64,000 nt of DNA from Marinobacter salarius (lineage in GTDB: Bacteria; Pseudomonadota; Gammaproteobacteria; Pseudomonadales; Oleiphilaceae): contig CP007152.1 of NCBI GenBank assembly GCA_000831005.1, forward strand, positions 1,426,001-1,490,000, given 5' to 3'. A program made the translations under genes and the position numbers. Below are positions 1 to 64,000 of the stretch, in pieces; positions within the stretch are counted from its first letter, which is position 1, and each line of letters opens with the position of its first letter. The notes under the pieces are model-generated. The model saw nothing but the letters and a program-made list of their open reading frames with translations. It was not told the DNA's origin and ran no database searches.

Positions 1-388
1 GTCGATTCTGGAAAACATTGAGGTTAATCCGGCGGAAGACGCTGCCAAGGTGGTCATCAACAGCCGCACCGGCACCATTGTGGTAGGGCAGAACGTCAAG
101 GTCAGCCCGGCGGCGGTGACCCACGGTAACCTGACCGTCACCATTGAAGAGAATCCCGAAGCCAATCAGCCAAACCCGTTCACCGATGGTGAGACGGTGA
201 TCGAGCCCAATACCCAGATCGCCATTACCGAAGATCCGGCCCGAATGTTCCAGTTTGGCCCGGCGGTCACCCTGAACGAGATTGTCCAGGCCGTGAACCA
301 GGTAGGTGCGGCGCCCGGTGACGTAATGGCGGTGCTCGAAGCCCTCAAACAGGCCGGCGCCTTGCGCGCTGAGCTGATTGTGATTTAG
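1..388 (+). CDS. flgI: Flagellar P-ring protein FlgI, C-terminal part
   Basis: Only the last 128 codons are present; the reading frame enters at base 2 and the start lies upstream of the window. FlgI is a periplasmic protein that polymerises into the P-ring, the bushing around the flagellar rod in the peptidoglycan layer. The visible part has the typical FlgI end: a segment around [20 protein letters not shown], a Thr/Val-rich beta region, then a helix of the form [20 protein letters not shown] and a terminal ALRAELIVI. The stop lies just before flgJ, so the two are in one operon (flgI-flgJ-flgK-flgL). Partial only because of the window edge. Confidence 0.95.
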
Positions 389-396
389 GGGGCGTG

Positions 397-1386
397 ATGC
401 AGGATTCCAGTCTCCAGAAAGCCCAGGTTTACACCGATTTCGGCGGTCTGAACGCGCTGAAGGCCCAGGCCAGGACCGACAAGGAAGCGGCGCTTGAGGA
501 AGTGGCGAAGCAGTTTGAGGGCCTGTTCCTGTCGGAAATGGTCAAAGCGATGCGCAAGGCCGGTGATGTGTTTGCGGAGGGTAACTACCTCAACAGTCAG
601 CAGTCGGAGTTCTATCGAGAGATGTTCGACAGCCAGTTGAGCCTGACGCTATCGCAAAAGCAGGGCACCGGTATATCCGATGCCCTGGTGCGCCAGCTAA
701 GCCGGCAGATTCCTGGCATGGATGAGAAGGGTGAGCCGATGGCGGCCCATAAGACCGCGCTGGCGGACTATGATCGTAGTATGCCGGTGCTGTCTCCGCG
801 CCTGCCCGAGCAGATGGACAAGGTGAATCAGGTGGCTGACACCGCCCGCAGAGAGCCTGCACAGGAAATCAGCACCGTCATGCCAAGCCGGTTTGAGTCA
901 CCGGAACAGTTTGTCCGTGAACTCCTGCCCGTCGCCGAAAAGGTAGCGGCGCAAAGCGGTATCAACCCAAGGTTGATGATTGCACAGGCGGCACTGGAAA
1001 CCGGTTGGGGCCGGCACATGATTGAAGGCGACGGTGGTTCTCCCAGCTTTAACCTGTTCGGTATCAAGGCAGACACCCGCTGGCAGGGTGAGTCCGTAAA
1101 CATTGCCACCACGGAATTCCGCGAAGGCGTGCCGATGAACGAACGGGCCGCGTTCCGGGCCTACCCGGACTATGAATCCAGCTTCCGGGATTATGTCTCG
1201 TTCCTCGAATCCAATCCCCGTTATCGGGATGTGCTGGCGGCCGCGGACGATCCCGAGTTGTTTGCAAACCGGCTTCAGGAAGCGGGCTATGCCACCGATC
1301 CAAACTACGGTGCCAAGATTCGCCGCATTATGAACAATGACTCCATGGCAACGTTGTCCATGGGTACGGGTAGGGCTGAGGAGTAA
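397..1386 (+). CDS. flgJ: Flagellar rod-capping muramidase FlgJ
   Basis: FlgJ caps the growing flagellar rod and cuts a hole in peptidoglycan. The 329-residue protein has the two expected parts: an N-terminal rod-binding domain (about residues 30-100, with FEGLFLSEMVKAMRKAG) and a C-terminal GH73 glucosaminidase domain (about 170-325). The segment ALETGWG holds the likely catalytic glutamate near residue 201. A GTG (394) and an ATG (397) are adjacent. ATG 397 is preferred because it sits at better spacing from the G-rich Shine-Dalgarno sequence next to the flgI stop. It is followed after 5 bases by flgK. The length is typical of the dual-domain FlgJ of gammaproteobacteria. Confidence 0.95.
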   Translation: MQDSSLQKAQVYTDFGGLNALKAQARTDKEAALEEVAKQFEGLFLSEMVKAMRKAGDVFAEGNYLNSQQSEFYREMFDSQLSLTLSQKQGTGISDALVRQLSRQIPGMDEKGEPMAAHKTALADYDRSMPVLSPRLPEQMDKVNQVADTARREPAQEISTVMPSRFESPEQFVRELLPVAEKVAAQSGINPRLMIAQAALETGWGRHMIEGDGGSPSFNLFGIKADTRWQGESVNIATTEFREGVPMNERAAFRAYPDYESSFRDYVSFLESNPRYRDVLAAADDPELFANRLQEAGYATDPNYGAKIRRIMNNDSMATLSMGTGRAEE

Positions 1387-1391
1387 GCATT

Positions 1392-3439
1392 ATGGCAGGA
1401 CTTATCAATATTGGTCTGACCGGTATCCTCGGACACCAGGCGGCGCTGAACACCACCGGTAACAACATCACCAATGCCAACACGCCGGGTTACAGCCGTC
1501 AGGAGGTGCAATTTGAAACCCAGTCGGCGCAGCGCACCGGCGCGGGCTCTATCGGTACCGGTGTCAGCATCACCAACATCCGTCGCCTGGCGAACGAATA
1601 TCTGACGCAACAGGTGCGTGAAGACACCTCTTTGTTTGGTGAGCAGGAAGCGCTGAACTCGGAATTGTCGCGCCTGGATAACCTGCTTGGCGGCGAAACC
1701 ACCGGCCTGAGCAATGCCTGAACAATTTCTTCGCGAGCCTGCAGAATGCTGCCGAAGATCCGGCATCGTTGCCCCAGCGCCAATTGGTGTTGAGCGAGGC
1801 GCAACAGGTGGTGAACCGCTTTGAAGCCCTGAATCAGGAATTTATTCAACAGCGGGAATCCGTCAAGACCCAGATGGAGCAGGGCGTCAAGGACGCCAAT
1901 ACACTGTTGAAAAGCATTGCACAGCTGAACCTGGCGATCTCCGAATCCCCCGGCTTGGCCCAGGGCCGTGAACCCAACGAGTTGCTGGATAAGCGCGACG
2001 AAAAACTGCGTGAGTTGTCTGAACTGGTCAACATCAGCGTGGTGCAAGCGGAAGGTAGCCAGGTGAACGTGTCGCTGCGCAATGGGCAGGCGTTGGTGGT
2101 TGGTGACAGGGCGGCACAACTGGGAACCCGCGATAACGCGGAAGACCCGACCAGATTGGAATTCACCCTGACGACCGGTGGCCGGACCCTGAACGTGGAC
2201 AGCCAGGTCAACGGCGGCAAACTCGGCGGTTTGCGGCGGTTCGAATCAGAGGCCCTGCAGCCTGCTTTTGCCGAACTCGGCCGGGTTGCGATTGCCTTGT
2301 CCGAAACCCTCAATCATCAGCATGAAATTGGCATGGACCTTGAGGGCGATCTGGGGGGGCTGTTTTTCAGTGACATCAACTCCCAGGCGGCCCAGCGCGG
2401 CCGGGTGATTGCCAATACCAATAACGGAGCCCCGCGGGACGCTCAGCTTGCGGTCGAGATTATCGACAGCTCCCAGCTTCCCGCCGGCAGCTGGTCCTTG
2501 CGGTTTGGCGGCGACGGTCGGAACTTCGAATTGGTGGATCGGGCCACGGGTGAGGTGGTCAACCAAGGCCGCCTGCCGGACCCTGTTCAGTCCGAAATAT
2601 CCATGCCGGGGTTCAATATCCGTATTGAAGGGGGAACCTTCAATGCCGGTGACAGTTTCCTGATCGAGCCAACCCGGAACGCGGCGGCCAATATCGGCCT
2701 GGAAGTCAATCGTGAAGAGGATCTGGCCTTTGCGAGCCCGGTAAGGGCGGAGGGTTCTGCAGGTAATACCGGTGATGCCACTATCAACCAGGGCAAGATG
2801 CTGGATGTCAGGGATCCGTTTACCAATTCGTTGCTGAGCAATTTCCGACAGGACGGGCAACTGGACCCACCACTGGACATCCAGTTCCGTGACGATGGTG
2901 GCCAGCTGGTCTATGACATTGTTGACGCCAACACGAACACGGTGCTGCAGGCAGGTGATGCCGCGGCAGTGCCTCCGGTCAATGTGTTCCAGGCAGGCCA
3001 GTCCAACAAGCTGTTTACTGAGGATCCGCGCTCGCCGGATTATTTCGGCTTTCAGTTCGAAATCTCCGGCAACCCAAGGCCCGGAGATTCGTTCAGTATC
3101 AATTACAACACCAACGGTGTCTCAGATAACCGCAATGCAGAGTTCCTGGCGGCGCTGGGAACCGAGAATACCCTTAACAATGGCAGCCAGAGTTTCGCCG
3201 AGGGCTACGCAGGGTTGGTGGAAGACATTGGCGTAAAAACCCGGCAGAGCCAACTGGATAAAGACGCCGGCAGCACGCTGCTGGAGCAGTCCACCAATCA
3301 GCGGGAGTCCGTCTCTGGCGTCAACCTGGACGAAGAGGCCGGCAAGCTGATCCAGTACCAGGCGGCCTACAATGCGTCCGCCCAGGTGGTGAGCGTGGCC
3401 CAGGATTTGTTCAATACCCTGTTGCAGAGTTTCCGGTAA
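1392..3439 (+). CDS. flgK: Flagellar hook-associated protein 1 FlgK (frameshifted in this sequence)
   Basis: FlgK is the first hook-filament junction protein, secreted through the flagellar export system. The N-terminus (GLINIGLTGILGHQAALNTTGNNITNANTPGYSRQ split over the first 45 residues) is the classical flagellar rod/hook N-terminal motif with the ANTPGYSRQ signature. The C-terminus ends in the matching helix with AQVVSVAQDLFNTLL. The frame breaks near 1717, where the sequence reads gcctg; adding one C (gccctg) joins SNA to LNNFFASLQNAAED and gives a 682-residue protein of normal length. I regard the break as a homopolymer sequencing error. It lies between flgJ and flgL in one operon. Confidence 0.93.
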
Positions 3440-3458
3440 CAGTGCGAGGTGATGTGAC

Positions 3459-4670
3459 ATGATCAGAATTTCATCACAACAGATATTCTCCGGCGGTATA
3501 AACCGGCTGCAGGAACTGAATAGTAGCCTGAACCAGACCCAGGAGCAGATTTCGACGGGTAAGCGGGTCAATAAACCGTCAGACGACCCGGTTGCGGCGG
3601 CGCGTATCCTGAAGCTTGATCAGGAGCTGTCCCGGATCGAGACCTATCAGCGCAACGCTGGGCTCGCAGAAAACCGGTTGCAGCAGGAGGAAAGCGCGTT
3701 GGCCAGTTCGGTGGATGTTATCCAGCGGATACGGGAGCTGACCGTCCAGGCTGGTAACGGCTCGCTGTCACCAAATGATCGCAAATCCATCTCCTCGGAA
3801 ATGAAAGAGCGCATCGGGCAGCTGGCCAACATCGCCAATACCCGTGATGCGTCCGGCGAGTACATTTTCAGTGGTTTCCAGGGTTCCACCGCGGCTTTTG
3901 GGAAAGACGCATCCGGCAGTTGGGTGTACCAGGGTGATGAGGGCCAGCGGGTGCTGGAGATCGACGATGGCGTAACGGTGCCTATCAGCGATCATGGTAA
4001 AGGCATCTACTCTTCGGTTCCCGCAGCAGTGTTTGCCGAGAGTGACCCTGGCAATGCGGCCGCCGCTCGAATCGATGGTATTCAGGTGATCAATGATGGC
4101 GCATTGTCGGCGGTTTCACCGGACGATATCACCATTACCGTTGATACCGTTGCGGGAACGGTCAGTGCTGTGAATAGCCGCACCGGCGATCCCCTGACTG
4201 TGACTCCAGCGGCGTATACCAGTGGTGAGTCCTTCGAAGTTGCCGGTGTGCAGGCGACGATTACCGATGCGGGCGATGGCGATGAGTTCACCCTTCGCGC
4301 GGGGGAGAGGCAGTCGGTGTTTGCTACCATCGAAAACCTGATTGACGGCCTCGATAACATCGACAAAGGTTCGCCGGCCGGGCAGGCGGCCTATGACGAC
4401 CTGATCGCAGCGTCTTTGCAGAATCTGGACAATGCCCAGGAAAGCATTGTTCAGAAGCAAACGGAAATCGGCGGGCGCCTGAACGCCGTGGACTCTACCA
4501 AATCGTTCCTGGAAGACTCGTCTGTGTACAGTGAGGACATTCGTTCGCAACTGCGTGACGTGGACTACGCCGAAGCTATCAGCAACTTGAGCTTCCAGAG
4601 CTTCGTGCTGCAGGCTGCACAGCAGTCGTTTGCCCAGGTCTCCCAGCTGTCGTTGTTCGATCGCTTGTAA
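3459..4670 (+). CDS. flgL: Flagellar hook-associated protein 3 FlgL
   Basis: FlgL is the second hook-filament junction protein and belongs to the flagellin superfamily. The 403-residue product begins MIRISSQQIFSGGINRLQELN, continues with the flagellin-like helix TQEQISTGKRVNKPSDDPVAAARI, and ends with the C-terminal flagellin helix (SFVLQAAQQSFAQVSQLSLFDRL, shown here in part). The variable centre is beta-rich. The start ATG is preceded by GAGGTG at suitable spacing. It is the last flagellar gene visible; a hairpin and then tRNA-Leu follow, so the flagellar operon probably ends here. Confidence 0.95.
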   Translation: MIRISSQQIFSGGINRLQELNSSLNQTQEQISTGKRVNKPSDDPVAAARILKLDQELSRIETYQRNAGLAENRLQQEESALASSVDVIQRIRELTVQAGNGSLSPNDRKSISSEMKERIGQLANIANTRDASGEYIFSGFQGSTAAFGKDASGSWVYQGDEGQRVLEIDDGVTVPISDHGKGIYSSVPAAVFAESDPGNAAAARIDGIQVINDGALSAVSPDDITITVDTVAGTVSAVNSRTGDPLTVTPAAYTSGESFEVAGVQATITDAGDGDEFTLRAGERQSVFATIENLIDGLDNIDKGSPAGQAAYDDLIAASLQNLDNAQESIVQKQTEIGGRLNAVDSTKSFLEDSSVYSEDIRSQLRDVDYAEAISNLSFQSFVLQAAQQSFAQVSQLSLFDRL

Positions 4671-4676
4671 AAAGCC

Positions 4677-4701
4677 TGCCGGAACAAGGAAGTCCGGCAC
4701 T
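4677..4701 (+). terminator. Weak terminator-like hairpin after flgL
   Basis: The arms TGCCGGA and TCCGGCA form a 7-bp stem with a 9-base loop just after the flgL stop. Only a few T residues follow, so it may be a weak rho-independent terminator or an RNA end-stabilising hairpin. Confidence 0.45.
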
Positions 4702-4706
4702 TGTTA

Positions 4707-4734
4707 TTGCTTTCAGATTCAACCTCAGTATAAT
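4707..4734 (+). promoter_or_regulatory. Promoter for tRNA-Leu
   Basis: TTGCTT at 4707-4712 and TATAAT at 4729-4734 are separated by 16 bases and lie 17 bases before the tRNA. This fits a sigma-70 promoter for a stable RNA gene. Confidence 0.6.
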
Positions 4735-4751
4735 CCCCAGCACTCTCCGAT

Positions 4752-4838
4752 GGCGGCGTGGTGAAATTGGTAGACACGACGGATTCAAAATCCGTTGGGG
4801 TAAAACCCGTGGCGGTTCGAGTCCGCCCGCCGCTACCA
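4752..4838 (+). tRNA. tRNA-Leu (anticodon CAA)
   Basis: The 87-base gene has a long variable arm, as class II leucine tRNAs do, a TGGTGAAATTGGTAGACAC D-arm region, an anticodon loop TTCAAAA with anticodon CAA at 4786-4788, the T-arm GGTTCGAGTCC, and an encoded CCA. The acceptor stem GGCGGCG pairs with CGCCGCT, with a G-U at the first position. It reads UUG leucine codons. It lies between flgL and queA with its own promoter. Confidence 0.95.
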
Positions 4839-4876
4839 TTTACGATCCGCACAGTGCGGTGTAAACAGTCCATCCA

Positions 4877-7099
<2,223 letters not shown>

Positions 7100-7159
7100 C
7101 TGCGGGATAAGCCGATTCTGAACCGCTACCTGAACTTTTCTTAAAAACGGAGATAGTCA

Positions 7160-7522
7160 ATGAAATCAATCAAGTTACTTGTTGCTGCACTCTTTGCTGC
7201 GATGCCGGCACTGGCCATGGCACAGGATGCGGGTGCCCAGGGTATGGGAGTGATGGGGCAGGTGATCTTCTTTGCCGGCTTTATCCTGATTTTCTATTTC
7301 CTGATCTGGCGCCCCCAGTCCAAGCGTGCGAAAGAGCACAAGGCGCTGATGGCCGGCCTGAACAAAGGCGATGAAGTGGTTACCTCCGGCGGTGTGGCCG
7401 GCAAGATCACCAAGGTTTCCGATGACTTTATCGTGGTTGAAATCGCTGACAACGTTGAGATCAAGGTTCAGAAAGTTGCTGTTGCAGCGGCACTTCCGAA
7501 AGGAACTCTGAAGGACATCTGA
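7160..7522 (+). CDS. yajC: Preprotein translocase accessory subunit YajC
   Basis: YajC is a small inner-membrane protein associated with the SecDF complex. The 120-residue protein starts with a hydrophobic leader ending ALAMAQ, so it may have a signal-like extension. This is followed by one membrane segment (QVIFFAGFILIFYFLIW) and the typical RPQSKRAKEHKALMAGLNKGDEVVT cytoplasmic start. It lies directly upstream of secD. Confidence 0.95.
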   Translation: MKSIKLLVAALFAAMPALAMAQDAGAQGMGVMGQVIFFAGFILIFYFLIWRPQSKRAKEHKALMAGLNKGDEVVTSGGVAGKITKVSDDFIVVEIADNVEIKVQKVAVAAALPKGTLKDI

Positions 7523-7602
7523 TCGACCGGTTTTCGACTCAGGTCTGAATTTGCCAAGCTGAAACATCACAGCCGGCCGACTGGCCGGCTTAAAGGGACC
7601 CC

Positions 7603-9475
7603 ATGCTGAACAAGTATCCGCTCTGGAAAAACCTGGTTATCGTGATCGCGCTGGTGATCGGGTTCGTCTATGCCTTGCCTAACGTCTTTCCTGACGACTT
7701 TGCCGTACAGATCACCGGTGCCCGGAGCAGTACCGAAGTCGATCAGCGGATTCTCGACAGGGCTGTTGATGCACTCGAAGCCAAGGGGATCCAGGTCAAG
7801 GAATCCGAGTTGCAGGAGCGCGACGCCCTGATTCGCCTGAACGACGCTGAATCCCAGCTGAGGGCTCGGCCGGTGGTGCAGGAGGCGCTTGGAAGGGATT
7901 ATCTGGTAGCCCTGAATATGGCGCCGTCAACACCGGGATGGCTGGAAAGCCTGGGCGCGGGCCCTATGAAGCTCGGTCTCGACCTGCGGGGTGGTGTTCA
8001 CTTCCTGTTGGAAGTGGATATGGAAACCGCCGTCGACCAGCGCCTCGAAGCCATGTCTGGTCAGATCAAGCGCGAATTGCGTGAAGAGCGTGTGCGCTAC
8101 CGCGGCGGCGATGTGGAAGGTAACCGCTCCATTGTTCTGAGTTTCCGTGACGAAAGTTCCCGCAGCGAAGCGTTTGACCTGATCCGTGACCAGTACAACC
8201 AGTTCCTGCTCGATGAGCAGACAGAGGACGGTGAGTACCTGTTGGTGCTGTCCATGTCGGAAGCCGAAGTGAAGTCCATACAGGACTACGCACTGGAGCA
8301 GAACCTGACCACCATCGTAACCGGGTCAACGAACTTGGCGTGGCGGAGCCTCTGGTGCAGCGCCAGGGTGCGGATCGCATCATTGTGGAATTGCCCGGTG
8401 TGCAGGATACCGCTGCGGCAAAGCGTGTACTGGGTGCTACGGCCAATCTGGAGTTCCGTCTTGAGGCCCGCCAGGATGCGTCATCAGCTGATATCGAGAC
8501 GTTCCCGTTCCGTGACAACCCTAACCGTGAAGCCCGTCTTGAGCGGGAAGTGATCGTCACCGGTGACAATGTCTCTAACGCACAGCAGGCCTTCGACGAG
8601 AACGGCCAGCCACAGGTCAACATCACCATGGACTCGGTGGGCGGCGATCTGATGAACCGTGCAACCCGCAACGCCATTGGGCGTCGCATGGCGGTCCTGT
8701 TTATCGAATACCGGACAGAGACGGAAGAAGTGGTTGTGGATGGTGAAACCCGCACGGTCGACAACCGCGTTGTCGAGAAGGGCATCATCAGCCTGGCGAC
8801 GATCCAGTCAGCGCTGGGAAGCAGTTTCCGGATTACCGGGCTGGATTCCATCCCGGAAGCGGCGGAGTTGGCATTGCTGCTGCGAGCCGGTTCGTTGGCT
8901 GCGCCAATGTACTTTGTTCAAGAGCGGACGATTGGTCCCAGCCTTGGGCAGAAGAACATTGATGCCGGCATGATGTCGGTCCTGCTCGGCTTTGTGTTGG
9001 TTCTCTGCTACATGGTGGTGTACTACCGTGGCTTTGGTGTGATCGCCAACATTGCGTTGACGCTTAACCTGATGCTGCTGATCGCCTGCATGTCGATTCT
9101 CTCAGCAACCCTGACGCTGCCGGGTATTGCCGGTATCGTGCTGACGGTGGGTATGGCGGTTGACGCAACGTGCTTATCTTCGAGCGTATAAAGGAAGAGT
9201 TGAAATCGGGCATACCGCCACAGTCGGCGATAAACTCCGGTTATTCCCGGGCCTTCGTTTCGATTTTTGATGCCAATATCACCACCCTGTTGGTGGCGGT
9301 GATCCTGTTCGCCATGGGGTCCGGCCCGGTGAAAGGGTTCGCGGTGACACTGTCGATCGGTATTCTTACGTCGATGTTCTCCGGGCTGATGGTCAGTCGC
9401 AGCATCGTAAATCTTGTATACGGCGGTCGACAGGTTGAAAAGCTGTCGATTGGGGGGAAACTGGCCAATGTCTGA
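7603..9475 (+). CDS. secD: Protein translocase subunit SecD (two frame breaks in this sequence)
   Basis: SecD with SecF uses the proton-motive force to help release exported proteins on the periplasmic side. Features: one N-terminal membrane helix, the motif [20 protein letters not shown], a large periplasmic domain, and the C-terminal five-helix block with [18 protein letters not shown]. Two breaks occur. Near 8316 one C is missing (atcgtaac for atccgtaac, restoring [16 protein letters not shown]). Near 9167 one A is missing (gcaacgtg for gcaaacgtg, restoring VDANVLIFE). The corrected protein has 624 residues, normal for the family. SecD is essential for efficient export, so real inactivation is unlikely. 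Its stop overlaps the secF start. Confidence 0.93.
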
Positions 9476-10424
9476 AGTTGAGAAGAAACCTATCGATTTT
9501 ATGGGCTTTCGGAAGATTGCTTCCGTTGTGTCCATTGCGCTGATTGTTGCTTCCATTGCGTTGCTGGCAGTGCGCGGCCTGAACCTCGGGCTGGACTTTA
9601 CCGGTGGTACCTCCGTTGAGCTGGAATACCAGCAGGCGCCCGCTCTGGACAATGTTCGCCAGACGTTGGAGGGTGCAGGATATGAGCAGTTTGTGGTCCA
9701 GAACTTTGGTTCGGACACCACGGTGCTGGTGCGGATGGCGGAGTCCGAGAACGACAAGTTGGCCGCTGAAGTCACGGCCGCGTTGTCGGCTGGTGGTAAT
9801 GAGCTTGAACTGGTGAGCTCCGAATTTGTCGGCTCCCAGGTTGGCGACGAGCTGAAGGAAGACAGTGGTCTGGGAATGCTCATTGCGCTGGCAGTGGTGC
9901 TGATTTACGTCGGTATGCGGTTCCAGTTCAAGTTCGGTATTGCCTCTGTTGTGCCACTGGCCCACGACGTCATCATTGTTCTGGGTGTGTTTGCCCTGTT
10001 CCAGTGGACGTTCGACCTCAGTGTGCTTGCAGCGTTGCTTGCGGTTATCGGTTATTCCCTTAACGATACCATCGTGGTGGCGGACCGGATTCGCGAGAAT
10101 TTCCGCAAGATGCGTGAAGGGGGCTCCGAGCACATCATCAACGAGTCCATTCACCAGACCATCAGCCGGACCATCAACACGTCCGGTACGACATTGGTGG
10201 TGCTGTTCGCCCTGTACTTCCTGGGTGGTGAAGCGATCAACAACTTTGCGCTGGCTCTCATCATCGGTGTGGTGGTGGGTACCTACTCATCCATCTATGT
10301 GTCAGCAAACCTGCTGGTTGCCCTGGGTGTGGCACGGGAGGACCTGATTGTTCCGCCGAAGGAAGGTCTTGCTGGGCAGGAAGAGGAAGAAGAGCAGCCG
10401 CCCGAGTGGTTGAACCGGATGTAA
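9468..10424 (+). CDS. secF: Protein translocase subunit SecF
   Basis: SecF pairs with SecD in the inner membrane. The 318-residue protein starts at ATG 9468, inside the last codons of secD. It shows the SecF core [15 protein letters not shown] near residue 40, the periplasmic loop, and the membrane block with [24 protein letters not shown]. The C-terminus is an acidic cytoplasmic tail ([12 protein letters not shown]). A strong terminator follows, so the queA-to-secF operon ends here. Confidence 0.96.
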
Positions 10425-10436
10425 GTCGGTCAGCCA

Positions 10437-10477
10437 CAAAAAAGCCGCAACACCAAATGGGGGTGCGGCTTTTTTTA
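10437..10477 (+). terminator. Rho-independent terminator after secF
   Basis: AAAAAAGCCGCA...TGCGGCTTTTTTT forms a strong hairpin with A and T tracts on both sides. It can serve secF on the plus strand and the convergent suhB-like gene on the minus strand. Confidence 0.9.
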
Positions 10478-10499
10478 TGCCTGGCCGTTGGCTTTATGC

Positions 10500-11309
10500 C
10501 TAGCGAGGCAGTCGGCCCCGGAACGGGTGAAGTGTCTTGAGTACTTCACGGAACAGCTTGGGGTTTGCGACGATCAACTGCTTTGCTTTCTCCGTTGAGG
10601 GGTTGCCGGAGAAATCGCCGGTCAGAGCGCCGGACTCCAGTGCCAGCGTGACGCCGATGGCCAGGTCAGCCGGCTCAGGACGGAAAATGACAGCGGCGTC
10701 CAGATGGCCGGAAGCAACCCGGGCGATATCAAGGGCCACGCAACCTGCGGTTCGGAACATGCTGCTGTCACGGGCCAGCAAGGATGCCATCTCGCCCCAC
10801 ATCAGTGGGTCGTCAGAAGAGCGGGTCTGGTCGAGAAGATTGCTGACCACGGCTGCACGGTCGGCATGCTTGACGTCGCTGGTACGCACCCGCCGACTGT
10901 TTAGTGCAGCACCGTGGCCGCGACTGGCAGAGTATTCCTCACCGGTGACCGGATTGATCAGCAGCAGGTTCTCGGTGCGGTTGTTTTTCTTTTGCAGCAA
11001 CGCAACGGCGAAGTCAGGAATGCCGCGCAAAAAATTCTCACGTCCGAGTACCGGGAAAATGTGCCAGCTCTTGTCGTTACCGTCGGCGTCCGCCTCATTC
11101 AAAGGAGCGATGGCGTGGTCCTTGTAGGCTTTGTCGAGCTGTTCGGAAAAATTGTCGTAAATGGACTGTTCGACCCGCTCCAGTTGCCTGCGGCGGTCTT
11201 CGCTGTCGCCGTTGGGTTCCTGGCGTTCGAAGTGTGCTTTCAGATAGTCGGACCCCTGACGCGCGACGCGCAGGGCCATTTTGATTGCTGGTTGCATCTG
11301 AGTGTTCAT
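10500..11309 (-). CDS. SuhB-like inositol monophosphatase family protein with degraded metal site
   Basis: The 269-residue protein holds the suhB position (next to secF and trmJ) and begins MNTQMQPAIKMALRVARQG, as SuhB proteins do. Family features such as FLRGIPDFAVAL, SASRGHGAALNSRRVR and RTAGCVALDIARVASGHLDAAV are kept. The metal-binding motif that should read like DPLDGTTNF is FPVLGRENF (residues 85-93), so both aspartates are gone. The GEE motif upstream is replaced (HAIAPLNEA, residues 65-73). Only the aspartate of the WDLAAG-type motif remains (PADLAIG, Asp215). It is therefore probably not an active phosphatase. In E. coli SuhB acts with Nus factors in rRNA antitermination, and that role is reported not to need catalysis. 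There is no frame break here, and the motif is altered in frame. Confidence 0.85.
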   Translation of the reverse strand: MNTQMQPAIKMALRVARQGSDYLKAHFERQEPNGDSEDRRRQLERVEQSIYDNFSEQLDKAYKDHAIAPLNEADADGNDKSWHIFPVLGRENFLRGIPDFAVALLQKKNNRTENLLLINPVTGEEYSASRGHGAALNSRRVRTSDVKHADRAAVVSNLLDQTRSSDDPLMWGEMASLLARDSSMFRTAGCVALDIARVASGHLDAAVIFRPEPADLAIGVTLALESGALTGDFSGNPSTEKAKQLIVANPKLFREVLKTLHPFRGRLPR

Positions 11310-11481
11310 TATCCGGGTGTGTGAAGGCCGCATAGCATATCAAAAACTGACCCGCCTTGTATGTTTTTCCACTCCGCAATGTCACGGATGGCGCTGTATC
11401 AGGGCATGTCCGGAGAGGCGGGGAAGGGGGTAGATCTGCTATCATGCGCACCTTTCCAGTTTTTACAGAGATTCTACCGCC

Positions 11482-12335
11482 ATGCACAAGCCAGCTAAGC
11501 CCCTGGAGGCCCTGACACCTACAACGACCAGATCCGGATTGTCCTGGTTGAGACGTCCCATTCCGGTAACATCGGTGCGGTCGCCAGGGCCATGAAAAAC
11601 ATGGGGCTGGGAAACCTGTGGCTGGTAAATCCTGCGTCCTTTCCTGATGAGGCCTCCTACGCCCGTGCAGCGGGCGCTTCCGATATTCTCGACAAGGCCA
11701 CGGTTGTTTCGACTCTGGACGAAGCCATTGCCGATTGTGTGTGCGTTATGGGTACCAGCGCGAGAGGCCGAAAGGTCCCCTGGCCGGTTATCGCTCCACC
11801 AGACGCCGCGGCCAAGGCTTCGCAGCAGTCAGAAGCGGGGCAGGTGGCGCTGGTCTTTGGGCGTGAGAACCATGGGCTGAGCAATGAAGAGTTGCAGCGT
11901 TGTCATTTCCACATTCATATCCCGTCAAATCCCGATTACAGTTCCCTGAATCTGGCCATGGCGGTTCAGGTAATGTGCTATGAATTGCGTATGCATTATC
12001 TGAAAGGCCTTGAAGGTGGCGACGGCAGCCCATATCTCAAGCCTATGATGGTGCCCGGCGATGAAGGTTGGGATGTGCCGCCCGCGCCTGTCCGCGATGT
12101 TGAGGGTTTTTTCAGTCATCTTGAACAGGTGCTTGTGGATGTCGACTTTCACCGCCGGGACAATCCCCGTCAGTTGATGACGCGGCTGCGGCGGCTGTTC
12201 CAGCGTGCCGGGCTGGATCAGATGGAGATCAATATCCTTCGGGGAATACTGACCGCCGTCCAGAAGTCGGCTGGTGCTGCGGATACCGCAAAAAATACGT
12301 CAAGGGCTGGTTCAACGGCCGGTGAACAGGAATAG
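11482..12335 (+). CDS. trmJ: tRNA (cytidine/uridine-2'-O-)-methyltransferase TrmJ (frameshifted near the start)
   Basis: TrmJ is a SPOUT methyltransferase that methylates the 2'-OH of position 32 in tRNAs. The body is complete from [30 protein letters not shown] on, with the knot motifs [17 protein letters not shown] and [20 protein letters not shown]. The likely start, ATG 11482, is in another frame. One extra C in the C-runs between 11500 and 11512 joins the two (for example EAPDTYNDQ), giving 284 residues. If that repair is wrong, translation would have to start at the internal ATG near 11592, which would remove part of the fold. It is divergent from the suhB-like gene and 4 bases upstream of cysE. 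Confidence 0.88.
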
Positions 12336-12339
12336 GGTT

Positions 12340-13113
12340 ATGTTTGAACGTCTAAGGGAAGATGTGAACAGCGTGTTTCATCGTGATCCCGCCGCTCGCA
12401 ATACTTTCGAAGTGCTGACCAACTACCCGGGTTTGCACGCGCTCCTGTGCCACCGGTTCTCCCATTGGCTTTGGGGTCTTGGCCTGAAGTGGATCGCACG
12501 AACGTTTTCTTCGATCGCCCGTTGGCTGACCGGCATCGAAATTCATCCAGGTGCCACGATCGGGCGGCGTTTCTTTATAGATCACGGCATGGGTGTTGTC
12601 ATTGGTGAGACCACGGTAATCGGTGACGACGTCACGCTTTATCAGGGCGTTACCCTGGGAGGGACGAGTTGGAACAAGGGTAAGCGCCATCCGACGCTGG
12701 GTGACGGTGTTGTGGTGGGTGCCGGTGCCAAGATCCTCGGGCCGTTTACGGTGGGCGAGGGCGCCAAGATTGGCTCCAACTCCGTGGTGACCAAAGAGGT
12801 TCCGCCGGGTGCGACGGTTGTCGGTATTCCTGGTCGGGTTGTGGTGAAGCGTAAAGGGGAAGATGACGCCCGGCGCAAGGAAATGGAAGAACGCATGGGC
12901 TTCGATGCCTATGGTGTGACCGAGGAAATGCCGGACCCGGTAGCCCGGGCCATGCGCAGCCTGCTGGATCATATGCATGCTGTGGATGACCGCATTGAGA
13001 ATATGTGCAAAGCGCTTCGCAAGGTGAACAGTGAATACCAGAACGGCGAGTTGCCGCCGCTGCAGGAGGAGGATTTTGACTGCGTGCGGGACGACGAGCC
13101 GTCGCAACGGTGA
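12340..13113 (+). CDS. cysE: Serine O-acetyltransferase CysE
   Basis: CysE makes O-acetylserine from serine and acetyl-CoA, the first step of cysteine synthesis. The 257-residue protein has a helical N-terminal domain ([20 protein letters not shown]) and a left-handed beta-helix of hexapeptide repeats ([46 protein letters not shown]). The active-site region HPGA and DHGMG is intact. The C-terminal extension after the beta-helix is longer and charged, as in the Pseudomonas-type enzyme. It lies directly upstream of iscR, so cysteine supply and cysteine desulfurase are neighbours. Confidence 0.95.
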
Positions 13114-13146
13114 ATACTTGACTGTTTTGGTAGGTCAATTCATACT
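13114..13146 (+). promoter_or_regulatory. iscR promoter with an overlapping type-1-like IscR site
   Basis: TTGACT (13118-13123) and CATACT (13141-13146) with a 17-base spacer make a good sigma-70 promoter upstream of iscR. The -35 box lies inside ATACTTGACT, which matches the left half of the known type-1 IscR box. The right half is only partly conserved (AGGTCAA). This suggests autorepression by [2Fe-2S]-IscR, as in E. coli. Confidence 0.6.
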
Positions 13147-13190
13147 CGGCGTTGTTAAAGCCGAATCAATCCCTGACCGGGGCTGACGTT

Positions 13191-13688
13191 ATGAGACTGA
13201 CCACCAAAGGCCGCTATGCGGTGACGGCAATGCTGGATCTCGCCCTTCATGGGGATCAGGGGCCGGTGAGTCTGGCTGACATATCTGCCCGGCAGGAGAT
13301 TTCCCTCTCGTATCTCGAGCAGTTATTTTCCCGCCTTCGCCGTCACAAACTGGTGACGAGTATCCGGGGCCCTGGCGGTGGTTATCGCCTGAGCCGTGAG
13401 GCAGACTCCGTCTTTATTGCGGAAGTTGTCGACGCGGTCAGCGAATCCCTGGATACCACCCGTTGCGGCAACAAGGGTGATTGCCAGAATGGCGAGAAAT
13501 GCCTGACCCACCACCTGTGGTCTGATCTCAGTGATCAGATTCATCAGTTCCTCAGTGATATCAGTCTTGGGGACCTGATGCGTAAACGGGAGATTCAGGT
13601 GGTTGCCGATCGGCAGAACAGGCGCCATTCAGAAGGCGACTCACAGACGATTAACACCGAGCGCCTTACGGATCAGGCGCCGGCCTGA
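13191..13688 (+). CDS. iscR: Iron-sulfur cluster regulator IscR
   Basis: IscR is an Rrf2-family regulator that senses Fe-S cluster status. The 165-residue protein has the Rrf2 winged helix ([47 protein letters not shown]) and the [2Fe-2S] ligands Cys92, Cys98, Cys104 and His107 in [20 protein letters not shown]. These are the same positions as in E. coli. The start ATG is fixed by homology. It is followed by iscS after 20 bases. The C-terminus is hydrophilic and somewhat longer than the core domain. Confidence 0.96.
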
Positions 13689-13708
13689 ACGACTATCCTG
13701 AAACTTCT

Positions 13709-14856
13709 ATGAAAAAGCCCGTCTATCTGGATTATGCGGCCACCACGCCCGTAGACCCTGCCGTTGCCGAAGAAATGGTCAAATACCTGACGCCTGATGG
13801 TGTGTTTGGCAACCCTGCCTCACGCTCCCATGGCTTTGGCTGGCAGGCCGAAGCCGCCGTTGAAGGTGCTCGCCGTCAGGTGGCCAGTCTGATCCATGCA
13901 GACCCACGTGAGATTGTGTGGACGTCCGGCGCTACCGAGTCCGACAACCTCGCCATCAAGGGTGCTGTTACAGGCAAGAACAATCCGCACATTGTGACAT
14001 CGATGATTGAACACAAGGCGGTGCTTGATACCTGCAAGTGGCTTGAAGGGCAGGGTGTTGAGGTGACCTGGCTGAAACCGGGCGCGGACGGGCGGGTGTC
14101 CTGTCAACAGGTTGAAGATGCGCTCCGGGACAATACCGCTTTGGTCAGCCTGATGATGGTCAACAATGAACTGGGTAGCCAAACGGATATCGCCGCCATC
14201 GGTACCATGCTTCGCGAACGCGGTGTGCTGTTTCATGTGGACGCGGCGCAGGCGGCTGGCAAGACCGAGGTGGATGTGGGAGCCATGCCAGTGGATCTGT
14301 TGTCCTTGTCGGGGCACAAGGTATACGGGCCCAAGGGTATTGGCGCCCTCTATGTGCGGCGTTCTCCGGACGTGCGAATTGAATCGCAGATTCATGGCGG
14401 TGGTCATGAGCGGGGCATGCGTTCCGGCACACTACCTACGCACCAAATCGTCGGCATGGGCAAAGCCTTTGATCTGGCCGGCGAAAAACTCGAGCAGGAG
14501 AAGGCACGGCTGGAATCCCTGCGGAAGCGTTTCATGTCGGGCCTTGAAGGTCTTGAGGGCGTGATGCTTAACGGCAGTGCCGAACATCGGGTGCCGGGTA
14601 TCATCAACCTCTCGTTTGCCGGTGTCGATGCGGAATCCCTGATGCTGGGATTGCGTGAATTGGCGGTTTCGTCTGGTTCGGCCTGTTCTTCGGCACTATT
14701 GAGCCTTCGTTTGTACTCAAGGGCATTGGGCTGGATGATGAGCAGGCGCATCGAGCTCTCCGGTTTTCCTTTGGACGCTTTTCGACGGAAGAGGAGGCAG
14801 ACTTCGCAGCGGCGCAAATCGTTGACGTTGTAACCCGTCTCCGTTCAGTGCGGTAG
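13709..14856 (+). CDS. iscS: Cysteine desulfurase IscS, short C-terminus (frameshifted in this sequence)
   Basis: IscS takes sulfur from cysteine using PLP and passes it on as a persulfide. The PLP lysine is in [10 protein letters not shown] (Lys203). The active-site cysteine is in [11 protein letters not shown] (about Cys325). The motif [23 protein letters not shown] places it in the IscS group. Near 14692 one G is missing (tcggcact for tcgggcact); repair gives [35 protein letters not shown] (two joined stretches) and a 382-residue protein ending RLRSVR. E. coli IscS has about 20 more residues after this point (the SPLWEMYK... tail), which bind IscU. No iscU follows; ndk is next. Confidence 0.9.
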
Positions 14857-14882
14857 GCAGTTGCCTCCGGACTGCGTATAAT
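14854..14882 (+). promoter_or_regulatory. Probable ndk promoter
   Basis: TATAAT at 14877-14882 with a weak TAGGCA at 14854-14859, 17 bases upstream and overlapping the iscS stop. It would give ndk its own transcription start about 30-35 bases before its ATG. Confidence 0.5.
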
Positions 14883-14922
14883 CCCAACCCTGAAATTTTC
14901 TGAACCTGAATGGAGATAGATC

Positions 14923-15350
14923 ATGTCAAATGAGCGCACGCTCTCGATTATCAAGCCCGATGCAGTCGCAAAAAATGTGATCGGCGAAATCTACACACGC
15001 TTCGAAAAAGCGGACCTGACCATCGTCGCTGCGAAAATGATGCACCTGACCCAGGAGCAGGCAGAAGGTTCTACGCCGAGCACAAGGAGCGCCCGTTTTT
15101 CAATGATCTGGTTGCGTTCATGACCTCCGGCCCTGTGGTTGTTCAGGTTCTGGAAGGCAATGGTGCTATCCTGAAGAATCGTGACCTGATGGGAGCAACT
15201 AACCCCAAGGAAGCGGAAGCAGGCACCATTCGTGCCGACTTTGCATCTTCAATTGATGCAAACGCTGTTCATGGTTCAGATTCCGCCGCGTCAGCTGAGC
15301 GCGAAATTGCGTATTTCTTTAATGACAGTGAGATCTGCCCGCGCGGCTGA
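14923..15350 (+). CDS. ndk: Nucleoside diphosphate kinase Ndk (frameshifted in this sequence)
   Basis: Ndk moves the gamma-phosphate of ATP to other nucleoside diphosphates through a phosphohistidine. The protein starts [21 protein letters not shown] and ends with the catalytic-histidine motif [20 protein letters not shown]. Near 15069 one T is missing (ggttctac for ggtttctac); repair restores [26 protein letters not shown] and a 142-residue enzyme, the normal length. A good RBS (GGAGA) precedes the ATG. In Pseudomonas ndk follows the isc operon; here it follows iscS directly. Confidence 0.94.
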
Positions 15351-15361
15351 TCAGGCTGTAT

Positions 15362-15385
15362 CGGGCCGGACATACGTCCGGCCCG
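15362..15385 (+). terminator. Terminator-like hairpin after ndk
   Basis: CGGGCCGGAC and GTCCGGCCCG form a perfect 10-bp GC-rich stem with an ATAC loop. The T-tract is poor (tattggtta), so termination may be partial. Confidence 0.6.
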
Positions 15386-15412
15386 TATTGGTTATTTGAT
15401 TGAGGTTATGAA

Positions 15413-16525
15413 ATGACAGCTGTTGCTGAGAAAACCAACCTTCTGGGAATGCCCAAGGCCAAAATGGAGGCCTTTTTTGAGTCCCTGGGGGAGAAACGTT
15501 TCCGCGCAACACAGGTGCTGCAATGGATTCACCAGCGCGGGGCCGATGACTTCGATCAAATGACCAATATGAGTCGGGTGCTGCGGGAAAAGCTGAAGGC
15601 CGTTGCGGAAATTCGTGGGCCGGAGGTGGTGTACGACGAGTCCTCCAAAGACGGTACTCGCAAATGGGTCATGCGCATGGACAACGGCAACAGTGTTGAA
15701 ACCGTGCTCATACCTGACGGCGAGCGCGGCACGCTGTGCGTATCGTCGCAGATTGGCTGCAGCCTCGATTGCACGTTTTGTTCGACGGGCAAGCGTGGAT
15801 TTAACCGCAATCTTACCGCTGCCGAAATCATCGGGCAGGTCTGGGTTGCGCGTAAGGCGTTCATGCCATTTGAACCCGGCCCGGACCGCCCGATTACCAA
15901 TGTGGTAATGATGGGGATGGGTGAGCCGTTGCTGAACTTCGACAACGTTGTCGATGCCATGAACCTGATGATGGAGGACCTGGCGTACGGCATTTCCAAG
16001 CGACGTGTCACCGTCAGCACCTCTGGGGTGGTTCCGGCACTGGACAAATTGGGTGAAGTTACCGATGTTTCACTGGCCATTTCGCTCCATGCGCCCAATG
16101 ATGAGTTGCGTAACCAGTTGGTGCCGTTGAATAAAAAGTACCCTATTGCGGAGTTGCTGGCAGCGACGCGTCGTTATCTTGCACGTCTGCCTGACAAGCG
16201 GAAGGCAACCATTGAGTACACGGTCATCGAAGGCGTTAATGATCAGCCTGAGCACGCCAGGGAACTCGCTGTTGTTCTTCGCGGCCTGCCGTGCAAGATT
16301 AACCTGATTCCGTTCAATCCGTTTCCCGAGAGCGATTTTCGCCGTCCCAGTAACAACGCGACCCGCCGTTTCCAGGCAGTCCTGAACGAGGCCGGCTTTA
16401 TCGCCACGGTGAGAACCACTCGGGGTGATGATATCGATGCAGCCTGTGGTCAGCTGGTAGGGATGGTGGAAGACCGCACCAAGCGTAGTCAGCGTTATAT
16501 CCAGGTGCAGCAGGTCAGTCCGTAA
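15413..16525 (+). CDS. rlmN: Dual-specificity RNA methyltransferase RlmN
   Basis: RlmN is a radical-SAM enzyme that methylates C2 of A2503 in 23S rRNA and A37 of some tRNAs. The 370-residue protein has the radical-SAM cysteines CSLDCTFC and the motifs [12 protein letters not shown] and [17 protein letters not shown]. The C-terminal cysteine lies in DIDAACGQL, needed for the methyl-transfer chemistry. The start fits a purine-rich RBS. Order ndk-rlmN-pilF-rodZ-ispG is that of Pseudomonas. Confidence 0.96.
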
Positions 16526-16571
16526 ACCCGGTGCCGATATGCACCTTCCAATTCAAGAGGAATTGCCGACT

Positions 16572-17378
16572 GTGACATTTATTCCAGTGAAAAGGATGCG
16601 AGCTGCGCTTGTCGTGGTATTGCTGGCGATGTTTGTCGCAGGGTGTGTGACCAATACCGATAGCCGGTTTGCCCGCGAGGCAGATCGCGACAAGGCCGTC
16701 AGGAATTATGTCCAGTTGGGTACCGCCTACATCGGCCAGAATAATCTCGAAAGAGCCCGGCATCACCTTGAACGAGCGCTAGAATTGTCTCCCGATGACC
16801 CCGGGGCGCTGGCAGCCATGGGGCTGATCTATAACGCCGAGGGCGAACCGGAACTGGCTGAGCGGTCGTTCCGGGAGTCACTCGATAGTGATCAGGGCTA
16901 TACCCGCGGGCGTGTTTATTACGGTGCCTTCCTGTACGGTGCGGGCCGATTCGAGGACTCCCGTGAACAGTTCCTGGCCGCGTCCAGGGATACGTCCTAC
17001 AACGACAGGGCATCCGTGTTTTTCAACCTCGGATTGACGGAAGAGAGAATTGGCAACCTTGAGGGCGCCACGACGGCGTACCGGCGCGCCGTTGAATTAT
17101 CCCGTGGTGATGCAAAGTCACTGCTTGCGCTGTCACGGACGTTGGTCGAATCCGGAGAGCTCCAGGCCGCCTCTCGTCACTACGGCCGCCTGATGACGTT
17201 GATGCAACGGAACCAGAATCTCCGCCATTCTCCTGAAAGTCTTTTTACCGGCATCCGCATTGCCCGGCATCAGGGCGACAGGAACCGGGAATCGAGTCTT
17301 GCGCTCCAACTGAAGAACAATTTTCCAAACTCTGTCGAATACCAACAATACAGGGTGATGACATCCAATGGACAGTGA
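16572..17378 (+). CDS. pilF: Type IV pilus assembly lipoprotein PilF/PilW (TPR)
   Basis: PilF is an outer-membrane lipoprotein that helps assemble the PilQ secretin of type IV pili. GTG 16572 is chosen because AGAGGA lies 9-10 bases upstream; this gives a lipoprotein signal peptide with basic residues, a hydrophobic core and the lipobox FVAGC. The mature part is a stack of tetratricopeptide repeats (for example NLERARHHLERALELSPDDPG and GNLEGATTAYRRAVELSRGD). An internal ATG at 16596 is the alternative start. Its last codons overlap the rodZ start by 11 bases. Confidence 0.88.
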   Translation: MTFIPVKRMRAALVVVLLAMFVAGCVTNTDSRFAREADRDKAVRNYVQLGTAYIGQNNLERARHHLERALELSPDDPGALAAMGLIYNAEGEPELAERSFRESLDSDQGYTRGRVYYGAFLYGAGRFEDSREQFLAASRDTSYNDRASVFFNLGLTEERIGNLEGATTAYRRAVELSRGDAKSLLALSRTLVESGELQAASRHYGRLMTLMQRNQNLRHSPESLFTGIRIARHQGDRNRESSLALQLKNNFPNSVEYQQYRVMTSNGQ

Positions 17379-18426
17379 TGACGCACAACAACCGTCGGGC
17401 CTGAGTGAGCCTACGGGCCAGTTGCTCAAACGTGCGCGTGAGCAGAAGGGGCTCAGTGTTTCCGCCGTGGCCGATGCCCAGCATCTTCGCCCGGCGATAA
17501 TACAGGCGATAGAGGACGGGCATTATGAACAGATCGACAGTGAACTGTTCCTTAAAGGCTATGTCAGAACCTACGCACGACAGGTTGACCTTGATCCGGA
17601 TGCGGTGATCGCGACGCTGGATGAGGAGCTCGAACCGCTACGACAGCAAAAAGTGCAGGCAGAAGAAGCGAATCCGCTGATTGATATCGAGCGTCGCAGG
17701 CGTCGCAAGCGCCGCGTTGCAAAGTTTCTGCTTCTCCTGCTGGCCATAGCAGTAATTGCCTTTCTCGCATTGCGCTTTATGGGCGAATTGGACGGTATAA
17801 CAGGCGACACGACGGAACCGGCTGTGTCCTCGGAAACGGCTGCTCCCGCGCAGCCTGAACCGTCCGAAGAGACGGTGTCGGTGGACGACACTGTCGATAC
17901 CGAGTTAGCCGAGCCTGGAACCGAGGAAGAGGCCGATAGGCTATCCGCGCCGGTTGATGAAGCGTCGATCGTTGAGGACAATAGCGAGTTGGCAGAGCTG
18001 CCTGAGGACCCTCAGGTTAATGAGCAGGTCTCTGGCTCTCCGGCCCCGACGGTAGAAGACGATTCCGCTCCGGCTGCGCAACCTGCTGTCGATGAGATTG
18101 ATGAGAGCCAGGTTCCGGTGGTGACCAGTGAGCCGGAGCCAGCGTTTCAGGAGAGCGCCCAGCCAACGGCTGCCGTCGGCAGCGCTCGCCTGGAAATGAC
18201 ATTCAGCGATGAGTGCTGGGTTCAGGTAACCGATTCGGCGGGCAATCGCCTGGTGGGATCCCTGCAACGGGATGGTGACAGGATTAATGTATCAGGCAGG
18301 CTGCCCATCGACGTTGTTGTCGGCGCAGTCGATGCCATCGAATCTATAAGATTTGATGGCCAACCGATTGACCTTTCCGGTTATCGGGTCGTCAACAACC
18401 GAGCAGAATTCTCGCTGGATATCTGA
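17368..18426 (+). CDS. rodZ: RodZ-like cytoskeletal helix-turn-helix membrane protein
   Basis: RodZ links MreB filaments to the membrane and helps set rod shape. The 352-residue protein has a cytoplasmic Cro-type HTH (about residues 15-85, [20 protein letters not shown]), a basic stretch RRRRRKRR, one membrane helix ([16 protein letters not shown]), a long acidic Pro/Glu/Ala-rich linker of low complexity, and a C-terminal periplasmic domain of the DUF4115 type ([18 protein letters not shown]). The gene overlaps the end of pilF and precedes ispG, as in pseudomonads. Confidence 0.9.
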
Positions 18427-18461
18427 ACGTTTCGAACCCTCTTTTGCGGTTAGCAGGCTAT

Positions 18462-19580
18462 ATGAATCACGAATCTCCGATCAAAAGACGCAAATCACGC
18501 CAGATAATGGTAGGCGATGTTCCTGTGGGTGGCGATGCGCCTATTGCTGTCCAGAGCATGACCAACACCAACACCTGTGACGTGGATGCAACCGTTGGCC
18601 AGATCCGCGCCCTGCAGGAGGCTGGAGCGGACATTGTGCGGGTATCCGTGCCTACAATGGATGCTGCGGAAGCGTTCGGCAAGATTCGCTCAATGGTGTC
18701 AGTACCATTGGTGGCTGACATCCATTTCGATCACCGAATTGCTCTGCGGGTGGCGGAACTGGGTGTTGATTGTCTTCGTATCAACCCGGGTAATATCGGT
18801 CGGGATGACCGTGTCAGCGCCGTGATCAGCGCCGCGCGGGATGGCAATATCCCGATTCGTATTGGCGTCAACGCAGGCTCGCTGGAAAAGGCACTGCAAC
18901 GTAAGTACGGGGAACCGACACCCGAGGCTCTGGTTGAGTCGGCCATGCGCCATATCGACATTCTCGACCGTCATGATTTTCAGGACTTCAAGGTGAGCCT
19001 GAAGGCCTCAGAGGTCTTCATGACGGTGGCGGCATATCGTCAGATTGCTGCACAGATAGAACAACCCCTGCATTTGGGCATTACCGAGGCTGGTGGCTTT
19101 CGCTCCGGGACAGTGAAGTCCTCTGTTGGCCTGGGCATGCTGCTGATGGACGGCATTGGGGATACCATCAGAGTATCGCTCGCGGCAGACCCGGTGCAGG
19201 AGATCAAGGTCGGCTACGATATTCTCAAAAGCTTGCGCCTGCGCAGCCGGGGTATCAACTTCGTCGCGTGCCCAAGCTGCTCACGCCAGAATTTCGATGT
19301 CATCCAGACCATGAATGACCTTGAGGCTCGTCTGGAAGATGTCAACGAGTCCCTGGATGTTGCCATCATTGGCTGTATTGTAAACGGGCCGGGCGAGGCC
19401 AAGGTTGCTGACCTGGGCTTGACCGGCGGTAGCCCCAAGAACCTGTTCTACGCGTCGGGCAAGCCCAATCAGAAGCTCGACAATGCCAACCTGACCGACG
19501 ACCTGGAACGGCTGATCCGTGAGGAAGTGGCGCGTCGCAAGGAAAAGGAAGAAGCGATCATTACCCGCTCGGCCGACTGA
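18462..19580 (+). CDS. ispG: 4-hydroxy-3-methylbut-2-enyl diphosphate synthase IspG
   Basis: IspG (GcpE) converts MEcPP to HMBPP in the MEP isoprenoid pathway and carries a [4Fe-4S] cluster. The 372-residue protein shows [18 protein letters not shown] near the start, and the cluster ligands CPSCSR and [10 protein letters not shown] in the C-terminal half. ATG 18462 ([14 protein letters not shown]) is chosen over upstream alternatives by homology and a nearby AGCAGG. The gene lies between rodZ and hisS. Confidence 0.95.
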
Positions 19581-19620
19581 GAGCAGATCGTCAAATCACC
19601 GACACAGATAAGGTAGTAAC

Positions 19621-20901
19621 TTGGCTAAGATCCAGGCAATCCGCGGGATGAACGATATCCTGCCAGAGCAGACGCCGGTGTGGCAGTTTGTGGAAGACAC
19701 GGTCAGGAAAGTGCTTTCCCAGTACGGTTATCAGGAAATTCGCATGCCGGTGGTTGAGCAGACGGACCTGTTCAAGCGCTCTATTGGCGAAGTGACGGAT
19801 ATCGTTGAGAAAGAGATGTACACCTTTGAGGATCGCAACGGTGACAGCCTGACCCTGCGCCCCGAAGGTACGGCCGGCTGCGTGCGTGCCGCCGAAGAAC
19901 ACGGTCTGCTTTTTAATCAGACCCGCCGGCTTTGGTACACCGGCCCCATGTTTCGTCATGAGCGCCCCCAAAAAGGCCGTTACCGTCAGTTCCACCAGAT
20001 CGGCGTGGAATGTTTTGGCATGACCGGCCCGGATATTGATGCTGAGCTCCTCGTGTTGACGGCCAGGCTCTGGCGCGCGCTAGGACTGAGTGAACACACC
20101 CGCCTGGAAATCAATTCCATAGGTACGTCTGCTGCCCGTCGGGAATACCGCGAGGCGCTGGTCGCGTACCTCTCGGATTACCGGGAGCAGTTGGACGAAG
20201 ACAGCCAACGGCGTCTTGGCTCGAACCCGCTACGCATTCTGGACAGCAAGAACCCGGATACCCAGAGACTTCTGGTGGACGCGCCTCGTCTGGATGATTA
20301 CCTCGACGACGAGTCTCGGGATCATTTTCGGCAACTGCGCTCGTTGCTGGACGCGGCTGGCATTGAGTATACGGTGAATCCAAAGCTGGTTCGCGGGCTC
20401 GACTATTATGGCAAAACTGTATTCGAGTGGATTACCGACAGCCTGGGTGCCCAGGGGACGATATGCGCCGGTGGTCGCTATGATGGGCTGGTGGAGCAAT
20501 TGGGAGGCAAGCCCACGGTTGCGGTCGGTTTCGCCATGGGGCTCGAACGACTGATCCTGCTGCTGGAAACGCTTAACCTTGTGCCAGACAGTGCCAATGG
20601 CAATGTCGATGTGTATGTTGCGGCTATGGGTGAATCCACCGTGGCACCCGCGTTGGCGCTGGGTGAATCCCTTCGCAACGCTTTGCCGGGCGTAACGGTT
20701 ATGGGGCACTGTGGCGGCGGCAGTTTCAAGAGTCAGATGAAAAAGGCTGATCGCAGTGGCGCCCGTTACGCGGTCATTCTGGGTGAGAATGAGGTTGCCA
20801 ACGGGACGGTCGGCCTTAAGCCGTTACGGTCAGACGAGGGGCAACTAGACGTTGCTCAGGGTGATCTGGCCGCGACGCTTGAAGAATTGCTTGGCCGCTG
20901 A
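19621..20901 (+). CDS. hisS: Histidyl-tRNA synthetase HisS
   Basis: HisS is a class II aminoacyl-tRNA synthetase. The 426-residue protein begins [20 protein letters not shown] and contains motif 2 ([16 protein letters not shown]), the histidine motifs [15 protein letters not shown] and [14 protein letters not shown], and motif 3 ([11 protein letters not shown]). The start is TTG 19621: no ATG or GTG fits, and AAGG lies about 10 bases upstream. The C-terminal anticodon-binding domain is complete. Confidence 0.94.
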
Positions 20902-20951
20902 TGGCGCGCCGACGAGTTACAGCATAATAATCATCTATTGCAGGAGTCATC

Positions 20952-21608
20952 ATGGCTGAAATGCGTACTGAGGAAGAAACGGTCCAGGCAATCAAGGACT
21001 GGTGGAAGAAGAATGGCAGCTCGCTCCTGATTGGCGTCGGTGCGGCGCTGGCGATTGTTTTCGGGTGGCAGGCCTGGCAGAACCATCAAATGCAGCAGCG
21101 TACGGAAGCGGCTTCCCAGTTTGCCGAGCTGATCAATGCCTATAGCGATGAGACAGATGAAAATCGCGCAGATACCGTTGCCTACGTGGCCGAGAACCTG
21201 CGAGAAGAATACAGCGACAGCGCCTTCGCTGTTTATGGCATGTTGATGCTTGCTCGCCAACAGGTTATGGACCAGGGCGATCCGGAAGGGGCGATCGAGT
21301 CCCTGACCTGGGCGCAGGAAAAAGCCGGCGAAAGCGGAGCGTTGGCAATGGTTATTCGCAACCGCCTGGCCCGCGCCCAGTTCGCGGCGGAGCAGTACGA
21401 AGAGGCTTTGGCAACCATTGAGGGTACGGACAATACCGGCAGTTTCGGCGCTATTTTTACCGAGCTTAAAGGCGATATCCTGCTAGCCCAGGGTAATCGT
21501 GAGGGGGCTCGTGAAGCGTATCTGGCGGCCCGTGAAATGAACCAGCAGGGTCGTAGCGGCATTCTTGAGCTCAAGCTATCCGACCTTGGTGTTGAGGAGG
21601 GAGCCTGA
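20952..21608 (+). CDS. yfgM: YfgM-like membrane-anchored TPR protein
   Basis: YfgM is an inner-membrane protein linked to the SecYEG translocon and periplasmic chaperones. The 218-residue product has a short cytoplasmic N-terminus (EEETVQAIKDWWKKNG), one membrane helix (LLIGVGAALAIVFGWQAW) and a periplasmic helical repeat domain. It sits between hisS and bamB, its classic place, and its stop overlaps the bamB start (ATGA). Lower similarity than its neighbours, but context and architecture agree. Confidence 0.88.
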   Translation: MAEMRTEEETVQAIKDWWKKNGSSLLIGVGAALAIVFGWQAWQNHQMQQRTEAASQFAELINAYSDETDENRADTVAYVAENLREEYSDSAFAVYGMLMLARQQVMDQGDPEGAIESLTWAQEKAGESGALAMVIRNRLARAQFAAEQYEEALATIEGTDNTGSFGAIFTELKGDILLAQGNREGAREAYLAAREMNQQGRSGILELKLSDLGVEEGA

Positions 21609-22780
21609 TGCCCTGGTTGGTTAACGGGCATACCAGACTCTTTTCGCTTGCGGGTATGCTGACACTGGCTGTCCTTGCAGGATGTAGTACCAGCGACACC
21701 TTTGAGCAACCTGCACCGGTTCCGGAGATTTCATCCAGTGTCGGGCTTGAGCCTGTCTGGAGTATGGGTGTTGGGGACGGGCATGATGACAACTTCCTGT
21801 ACCTCGCCCCTCTGAACACCGGAGACCGTTTGTATGCGGCATCAGCCGATGGCGAGGTTTATGCCGTCGGCTCCGAAAACGGCGAGGTATTCTGGTTCCG
21901 GGATCTTGACGAGGAAATCAGTGCCGGCGTTGGTGGCGATCAGGGAAATCTGTACCTGGTCACCCGTGATGCTGAGCTGATGGCCCTGTCGCGCGAAGAT
22001 GGTTCTGCGCTTTGGCGGCAGCCATTGCCCAACGAAGTGTTGGCATCCCCCCAGTCCAACGGGCGCCTGGTGGTGACACAGACCATTGATGGCAAGGTGC
22101 TGGCGTTTGATACCGCCTCCGGGGAGCAGGCATGGCAATACGACAGTGATGTCCCGGTCCTGTCAATACGTGCAGCGGCGTCGCCGCTTGTCGGGGCAGA
22201 CCTTGTGCTGGCTTCACTGGCCAACGGCAAGCTCATGGCGATCTCCACTGAGACCGGCCAGCCCGTTTGGCAGTATGAAGTCGGCCAGCCGCAGGGCCGT
22301 ACCGAGCTTGAACGGCTTGTTGATGTGGCCGGTGAGCCGCTGATTCTAGAGAGCGCAGCGATGATTGTGGGCTATCAGGGCAAGCTTGCGCTGGTTGACC
22401 TGCAAACCGGACAGGAAATCTGGAGTCGTCCCGCCTCCAGCCTGCAGTCACCAATGATCGGCAACGGTAATATTTTTGTCGCGGGTGCCAACGGCGATAT
22501 CACGGCCTACCGCGGTTCCGACCGTCGCGAGCTGTGGGTTCAGGACCGGTTATCCTGGCGGCAGCCAACGCAGCCGGTTGTCTATGAGGATTACCTGTTG
22601 ATAGGTGATTTCGAGGGCTACATTCATATGTTGTCGTTGGAAGACGGCAGCCTGGTGGGTCAGCTTGAATTTGACGACGAGGGCCTGCGGGTGCCTTTCC
22701 AGCGCCTGCAGAACGGTAACCTTCTTGTGTATGGCAATAGCGGTAAACTGTCGGTATTGAAACTCCGGACGCTCGACTGA
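21608..22780 (+). CDS. bamB: Outer-membrane assembly lipoprotein BamB
   Basis: BamB is a lipoprotein of the BAM complex that inserts beta-barrel proteins into the outer membrane. The 390-residue protein has a signal peptide with the lipobox LAVLAGC and then an eight-bladed beta-propeller of PQQ-like repeats (for example GEVYAVGSENGEVFWFRDL and GKVLAFDTASGEQAWQYD). It overlaps yfgM by 4 bases (ATGA) and is followed by der, the usual order. Confidence 0.94.
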   Translation: MPWLVNGHTRLFSLAGMLTLAVLAGCSTSDTFEQPAPVPEISSSVGLEPVWSMGVGDGHDDNFLYLAPLNTGDRLYAASADGEVYAVGSENGEVFWFRDLDEEISAGVGGDQGNLYLVTRDAELMALSREDGSALWRQPLPNEVLASPQSNGRLVVTQTIDGKVLAFDTASGEQAWQYDSDVPVLSIRAAASPLVGADLVLASLANGKLMAISTETGQPVWQYEVGQPQGRTELERLVDVAGEPLILESAAMIVGYQGKLALVDLQTGQEIWSRPASSLQSPMIGNGNIFVAGANGDITAYRGSDRRELWVQDRLSWRQPTQPVVYEDYLLIGDFEGYIHMLSLEDGSLVGQLEFDDEGLRVPFQRLQNGNLLVYGNSGKLSVLKLRTLD

Positions 22781-22842
22781 GTGCTCCTTTCCGGCCCTAT
22801 CGCTGTGAAGCGCGGGCCCTGTTTAATGTGTAGCGAAAGACT

Positions 22843-24266
22843 ATGACCCCTGTAATTGCTCTTGTCGGGCGCCCCAACGTGGGCAAATCGACACTGTTTA
22901 ATCAAATGACGCGGTCCCGGGATGCGCTTGTAGCGGATTTCCCCGGCTTAACCCGTGATCGTAAATACGGTGAGGGCAATTACGAAGGGCAGCGCTTTAT
23001 CGTGATTGATACCGGTGGCCTGACCGGGGGTGAGGAAGGCCTGGACGCTGAAATGGCCCGCCAGTCCATGCAGGCTGTCGAGGAAGCTGACATTGTCCTG
23101 TTTCTGGTAGATGGCAAGGCCGGCCTCAATGGCGGCGACGAACTGATTGCTGCCCATCTTCGGAAAACCGGCAAGCGGGCGCATCTGGTGGTCAACAAGA
23201 CGGATGGCCAGGACCCCGACATCGCCGCTTCCGATTTCTACGGCCTGGGCTTTGAGTCTACCTATCTGATTGCTGCCTCTCACAACCGGGGCATTCGCTC
23301 CATGCTGGAAGAGTTGCTGCCGTCCGAGGAAGAGCGCGAAGGGCAGGACCGTGCCGATCGTTATCCGGGCATACGCATTGGTATTGTCGGGCGACCGAAC
23401 GTGGGCAAGTCAACATTGGTCAACCGCATGCTCGGAGAGGACCGGGTGATCGTCTATGACATGCCCGGCACCACCCGGGATAGCGTTTACATCCCGTTTG
23501 AACGCATGGATAACCAGTACACACTGATCGATACGGCCGGTGTGCGCCGGCGCAAGAATGTCAGTGAGGTGGTGGAGAAGTTTTCCATCATCAAGACCCT
23601 CCAGGCTATCGACGACGCCCATGTGGTCATCCTGGTTATCGACGCCCGGGAAGGTCTGGTGGACCAGGATCTTCATCTGATTGGCTTTGTTCTGGATGCC
23701 GGCCGTTCCCTGGTGATTGCGGTCAACAAATGGGACGGCATGGACCCGGACGACCGGGCCAAGGTAAAAGAGCAGGTTCAGCGCCGCCTGGACTTTCTTG
23801 ATTATGCTGACAAGCACTACATATCTGCCCTTCACGGCTCCGGTGTGGGCGTCATGTACGATTCGGTTCACGCCTGCTATGAGTCAGCGATGGCCAAGTG
23901 GCCGACCAATCGCCTGACGGCCATCCTCCAGGATGCTACCGCCCAACACCAGCCGCCGCTTGTGCAGGGGCGTCGAATAAAGCTGCGGTACGCCCACCAG
24001 GGTGGGTCCAACCCTCCAGTGATTGTGGTGCATGGCAATCAGACTGACGCGTTGCCAGGGGCTTACAAACGCTATCTGGAGAATACCTTCCGTAAAGTGC
24101 TGAAGGTCAATGGTTCTCCCATTCGCTTCGAGTTCCGTTCCAGTGAAAACCCGTTCGCTAATAAGGTTAGCCGCTTACGCCGCGTCAGAAGGTCAAACAG
24201 GACAATGACCTGAAGAAAGGGCGGCCGGTACGGAAGAAAGCGCGAATGAAGAGCAAGAAACGCTGA
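22843..24266 (+). CDS. der: Double-GTPase ribosome assembly factor Der (EngA), frame break near the C-terminus
   Basis: Der is essential for 50S ribosome assembly. Two G domains are present: GRPNVGKS near residue 8 with NKTDG, and a second GRPNVGKS near 185 with NKWDG. A KH-like domain follows. Near 24174 one C is missing; adding it (cgccttacg) replaces a short wrong end with [20 protein letters not shown] and the basic tail [10 protein letters not shown], giving 474 residues with a typical lysine/arginine-rich C-terminus. The stop is then at 24264-24266. Confidence 0.92.
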
Positions 24267-24309
24267 AACGATCCGACCGTCGGGGCAGCGCCAGGCAGTC
24301 GGTGCTGCA

Positions 24310-26722
24310 TCAAAGGGCGCGATGGTTGGTCTTTAGCCACTCCTGAAACTCGTTTTCGGGCATCGGCCTGCTGTAGAAATAGCCTTGTGAATAGTCACAG
24401 CCTTCCTGTTGCAGGAAGTGTGTCTGGGCTTCTTCTTCCACGCCTTCTGCAATTACACTCAAGCCAAGACTGTGGGCCATGTTGATGATGGCCTTCACCA
24501 GCGAGGCGTCCTCCCGCTCCTTCATCACGTCCTGGACAAAGGATTTGTCGATTTTCAGGGTATCGAAAGGGTAGCTCTTGAGGTAGCTGAGCGCCGAATA
24601 GCCGGTACCGAAGTCATCAACTGACAGGCGAATGCCGGATTGATCGAGTTGCCGCAGGATATCGGCGGTTTCTATGGTGTTATCAAGGATCAGTCGCTCA
24701 GTGATTTCCAGTTCCAGTTGCTGGGGGGGCAAACCGCTGGCTTTGAGAGCATTCATGACGGTGTCGACAAAGCCCGGATCCCTGAATTGCCTGGGAGATA
24801 CGTTGACTGAAATGCCGATGTCCGTACCAGTGGACTCTTTCCAGCGTATGGCCGCCAGGCAGGCTTCCCGTAACACCCATTCACCAATCGGCGTTATCAG
24901 GCCGGTTTCTTCCGCCAGGGGTATAAACCGGTCGGGCATGACCATACCCATACCGGGGTTATTCCAGCGCAGCAGGGCTTCGGCAGAGCACAGTTGTCCG
25001 GACTCAGTGCGAACAATGGGCTGGTAGTAGAGCTCAAACTCTTTTTGCTCCAGGGCCCGGCGCATCAGCGATTCCATCTGCAGCCGTTCATGGGAGACTT
25101 CCGTCATTTCCGGAGCAAAGAGAGCATAGGCACTTTTACCCTTGTGTTTGGCCTGGTACATGGCGGCATCGGCGTGCTGAAGCAGGGTGCCGCTGTTATC
25201 GGAGTCGTTCGGGAAAACGGAGATACCGATACTGGTGGTTACGAACACTTCCTGGCCATTCAGCAGGTAAGGAGGGGCAAAGGTCTTGAGGATACGCTCT
25301 GCGACCTGTGACGTCGCCTCGGGGCCCGTCAGGCCGGGCAATATTACCAGAAACTCATCACCACCAAGCCTGGCGACGGTGCTGGTACCCCGAAGGCAGC
25401 TGGAAATCCGTCGTGCGGCCTCTATCAGGAGGTTATCGCCGGCGTCGTGCCCAAGGGTATCGTTGATGTGCTTGAAGTTGTCCAGGTCGAGAAACATCAC
25501 GCCAACCAGGGAGCTTTCGCGTCTTGCCTGGGCCAGGGCCAGCTTCAGGCGATCCAGGGCGAGCATCCGGTTGGGAAGCCAGTCAGGATGTCGTAGTTAG
25601 CCTGTCTGAGCAGTTGTTGCTCGTAGCGCTTGCGAATGCTGATATCTTCGCCAAGAATCAGGTAGCCGGTGGCTTCGCCCTTGGAATTCTTGATGGGGGT
25701 TACGATCAGTTGTTCCCAGAAGCGCTCACCGTTCTTGCGAACGCTGTTGATTTCCCCCTGCCAGACCCCCACGCGTTGGACCTGAAGTCGGATGGATTGC
25801 CACAGTTGGCGGTTTTCTCGATGGGCCTGTGCATCCTCGGATAGCACGCCCGGGTGTTTTCCGGCGATGGTGGCTGCGTCGTAGCCGGTGAGCTGGCTGA
25901 ATTTCTGGTTGGCGTATTCGATACGCCACTGGCGATCACAAATCAGCACCGATGACGGGCTTTGCTCAATCGCCTTGGAGAATTTTCGGATTTCCTGGGC
26001 ATCGCGCTCCTGTCGTTCGAGGTCATCGTTGAGACGTTCCCGCATCTGGTTGATGGCAACGGTGACCTGGGCCAGTTCGTCATTTCGATTCAGTTGGGTG
26101 TCCGGTCGGTCCAGTTCAAGCGGGTCTGACAGGTTGTTGAGTGAGAAATTGCGGGCGTAGTTGGCATGGTGGTCAGGTGCCGCGCAATGAAGTGCTGGAA
26201 AATCCAGATGATCAGGATCGAAACGAAAAAGGTCTTCAGGAACTGGGTGGTCAGCACCACTACGACTTTTTGGCGCATGTCCGAGAACACCCGCTTCAGA
26301 TCGGCGGTGATGGTCAACTGACCCAAACTGAACATTTCATCACCCTGGTGGGTGAGCTTGAACGTATGGCTGATTGTCTGGGCGTTGCGAGGGATTTCGC
26401 CCATGACCAGTTCGGAATCCGGTTCAATTTTGAGGCGTAGGTGAACGATGTCTGGCAGGCTGAGTATGCCTTCGAGCTGGGTCTGTAGGAGTTTCTGATC
26501 CAGCGCCCATAGGCTGCGGGCCAGACTGGAGGTATAGCCGGTTTCGACAACCATCATGCGCCTGTCGATCTGCGACAGGTCCTTCCGGTAATCCGAGTAT
26601 ATCTGGATAGCTGAAGAGATGAGCGTGAACAACGAGCTGAACAACAGGATGTATGCGAGCAGCCTGAAGGACAGGGGAGACCCGGTTCGAAATCGTTGCA
26701 GGCGAGTCAACAGTTTTTGCAT
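24310..26722 (-). CDS. Membrane PAS-GGDEF-EAL cyclic-di-GMP protein (two frame breaks in this sequence)
   Basis: The likely role is making and/or breaking cyclic-di-GMP. Reading from 26722: a membrane helix (LLAYILLFSSLFTLISSAI), a periplasmic domain of about 130 residues, a second helix (FLKTFFVSILIIWIFQHFI), a HAMP-like linker, a PAS domain (IEQSPSSVLICDRQWRIEYAN), a GGDEF domain with ARLGGDEFLVIL, and an EAL domain with AEALLRW plus the DDFGTGYSALSYLKS motif. Both active-site signatures are intact. Breaks near 26165 (one G on the coding strand) and 25578 (one C) are repaired by single bases (TTMANYARNFS, DILTGLPNRML), giving 804 residues. The periplasmic ligand is unknown. Confidence 0.88.
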
Positions 26723-26968
26723 GTCCTATACTTCGGCCACCCTGGCAGGTTTCAATGAGCATGGTCAGACGGTGTTCTCAGGACTATAGCAGCAGTTTCT
26801 TGCAAATGCCTCGCAAATACAGGAAAAATCGGGAGAAATGTGTCACTGTTCAGGATTTGTTAATGTCTTGGGAGCGGGCGGTGATCGGGGGTGTTGGACG
26901 CCTGCGCATGCAGGGCTGATCGATTGGGAGTGCAGAGTGGACCTGCAAAGAAAAAGAAGCTGAAAAAA

Positions 26969-27043
26969 TGGCGTCCCCTAGGGGGTTCGAACCCTGTTGC
27001 CGCCGTGAAAGGGCGGAGTCCTAGGCCACTAGACGAAGGGGAC
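26969..27043 (-). tRNA. tRNA-Glu (anticodon TTC), one base short in the T-stem
   Basis: The gene reads from 27043 and has the acceptor GTCCCCT pairing with AGGGGAC, discriminator G and an encoded CCA. The anticodon loop CTTTCAC gives anticodon TTC (27007-27009). It is 75 bases, one less than the usual 76. The 5' side of the T-stem reads AGGG, where AGGGG is needed to pair with CCCCT. This looks like the same homopolymer loss seen in the protein genes nearby. Confidence 0.9.
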
Positions 27044-27081
27044 GCATCGCTTCAAAAGCTTGCCTCGTCGAGGTGGCGCGT

Positions 27082-27110
27082 ATATTAAGTAAGGCGATAC
27101 GAGCTGTCAA
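27082..27110 (-). promoter_or_regulatory. Promoter for tRNA-Glu
   Basis: On the minus strand, TTGACA (27110-27105) and TAATAT (27087-27082) are 17 bases apart, a near-consensus sigma-70 promoter upstream of the tRNA. Confidence 0.75.
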
Positions 27111-27192
27111 ACGGTTTTTAAAAAAAATAATAGCTTTCGCGAGCACAGCAGGTTGGTCGAGGAAGCTGCCCTGAGCCTTTCCGAGGACCGCC

Positions 27193-28098
27193 TCAGTACC
27201 TTACCGAATCCGCCAGGGCTGGGCCCAATTCAGGATACTGGAAATGGAACCCTTCGGCTTCGAGTCTTTCGGGTATGGCCATTTGGCCGGTCAGTAACAA
27301 CCGGGACATTTCGCCCAGCGCCAACTTAAGGACCGGACTTGGTGCCGGGAAAATGGCCGGCCGGCCCAAAACGCCGGCAAGACACTTTGTAAACTGCCGG
27401 TTGGTGACCGGGTTGGGGCTCACGACGTTGTAGGGGCCGTTGGCCTTGTCGGATTCGAGCATCCAGACAAGCGCTGCGACCACGTCGTCCCGGTGAACCC
27501 ATGGCATGAACTGTTCGCCGTCGCCAAGTCGTCCCCCAAGACCCAGGCGGAAGGGTAGAAGCATGCGCTGCAGGAAACCGCCACCGGGGCCGGCAACAAT
27601 CCCCGTCCGCGACAGGCATACGCGAACGCCGTCAGCCTCCAGGCTCAGAGCTTCCTGTTCCCAGTCACGGCACATGCGATGAGTGAATTCGTCATGGGGC
27701 AACGTTTGCTCAGTCACGCGTTCACGGCCCTGGTCGCCGTAGAAACCCACCGCAGAACCGGACACCAGCACGCGCGGGAGTGATTCCCAGCTCCTTATCA
27801 CGTTCGCCAGGAGGCTAGTAAGGCCGATACGGCTGTCCCGCAGTTCCTGTTTGCGGCGATCGGACCACCGTTTATCGGCGATGCCTTCGCCAGCCAGGTT
27901 GATAACCGCGCCGAACCCCGGGTGGCCTCGTAGCAGCTCGAGATCTCCCAACGCCTCTACACGTCCACAAAGAGCCTGAACGTTTGCTGTGGACTGTCTG
28001 CTGAAGACGGTTGGGGCGTAGCCTTTGCTGATCAGTTGTTGGCACAATGATTGGCCGATGAATCCGGTGCCTCCGGTGATCAGAATCCGATTATCCAT
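27193..28098 (-). CDS. TIGR01777-type NAD-dependent epimerase/dehydratase (YfcH-like)
   Basis: The 301-residue protein is a short-chain (extended SDR) family member. The Rossmann motif is ITGGTGFIGQSL near residue 6. It also shows NLAGEGIADKRW, SGSAVGFYGD and PWVHRDDVVAALVWMLES, which are typical of the YfcH/TIGR01777 group. A C-terminal DUF1731-like part follows (FPAPSPVLKLALGEMSRLLL). Substrate unknown. It is probably co-transcribed with nothing essential; the CbiX-like gene lies upstream on the same strand about 55 bases away. Confidence 0.85.
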   Translation of the reverse strand: MDNRILITGGTGFIGQSLCQQLISKGYAPTVFSRQSTANVQALCGRVEALGDLELLRGHPGFGAVINLAGEGIADKRWSDRRKQELRDSRIGLTSLLANVIRSWESLPRVLVSGSAVGFYGDQGRERVTEQTLPHDEFTHRMCRDWEQEALSLEADGVRVCLSRTGIVAGPGGGFLQRMLLPFRLGLGGRLGDGEQFMPWVHRDDVVAALVWMLESDKANGPYNVVSPNPVTNRQFTKCLAGVLGRPAIFPAPSPVLKLALGEMSRLLLTGQMAIPERLEAEGFHFQYPELGPALADSVRY

Positions 28099-28154
28099 TG
28101 CTGCTCGCTCCTGGGTCGGTTAATGGTCGGCTATTGATAGTTGTCGGTGATGGG

Positions 28155-28541
28155 TTATGCCGGCTGTTTGTGGCTGTCGAGTTCGTGGATCACAACGTCA
28201 CGAATGGCTTTCCCCAGTTCGGGATTCTCACCGATGGGTGGTGCAAGCGTAATGCTGACCTCGTGTTGGCTTTGTAGCCCCTCGATCATCGCGGGAACGT
28301 CTTTTCTGAGATGACGGCCCGCCGCCAGGAATAGCGGCACGACGGTATACTGTCGGACGCCTTCACTTGCTCCCTCGCTGATAACCGTATCTAGGGAGGG
28401 CTCTGCCAGTTCCATATAGGCAATGCGGGACCCGGGTACAGATTCAAGTGTCGGGGTTGCCAATGCTTCGAACGTCCGGCACCAGCGCTCATCGCTGCTT
28501 CCATGGGCAAGTAGGATTATTCGGGGAGCTTCTCCGTTCAT
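28155..28541 (-). CDS. Small CbiX-like sirohydrochlorin chelatase family protein
   Basis: The 128-residue protein matches the small single-domain CbiX/SirB type: the N-terminal LLAHGSSDERW with the metal-binding histidine, and VVPLFLAAGRHLRKDVP with the second histidine. Such proteins insert Co or Fe into sirohydrochlorin. No cobalamin or siroheme gene is next to it, so the metal and the pathway cannot be told from this window. Confidence 0.8.
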   Translation of the reverse strand: MNGEAPRIILLAHGSSDERWCRTFEALATPTLESVPGSRIAYMELAEPSLDTVISEGASEGVRQYTVVPLFLAAGRHLRKDVPAMIEGLQSQHEVSITLAPPIGENPELGKAIRDVVIHELDSHKQPA

Positions 28542-28636
28542 AGTATCTCCTGGTATGAATAAAAGCTGGGATAGTAATCTAAAGTGTAGCAGCCGCAGGC
28601 TGCCACTGTGCTGCTCGATGACGATAGGATGGGTAT

Positions 28637-29239
28637 ATGTTCGATTGGAAAGAGATTCTGGATTTCTGGTTTGGTGAACTTGATGAGCACGGCCTGCCGG
28701 ACAGCTTTCACAGGAATCGCTGGTTCCGTTCCACGCGTGCCTTCGACCAGGAAATCCGGCGACGCTTCCTGTCGATGGTCCTTTTTGCGTCAGAGGACGG
28801 TCTGCGGCACTGGCGCAAGACGGCCGGTGGGGCTCTTGCAGAGATCATCCTGCTGGATCAGTTCACACGGAATATACATCGGGGCGGAGCGCTGGCGTTT
28901 TCCAATGACCGGTTGTCTGTACAGCTCTGTAAGGCAGCGATGCGTGATGGACAGGACATGGAATTGCCCCCGGTAAAGCGGGGCTTCCTCTATATGCCGC
29001 TGCAGCACTCGGAAAAACGTGAGGATCAGGATCTGTCTGTGGAGTGTTACTCGCAATTGGCCGCCGCTACCGATGGCATTGTCGGAGATTTTATGGAGAG
29101 TTTTCTACAATCCGCCCGTGACCATCGGGATATCATCCACCAATTCGGCCGTTTTCCACACCGCAACCAGGCACTGAAACGCTCCTCGAGCCCGGAGGAG
29201 CAAGCCTACCTGACCAACGGTAAGCGCTTCGGCCAATAA
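28637..29239 (+). CDS. DUF924 family protein
   Basis: The 200-residue protein has the marks of DUF924: WKEILDFWFGEL at the start, W-F-R-S in RNRWFRSTRAFDQEI, the motif EIILLDQFTRNIHRG, FLYMPLQHSE, and an ending with FGRFPHRNQALKR. The family is soluble, helical and TPR-like; its function is not established. It is divergent from the CbiX-like gene, with about 95 bases between their starts. Confidence 0.85.
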   Translation: MFDWKEILDFWFGELDEHGLPDSFHRNRWFRSTRAFDQEIRRRFLSMVLFASEDGLRHWRKTAGGALAEIILLDQFTRNIHRGGALAFSNDRLSVQLCKAAMRDGQDMELPPVKRGFLYMPLQHSEKREDQDLSVECYSQLAAATDGIVGDFMESFLQSARDHRDIIHQFGRFPHRNQALKRSSSPEEQAYLTNGKRFGQ

Positions 29240-29400
29240 ATGCCTTCAAATCCGTTCAACAGGCCGGAACTGCCAAGCCCATCAAGGTTTCATGGCGCCT
29301 TATGCGGCAGAATTTACAAAAACTAACAAGAATCAGGCTTCGCTGCACAGGTCTCAGGGCCATTGCAGGCGGCCGGCGATCGAAACAAGGAAAACCAGCC

Positions 29401-30143
29401 ATGGGGCAGTTACAGAACCCCGCACTCCAGGCGAACAGTGAACTGCCGGAGAACCGATTACTTCGGCAGTCGATTCGCTACAGGGGGCGCAAGACCTTAC
29501 GTGTAAAAAGCGAGCTACGGCGTCTTAAAATCCTGGAGGCGACCCTTCGAATTGCAGCTCGTGACGGTTTGCGAGGCATCAAGCATCGAGCTGTTGCGAG
29601 GGAAGCGAAAGTGCCTCTGGCCGCCACCACCTATTACTTTCGCGATATTCATGAATTGATCAGTGACTCATTCATGCTTTTCGCTGAAAAAGCCCGGGAC
29701 AATCTTGATGGCTTTTATGACACCATCAATCTGGTGCTGGATACCACCCCTGCAGAAACCCTTCGGCGCAATGGTCCCCAACGCAAGGAATTGGCTGCGC
29801 GTTTGTCGGTAATATCGACGGCCTACCTCCATGAGCAGTTTACAAAGCGAAGGCAGCAGATGCTGGCGGAGCAGGTGTTCCTTATGGAAGCGCTAAGGGA
29901 TGACCGTCTTGCGGGCCTGGCAAGAAGCTATCGTGAAGCCTGGACCGCAGCCTGCGGCAGATACTGAAGCGGCTGGATTCGCCATCACCGGAGAGAGACG
30001 CAACGCTGCTGGTGAATGTCACTCTGGGTATGGGATATGATTCTTTACTCAACGATCAGCGTGTGGATTACGCTGCACTGTCTGAGACCGTTGCGCGCGT
30101 GATCGGGTTGGCGTTAGGCGAACAGGAGATCGTACCGGTCTGA
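29401..30143 (+). CDS. TetR-family transcriptional regulator (frameshifted in this sequence)
   Basis: A TetR-type DNA-binding domain lies after about 45 charged residues: ILEATLRIAARDGLRGIKHR, then VAREAKVPLAATTYYFRDIHEL, the recognition-helix region. The C-terminal domain is all-helical with no obvious ligand clue. ATG 29401 is preferred over upstream codons because AAGGAA lies about 10 bases before it. Near 29940 one C is missing (gcctgg for gccctgg); the repair continues the protein as REALDRSLRQILKRLD to a stop at 30141-30143, 247 residues. No neighbouring operon tells what it controls. Confidence 0.8.
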
Positions 30144-30175
30144 ATATGGGGATGAAAAAGGTCCTGAAAAAAGAG

Positions 30176-30203
30176 TTGACGAACCAGGATGAATCCGTAG
30201 AAT
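30176..30203 (+). promoter_or_regulatory. Promoter for tRNA-Gly
   Basis: TTGACG (30176-30181) and TAGAAT (30198-30203) with a 16-base spacer, 17 bases before the tRNA. Confidence 0.7.
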
Positions 30204-30220
30204 ACGCGTCCGTTGATCAA

Positions 30221-30296
30221 GCGGGAATAGCTCAGCTGGTAGAGCACAACCTTGCCAAGGTTGGGGTCGCGAGTTCGAATCTCGTTTCCCGCTCCA
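30221..30296 (+). tRNA. tRNA-Gly (anticodon GCC)
   Basis: A 76-base gene with acceptor GCGGGAA, D-arm AGCTCAGCTGGTAGAGC, anticodon GCC at 30254-30256 in the loop TTGCCAA, T-arm GAGTTCGAATCTC, and an encoded CCA (GCTCCA end). It has its own promoter and terminator. Confidence 0.97.
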
Positions 30297-30302
30297 GATT
30301 CC

Positions 30303-30340
30303 AAAAACCCGGTCTTTTCGAAAGGAAAGGCCGGGTTTTT
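30303..30340 (+). terminator. Terminator after tRNA-Gly
   Basis: AAAAACCCGG...CCGGGTTTTT forms a hairpin extended by CTTT/AAAG pairs, with a T-run on the plus strand. Confidence 0.85.
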
Positions 30341-30436
30341 CATTTTTAGCCTGCAAGCCACAGTCTTCACACCCTGTTCTCGGTTATACTGCCAGGTCAT
30401 ATTGGATGCCTTGTCGTCAGTGTTTCGGGAGCGCCC

Positions 30437-31244
30437 ATGCAGGTACATTCGTTGTATGTCTATCCGGTCAAGTCCCTGGCCGGAATCCAGGTTTCTTCAT
30501 TCCTTCTGGACGAGTTCGGTCCGGCCGATGACCGTCGCTGGATGATCGTTGATTCCGAGCGCGAGTTCGTTACCCAGCGAAGCAATCCGGAACTCGCCAT
30601 GATCAAAGCCCGGTTGGACTCAGGTCAGGTCTTTGTCGATATACCGGGGGAGGGCGAGTTTCCATTGTTGCCGGACACTGAGGAGTGTCGTGTCAGGGTC
30701 TGGCGGGACTGGGCGAAAGCGGTGTACGGAGAGGACAAGGCATCTGCTGCGCTGTCCCGCTACTGTGGCCAGACATTTCGCTTTGTGTATATGCCCGAGG
30801 AAACCTTCCGCCGCGTTGATGCGAGCCGGGTTACCGAGTATCGTCGGGTCAGCTTTGCCGATGGTTTTCCATTCCTGATCACCAACTTGCGTCCCTTGAA
30901 GAGCTGAACACGCGCCTTGATTCGGCATCGATATGCGAAGGTTCCGGCCGAACATTGTTGTTGAGGGCGCGGGGGCCTGGGATGAGGACAACTGGACATC
31001 TGCACGCATCGGGGAAACGGCATTCACGCTGGTAAAGCCCTGTTCCCGCTGTGTTATGACCACCGTGGATCCGGACCAAGGCGTAAAGTCCGTAGATCTG
31101 CAGCCTTTAAGGATGCTTGGAACCTATCGGCGAACCTCTGACGGCGTCATTTTCGGAATGAACGCCATTCATGAATCGGACGGGACCATCCGGGTCGGTG
31201 ATCCGATTACTCTGCAAACGACTGCCACAACGGAGAATCAGTAA
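30437..31244 (+). CDS. MOSC-domain protein, YcbX-like (two frame breaks in this sequence)
   Basis: The protein has the MOSC N-terminal beta-barrel (VHSLYVYPVKSLAGIQV, DRRWMIVDSEREFVTQR) and the MOSC core (RFRPNIVVEGAGAWDEDNW, with the conserved cysteine in KPCSRCVMTTVDPD). MOSC proteins handle molybdenum-cofactor sulfur or reduce N-hydroxylated compounds. Breaks near 30886 (C) and 30926 (C) are repaired to ITNLASLEELNTRLDSAIDMRRFRP (two joined parts), giving 269 residues. The C-terminal 2Fe-2S ferredoxin domain of E. coli YcbX is absent; the protein ends after GDPITL. It is one base upstream of the uup GTG. Confidence 0.85.
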
Positions 31245-31245
31245 C

Positions 31246-33173
31246 GTGCCATTGTTAACGCTGGATGCCGTATCCCTTGCTTTTGGCATGCAGCCATTGC
31301 TCGACCAAGCCTCTATGACCATCGAGGCAGGTGAACGTTTGTGTCTTCTTGGCAGGAATGGCGAGGGAAAATCCACACTACTGAAGATCGTCAGCGGTGA
31401 GGTAACGGCGGACGGCGGTGTTGTCCGGCTGGACGACGGTGCGGTGTTGTCAGTGCTGCCCCAGAATCTCCCCGTCAATGATACTCGAACCGCGTATGAG
31501 GCCGTTTCCGGTGCTTTCCCGGAGACCGGGGAATTGCTCGCGGAATTTCATCGGTTGTCCCAGACTGCGGATGAAGCCAGCCTGGACCGGCTGATGAAAG
31601 TACAGGAGCGCCTTGAGGCGCTGGATGGCTGGCGTCTGGACCAGAAAGTCGGCGCCATCCTCGAGCAATATGGCATCGACCCGGAGCAGCGTCTGAACAC
31701 GCTTTCCGGCGGTTGGCAGCGACGTGTCCTGTTGGCGCGTGCCTGGTGACCGAGCCGGATATTCTGTTGCTGGATGAGCCTACCAACCACCTGGATGTGC
31801 CCGCCATTGCCTGGCTGGAAGAGGCCCTTGGTCAATTCCGTGGCGCGATTCTGTTTGTCAGCCACGACCGCGCGTTTATACGCCGCATGGCCACGCGGAT
31901 CGTGGAACTGGACCGCGGGCACCTGGTGAGTTTTGCCGCTACGTACGACCGCTATCTGGACCTAAAGGAAAAGGCTCTGGAGGAGGAAGATCGCCAGAAT
32001 GCGTTGTTCGACAAGCGGCTAAAACAGGAAGAGGCGTGGATACGCCAGGGGATCAAGGCTCGTAGGACCCGCAATATGGGCCGGGTGAGGGCGCTAAAGG
32101 CCATGCGTGAAGAACGCCAGCAACGTCGCGAACGCGGTGGAACTGCGAGCTTTTCGGTGGAAGACGCCGCCCGTTCCGGAAAACTGGTGGTGGAAGCCAG
32201 TGATGCCGGATTTGCCTATCCTGATGGTGCCGCGGTCATTCGCGACATGAACATGACGGTCCTCAGGGGCGATAAGATTGGCCTCGTTGGTGAAAATGGT
32301 ACCGGGAAGACCACCCTGGTCCGGCTAATGCTGGGAGACCTGAAGCCCACAGATGGCCGAATTCGCCTCGGCACCAATTTGCAGATCGCTTACTTCGACC
32401 AGCTCCGGGGTGAGCTCGACCTTGAACGCAATGCGCTGGATAACCTGTCCGAGGGGCGGGAGTTCATCGAAATTAACGGCCAGAGCAAGCACGTACTGGG
32501 ATATCTGCAGGAATTTTTGTTCAGCCCGGAACGGGCGCGGTCCCCTGTGCGTGTCTTTTCCGGGGGTGAGCGTGCGCGTCTTCTTCTTGCCAAGCTCTTC
32601 AGTAAGCCTGCCAATATCCTGGTGCTGGATGAGCCGACCAATGATCTGGACGTGGAGACCCTGGAGTTACTTGAATCCCGGCTGGTGGAATTTGCCGGTA
32701 CTGTGATCGTTATCAGCCACGACCGCGAGTTCCTCGATAACGTCGCTACTGATACGGTGTTCCTGGACGGCTCTGGCAGAGTCGCGGAGTTTGTCGGTGG
32801 GTATACCGATTGGCGGAGGCAGGGTGGCCGGTTCCCTTCTGAGGGGGTAAGCCGAAAGGCCACCAAGCCGCCAAAGAACCAGAGCCCAGTGCCGGAAAAG
32901 AAGCCGGAAACGCCCGCAGTGGCAGACACCAAAAAAACAAAACCCGTAAAACTCAGCTACAAACTGAAGCTTGAACTGGAAAAACTTCCGGGCCAGATTG
33001 AAGAGCTGGAGGCGGAACTGGAAAAGCTTCGGGCACAGATTTCCGATCCGGAATTCTACTCCGGGCCCGCTGAGAGCGTCTCCACGACCCTGGCGGACCT
33101 CGGGGACAAGGAAGCCCACCTGGAGAAGGTCATCGAGCGCTGGATGGAGCTGGAAGAACAGGCGAATCAATGA
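31246..33173 (+). CDS. uup: ABC-F ATPase Uup (frameshifted in this sequence)
   Basis: Uup is a soluble ABC-F protein without membrane domains; members act on ribosomes, and Uup also affects genome stability. Two ATPase modules: Walker A GRNGEGKST and signature LSGGWQRR, then Walker A GENGTGKTT and signature FSGGERAR, each followed by LDEPTN. The C-terminal extension is basic then coiled-coil (LKLELEKLPGQIEELEAELE), which in Uup binds DNA. GTG 31246 (PLLTLDAVSLAFG) is the start by homology. Near 31742 one C is missing (gcctggtg for gccctggtg), restoring LLARALVTEPDILLLDEP and 642 residues. Confidence 0.93.
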
Positions 33174-33840
33174 ATGTAACGTACCACTCAAATTTGAAGA
33201 CAAGCGTTCCGAGACGTTTAAAGTAACGGACCGGCCAGCTGAGCCGGTGGGCAACCTGCCGAGCTGGACAAGGTTGGAGCACTGCCAATGCGCCAACTGC
33301 CCGCTGAAAGCATCGGAGTCGCCACGATGTCCCGCCGCCGTTGAAATGCTTCCGGTTGTGAATGCCTTTCAGGCAGAGGACGCCTACCAGAAGGTGACTG
33401 TGGAGGTTACAGACGACCGCAGGCGTTATTCCAAGGACACCACGCTTGAGGAGTCCCTGAGGTCATTGCTGGGGCTGAAAATGGCGACAAGCGGGTGTCC
33501 GGTGTTGTCCGAACTGAAGTCGATGGCCGTGCATCACTTGCCGTTTGCCAGCAACGATGAATTCATCATGAGGAGTGTGTCTCACTACCTTTTGCAGCAG
33601 TACCTGGCGAAACGTAACCACAAGGAGCCAGACTGGGAACTGAAAGGGCTGGTGGAGAGAAATCAACGCCTGCAGTTGGTCAACCAGGCGTTATGGCAGC
33701 GGATCCATTCGGTGTGCGAGGGGGACAGTAACCTGAAGGCATTGCTGAACTTCTTCTCAATGGCCTCCAGTGTGAGTTTTTCCCTGGAAAGTCAGCTTCG
33801 AAAACTGGAAGCAAAAATGAAGGGCGACGGCGCCGACTAG
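33170..33840 (+). CDS. Uncharacterised cysteine-cluster protein coupled to uup (frameshifted in this sequence)
   Basis: The start ATG 33170 overlaps the uup stop (ATGA). Near 33184 one C is missing (gtaccactc for gtacccactc); the repair gives MNVTYPLKFEDKRSETFKV and 223 residues. Without it the long frame has no usable start codon. The protein has a short beta-rich N-terminus, then a probable metal site HCQCANCPLKASESPRCP (Cys/His spacing C-x-C-x2-C...C), a conserved-looking core with GLKMATSGCPVLSELKSMA and HLPFASNDEFIMRSVSHYLL, and a helical, charged C-terminus. I recall a widespread proteobacterial family of this layout (perhaps DUF6901) but cannot verify it. Function unknown. Confidence 0.75.
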
Positions 33841-33861
33841 GGCGCCGCGGCCATCGTCCGG

Positions 33862-34293
33862 CTACTGGATGCGGATCGCAAGGACATCGCAGACGGTGCC
33901 ATGCAACACACCGTTGGCGGTTGATCCTAGAAGCAACTGGAATCCTTTGCGGCCGTGGCTTCCCACGATGACCAGGTCCACACTCTGCTCTTCAGACAGC
34001 CGATGGATTTCGGATTCAGGGCGCCCCACCGTCACTATCTGATTGTCTTTGCCAACATTGTACTTTTCACCGTACCCGGCAAGCTGTTCCTTTGCCGCCT
34101 TGTCCAGTTGATCCTGAAGTTCCGTCAGGTCCATCGGAATGTCGCCCCCATAGGCGTAGCCAACAGGCTCCACTACGTGCACAAGCATCAACTCAGCACT
34201 ATGGGCTTTGCTTATTTCGACGGCCTTATTGAGTACCTGGGGGGCCTCTTCGGTCAGATCGATTGCCACCAGTATCTTCTTATAGATCGACAT
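33862..34293 (-). CDS. Universal stress protein (UspA family)
   Basis: The 143-residue protein has the Usp fold: YKKILVAIDLTEEAPQVLNKA at the start, ELMLVHVVEP, and the ATP-binding loop GSHGRKGFQLLLGSTANGVLH. The G-x2-G-x9-G-S/T pattern marks the ATP-binding subgroup. It is a small cytoplasmic protein, alone on the minus strand, and convergent with the cysteine-cluster gene. Confidence 0.9.
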   Translation of the reverse strand: MSIYKKILVAIDLTEEAPQVLNKAVEISKAHSAELMLVHVVEPVGYAYGGDIPMDLTELQDQLDKAAKEQLAGYGEKYNVGKDNQIVTVGRPESEIHRLSEEQSVDLVIVGSHGRKGFQLLLGSTANGVLHGTVCDVLAIRIQ

Positions 34294-34451
34294 CGCATCG
34301 CTCCTTCGCGGATGGGGTCAAACTCTTGGTGTGCCAAAGCAGTACCTTGTCCCATAAGTGTAAACCAACACTGACAGGTATCAATGACTGACTGGAAAGG
34401 TGACAAAAGGAGAGTTGGCTGGGGCTACAATCTGCCCCAGCGGCGTGGACG

Positions 34452-35266
34452 TCAGGCGTTTTCGCGCAACAGGCCAATGGTTGTTTCCAGGCCCCGGAGA
34501 ATGCCTTTGGAATAGCGGTCGATCACAAACGCAACGTTGTTGTCGTTATAGTTAATATAGGAGCCCCGAATGAACTCCCACTTGGAGGTCAGGTCGTCCA
34601 GAGCGGCTTTTAGTGGGCCTTGGGCACCGCCTTTGGTGATCTGTGACAGGAAGGCGTCAAACTGCTTTGCCTGCTCGTCAAGAGGGATGTCGTTGGAGGA
34701 GCCCTGGAAGGTTTGCGATACCGAGGAATGGGTGCGGGCGGAGTACTTGGCCATCATCTGTGCCATAGTGACTGCCGCCGAGCGTGCGGCTTCAACTCTC
34801 TGGGCAGTTGCGACTTCGGTGCTTTCCCGGGCAACCGCGTACATCTCTGAAGCCACCTGGTTCATCGATAACGCCTGGTTCGCCATATCGGACACCAGGC
34901 GCAGGTCGGGATAACCGGTGTTGCGCACGTCGTTGATGTTGCTCCGCATCAGATCCTTGAATTTGTCGAACTCCACGTTGAGGCTTTCAACCTGTTCTCC
35001 GGACAATACGCCGGCGGTGCTGTCGGCGACCGAATTCATGGATTCGTTGGCGGCATTGATACTGGCGACAATCTCGTTCAGGGTTTCGGTATCGCCGCTT
35101 GCGCTGAACCGATAGTAGCGTCGAGTGCCATGTAGTTATTGACCCGGAAGTTATGCAGGTCCGAAAGAAAGCCGTCGCCTTCCTGGGCGCGGACCGTAAA
35201 GGAGGTGATCAGTAACAGCACGAGCGCCGTTACCAGGGAACGTACCCGCAAGCGAGCGTCTTTCAT
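34452..35266 (-). CDS. Exported helical protein of unknown function (frameshifted in this sequence)
   Basis: From ATG 35266 the protein starts with a signal peptide (basic KDARLRVR, hydrophobic VTALVLLLITSF, cleavage near VRA-QEG). Near 35118 one C is missing on the coding strand; the repair gives NNYMALDAYYRFSASGDTETLNEIV and a 271-residue protein. The mature part looks all-helical, Ala/Ser/Asn-rich, with no cysteine and no motif I recognise. It may be periplasmic. It precedes the UspA gene on the same strand and is divergent from fadB. Confidence 0.7.
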
Positions 35267-35713
35267 CGGATGGGTCTCCGTTAAGGCTGTTTTATTATTG
35301 TGGACTAAAGTCTTAGGCTGAAGGTAAAGTAACTCCGCCGACCAATCAAGTTGTTTTGGGGGGGGCGCTACGGGAGTAAATGTAAACAAATTTAAAATTT
35401 ACGTGATAAACCTACCGTTTCGCATCAATACCTCGAACTACATACTTGATAAACAACAATTCCATTCGCCTCCTGATGCCGTTCGGCTGTCCATTTCGAG
35501 GCTGGTCGTTGATTCTTCCAGAAACAAATTGACAAACGAGCCGTTTTTTTTCATCGTGTCACACCACGATTCAAACGACTGTATGAATTTTTGGATCGCT
35601 TGATCGGGTATTGATTGAAAACAGTGACCGAAATCTCGCTGCATCAGCGGTCGTCTTGCGAAGCGCTTGTGCGGCTGTTTCAGCAGTTCCAAACACAGAC
35701 TGGAGATCAGTTG
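35267..35713. other. AT-rich gene-free stretch between the exported-protein gene and fadB
   Basis: About 450 bases between divergent genes, clearly more AT-rich than its surroundings. It must hold the promoters for both sides. TTGACA at 35529-35534 is a possible -35 box on the plus strand, with only a poor -10 (CATCGT) 17 bases on. An inverted repeat ATCGTG-N6-CACGAT covers 35553-35570. A run of eight G lies near 35348. I see no convincing small gene. Confidence 0.5.
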
Positions 35714-37859
35714 ATGATTTACGAAGGTAAAGCCATCACGGTTAAAGAGATCGAAGGCGGGATCGCTCAGTTGAACTTTGACTTGCAGGGCGAGTCAGTG
35801 AACAAGTTCAACCGTCTCACGATTGAAGAGCTCCGCGCCGCGACTGACAAACTGGAAGCGCAGAAGGGCCTGAAAGGCCTGGTTGTGACCAGTTCCAAGG
35901 ACAGCTTTATTGTTGGCGCCGACATTACGGAATTCACCGACCTGTTTGCCGGGCCGGAAGAAGACCTCGTTGCCAACAACCTCAAGGCCAATGAAGTATT
36001 CAGCGCGATTGAAGATCTGCCTTTCCCCACCGTAACGGCGATCAACGGTATGGCGTTGGGTGGCGGCTTTGAAATGTGTCTTGCCACGGACTACCGGGTG
36101 ATGGACAAGAAGGCCAAAGTAGGTCTTCCGGAAGTAAAGCTGGGCATTTTCCCAGGTTTCGGTGGCACTGTGCGTCTGTCCCGTCTGGTCGGTGTTGACT
36201 ACGCGGTTGAATGGATCTGCGGCGGCACTGAGAACCGTGCCGACAAAGCCCTTAAAGTCGGTGCAGTTGATGCCGTACTTGAGGGTGAGAAGCTGGTAGA
36301 TGCGGCCATCAGCATTATCAGCCAGTGCAACGACGGCAAGCTGGATTACCAGGCGCGTCGTGAAGAGAAGAAGGGCAAGATCAAGCTGAACGCCATGGAA
36401 AGCATGATGGCTTTCGAGATCTCCAAGGCGTACGTTGCCGGCCAGGCTGGCAAGAACTATCCGGCACCGGTCGAGGCGATCAAGGTTATGCAGAAGCATG
36501 CCGGCCTTACCCGTGACAAAGCGATCGAGGTTGAGGCTAAAGCTTCGCCAAGATGGCCAAAACCAACGTGGCAGCCTGCCTGGTTGGCCTGTTCCTGAAC
36601 GACCAGGAGCTGAAGAAAAAGGCCAAGGCCTGGGAGAAGGAAGCCAATGACGTGAAACTGGCGGCCGTTCTGGGCGCTGGCATCATGGGTGGCGGTGTGG
36701 CTTACCAGTCCGCATTGAAGGGTACGCCCATCATCATGAAGGACATCGCCCAGGAAGGCATCGCTCTGGGTCTTAAAGAGGCCAAGAAGCTTCTTTCCAA
36801 GCGCGTTGACAAGGGTAAAATGGACGCCAGCAAGATGGCTGACGTTCTGAACAGCATCACGCCGACACTCAACTACGGCGACTTCAAGAACGTCGATCTG
36901 GTTGTTGAGGCCGTTGTTGAGAACCCGAAGGTTAAAGACGCTGTTCTGCGTGAGACCGAAGACAATGTTCGTGAAGACGCGATCCTGACGTCCAATACCT
37001 CCACCATTTCCATCGATCTTCTGGCCAAGAACCTGAAGCGTCCGGAAAACTTCTGCGGCATGCACTTCTTTAACCCGGTGCACATGATGCCCCTGGTTGA
37101 GGTTATCCGTGGTGAGAAGACCAGTGACAAGGCTATTGCCACCACAGTGGCCTACGCCAAGGCCATGGGTAAGACCCCGATTGTGGTCAACGATTGCCCA
37201 GGCTTCCTGGTCAACCGTGTGCTGTTCCCGTACTTCGGTGGTTTTGTGAACCTGGTACGTGACGGCGCGGATTTCCAGCACGTCGACAAGGTCATGGAGA
37301 AGTTCGGTTGGCCGATGGGCCTGCCTATCTGCTGGACGTGGTTGGCATGGACACCGGCAAGCACGCTGGCGAAGTCATGGCTGACGGCTTCCCGGACCGC
37401 ATGAAGCACGAAGGTACTACCGCCATTGACGTGATGTTCGATAACAACCGTTACGGACAGAAGAACGACAAGGGCTTCTATAAGTACGAACTGGACCGCA
37501 AGGGCAAGCAGAAGAAGGTTGTCGACGAAGAAACCTACAAGCTGCTTGAGCCGGTTGTTCAGGGTAAGAACGATTTCAGCGACGAGGACATCATCGCACG
37601 TATGATGCTGCCTCTGTGCCTCGAAACCGTTCGCTGCCTGGAAGACGGCATTGTTGAAGACCCGGCAGACGCCGATATGGGCCTGATTTTCGGTATCGGC
37701 TTCCCGCCGTTCCGTGGTGGTGCCCTGCGTTATATCGACGACATGGGTGTCGACAAGTTCGTCGAGCTGGCAGACAAGTTTGCAGATCTTGGTCCCCTGT
37801 ACCATCCGACCGAGAAGCTGCGTGAAATGGCCAAGACTGGCGAAAAGTTCTTTGGCTAA
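35714..37859 (+). CDS. fadB: Fatty-acid oxidation complex alpha subunit FadB (two frame breaks in this sequence)
   Basis: FadB carries enoyl-CoA hydratase/isomerase and 3-hydroxyacyl-CoA dehydrogenase activities of beta-oxidation. ATG 35714 ([16 protein letters not shown]) is chosen by homology and GGAG upstream. The hydratase part has [19 protein letters not shown] and [14 protein letters not shown] with the catalytic glutamates. The dehydrogenase part has [11 protein letters not shown] and [14 protein letters not shown]. Breaks near 36542 (G: aaaggcttc) and 37319 (C: ggccctgcc) are repaired to [11 protein letters not shown] and [15 protein letters not shown], giving 715 residues, the Pseudomonas length. 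fadA follows after 33 bases; FadB and FadA form an alpha2-beta2 complex. Confidence 0.94.
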
Positions 37860-37865
37860 CCCTGA

Positions 37866-39068
<1,203 letters not shown>

Positions 39069-39102
39069 TTCATTGAGCAGAATCAGTAACGCTGTCTCAG
39101 GA

Positions 39103-39126
39103 GGCCCGGCAAACGCCGGGCTTTCC
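39103..39126 (+). terminator. Hairpin after fadA
   Basis: GCCCGGC-AAAC-GCCGGGC forms a tight stem followed by TTTCCTG. The U-tract is short, so it is a moderate terminator candidate for fadBA. Confidence 0.6.
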
Positions 39127-39184
39127 TGTCTCTGACTGGAGAAAAAGGCGCCTGGAAATAAAAGAATGGGTTGTCTTGCTTTTC

Positions 39185-39213
39185 TTGACCCTGTAAAACA
39201 ATGCACCTATACA
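39185..39213 (+). promoter_or_regulatory. topA promoter
   Basis: TTGACC (39185-39190) and TATACA (39208-39213) with a 17-base spacer, roughly 100 bases before the topA ATG. This is near-consensus for sigma-70. Confidence 0.75.
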
Positions 39214-39315
39214 CTTGTGGCGGCTATGGACTGTTTTCTAGCCGACTGATTTTACAGCGAGTTTCCGGTTTGCTGATTTTTCAACCGATTATCGCCAAGG
39301 ACACAGATCTCCGAT

Positions 39316-41952
39316 ATGGGTAAAAGCCTCGTTATTGTCGAGTCGCCAGCGAAAGCGAAGACCATCAACAAATACCTGGGGTCCGACTTCATTGTGAAGT
39401 CCAGCGTCGGGCACATTCGCGACCTTCCGGTCAGCGGTAGCGGCTCAACGTCAGATCCGAAAGAGCGCGCCAGGCAGGCCGCGTTGACCCGCAAGATGAG
39501 CCCGGAAGAGAAGGTGGTTCACAAGAAGCGGAAATCCAGGGAGCAACTGGTTGCCCGCATGGGGGTAGACCCTGACCAGGACTGGAGCGCCCGATACGAG
39601 ATATTGCCCGGCAAGGAAAAGGTTGTCAGCGAACTCAAGCGGTTGGCAAAGTCCGCCGATCATATCTATCTCGCAACGGATTTGGACCGTGAAGGGGAGG
39701 CGATCGCCTGGCACCTCCAGCAAACCATTGGTGGTGAGCCGGAAAAGTATCGCCGCGTCGTGTTCAATGAGATCACCAAGCGAGCTATCCAGGAGGCCTT
39801 CAAGGATCCGGGGAATCTCGATAACAACCGCGTGAACGCGCAGCAGGCGCGTCGATTCCTCGACCGGGTCGTCGGCTATATGGTATCGCCATTGCTGTGG
39901 GCCAAGATTGCACGCGGCCTTTCGGCGGGTCGGGTTCAGTCGGTTGCAGTCCGGCTTATCGTCGAACGCGAACGGGAAATTCGCAAGTTCATTCCCGAAG
40001 AGTTCTGGCAGTTGCATGCTGACCTGGCTTCGAAGCAGGCCGAGCAGCCCGTTCGTTTTGAGGTGACCCGATACGACGATAAAGCCTATCGTCCGGTCAG
40101 TGAAAAGCAGAGCACCGATCACGTTGAGCGCCTGAAGGATGGTACCTTCAAGGTGGCCAAACGAGAGGACAAGCCGACACGCTCACGTCCCTCCGCCCCC
40201 TTTATTACGTCCACGCTGCAGCAGGCGGCCAGCAACCGGATGGGGTTCAGCGTCAAGAAAACGATGATGCTGGCCCAGCGCCTCTATGAGGCCGGCTTCA
40301 TTACCTACATGCGTACCGACTCGACCAACCTGAGCCAGGATGCCGTGAGCGGTTGCCGCGAATTTGTCAAAAAGCAGTTCGGTGATAAATTCCTGCCGGA
40401 GAAACCAAGGGTATACGGTAGCAAAGAGGGTGCCCAGGAGGCCCACGAGGCCATCCGTCCGACCGATGTGAGTCGTAGGCCGGCCGATATAAGCGGCCTG
40501 GAGAAAGATGCTGAGAAGCTCTACGACCTGATCTGGCGCCAGTTTATTGCCTGCCAGATGGCTGATGCTGAATTCCTGAGCACGTCCATTGTGGTTGCCA
40601 ACGGTGATTACGAGCTTCGTACGCGGGGGCGGATCATCAAGTTTGAGGGTTTCCTCAAAGTGGCGCCCCAGTCGGCCAAGAAAGATGAAGATATCGCGCT
40701 TCCGGATATCAAGGTTGACGAAACCCTGACACTGAAGAAGCTCGATCCCAGCCAGCATTTCACCAAGCCGTCGCCGCGCTATACCGAGGCGAGCCTGGTC
40801 AAGGAGCTGGAGAAGCAGGGTATTGGGCGGCCATCCACCTACGCATCGATTATCTCCACCATTCAGGATCGCGGCTACGTCCGTTTGCAGAATCGCCGCT
40901 TCTACGCTGAAAAAATGGGCGAGATCGTCACCGAACGGTTGTCGGAATCCTTTCCGAACCTGATGGACTTTGACTTTACCGCCAAAATGGAAGGTGAGCT
41001 GGATGACATCGCCGGTGGCGAGGTGGACTGGAAAAAGGTGCTCAATGACTTCTACGGTCGTTTCCGTCAGCAACTGGAAACCGCCGAGAGTGGCGAAGAC
41101 GGAAGCATGCGGGCGAATACCCCGACCGAGACCGACATTCCGTGCCCGACTTGCAGTCGCCCCATGCAGATCCGCGTGGCCAGTACCGGCGTTTTCCTGG
41201 GATGCTCAGGGTACTCACTGCCGCCTAAAGAACGGTGCAAAACGACCATCAACCTGGTGTCCGGTGACGAGGTTGTCAGTGCGGACGAAGATGTCGATGG
41301 CGAAGGTGAAACCCGTCTGCTCCGCAAGAAGCGGCGTTGTCCGAAATGCGGAACTGCCATGGACAGTTACCTGGTGGACGAAGGTCGCAAACTCCATGTG
41401 TGCGGTAACAACCCGGATTGTTCCGGCTATGAAGTGGAGAAGGGTACGTTCCGAATCAAGGGTTATGAAGGTCCAACCCTGGAGTGCGACAAGTGCGGCT
41501 CCGAAATGCAGCTTAAAACCGGGCGTTTTGGTAAATACTTCGGCTGTACCAACACCGAATGCAAGAACACGCGTAAGCTGCTGAAAAGCGGCGAGCCTGC
41601 GCCTCCCAAGATGGATCCGGTGCCGATGCCTGAGCTGCAGTGCCAGAAGGTTGAAGACACCTATGTGCTGCGTGATGGCGCTTCCGGATTGTTCCTGGCT
41701 GCCAGCAAGTTCCCCAAGAATCGGGAGACGCGTCCGCCGCTGGTTATGGAGATCAAACCTCATCGCAAGGACATTGATCCCAAGTACGGTTACTTGATGG
41801 ATGCCCCGGAGCGTGACCCGGAAGGTAACCCGACGGTCATCCGTTACAGCCGGAAAAGCAAGGAGCAGTATGTGATGTCGGAAAAGGACGGCAAAGCGAC
41901 AGGCTGGTCTGCGTGGTTTGTGAACGGCAAATGGCAGCCGAAAGAGAAATGA
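39316..41952 (+). CDS. topA: DNA topoisomerase I TopA
   Basis: TopA relaxes negative supercoils by cutting one strand. The 878-residue protein has the TOPRIM start ([20 protein letters not shown]), the acidic [12 protein letters not shown] motif, and the active-site tyrosine in [12 protein letters not shown] (about Tyr331). The C-terminal part has three tetracysteine zinc ribbons, beginning [20 protein letters not shown] and [10 protein letters not shown]. The final part carries an extra basic domain ([18 protein letters not shown]), as in other gammaproteobacterial TopA. It stands alone with its own promoter. Confidence 0.96.
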
Positions 41953-42013
41953 CTATAGGATGACTGGCAGGTTGGGCTCGACACCTTTCCTGCCAGTTGT
42001 GTGAAAGCGAACT

Positions 42014-42889
42014 TCAGGGTTTCTTGCGTAGCCGTTGTATCAGTGAAGACGTATCCCAGCGGCTTCCCCCCATCTGCTGAACATCTCCATAGAACTGGTC
42101 AACGAGTGCGGCGACAGGAATCCTCGAGCCGTTTTTTCGCGCCTCTTCGAGGCAGATTGCCAGATCCTTGCGCATCCAGTTGACAGCGAAGCCGTGCTCG
42201 AACTCCCCATCAATCATGGTGCCTGAGCGATTTTCCATCTGCCACGATTGAGCTGCTCCTTTTGAGATCACGTCGACGACCTTGCGGACATCCAGTTCCG
42301 CCTGTTCGGCAAAGTGAAGGGCTTCCGAGAGGCCCTGAACCAGTCCGGCGATGGCGATCTGGTTGACCATCTTCGTCTTCTGGCCGCTGCCGATCGGTCC
42401 CATGTGGTTCAGGGCTTTGGCGTAATGCTCCATCAGCGGTTTCGCTTGCGAAAAAGGGTCGGCCTCCCCGCCACACATAATGGTAAGCTGGCCGTTTTCC
42501 GCACCCTGCTGACCACCGGATACCGGGGCGTCAATAAACTCAAGGTTGCGGGCTCTGGCAAGCTGGCCCAGTTGCTCTGCAATGCCTGCCGAAGCGGTTG
42601 TATGGTCGACCAGCACGGCGCCGGGCTTGGCGTTGGCAATGATGCCCTCAGGGCCTTCATAGACTTTTTCCAGATCTATATCGGCACCCACACAGGTAAA
42701 TACGAAGTCTGCGTCAGCAACGGCGGCGGCGATTGAGTCGCAGGCCTTGCCTTTATACTGGCTCGCCCAGCTCTCTGCTTTGGCGTGAGTGCGGTTCCAT
42801 ACCTGAACAGTAAGACCGGCGTTTGCCAGGTGGCCGGCCATTGGATAGCCCATTACGCCGAGACCGATAAATGCGGCAGTTACGTTCAT
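42014..42889 (-). CDS. 3-hydroxyisobutyrate dehydrogenase-family oxidoreductase
   Basis: The 291-residue protein belongs to the beta-hydroxyacid dehydrogenase family (HIBADH, tartronate-semialdehyde reductase and relatives). The nucleotide-binding motif is AFIGLGVMGYPMAGHLANAG, the substrate motif DAPVSGGQQGAENG, and the catalytic lysine lies in GSGQKTKMVNQ. ATG 42889 (MNVTAAFIGLG) has GGAG upstream. The exact substrate cannot be read from sequence, and no degradation pathway surrounds it. Confidence 0.85.
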   Translation of the reverse strand: MNVTAAFIGLGVMGYPMAGHLANAGLTVQVWNRTHAKAESWASQYKGKACDSIAAAVADADFVFTCVGADIDLEKVYEGPEGIIANAKPGAVLVDHTTASAGIAEQLGQLARARNLEFIDAPVSGGQQGAENGQLTIMCGGEADPFSQAKPLMEHYAKALNHMGPIGSGQKTKMVNQIAIAGLVQGLSEALHFAEQAELDVRKVVDVISKGAAQSWQMENRSGTMIDGEFEHGFAVNWMRKDLAICLEEARKNGSRIPVAALVDQFYGDVQQMGGSRWDTSSLIQRLRKKP

Positions 42890-42954
42890 CACTGTTTCTC
42901 CAGACGTGGTTGGTGATAGCGCGAAGTAGGCATCAATCATTGCAGAATGTGAGG

Positions 42955-42986
42955 GCACAAAAAAGGCCGCTGATGCAGCGGCCTTT
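42955..42986 (-). terminator. Terminator after gltA
   Basis: On the minus strand, AAAGGCCGCTG-CAT-CAGCGGCCTTT is an 11-bp perfect stem followed by a T-run. It ends gltA transcription before the dehydrogenase gene. Confidence 0.88.
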
Positions 42987-43006
42987 CGATTTCGGCTATC
43001 CGGGAG

Positions 43007-44281
43007 CTATTTCTTGGGGTAGCTTCTTGCTTCGGGGCCTGTGTAGAGCTGGCGCGGCCGGCCAATGCGGTAGTCGCCGCTGACCATTTCGTTCCAGTGC
43101 GAGAACCAGCCAATGGTGCGCGAAAGGGCGAATATAACCGTAAACATGGACGTCGGAATGCCGATGGCCTTAAGGATCAGGCCGGAGTAGAAGTCTACGT
43201 TCGGGTAGAGTTTGCGCTGGACGAAATACTCGTCTTCAAGGGCAATCTTCTCGAGACGTTGTGCAATCTTGAGAAGAGGGTCGTTCTCCAGGCCGAGCTC
43301 AGTCAGGACTTCGTGCGCAGTTTCGGCCATTACCTTGGCGCGCGGATCAAAGTTCTTGTAGACCCGGTGACCAAAGCCCATCAGGCGGAATGGGTCGTCC
43401 TTGTCCTTCGCCTTGGCGATGAATTTCTCGATGTTGGACTCGTCCCCGATTTCCGCGAGCATGTCCAGAACTGCTTCGTTGGCGCCGCCGTGGGCAGGGC
43501 CCCACAGCGCTGCAATACCGGAGGCAATACACGCGTAGGGGTTGGCGCCGGTTGAGCCGGCCAGGCGAACGGTTGAGGTGGACGCGTTCTGTTCGTGATC
43601 GGCATGCAGGATGAAAATCTTGTCCATCGCCTTGGCGAGGATCGGGTTTGGCTTGTATTCCTCACAGGGAACACCAAACATCATCTGCAGGAAATTCTCA
43701 GAATAGGTCAGGTCGTTGCGGGGATACATGAACGGCTGACCAATGCTGTACTTGTAACACCAGGCCGCAATGGTCGGCATTTTGGCGATCAGTCGGTGAG
43801 CAGTGATTTCACGCTGCTCGACGTTGGTGACATCCATCTGGTCGTGATAGAACGCCGACAGGGCTCCAACGACGCCGCACATAATGGCCATCGGATGCGC
43901 ATCACGGCGGAAACCCTGGAAGAAGTTGCGCATCTGGTCGTGCAACATCGTGTGGTTTTTGATGGTGTCGTGGAAGCGCTTGTTCTCTTCCGCTGTCGGA
44001 AGCTCGCCGTTAAGCAGGAGGTAGCAGACTTCCAGGTAGTCGGAGTTTTCTGCCAATTCCTCGATTGGGTAGCCTCGGTGCAGGAGAACGCCCTTGGCTC
44101 CGTCGATGTAGGTGATCTGGGATTCGCAGGCTGCGGTGGATACAAATCCAGGGTCGTACGTAAAGACGCCTTCCTGGACGAGGCTTCTCACGTCAATGAC
44201 GTCAGGGCCGACGGTGCCTGAGTAAACCGGTAGCTCAATGGACTTGTCACCCACCGAAAGCGTGGCTTTCCTGTCGGTCAT
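43007..44281 (-). CDS. gltA: Citrate synthase GltA
   Basis: GltA condenses acetyl-CoA and oxaloacetate, the entry into the TCA cycle. The 424-residue protein is of the large, NADH-sensitive hexameric type (starting [19 protein letters not shown]). Key regions: the substrate histidines in [16 protein letters not shown] and [15 protein letters not shown], and [16 protein letters not shown]. It is divergent from sdhCDAB, a common arrangement, with clear promoters for both sides in between. Confidence 0.96.
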
Positions 44282-44348
44282 GGTGCTCTCCTATTTATCA
44301 GCATTTGGAAGCGCTAGAAGGCGCGTATTATCGCAAAACTGGCGGCAA

Positions 44349-44376
44349 AATATAGGGCGTTGGCTTTTTTTGTCAA
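44349..44376 (-). promoter_or_regulatory. gltA promoter
   Basis: On the minus strand, TTGACA (44376-44371) and TATATT (44354-44349), 16 bases apart, about 65 bases before the gltA start codon. Confidence 0.75.
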
Positions 44377-44526
44377 TGGAAGAGGCAATAAAACCCATTA
44401 TTTGACGCCTGCTGTAAATCAGGGAAATCCGGAATACGGCTGCTTTCGAGGTTTAATTGATTTTGTCAATCCTCTTTATAGCGAGTCCCAAGGCCTGATT
44501 TAACGGGCCCTGACAGAGTTGCGCGT

Positions 44527-44555
44527 TTGTAATTGAAAAGGGTACTCCTTATAAT
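44527..44555 (+). promoter_or_regulatory. sdhC promoter
   Basis: TTGTAA (44527-44532) and a perfect TATAAT (44550-44555) with a 17-base spacer, upstream of the sdh-suc cluster. Confidence 0.65.
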
Positions 44556-44739
44556 CCGTAGCCCGGAATCGGGGATATAACAGGCCGCAGCGTCAGATAT
44601 CAAAAGAGCGCATGCCGGTTTTTCTCCCTCCTGAACATATCGTGTGCCGGATCCGTTCAGCATACCGATCCTTACATACCAACCATCCGCATCCGGTTTT
44701 TTCCGGCCCCGCGGAACCAAGAGAGAGTGTGAGAGCGCT

Positions 44740-45114
44740 GTGAATAGCAAACGACCAGTAAATCTCGATCTCGGCAAGTTTCATTTTCCGCTGCCAGCCA
44801 TCACGTCCATACTGCATCGCGTCAGTGGCATCATCATTTTTGTGGGTGTTGCTTTCATGTTGTACGGGCTTCAGCTTTCCCTTTCCGGGGAAGAAGGCTT
44901 CAGTCGGGTTAGTGGCTTGCTGGACAGCTTCCTTGCGAAGCTGATTACCTGGGGCATTCTGTCTGCCTTGCTGTACCACCTGGTTGCGGGTATCAAGCAC
45001 CTGCTGATGGATATGGGCATCGGCGAAGAGCTGGAAAGTGGCCGGCTCGCGGCGAAAGCCACAGTCGTAATCTCCGTTATTCTCATCCTTCTGGCAGGAG
45101 TCTGGGTATGGTAA
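44740..45114 (+). CDS. sdhC: Succinate dehydrogenase cytochrome b556 subunit SdhC
   Basis: SdhC is a membrane anchor of complex II. The 124-residue protein from GTG 44740 (NSKRPVNLDLGKFHFPLPA) has three membrane helices and the family motif SILHRVSGIIIFVG. The likely haem histidine lies in the second helix region (ALLYHLVAGIKHLLMDMG). Upstream in-frame codons would add a non-conserved stretch, so GTG is chosen. It overlaps sdhD by 7 bases. Confidence 0.93.
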   Translation: MNSKRPVNLDLGKFHFPLPAITSILHRVSGIIIFVGVAFMLYGLQLSLSGEEGFSRVSGLLDSFLAKLITWGILSALLYHLVAGIKHLLMDMGIGEELESGRLAAKATVVISVILILLAGVWVW

Positions 45115-45452
45115 ACAGCGTCACGAATCTCGGGCGTAGCGGTGTTTTCGACTGGATGATCCAGCGTGTTACCGCCTACGTGCTTGCTCTGTATACAGTT
45201 TTTCTTTTCGGATTCATCCTGACCACTGACGTTAATTACGACAGCTGGTCGGCGCTTTTCGACCAGACCTGGTTCCGCATCTTCACCCTGCTTGCACTGC
45301 TCTCAATCGGCGCGCACGCCTGGGTTGGGCTCTGGACAGTGACAACGGATTACATCAAGGCGACCCTGCCGCGCTTCCTGGTACAGGCACTTTGCGGTCT
45401 GGCCATGTTCGTGTATTTGGTCTGGGGCATTCAGATTCTTTGGGGGCTTTAA
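45108..45452 (+). CDS. sdhD: Succinate dehydrogenase membrane anchor subunit SdhD
   Basis: The 114-residue protein has three membrane helices and typical SdhD features: GRSGVFDWMIQRVTAYVLAL at the start and IGAHAWVGLWTVTTDYIK, with the haem-ligand histidine. It overlaps sdhC and is 3 bases before sdhA, all in one operon. Confidence 0.94.
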   Translation: MVNSVTNLGRSGVFDWMIQRVTAYVLALYTVFLFGFILTTDVNYDSWSALFDQTWFRIFTLLALLSIGAHAWVGLWTVTTDYIKATLPRFLVQALCGLAMFVYLVWGIQILWGL

Positions 45453-45455
45453 TTA

Positions 45456-47229
45456 ATGGCTAATATCAAGACCATGTCTTATGACGCGATTGTTATCGGT
45501 GGCGGCGGTGCCGGTATGCGTGCCGCCCTTCAGTTGACAGAATCCGGCGTCAATACCGCATGTATCACCAAGGTATTTCCGACCCGTTCCCACACTGTAT
45601 CTGCCCAGGGCGGTATTACCTGCGCCATCGCCAGTGCCGACCCCAATGATGACTGGCGCTGGCACATGTACGACACCGTCAAGGGTTCCGACTATATCGG
45701 TGACCAGGACGCGATTGAGTACATGTGTTCCGTGGGCCCGCAGGCCGTGTTCGAACTGGAACACATGGGGCTGCCGTTCTCCCGTACCGAGCAGGGCCGT
45801 ATTTATCAGCGTCCGTTTGGTGGTCAGTCCAAGGGGCCGGACAATCCTGCCCAGGCGGCGCGTACCTGTGCTGCTGCGGACCGTACCGGTCACGCGCTCC
45901 TGCACACGCTCTATCAGGCGAACCTCAAGGGCGGAACCACCTTCCTGAACGAGTGGTACGCCGTTGATCTGGTGAAGAACAGTAAAAACGAAGTGGTTGG
46001 TGTCGTCGCCATCGAAATCGAGACTGGCGAGGTGGCTTACATCAAGTCCAAGGCAACCGTTCTTGCCACTGGCGGTGCAGGTCGTATCTACGCCTCCACC
46101 ACCAAACGCCCTGATCAATACCGGCGACGGTATTGGTATGGCGCTCCGTGCCGGTTTCCCGATGCAGGACATGGAGATGTGGCAGTTCCACCCCACGGGC
46201 ATTCATGGCGCCGGTACTCTGGTAACAGAAGGTTGTCGAGGTGAGGGCGGTTACCTGATCAATTCCGAGGGTGAACGTTTCATGGAGCGTTACGCTCCGA
46301 ACGCCAAAGACCTGGCTGGTCGCGACGTGGTTGCCCGCTCCATGGTGATTGAGATCCTGGAAGGCCGTGGATGCGGTCCGGACAAGGATCACGTTCTATT
46401 GAAGCTGGACCACCTTGGTGAAGAAACACTGAACCTGCGCCTGCCGGGTATTTGTGAGCTTTCACGCACCTTTGCGCACGTGGACCCGGTTAAAGAGCCG
46501 GTGCCGGTTGTGCCAACCTGTCACTACATGATGGGCGGGATTCCCACCAACGTAGGTGGTCAGGCCCTGACTCAGGATGAGAGCGGTAACGACACGCCCA
46601 TTCCCGGGTTGTTTGCCTGCGGTGAAGCAGCTTGTGTGTCCGTTCATGGTGCCAACCGTCTTGGCGGTAACTCCCTGCTGGATCTGGTCGTCTTCGGCCG
46701 TGCCGCTGGCTTGCACATTGAAGAGCAGCTTCGCGGCGGCTTTGAGGTGGACGGCGCCAGTGAGGAAGACATCAAGAACGCGATGGCGCGCCTTGATCGC
46801 CTGAACAGCGCCTCGGAAGGCGAGAGCGTTGCCGAAGTGCGCAAGGATCTGCAGAACTGCATGCAGCTTTACTTCGGTGTGTTCCGTGACGGCAAGAGCA
46901 TGGAAGAAGGTCTTGAGAAGCTGGAAGCGATTGGTAAGCGCGTACGCAATACCAGGCTCGCGGATACCAGCAATGCCTTCAACACCGCGCGTATCGAAGC
47001 CCTTGAGCTTGATAACCTTTATGAAGTTGCACTTGCAACGGCTGTTTCAGCCTACGAGCGCAAGGAAAGTCGCGGTGCTCATGCCCGTAACGATTTTACC
47101 GAGCGTGATGATGAAAACTGGCTGAAGCATTCGCTGTACTTCCCGCTGGACAAGCGTGTTGGAAAGCGTGATGTAAACTTCGCTCCGAAAACGGTGGATA
47201 CATTCCAGCCGAAGATCCGGACTTACTAA
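45456..47229 (+). CDS. sdhA: Succinate dehydrogenase flavoprotein subunit SdhA (one-base insertion in this sequence)
   Basis: SdhA oxidises succinate with covalently bound FAD. The FAD-binding motif is [17 protein letters not shown], the flavinylated histidine lies in [11 protein letters not shown], and the active-site region is [20 protein letters not shown]. The fold continues with [23 protein letters not shown] and [18 protein letters not shown]. Near 46105 there is one A too many (accaaacgcc for accaacgcc); removing it restores [17 protein letters not shown] and 590 residues. This is the only insertion among the frame breaks; all others are losses. Confidence 0.94.
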
Positions 47230-47242
47230 GGGGGATTGTGCA

Positions 47243-47947
47243 ATGTTAGTAAGCCTGTACCGCTACAACCCGGAAACCGACAATGCGCCCTATATGCAGG
47301 ACGTAGAGCTGGATATACCGGAAGGAAAGGACCTGATGGTTCTGGATGTCCTTAACCTGGTCAAGGAGCAAGACCCCTCAATGGCCTATCGCCGTTCCTG
47401 TCGGGAAGGCGTCTGTGGGTCCGATGGTATGAACATGAATGGCAAGAACGGTCTTGCCTGCATCACGCCGCTGTCGGAAGTGCTCAAGAACAACAAGCTG
47501 GTTGTTCGCCCACTTCCGGGCCTGCCGGTGATTCGTGACCTGGTTGTGGACATGAGCCTGTTCTACAAGCAGTACGAGAAGGTTATGCCGTACCTGGTCA
47601 ACGACAATCCGGCGCCCGCCATTGAGCGTTACCAGTCACCGGAAGACCGGGAAAAGCTGGACGGCCTGTACGAGTGTATTCTCTGTGCCTGCTGTTCCAC
47701 GGCTTGCCCCTCATTCTGGTGGAATCCGGACAAGTTCGTTGGCCCGGCCGGATTGCTGCAAGCCTACCGGTTCCTGGCCGACAGCCGGGATACTGCACAG
47801 GAGGAGCGTCTTGCCAATCTGGATGATCCGTTCAGTGTATTCCGCTGTCGGGGCATCATGAACTGTGTCAGCGTTTGTCCGAAAGGCCTTAACCCAACAC
47901 GGGCGATCGGCCACATTCGGAACCTTCTGCTTCAGCGGGCGACGTAA
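47243..47947 (+). CDS. sdhB: Succinate dehydrogenase iron-sulfur subunit SdhB
   Basis: SdhB passes electrons from SdhA to quinone through three clusters. The 234-residue protein has the [2Fe-2S] ligands in SCREGVCGSDGMNMNG, the [4Fe-4S] ligands in CILCACCSTACPSFWW, and the [3Fe-4S] ligands in CRGIMNCVSVCPKGLNP. It completes sdhCDAB. A GC-rich hairpin follows before sucA. Confidence 0.96.
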   Translation: MLVSLYRYNPETDNAPYMQDVELDIPEGKDLMVLDVLNLVKEQDPSMAYRRSCREGVCGSDGMNMNGKNGLACITPLSEVLKNNKLVVRPLPGLPVIRDLVVDMSLFYKQYEKVMPYLVNDNPAPAIERYQSPEDREKLDGLYECILCACCSTACPSFWWNPDKFVGPAGLLQAYRFLADSRDTAQEERLANLDDPFSVFRCRGIMNCVSVCPKGLNPTRAIGHIRNLLLQRAT

Positions 47948-48253
47948 GCAGAATCTGAAACAAACGCTATACTGTGCTGACAAGGCTCGCACCCGGAAGG
48001 CCCGCAACGACGCGGGCCCTTCAACCAAAGGCTTATAGTCAAAAGTCTTAGCAGGGTGCACACTACGCAGGCCGTCACGGGAGCTTAAAAGGTTCCTGGC
48101 GGATTGCTGAGTATAATAACCACCGGGGAACGGAAAACATCCTTGTTGGATGTGGTGGCCAAAGTCGATCCCGTAAAAACCCGTATTGACTCAGATATAC
48201 CCCTGGCCGACCATAGCCAGCTCCCCGCACCAGCCCAAGGTGAGCTATTCAAA
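47948..48253 (+). other. Spacer between sdhB and sucA with a GC-rich hairpin
   Basis: About 300 bases. A hairpin GAAGGCCCGC/GCGGGCCCTTC-like stem covers about 47995-48021 with no T-tract. It may cause partial termination or protect the RNA end. A TATAAT lies at 48111-48116 but without a good -35. A short upstream open frame continues in phase with sucA and has no RBS; I do not count it as coding. Confidence 0.5.
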
Positions 48254-51090
48254 ATGCACGAAAGCATAATGGAGCAGTTGTGGCAGACTTCCCACCTACA
48301 AGGAGGGAATCTCGCCTATGTTGAACAGCTTTTCGAAACCTACCTGACAGACCCCAATGCCGTTCCCGAAGAATGGCGCAGCTATTTCGATAAACTTCCC
48401 AGTGTGGATGGCTACAAAGGCCGTGATATAGATCATTCGTCCATCCGCCAGCAATTTGAACACATATCCCGTAACCAGCGCTTTCTAGCCAGCAGCGGCG
48501 TACCTGCCAGTGCAACGGTTGATGCCGACAAAAAGCAGATCCGTGTCCTCCAGTTGATCAATGCCTTCCGTTTTCGTGGCCACCAGGAAGCAAAGCTGGA
48601 TCCCCTCGGTGTATGGAACCGTCCACAGGTTGAAGATCTCGATCCATCCTTTCACGAACTATCGGAAGCGGACTACGACCTCGAGTTTCAGACCGGCTCG
48701 CTGAACTTTGGCTCCGAGACAATGAAGCTTCGGGACATCGTTGGTGGTCTTCGGCAGACGTACTGTGAAAGCATCGGTGCGGAATATATGCACGTTGTGG
48801 ACACTCGTATCAAACGCTGGTTCCAGCAACGCATGGAGCCGGTACGCTCGCGTCCCAACTACGAGTCTGGAACCCGTAAGCATTTGCTGGAACGGTTAAC
48901 CGCAGCGGAAGGCCTCGAAAAGTATCTGGGTTCCCGCTATCCGGGCGTAAAACGGTTTGGGCTTGAAGGTGGCGAGAGCCTGATTCCCTGTCTGGATGAG
49001 CTGATCCAGCGGGCAGGCAGCTACGGCGCGAAGGAAATTGTGTTGGGCATGGCCCACCGGGGCAGGTTGAATGTTCTGGTTAATACACTCGGCAAGAACC
49101 CGAAAGAACTGTTTGACGAGTTTGAAGGCAAGAAACTCGCTGATTCCGGTTCTGGTGACGTTAAATACCATCAGGGTTTCTCTTCCAACGTGATGACCGA
49201 AGGTGGCGAAATCCACCTTGCGCTGGCGTTTAACCCGTCGCACCTTGAGATCGTGTCTCCGGTGGTTGAAGGCTCAGTCCGTGCCCGCCAGACCCGGCGC
49301 AACGACCCTAACGGCACCCAGTGTGTGCCCATCATCATGCACGGTGACGCAGCGTTCGCCGGGCAGGGTGTGGTTATGGAAACCTTCCAGATGTCCCAGA
49401 CCCGGGGCTATGGTGTTGGCGGTACTATTCATATCGTCATCAACAACCAGGTCGGTTTTACCACCAGCAAGCAGGAAGATGCCCGTTCCACGGAATACTG
49501 CACCGATGTGGCCAAGATGATTCAGGCCCCGATCCTGCACGTGAACGCGGACGATCCCGAGGCGGTCATGTTCGTGACCCAGATGGCCATGGATTACCGC
49601 CACGAGTTCAAGAACGATGTGGTGATCGATCTGGTGTGCTATCGCCGCCGCGGACACAATGAGGCAGATGAGCCGGCCGCAACACAGCCGGTGATGTACG
49701 AAAAGATTCGCAAGCTGACAACCACCCGCAACCTCTATGCGGAAAAACTGGTTGCTGACGGTGTGATCACTGAGGACGAAGCCAAACAGATCGAACTGGA
49801 CTACCGGGACGAGTTGGATAAGGGCGACCACGTGGTCAAGTCCCTGGTCAAGGAGCCCAACAAGGATCTGTATGTCGACTGGACGCCGTACCTGGGGCAT
49901 GAGTGGACTGCCAAGTGCAAATCCAGTGTCGCCCTCAAGACGATCCAGAAACTGGGTAAGAAACTGACTCACGTGCCGGAAGGTTCAGTGTTCAGCGCCA
50001 GGTGTCCAAGATTGTCAGCGACCGGGAAAAAATGACCGCCGGCGCGCTACCAATCAACTGGGGCTACGGTGAAGTGATGGCCTACGCCACGCTTCTGAAC
50101 GAAGGGCATCCCATCCGGATTACCGGCCAGGACGTTGGTCGCGGCACCTTCTCTCACCGCCATGCGGTACTGCACAACCAGAAGGACGGTGCCCACCATA
50201 TTGCGCTGGAGCACATTGCCGAGAACCAGCCGAAGTTTGAAATCTACGACTCACTGCTCTCAGAAGAGGCGGTGATGGCGTTCGAGTATGGTTATTCCAC
50301 CACGGCACCCAATGGTCTTGTGGTCTGGGAAGCCCAGTTTGGTGACTTCGCCAATGGCGCCCAGGTGGTGATTGACCAGTTCCTGACCAGTGGTGAGCAC
50401 AAGTGGGGGCGTCTGTGCGGCCTCACGCTGCTGTTGCCACATGGCTATGAAGGCCAGGGTCCGGAGCACAGTTCGGCAAGGCTGGAGCGTTTCCTGCAGT
50501 TGTCCGCGGAACACAACATCCAGGTTTGCGTGCCAACCACGCCATCCCAGGTGTTCCACATGCTGCGTCGTCAGGTCAAACGTCCGCTGCGTAAACCTTT
50601 GGTTGCGATTACGCCAAAGAGCCTGTTGCGTCATAAGGAAGCTACCTCGGAACTGGACGACCTGACATCGGGTACCTTCAAGACGGTACTGCCGGAGAAA
50701 GAACCCTCCGACCCGAAAAAGGTCACTCGTCTGATTCTGTGCAGCGGTAAGGTCTACTTCGACCTGTTGGAGCGCAAGAAAGCGGACGAGCGGGATGACG
50801 TTGCTATTGTTCGTATCGAACAGCTATACCCATTCCCGGGTGACGATCTGGACGAGCTCCTGAGCCAGCACAGCAAGCTCAAGCACGTGGTCTGGTGCCA
50901 GGAAGAGCCCATGAACCAGGGGGCCTGGTATTGCAGCCAGCATCATATGCGTAATGCGCTGCATCGTCATAATCCCAAGCTGTATCTTCAGTATGCCGGT
51001 CGTGACGCCTCCGCTGCTCCGGCTTGTGGCCATATGTCGGTTCACATTGAAGAGCAGAAAAAACTGGTTAACGACGCGTTTGAAATCTGA
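48254..51090 (+). CDS. sucA: 2-oxoglutarate dehydrogenase E1 component SucA (frameshifted in this sequence)
   Basis: SucA decarboxylates 2-oxoglutarate with thiamine diphosphate. ATG 48254 (MHESIMEQLWQTSHLQGGN) is chosen by homology and AAGGTGAG upstream. Features: VLQLINAFRFRGHQEAKLDP, the ThDP region with GMAHRGRLNVLVNTLGK, and HGDAAFAGQGVVMETFQMSQ. Near 49984 one T is missing (aggttcag for aggtttcag); the repair restores PEGFSVQRQVSKIVSDREKM and 945 residues. The second part has NWGYGEVMAYATLLNEGHPIR and GRDASAAPACGH. First gene of sucAB-lpd-sucCD. Confidence 0.94.
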
Positions 51091-51115
51091 CGAGCTACCG
51101 AACTAAGGATCCGAG

Positions 51116-52366
51116 ATGTCAACTGAAATAAAAGCCCCCGTATTCCCAGAGTCGGTCGCAGAAGGGACAGTCGCGACCTGGCATAAGCAGCCTGGCGAAG
51201 CCTGTTCACGTGACGAACTGATTGTCGATATTGAAACCGACAAGGTCGTACTCGAGGTGGTAGCTCCGGCGGATGGTGTTATCGAGGAAGTACTCAAGGG
51301 CGAAGGCGACACTGTAGAAAGTGGTGAAGTCGTCGGTAAGTTCAAGGAAGGCGCGGCTGGTGATTCCAAGCCTGCAGCCAAAGATGACAGCAAGAAAGAA
51401 GAGAGTAAGCCCGAAGCGACTTCGGAAAAGTCCTCCGAAGCACCAACCAAGTCATCTGGCGAAGCCATCCTCAGCCCGGCAGCGCGGAAGCTGGCGGAAG
51501 AGAATAGCGTTGATCCAGACGCTGTCGAAGGTACCGGAAAAGACGGTCGCGTAACAAAAGAAGATGTTCAGAATCATATAGATGCTGGTAAGTCTTCAGG
51601 GGCTTCCTCAACTTCTGCGTCGAAGCCGGCTGGCGATATGCCGCAGGTGGATGTTGGTTCCGGCGAGCGTCCGGAGAAGCGGGTTCCCATGACGCGTCTG
51701 CGTGCCAGTATCGCGAAACGACTGGTCAATGCTCAGCAGACCGCGGCCATGCTCACCACGTTCAACGAAGTGAACATGGGGCCGGTCATGGAGCTGCGCA
51801 AGCAATACAAGGAAAGCTTCGAGAAGCGTCATGGGGTCAAGCTCGGTTTCATGTCCTTCTTTACCAAGGCAGCGACCGAAGCGCTGAAACGCTTCCCTGC
51901 GGTTAACGCCTCCATCGACGGTAACGACATGGTTTACCATGGTTACCAGGATATCGGTATTGCTGTGTCAAGTGATCGCGGCCTCGTTGTGCCTGTGGTT
52001 CGTGACACCGACGCGCTCGGCCTGGCCGACATTGAGAAGAAAATCGTCGAGTACGGAACCAAGGCCAAAGACGGCAAGCTCGGTATCGAGGATATGACCG
52101 GTGGCACCTTTACCATCACCAACGGTGGTATCTTCGGTTCACTGATCTCCACGCCGATCCTCAACCCGCCACAGACGGCCATTCTGGGTATGCACAAGAT
52201 CCAGGAGCGTCCGATGGCAGTGAACGGCAAGGTCGAGATTCAGCCGATGATGTATCTGGCGCTTTCCTACGACCACCGCATGATCGATGGCAAGGAAGCA
52301 GTGCAGTTCCTGGTGGCTATCAAGGAAATGCTTGAAGACCCAGCGCGCATTCTGCTGGACGTCTGA
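51116..52366 (+). CDS. sucB: 2-oxoglutarate dehydrogenase E2 component SucB
   Basis: SucB is the dihydrolipoamide succinyltransferase core. The 416-residue protein has one N-terminal lipoyl domain with the lipoylated lysine in [11 protein letters not shown], an acidic/Ser-rich linker, a peripheral-subunit-binding domain ([21 protein letters not shown]), a second linker, and the catalytic domain ending with [15 protein letters not shown], which has the active-site histidine. It is 25 bases after sucA. Confidence 0.95.
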
Positions 52367-52398
52367 GCTGACACTTAACGAATTGGAAAACGGGATAA

Positions 52399-53841
<1,443 letters not shown>

Positions 53842-53857
53842 CGCGAGCCAGGAAGCA

Positions 53858-53879
53858 GGGGCGCCAATGACGGCGCCCC
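53858..53879 (+). terminator. GC-rich hairpin between lpd and sucC
   Basis: GGGGCGCC-AATGAC-GGCGCCCC is a perfect 8-bp stem with no T-tract. It probably weakens or processes the message rather than fully ending it. Confidence 0.45.
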
Positions 53880-54016
53880 GCTGCTATTAAAACGGCTGGT
53901 TTTCGGTCGCGTTAAGGATGCGCTGAGGTGATCCCCGGCGCATCAAACCGAATTCGCACTGCGCGGGTTCAATTTCCGTATGTGGTTATCCTCCATCAGA
54001 AAGCGGGACATTAACT

Positions 54017-55183
54017 ATGAATTTGCATGAATATCAGGGCAAACAGCTTTTCGCTGAATATGGCCTGCCAGTATCCAAGGGCATTGCCTGCGATACCCCC
54101 AAAGACGCAGTGGCCGCTGCTGACGAAATCGGCGGCGACGCCTGGGTAGTAAAAGCTCAGGTTCACGCTGGTGGCCGCGGCAAGGCCGGCGGTGTAAAAC
54201 TGGTCAAGAGCAAGGACGATATCCGCGCCTTCGCTGAGAGCTGGCTTGGCAAGAATCTGGTGACCTACCAGACCGACGAAAACGGCCAGCCAGTCAGCAA
54301 GATTCTTGTTGAGTCCCTTACCGATATCGACCAGGAACTCTACCTGGGCGCGGTTGTTGATCGCGGTACCCGTCGTATCGTGTTCATGGCTTCCACCGAA
54401 GGTGGTGTTGAAATCGAAAAGGTTGCCGAAGAAACCCCGGAAAAGATCCTGAAGGCCGAAGTTGACCCACTGGTCGGAGCACAGCCATTCCAGGGGCGCG
54501 AACTGGCGTTCAAGCTAGGCCTGGAAGGCAAGCAGATTGGTCAGTTCACCAAGATTTTCCTGGGCCTGGCGAAACTGTTCGAGGAGTGCGATCTGGCGCT
54601 GGTTGAGATTAACCCGCTGGTTATCACTCCAGCCGGTGACCTGCACTGCCTGGACGCCAAGATTGGCGTTGATGGTAACGCGCTGTACCGTCAGAAGAAG
54701 ATCCACGAGATGCACGATCCCTCCCAGGAAGATTCCCGGGAAGCGGAAGCTGCCAAGTGGGAACTCAACTACGTGGCGCTGGATGGCAACATCGGCTGCA
54801 TGGTTAACGGCGCAGGATTGGCCATGGGTACCATGGATATCATCAAGCTGTCCGGCGGCCAGCCTGCGAACTTCCTGGACGTTGGCGGCGGTGCCACCAA
54901 GGAACGTGTTTCCGAAGCGTTCAAGATCATCCTGTCTGACGACAACGTGAAAGCGGTACTGGTCAATATCTTCGGCGGCATTGTTCGCTGTGACATGATT
55001 GCCGAAGGCATCATCGGCGCCGTAAAAGATGTTGGCGTCAAGGTTCCTGTGGTTGTGCGTCTGGAAGGCAACAACGCCGAGAAGGGCACTAAAGTACTCG
55101 CTGACAGTGGCCTGAACATCATTGCCGCCACCAGTCTGTCGAATGCGGCAGAGCAAGTCGTTAAAGCCGCGGGGGGTAAATAA
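54017..55183 (+). CDS. sucC: Succinyl-CoA synthetase beta subunit SucC
   Basis: SucC binds ADP/GDP and CoA-site elements for substrate-level phosphorylation. The 388-residue protein has the ATP-grasp fold, starting [22 protein letters not shown] (shown in part), with [18 protein letters not shown] and [16 protein letters not shown]. Its stop overlaps the sucD ATG by one base (TAATG). Confidence 0.96.
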
Positions 55184-56055
55184 TGAGCATCCTGATCAAC
55201 AAAGACACCAAGGTTATCTGCCAGGGCTTTACCGGCGCACAGGGTACGTTCCACTCTGAGCAGGCCATCGAATATGGCACCAAAATGGTTGGTGGCGTAA
55301 GCCCCGGTAAGGGCGGCACCGAACACCTGGGCCTGCCGGTGTTCAACACCGTGCGTGAAGCGGTCGAGAAGACGGGCGCCGAAGCCACGGTTATCTACGT
55401 TCCGGCGCCGTTCTGTAAAGACGCCATCGTTGAAGCCGCTGACGCTGGCATCCAGCTGATCGTCTGCATCACCGAAGGCATCCCGACCATCGACATGCTC
55501 TACGCAAAAGAGTACGTCGATCGCAAGGGTGTTCGCATGATCGGGCCGAACTGCCCGGGTGTGATCACGCCAGGCGAGAGCAAGATCGGTATCATGCCGG
55601 GCCACATCCACAAGCCGGGCAAAGTGGGCATCGTGTCCCGCTCTGGTACCCTGACGTACGAAGCGGTCAAGCAGACCACCGACTTCGGTTACGGCCAGTC
55701 TACCTGCGTTGGCATCGGTGGTGACCCGATTCCGGGTTCCAACTTCATCGACATCCTGCAGTTGCTGCAGGACGATCCGCAGACAGAAGCCATCGTGATG
55801 ATCGGCGAGATCGGCGGGACCGCTGAGGAAGAAGCCGCTGCGTTCATCAAGGACAACGTCAGCAAGCCGGTGGTGTCTTACATCGCGGGTGTGACGGCGC
55901 CTCCTGGTAAGCGTATGGGCCACGCCGGTGCGATTATCTCCGGTGGTAAGGGTACGGCGGATGAGAAATTCGCGGCCCTGAACGACGCCGGTGTTAAAAC
56001 CGTGCGCAGTCTTGCCGAAATCGGTAAGGCACTGAAGGAAGTGACTGGCTGGTAA
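55183..56055 (+). CDS. sucD: Succinyl-CoA synthetase alpha subunit SucD
   Basis: SucD binds CoA and carries the phosphohistidine. The 290-residue protein has [19 protein letters not shown] near the start, [20 protein letters not shown], and the active-site histidine in [17 protein letters not shown]. It ends the TCA cluster; a strong terminator follows. Confidence 0.97.
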
Positions 56056-56072
56056 AATACTGCCGGTGAATG

Positions 56073-56113
56073 AAAGCCCCCGGGTCTGTTTTGCGGACTG
56101 CCGGGGGCTTTTT
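56073..56113 (+). terminator. Terminator after sucD
   Basis: AAAGCCCCCGG and CCGGGGGCTTTTT pair in a long stem and are followed by a T-run. This ends the sdh-suc transcript. Confidence 0.9.
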
Positions 56114-56149
56114 GTTTTCTGGCGCCAGCGCAGGTTTTTCAATGGCTTC

Positions 56150-56178
56150 TTAACGCGGGCCACACATAAGACTATAAT
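56150..56178 (+). promoter_or_regulatory. trpS promoter
   Basis: TTAACG (56150-56155) and TATAAT (56173-56178) with a 17-base spacer, about 55 bases before trpS. Confidence 0.6.
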
Positions 56179-56234
56179 GCCCGGTCAGCCTGCAATATGA
56201 TGGCTGTTCCCTATAAATAAAAGGAGTTCATGCT

Positions 56235-57449
56235 TTGAGTTCTGTCGATTCCCAGCAACGGATTTTGTCCGGCATGCGTCCCACCGGCAAGTTGCACCTC
56301 GGCCATTATCACGGTGTTCTGAAGAACTGGGTGAAACTCCAGCATGAATTCGAATGCTTCTTCTTCGTTGCCGACTGGCATGCGTTGACCACTAACTATG
56401 ATGATCCCAGCGGCATTGAGGATAGCGTCTGGGATATGGTGATCGACTGGCTCGCGGCAGGCGTCAATCCCGGGTCCTCAACGATGTTCATCCAGTCCAA
56501 GGTGCCGGAACACGCGGAGCTTCACCTTCTGTTGTCGATGATTACCCCATTGGGCTGGCTCGAGCGTGTACCCACCTACAAGGATCAGCAGGAAAAGCTC
56601 CGCGAGAAAGACCTGGCCACCTACGGTTTTCTCGGCTATCCGCTGCTGCAGAGCGCGGACATTCTGATGTATCGGGCCGGTCGGGTACCCGTGGGTGCAG
56701 ACCAGGTGTCCCACGTGGAAATCACGCGCGAAGTCGCTCGCCGCTTCAATCACATCTACGGCCGTGAGCCGGGATTTGAAGAGCAGGCAGAGGGCGCCAT
56801 CGTCAAGATGGGCAAGAAAAACGCCAAGCTTTACCGCACCCTGAAGAAGCGTTATCAGGAAGAGGGCGATATGGAAGCCCTGGAAACGGCGCGGGCATTG
56901 CTCAAGGAGCAGCAGAACATCTCCCTGGGCGATCGTGAGCGGCTGTACGGTTATATCGAAGGTGGCGGTAAGGTGATCCTTCCGGAGCCCCAGCCCCTGC
57001 TGACACCGGAATCGAAGATGCCAGGGCTGGACGGCCAGAAAATGTCCAAGTCCTACAACAACTATATCGGTTTGCGCGAAGAGCCTGACAGCGTCGCCCA
57101 GAAAATCCGCACCATGCAGACCGACCCCCAGCGGGTACGGCGTACCGATCCGGGCGAACCGGAGAAGTGTCCGGTTTGGGGGCTTCATCAGGTTTATTCC
57201 GATGCGGATACCCAGGAATGGGTGCAAACCGGCTGCCGCTCGGCGGGCATTGGTTGCCTGGAATGCAAGAAGCCGCTGATTGACTCGATTATTGAAGAGC
57301 AGCGGCCCCTGCATGAACGTGCTCGTGAATATGAAGGCAATCCGGACCTGGTTCACGCCATTATTGAAGAAGGCTGCGAGCATGCCAGGGATGCCGCGAG
57401 GGATACCCTTGAGGAAGTTCGGACAGCCATGGGCCTGAACTACCGCTGA
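56235..57449 (+). CDS. trpS: Tryptophanyl-tRNA synthetase TrpS with a four-cysteine cluster
   Basis: TrpS is a class I synthetase. The 404-residue protein has the HIGH-type motif TGKLHLGHYHG and the KMSKS motif in DGQKMSKSYNNYIGL. It is longer than the E. coli enzyme, with an insertion of about 75 residues before KMSKS that includes ALLKEQQNISLGDRERLYGY. In the anticodon-binding part the cysteines Cys312, Cys334, Cys341 and Cys344 follow C-x21-C-x6-C-x2-C (ending GCLECKK). Thermotoga TrpRS binds a [4Fe-4S] cluster with C-x22-C-x6-C-x2-C. Start: TTG 56235, 9 bases after AAGGAG; an ATG nearby is followed by a stop. Confidence 0.93.
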   Translation: MSSVDSQQRILSGMRPTGKLHLGHYHGVLKNWVKLQHEFECFFFVADWHALTTNYDDPSGIEDSVWDMVIDWLAAGVNPGSSTMFIQSKVPEHAELHLLLSMITPLGWLERVPTYKDQQEKLREKDLATYGFLGYPLLQSADILMYRAGRVPVGADQVSHVEITREVARRFNHIYGREPGFEEQAEGAIVKMGKKNAKLYRTLKKRYQEEGDMEALETARALLKEQQNISLGDRERLYGYIEGGGKVILPEPQPLLTPESKMPGLDGQKMSKSYNNYIGLREEPDSVAQKIRTMQTDPQRVRRTDPGEPEKCPVWGLHQVYSDADTQEWVQTGCRSAGIGCLECKKPLIDSIIEEQRPLHERAREYEGNPDLVHAIIEEGCEHARDAARDTLEEVRTAMGLNYR

Positions 57450-57478
57450 GCCCCGACGCTGACAATTCCGGAGAGACC

Positions 57479-58311
57479 ATGACCGAGGACACCACAGGCA
57501 ATACGACGGCGGATGAGGGGGCTGAGGCGCCCGTTGAGCAGGCGCCACTTGCCCGTGTCTCCGGTAAGCCGGTGGTTGATCTGCCTCGTGACCTGTATAT
57601 ACCTCCCGATGCCCTGGCGGTCTTCCTTGAGGCCTTTGAGGGGCCATTGGATCTGTTGCTGTATCTGATCCGACGTCAGAACATGGACATCCTCGACATC
57701 GATGTCAGTGAGATTACCAAGCAGTACATGGATTACATCGGCGCCGTTGAAGCCATGCGGTTCGAGCTGGCCGCAGAGTATCTGGTTATGGCAGCGACCC
57801 TGGCGGAGATAAAATCCAGGATGCTGCTGCCGCGACAGGAATCCGAGGACGAAGAGGACATCGATCCGCGAGCGGAGCTGATACGCAGGCTCCAGCAGTA
57901 TGAGCGCTTCAAGCAGGCCGCGGAAGATATTGACGACTTGCCACGGCTTGAACGGGACAATTTCGTTGCCTCTGCAGCGTTGCCCCGGATGCCTTCCAGT
58001 CAGCCCCATCCGGACGTGGAACTGCGGGAAATACTGTTTGCGCTGCAGGGCGTGCTCAAGCGTGCAGACCTGTTTACCAGCCACCACGTGGAGAGGGAGC
58101 GTTTATCCACCCGTGAACGTATGTCGCAATATTGTCGGTCCTGCGGGATGACCAGTTCGTGACATTCGAAAGTCTGTTCACTCCAGAGGAAGGGCGATTG
58201 GGGGTCGTGGTGAGTTTTCTGGCGACCCTGGAACTGGTCAAGGAGCAATTGATCGAAGTGGTCCAGGCCGAGGTGCTGGGGCCGATCCATGTCAGGGCGA
58301 GAGCGGTATGA
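57479..58311 (+). CDS. scpA: Segregation and condensation protein A, ScpA (frameshifted in this sequence)
   Basis: ScpA is the kleisin that bridges SMC heads for chromosome segregation. Conserved features: FEGPLDLLLYLIRRQNMDIL and EYLVMAATLAEIKSRMLLPR. Near 58128 one A is missing (caatattg for caaatattg); the repair continues as MSQILSVLRDDQFVTFESLF and ends in a winged-helix region (VSFLATLELVKEQLIEVVQA), giving 277 residues and a stop that overlaps the scpB ATG. smc itself starts about 3.5 kb further on. Confidence 0.93.
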
Positions 58312-58970
58312 ACGAGGACAATCTCCGGAAAATACAGGCCATAACCGAAGCTGCATTGCTGGCAGCGGGAAAACCCTTATCGGTCGACCAGTTACGGGAT
58401 CTTTTCGAAGAAGGTGAGCGCCCGGCCCGTCAGATAATGGAGCATGTACTGGTCTTGCTGGAGCAGTCTTGCCAGGGGCGGGGATTCGAGCTGAAGAAAA
58501 CCGCCAGTGGTTACCGTCTTCAGGTGCGGGAAGAGTTTGCTCCGTGGGTGGGGCGTTTATTCGAAGAAAAGCCCCAGAGGTACTCCCGAGCACTGCTGGA
58601 GACGTTGGCGCTGGTTGCCTATCGCCAGCCCATAACCCGCGGTGAGATTGAGGATATTCGGGGCGTCACCGTCAGCAGCAACATTGTCCGTACGCTGCTT
58701 GAGCGGGAGTGGGTGAGGGTAGTCGGGCACCGCGACGTGCCGGGTAGGCCTGCTATGTATGCCACCACCCGTCAGTTTCTGGACTATTTCAATCTGGAAG
58801 GTCTGGACCAGATGCCGCCCTTGTCAGAAATCCGGGATCTGGAAGAGATCGGTCGGGAAATCGAAAAGAACATGCAGGCCGAGATCGAATTTGAATCTCC
58901 GGCCCGGAATACTGGTGACGATGGGGATGACTCCAATCCAGATAACGCGCCAGGACAAACACTTCACTGA
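58308..58970 (+). CDS. scpB: Segregation and condensation protein B, ScpB
   Basis: ScpB binds ScpA in the SMC complex. The 220-residue protein has two winged-helix domains with ALLAAGKPLSVDQLRDLFEE, LLETLALVAYRQPITRGEIE and VSSNIVRTLLEREWVRVVGHR, all typical. The C-terminal tail is acidic. It overlaps scpA by 4 bases. Confidence 0.96.
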   Translation: MNEDNLRKIQAITEAALLAAGKPLSVDQLRDLFEEGERPARQIMEHVLVLLEQSCQGRGFELKKTASGYRLQVREEFAPWVGRLFEEKPQRYSRALLETLALVAYRQPITRGEIEDIRGVTVSSNIVRTLLEREWVRVVGHRDVPGRPAMYATTRQFLDYFNLEGLDQMPPLSEIRDLEEIGREIEKNMQAEIEFESPARNTGDDGDDSNPDNAPGQTLH

Positions 58971-59006
58971 TGCCACCGGCGTCAGTCACTCTTTAAGGAT
59001 AGATCC

Positions 59007-59981
59007 ATGGCGGCCAATCGCCCCAGAAAACCCGAACAGCGGCAGCCGGATGAAACCACCGTTTCCGGCCCGGAGCGCATACAGAAGCTACTGGCACGAG
59101 CCGGTGTGGGATCGCGTCGGGAAGTAGAGTCCTGGATCGAAGCCGGTCGCCTGAGCATCAATGGGAATCCGGTTGAGCCGGGGCAGAAAGTTACGGTTGA
59201 TGATCGCATTGAGCTGGATGGCAAGCGCCTGGACATTGCGGCCGGGGCCGAGGTGGTCAGGCGTGTACTCATCTACAACAAACCGGAAGGTGAGGTTACC
59301 ACGCGACGCGACCCGGAAGGACGACCGACGGTATTCGACAGTCTTCCCCGGCTCCGTGATCACCGTTGGATTGCCATTGGGCGACTCGACATCAATACCA
59401 CCGGTCTGGTGCTGTTCACCACCGACGGGGAACTTGCCAACCGTCTGATGCATCCGTCGCGCCAGATTGATCGAGAGTACGCGGTCAGGGTATTTGGCGA
59501 AGTGGATGAGGCGATGATCAAAAGATTGTCTGAGGGCGTGCTTCTCGACGACGGTATGGCGAAGTTTTCGGATATCAGCGAGGCCGGAGGAAAGGGAATC
59601 AACCAATGGTTCCATGTGACGCTTCTGGAAGGCCGTAATCGTGAAGTACGCAGGCTTTGGGAATCCCAGGGTGTGAGGGTCAGCCGCTTGAAGCGTGTGC
59701 GCTACGGGCCGATTTTCCTGCCAAGCCGCCTGACGGTTGGTAAGTGGGAAGAGCTGGATCAGAAAGCCGTGGATTCGCTGAGCAAAGCCGTCGATTTGAA
59801 GCCTGTGGACATTCCGGCCAAGACGCCGTCTGAGCAAAAGACCCTTGATCGTAAGCGTCGTAAGCAGGCCGGGGCAGGTCCGCGTAAATCAGGCGGCGCG
59901 CGATGGCAGGTTGATAGTACTGGCCCGTCGACGGGCCGGAAGTCATCAGGCAAGCCACCGGCAAAGTCTGGAAAACGCTGA
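59007..59981 (+). CDS. rluB: 23S rRNA pseudouridine synthase RluB
   Basis: RluB makes pseudouridine 2605 in 23S rRNA. The 324-residue protein has an S4 RNA-binding domain (RIQKLLARAGVGSRREVESW), then the RsuA/RluB catalytic core with the aspartate in IGRLDINTTGLVLFTTDGELA, and GRNREVRRLWESQGVRVSRLKR. The C-terminus is long, basic and low in complexity (KKSGK/PPAKSGKR-like), common for RluB. Its stop abuts the stop of the convergent cyclase gene. Confidence 0.94.
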   Translation: MAANRPRKPEQRQPDETTVSGPERIQKLLARAGVGSRREVESWIEAGRLSINGNPVEPGQKVTVDDRIELDGKRLDIAAGAEVVRRVLIYNKPEGEVTTRRDPEGRPTVFDSLPRLRDHRWIAIGRLDINTTGLVLFTTDGELANRLMHPSRQIDREYAVRVFGEVDEAMIKRLSEGVLLDDGMAKFSDISEAGGKGINQWFHVTLLEGRNREVRRLWESQGVRVSRLKRVRYGPIFLPSRLTVGKWEELDQKAVDSLSKAVDLKPVDIPAKTPSEQKTLDRKRRKQAGAGPRKSGGARWQVDSTGPSTGRKSSGKPPAKSGKR

Positions 59982-60910
59982 TCAGTTGCTGATTGCGGCG
60001 AAAACCCGTGTGCAATTGCGGCCATGGGCTTTCGCCCGATACAACGCTTCGTCGGCGCGGGCGAGCCACTGGTCGGCGGTCTCGTCTGCCAGTCTCATGC
60101 TACGCCGCAGCTCGCTGTAACCGTTACATTGGTATCCCCGCAGTTCACCACAATGGTGTTGATGAATTCGCGAATACGGTCGCCAACGTCACGAGCGTTC
60201 GCCTCGTCGGTATGGGCCAGCAGGATGGCGAACTCTTCCCCACCAAAGCGGTACACACTGTCGGAGTTTCTGACAGCCTTCTCGAGTTCGGCGGCCGCCA
60301 GTTTCAGCATGTGATCACCCACGACATGGCCGTACTGGTCATTCACCTGCTTGAAATGATCCAGATCGCACAGGATCAGTGAATACTGCTCTCCATGCCT
60401 GTCGCCAAGACAACTGGCACGGGACAGCGCCTCGTCCATAGCACGCTTGTTGGGAACACCGGTCAGGCAATCCGTCAGTGACGCCTGTTCGATGGCAATA
60501 AACTGGCAGGCATTGCGAATGGGGCATATGGTGGCCGCAAGCATCAGCTCTATGCCTTCGAGCTCCTGTTCCGTGAATTTCTGTCGACGGCTGAGAGAGA
60601 GCGTGCCATAGAAACCGCCTTCGAGATTGAGCCGATAATCACAGCTGTGGGGGCCGCCTTTGCCAGTCACATAGACAAAATCCCTTGAACCGATGGTATG
60701 CCGATAAGTCAGGCAGTCGTAAGGAACTACGCTGGCGATCTCTTCAGCCAGAATCGCCAGTTGGGTTTCCAGGCTGAGTGTCGTGGACAGTCTTCGGGTC
60801 AGCCTTGTGAGCACATCCGGAGATTCATTCCAGTCGCGATGCGCCTGTCTCAGGGCTGCGAGTTTCTGAGGTTGTGGTCCAGACTTGTTGATCGACGGAA
60901 TCTGTTTCAC
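59982..60910 (-). CDS. GAF-GGDEF diguanylate cyclase (frameshifted in this sequence)
   Basis: The protein likely makes cyclic-di-GMP. After a short N-terminus there is a GAF-like sensor domain (about residues 30-140: TQLAILAEEIASVVPYDCLTY) and a GGDEF domain with LILCDLDHFKQVNDQYGHVVG and YRFGGEEFAIL, which is the active GGEEF form. Near 60099 one C is missing on the coding strand; the repair gives ASCGVAMRLADETADQWLAR and the usual end DEALYRAKAHGRN, 309 residues. No membrane segment, so it is probably cytoplasmic. Ligand unknown. Confidence 0.87.
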
Positions 60911-61181
60911 TTAAAGCTGCCTGTAAAGGTATTTTCTCTGGTTAAGCATAATTGGGGCCAAAAATAAATTAGTGCCCAATAACAGTTAGATATAGCGATT
61001 TTGTTCTCGATTTTCCAAGGATTAAAACAGACTTGATGGCGAGCACGTCAAATTTCCGGCATACGTTTGCCGGCATGACCAGATCGTTAAAATGTCCGAC
61101 AAGGGGATTGGGCTCACGGGTGCCTGTGGTAAACTTCTGCGCTTATTCTTTGCTGCCAGTAGCGAGTGAGCGACCAACTTT

Positions 61182-61865
61182 ATGAGGTTTCAGGCCCCCG
61201 AAAGTCTTTCCGAACAGATAGCCCAGCACCTGGGGCAGCGCATTGTGACCGGCGACCTGAGGCCGGGCGAGCGAATCCAGGAACTCAAGGTTGCCGGTGA
61301 GCTGAATGTCAGTCGCGGTTCCGTGCGCGAGGCGTTGTTGATTCTCCAACGCCGTCATCTGGTGGATATCTTTCCTCGCCGTGGTGCCGTGGTGTCCCGT
61401 TTGACGCCGGAGCTGGTCAACAGCCTCTATGATATCTACATTGATTTGCTGTGCATGCTGGGGCGGAAGGTACTTGAGCGTTGGTCCGGCAGTGAACTGT
61501 CTGGCGTTATGGGTCAGGTGCGGGAGCTTCAGGCGGTCATTGATGCACTCAATTCCTCCGGCGGAGATGCTGCCGAGCAGGTCATTGATGCCGGATTCGG
61601 AGTAATGCGCTACGCCTATGGGTTGGTGGAAAATCCGTTCCTTGAGGAAACCCTGGAAAACTTCCGGCCTGCGATCAGCCGGACCTATTTCGTCGCACTG
61701 GAGAACTTCCGCGATGAACTGGCGGAAACCGGGCGGTTTTTCCGGCAACTGGCGGACGCAGCGGTGCGTGACGACGCCGCCGGCCTTGAAACCGCCATCT
61801 GTGAGTTTGGCGAACATCAGCGTGAACAGGTACTGAGTATTCTCAGGGAAGAGGTGAGCGCCTGA
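61182..61865 (+). CDS. GntR-family transcriptional regulator
   Basis: The 227-residue protein has a GntR winged helix ([60 protein letters not shown]) and a C-terminal all-helical FadR/FCD-like domain. The metal-binding histidines of many FCD domains are not evident. The stop lies one base before the smc ATG, so they are likely co-transcribed. Its target is unknown. Confidence 0.88.
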
Positions 61866-61866
61866 T

Positions 61867-64000
61867 ATGCGCCTGAAGTCCATCAAGTTATCCGGTTTCA
61901 AATCTTTCGTTGACCCGACCACGGTGCCGTTTCCCTCTAACATGACGGCGGTGGTGGGCCCTAACGGTTGTGGCAAGTCCAATATCATCGATGCGGTTCG
62001 CTGGGTGATGGGGGAAAGCTCGGCCAAGTATCTGCGTGGCGAGTCCATGTCGGACGTTATCTTCAACGGTTCCAGTGCGCGTAAACCGGTTGGCCAGGCT
62101 CCATAGAACTGGTGTTCGACAACAGCGACGGTTCGGCGCCCGGCGAGTTCGTACGTTTCAATGAAATTTCGGTACGCCGCCGTGTTTCCCGCGAGGGGCA
62201 GTCGGAATACTTCCTGAACGGCTCCAAATGCCGTCGGCGTGATATTACCGATCTTTTCCTCGGGACCGGGCTGGGCCCCCGCAGCTACGCCATCATCGAG
62301 CAGGGGATGATCTCGCGGTTGATCGAGGCCAAACCGGAAGAGTTGCGGGTGTATATCGAGGAAGCGGCGGGTATCTCCAAGTACAAGGAGCGCCGCAAGG
62401 AAACCGAAAGCCGCATCCGCCGGACCCAGGAGAACCTGGAACGCCTGACGGATCTTCGGGACGAACTTGGCAGGCAGCTGCAACACCTTGAGCGTCAGGC
62501 TCAGTCGGCGGAAAAGTACAAAGCCTACAAACAGGAAGAGCGCCAGAAAAAGGCCGAGCTGACGGTGTTGCGCTGGCAGTCCCTGGACACCGATCTTCAG
62601 ACCTGGCGTACCCGTATCCGGGATACCGAGCTCGAACTCGAGAAGCAGCTGTCTGAGCGCGTCAGCCTGGAAACGGCTCTGGAATCCCTGCGGGATGGCC
62701 ATCAGGAACGTAACGAACATTTCAATCGGGCGCAGGCGCGTTACTACGAAGCCGGTGCCGATATTGCCCGCATTGAGCAGAGCCTTGAGCACCAACGAGA
62801 GCGCAGCCGCCAGACGGCCGCGGAACTGGACCAGGCCATGGCCAATCAGCGCGAACTGGCTCGGGAACTGGAACAGGATGAAGAGAAACTGGCGGGCATC
62901 CAGGAAGAACTGGATATGTTGGAGCCCGAACAGGAGGCGCTGGTCCTGAAGTCGGAGGAGTCCGGAGAGAAGCTCCAGAGTGCCGAGGATGCCATGAGCG
63001 AATGGCAGCACAACTGGGAGGATTTCAGTTCCCGTTCAGCGGATGCGCGCCGACAGGCGGAACTGGCCCAGTCCAGTATCCGTTCCCAGGAAAATGCCAT
63101 TGAACAACTGCGCACCCGTCAACAACGGCTTCGTGAAGAACAGGATCTGCTTGAAGGACAGGTTGATCGGGCGGAACTGGACGACCTTCTGGAGCAGCAG
63201 GAAACCTTGGAGCTGCAGAGGGAGGAAGCCGCGGAGCGAATCAACGTTGTCCAGGACGAACTCCAGGAGGCACGCCACCACCAGCGGGATGCAGATCAGG
63301 CTGCCACCGAGGCGCGCCAGCAGGTCCAGAGTCTGAGGGCATCGCTTGAATCCCAGCAGGCCTTGTTGGATGAACAGATGGGCAGCCAGGACGACACCCT
63401 GCAGGCCTGGCTTAATGAACACAGCCTTAGCGACAGCCCACGACTGGCCACGCAACTTCGTATCGACGATGGCTGGGAATTTGCGGTAGAGCAGGTAATT
63501 GGGCGCTTCAGCCAGGGGCTGAGCGTACCGGGGCTGGGAGCAGTGCATGCCAACATGGCTGATGCTCCCCGAGGTTTGGCCCTGGTGAATAGTGACTCCA
63601 GCGCCAATGGTCCATCAACGGGGCTCGCAAGCAAAGTATCCGGTGCCGGGGGCATGGCATCCTTGCTGGCGCTTGTTGATACCGCGGAGTCCATGGAGGA
63701 CGCGCTGGAACGGCAGAAAGGTTTGGCGCCGGGCAGGAGTGTCATTACCCCCGCGGGTGCCTGGTTGTCCGCTGACTGGGTGTTGATGCCCGATTCCGAC
63801 GCGGCCCAGATTGGCGTAATCGAACGCCAGAAGAAAGTCACCGCACTGACAGCAGAGCTGGAGCAGGCGGAAGCTCCCTGGAAGCCGCCACCGATAATCT
63901 GGACCGGTTACTGGAACAGTCAGAACGGGCGGAAGCTGCCAGGGACGATGCCCAGGGCCGGCTGGCGGATGCTGATCGGGAACTCGCCACCCTGTCATCC
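61867..64000 (+). CDS. smc: Chromosome segregation ATPase Smc, N-terminal half (two frame breaks; runs off the window)
   Basis: Smc is a long coiled-coil ATPase that organises the chromosome with ScpAB. The N-terminal head has the Walker A motif [20 protein letters not shown] and continues with [21 protein letters not shown] long coiled coil follows (rich in Glu, Gln, Arg and Leu), and the hinge begins near 63400 ([20 protein letters not shown]). Breaks near 62100 (T: gcttccata, giving [12 protein letters not shown]) and 63875 (one base, giving [19 protein letters not shown]) are repaired by single bases. The rest lies beyond the window. Confidence 0.92.

Follow-up and report, generated by a model that had tools for sequence, protein, structure and literature searches.

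The suhB gene of Marinobacter salarius (10500-11309 on the minus strand of the window, that is, of the whole 64,000-nucleotide stretch analysed) encodes a SuhB orthologue of 269 residues, dead at its metal site, which is quite probably reduced to the transcription role as a non-enzymatic Nus factor. This reading is based on the SuhB residues of the protein, on synteny and on purifying selection, and the original prediction of a protein kept for a non-catalytic, Nus-type job thus gained support at the sequence level. The feature is not peculiar to the window genome but was traced through eight families, and it appears somewhat more probable than its converse that SuhB would be a dedicated non-enzymatic Nus factor in a sizeable share of the order (8 of the 44 sampled families).

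The alignment to E. coli SuhB confirmed the predicted loss of the metal site. In the window protein, FPVLGRENF (residues 85-93; 11031-11057, minus strand, as for all residues below) replaces DPLDGTTNF, with D84 changed to F85, D87 to L88 and T89 to R90. IAPLN (67-71; 11097-11111) replaces the GEE loop and is two residues shorter, the ligand E67 being gone or displaced (it aligns to A68 or L70, varying with the alignment run), and E47 (11169-11171) stands in place of the catalytic-site D44. Three of the four metal ligands (E67, D84 and D87) are replaced and only D215 (10665-10667), corresponding to D212, is clearly kept. E205 is also gone, and the places of D84 and D87 are taken by hydrophobic residues. 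The protein lacks the full set of an active inositol monophosphatase, i.e. the ligands E67, D84, D87 and D212 with the catalytic T89. The roles of the aligned SuhB site residues are assigned by analogy to human IMPase. Among 51 genus loci, residue 72, which follows directly on the former GEE loop, is E in 37, D in 8, Q in 5 and A in 1 (acidic in 45), and, judged from the alignment, E72 could conceivably act as a shifted first metal ligand. No displaced-ligand candidate for D84 or D87 was seen in the alignment, and both are gone regardless. Since the two-metal site is gone, inositol phosphates should not be hydrolysed by the family mechanism.

The fold itself is readily recognized. The protein matches PF00459 with 75 bits over 27, and the best NCBIfam family matched is PRK10757, with 105.5 bits against an equivalog cut-off of 332; because of this score below the cut-off, it was regarded as an orthologue only and not filed under that enzyme model. 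An AlphaFold model built from 31 sequences has a mean pLDDT of 91.8. The best PDB matches of this model with Foldseek are P. aeruginosa SuhB, then E. coli SuhB, including entries 6tqn (the rrn antitermination complex) and 6ib8 (the SuhB-AR2 complex). P. aeruginosa SuhB (8wip, 8wdq) is the closest solved structure, with 32% identity and a TM-score of 0.86 for 8wip; unlike the window protein, it has intact DPLDGT and GEE motifs, and it was crystallised with D-myo-inositol-1-phosphate according to the entry title. E. coli SuhB (6ib7, 6ib8, 6tqn), both a Nus factor and an IMPase, shares with the window protein the fold, the divergence from trmJ, P3, R139 and R141, and the basic residue and Leu at 251 and 254, but the identity is only 25% and the E67/D84/D87 and T89 site is absent from the window protein.

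The open reading frame lies exactly where the original prediction put it; a start at the in-frame ATG at 11333, 24 bases upstream, would lengthen the protein to 277 residues. The flanking ORFs were read as secD-secF on one side and trmJ-cysE-iscR-iscS on the other. In the ORF list, secF (9414-10424, plus strand) is convergent with suhB, a synteny shared by some of the other loci, and trmJ (11592-12335, plus strand) is divergent from it. As expected of a SuhB orthologue, the gene thus sits beside trmJ, in the order secF > < suhB, trmJ >, and E. coli suhB is likewise divergent from trmJ. Compared with Marinobacter iranensis (L209), the window contains one-base gaps with no compensating gap nearby at 8316, 9166, 11509, 14694, 14899 and 15068. 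Frameshifts seem to affect secD, iscS and the start of trmJ, and the N-terminal end of trmJ is found upstream of the called ORF, beyond the gap near 11509. These gaps in the neighbour genes of suhB are probably assembly errors.

All 163 genomes of the family were matched in the search, two of them (G076 and G279) only at paralogue level. We read 87 family loci, from 86 of the 163 genomes and all 16 genera; L045 and L055 belong to the same genome, and the 87 loci represent 86 distinct proteins. An intact DPxDGT at this locus in sister genomes would speak against the original prediction; the intact motif was found in 0 of the 87 loci, all of which are degenerate. Among the four ligands, none is kept in 33 loci, one in 53 and two in a single locus. 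E67, D84 and D87 are all absent in 84 of the 87, the 3 others keeping D87 alone (L113, L115 and L116), position 212 is acidic in 81 and position 44 is E in 71. We also analyzed 47 named copies (L208-L254), counted apart from the family and order counts. They are of the degenerate type and come from Marinobacter species, Halospina denitrificans, Halovibrio salipaludis, Vreelandella utahensis (by record title), a Hahella, an uncultured Oleiphilus and some MAGs, the Hahella and Oleiphilus records presumably sharing the family of the window. E67, D84 and D87 are absent and a basic residue is found at 251 in 47 of 47 named degenerate loci.

From 145 genomes drawn across the order, between one and five were read in each family, with family f37 covered more fully (49 of 60). 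Among the 47 family codes, f3 gave no match, f12 a fragment and f15 a paralogue, leaving 44 families for scoring: 36 have an intact SuhB and 8 a degenerate one. The 158 degenerate loci are distributed as 87 in f1, 49 in f37, 5 in f6, 4 each in f36, f38 and f44, 3 in f26 and 2 in f7. The intact set combines 75 loci of the order search with 31 named records and E. coli; of these 107 loci, 106 have all six site residues and one has E at 44. The 'degenerate' and 'intact' groups were defined after the site residues had been seen. The gene of the window itself (L003), a broken frame in G001 (L053), a paralogue match (L117) and the f12 fragment (L298) were excluded from the counts; a CysQ-like locus (L207) served as outgroup only, and two partly degenerate MAG loci (L261 and L263) were placed in neither set. 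In these two gammaproteobacterial loci the sites are partly lost, with D84 changed to Q or K and T89 to V or A.

Each of the 158 degenerate loci keeps at most three of the six site residues, and T89 is lost in 154, R184 in 158 and E205 in 158 of them. The ligands are eroded in combinations that differ by family. f26 and f44 have kept D84 and lost E67 and D87; f37 keeps D87 in 49 of 49 loci and E67 in 28 of 49, but all its loci lack T89 and D44, and 48 of the 49 have lost D84. f37 (L138-L182, L185-L187 and L060) can be described as a half-way state, suited to asking in which order the metal site eroded. In f15 (L188-L192), whose genomes measure 1.6-2.2 Mb, the best match of 5 out of 5 genomes is an intact IMPase paralogue with trmJ not nearby. 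Outside the order, 22 SuhB-type matches were read from a search of 134 genomes, namely the top 2 and 20 with lower scores; 21 have an intact site and 1 is degenerate, and high scores among the 134 genomes suggest that degenerate SuhB may be rare there. The degenerate one (L400), from another family of the class, is SuhB-like with Q44, E84, N87, Q89, E212 and K at 251; a trmJ match is absent from the stretch fetched around it.

Three PF00459 proteins are found in the window genome: the window SuhB, a CysQ-like protein (L002) and an IMPase paralogue (L001; G000:C1 499120-499830, minus strand). The paralogue is about 30% identical to the window SuhB over residues 69-256, and it differs by an intact D44/E67/D84/D87/T89/D212 site, by the absence of the P3/R139/R141/basic-251 set and by its position in a separate clade. 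A second, intact suhB in this genome, which would have spoken against the original prediction, was searched for and not found. Two or more matches exist in 121 of 124 genus genomes, the second being weaker and at paralogue level in the subset that was read.

In the SuhB tree, the 15 degenerate proteins included all fall inside the SuhB part, as expected of orthologues, and L001 groups with six other family paralogues (99*), apart from SuhB. The paralogues do not form one clade, L184, L188 and L191 joining a distant class-level SuhB match. In this tree, obtained by a quick method from an alignment that included the active-site columns, the 15 degenerate proteins have long branches and form a single clade (100*). 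The NusA tree requires 3 changes, with a single clade not rejected (p-AU 0.17), and the TrmJ tree (108 rows, quick method) requires 4, weakly supported. The number of metal-site losses may lie anywhere from 1 to 4, these trees suggesting 1 (SuhB), 3 (NusA) or 4 (TrmJ). A regain of the site seems unlikely.

While the metal ligands were lost in differing combinations, a non-catalytic signature is fixed throughout. This signature, made up of P3, R139, R141 and a basic 251, is complete in 158 of 158 degenerate SuhBs and in 99 of the 107 intact ones, and in 0 of the 21 paralogues with an intact site; its four positions were picked once the data had been seen. Taken singly, R139 is present in 2 and R141 in 1 of the 21 paralogues. 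In the window protein these correspond to P7 (11289-11291), R140-x-R142 (10884-10892) and R254, which together with L257 (10539-10550) occupies the place of the published NusA-AR2 contact K251/L254, the change from K to R being conservative. Because of this published contact, position 251 has a meaning independent of the signature: in E. coli SuhB the KL251/254AA mutation weakened AR2 binding more than a thousandfold, the dissociation constant rising from 94 nM to 141 uM (PMC6614801). A basic residue at 251 was found in only 5 of the 22 class-level matches, 21 of which have an intact site, and is therefore not demanded by the fold. L254 is less well retained (0.50). R184, a residue mutated in an E. 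coli study that PMC6614801 cites on RNA polymerase binding, is R in 0 of the 158 degenerate proteins.

Retention was also compared over the 98 positions conserved in intact SuhB. Retention is 0.23 at the ten active-site positions against 0.59 at the remaining 88 (p 0.0005, family-weighted). The comparison is partly circular, since six of these active-site positions had served to define the degenerate group; the ten were named before the test, though retention values of many positions had already been seen. The four positions that did not define the group are E205 (0.00), A188 (0.13), L86 (0.35) and G186 (0.71). Mean retention does not differ between SuhB-specific positions (0.56, 32 positions) and general IMPase positions (0.57, 37 positions; p 0.92), and a general split in which catalytic positions are lost and SuhB-specific ones kept on average is unsupported. 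As judged from these alignments, the retention signal sits in particular positions and not in the average of the SuhB-specific ones.

The window genome encodes a full NusA whose AR2 is 61% identical to that of E. coli and includes the W490/F491 pair, named as the recognition residues in PMC7171158. AR2 (at least 91% of columns filled) with W490/F491 is found in 27 of 27 NusAs from genomes with a degenerate SuhB; the pair is also present in 18 of 18 NusAs with an intact SuhB and in the single one from f15 (genome G137), where SuhB was not found at the locus. Four NusA loci (L360, L366, L373 and L376) were excluded, the SuhB of those genomes not having been read. AR2 and W490/F491 do not discriminate, since they occur in f15 too and AR2 is present in class members without K251. 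The idea that AR2 is missing where K251 is missing was refuted: among 20 class-level genomes, one had no NusA match, one a match ending at 419 and 18 a match reaching into AR2 (18 of 19). As most class-level genomes have AR2 despite few basic residues at 251, K251 is not a universal way of binding AR2. The intact SuhB-type matches outside the order (L402-L418) are mostly without K251, and the SuhB-NusA contact may differ in these genomes. A boxA-like CGCTCTTTAAAA lies 130-140 bases before the one 16S gene found in the window genome (2 mismatches; mean of shuffles 0.04).

From these sequence comparisons we infer NusA binding, antitermination and absence of activity for the window SuhB. The IMPase fold is kept, presumably with its dimer, and the C-terminal helix (R254/L257) would bind NusA AR2. 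SuhB binding would free NusA from autoinhibition and help to hold NusB/NusE and boxA RNA on RNA polymerase, with the outcome that rRNA transcription would resist Rho and pre-rRNA would fold correctly. Cellular inositol-phosphate hydrolysis would come from the intact paralogue L001 or from another enzyme.

That suhB is a pseudogene in decay, or that its sequence is an artefact, could be suspected from the uncompensated one-base gaps in nearby genes, from the broken frame of G001 and from the single in-frame stops in G113 and G037, but this explanation is already refuted by the data and its probability is negligible. The median dN/dS of suhB is 0.032 (range 0.015-0.081; 66 usable of 91 pairs from 14 close-relative loci, L005-L007 being excluded as near copies); the trmJ control at the same loci gives 0.026 (5 usable of 14 comparable pairs). 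With a dN/dS of about 0.03, suhB is not decaying. The window protein is found at 99-100% identity in three other genomes and at 94-98% in ten more. Its coding part is gap-free against M. iranensis; the one gap (10501) affects the stop codon and borders a diverged stretch. In the genus, 124 of 124 genomes were matched, 121 near full-length (the two with stops included); the exceptions are G063 (partial match), G001 and G076 (82% complete, paralogue-level match only). Relatives' matches, dN/dS and the gap-free coding part rule out strain-specific loss, assembly error and pseudogene, and the absence of E67, D84 and D87 in all named degenerate loci points the same way. Loss of catalytic motifs under purifying selection is what is expected of a pseudoenzyme.

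Such a pseudoenzyme might have left the Nus complex and been neofunctionalised, for instance regulating L001 through mixed dimers or acting with another partner. The replaced segment 82-93 may have a new use, being well conserved in the genus (0.92 versus 0.83 for the whole protein over 51 loci; it ranks 41st of 258 windows, 40 of 257 other 12-residue windows being equal or better), and the universal loss of R184 and the usual second, paralogue-level match in the genus also fit. However, the NusA-contact residue with P3, R139 and R141 is strictly retained, the locus is conserved and NusA AR2 is present, and we hold this explanation to be unlikely. Still less probable is an enzyme with a changed site, in which D215, E47 and perhaps E72 with others bind one metal and act on another substrate. 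The frequent acidic residues at 212, 44 and 72 would suit it, but the window SuhB has lost D84, D87, T89 and E205, E205 is E in none of the degenerate proteins, and the families lose differing combinations, which is not the pattern expected of a shared new site. The non-enzymatic Nus factor thus remains the preferred reading.

Pseudophosphatases generally resemble the degenerate SuhBs in having a phosphatase fold without catalytic residues and in being under selection. Those among the open-licence papers listed are eukaryotic, and here the protein would be a bacterial transcription factor. From E. coli mutants, SuhB catalysis is reportedly already known to be dispensable. No report of a naturally inactive SuhB was found among the papers listed in searches of the open-licence literature, and the new part appears to be the natural, clade-wide loss of SuhB catalysis, not a first proof of dispensability. 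The advance would be evolutionary and predictive.

In the degenerate families, reading SuhB by homology as an inositol phosphatase would mislead, and metabolic models would err. PMC12604733 lists Acinetobacter baumannii suhB among the genes needed for in vivo fitness in a transposon screen. The degenerate lineages amount to a natural mutagenesis: P3, R139, R141 and K251 (E. coli numbering) survive the loss of catalysis and therefore predict the SuhB surfaces used in the rRNA antitermination complex. If the reading is true, evolution would have separated the two functions of SuhB and marked, position by position, the residues that serve transcription.
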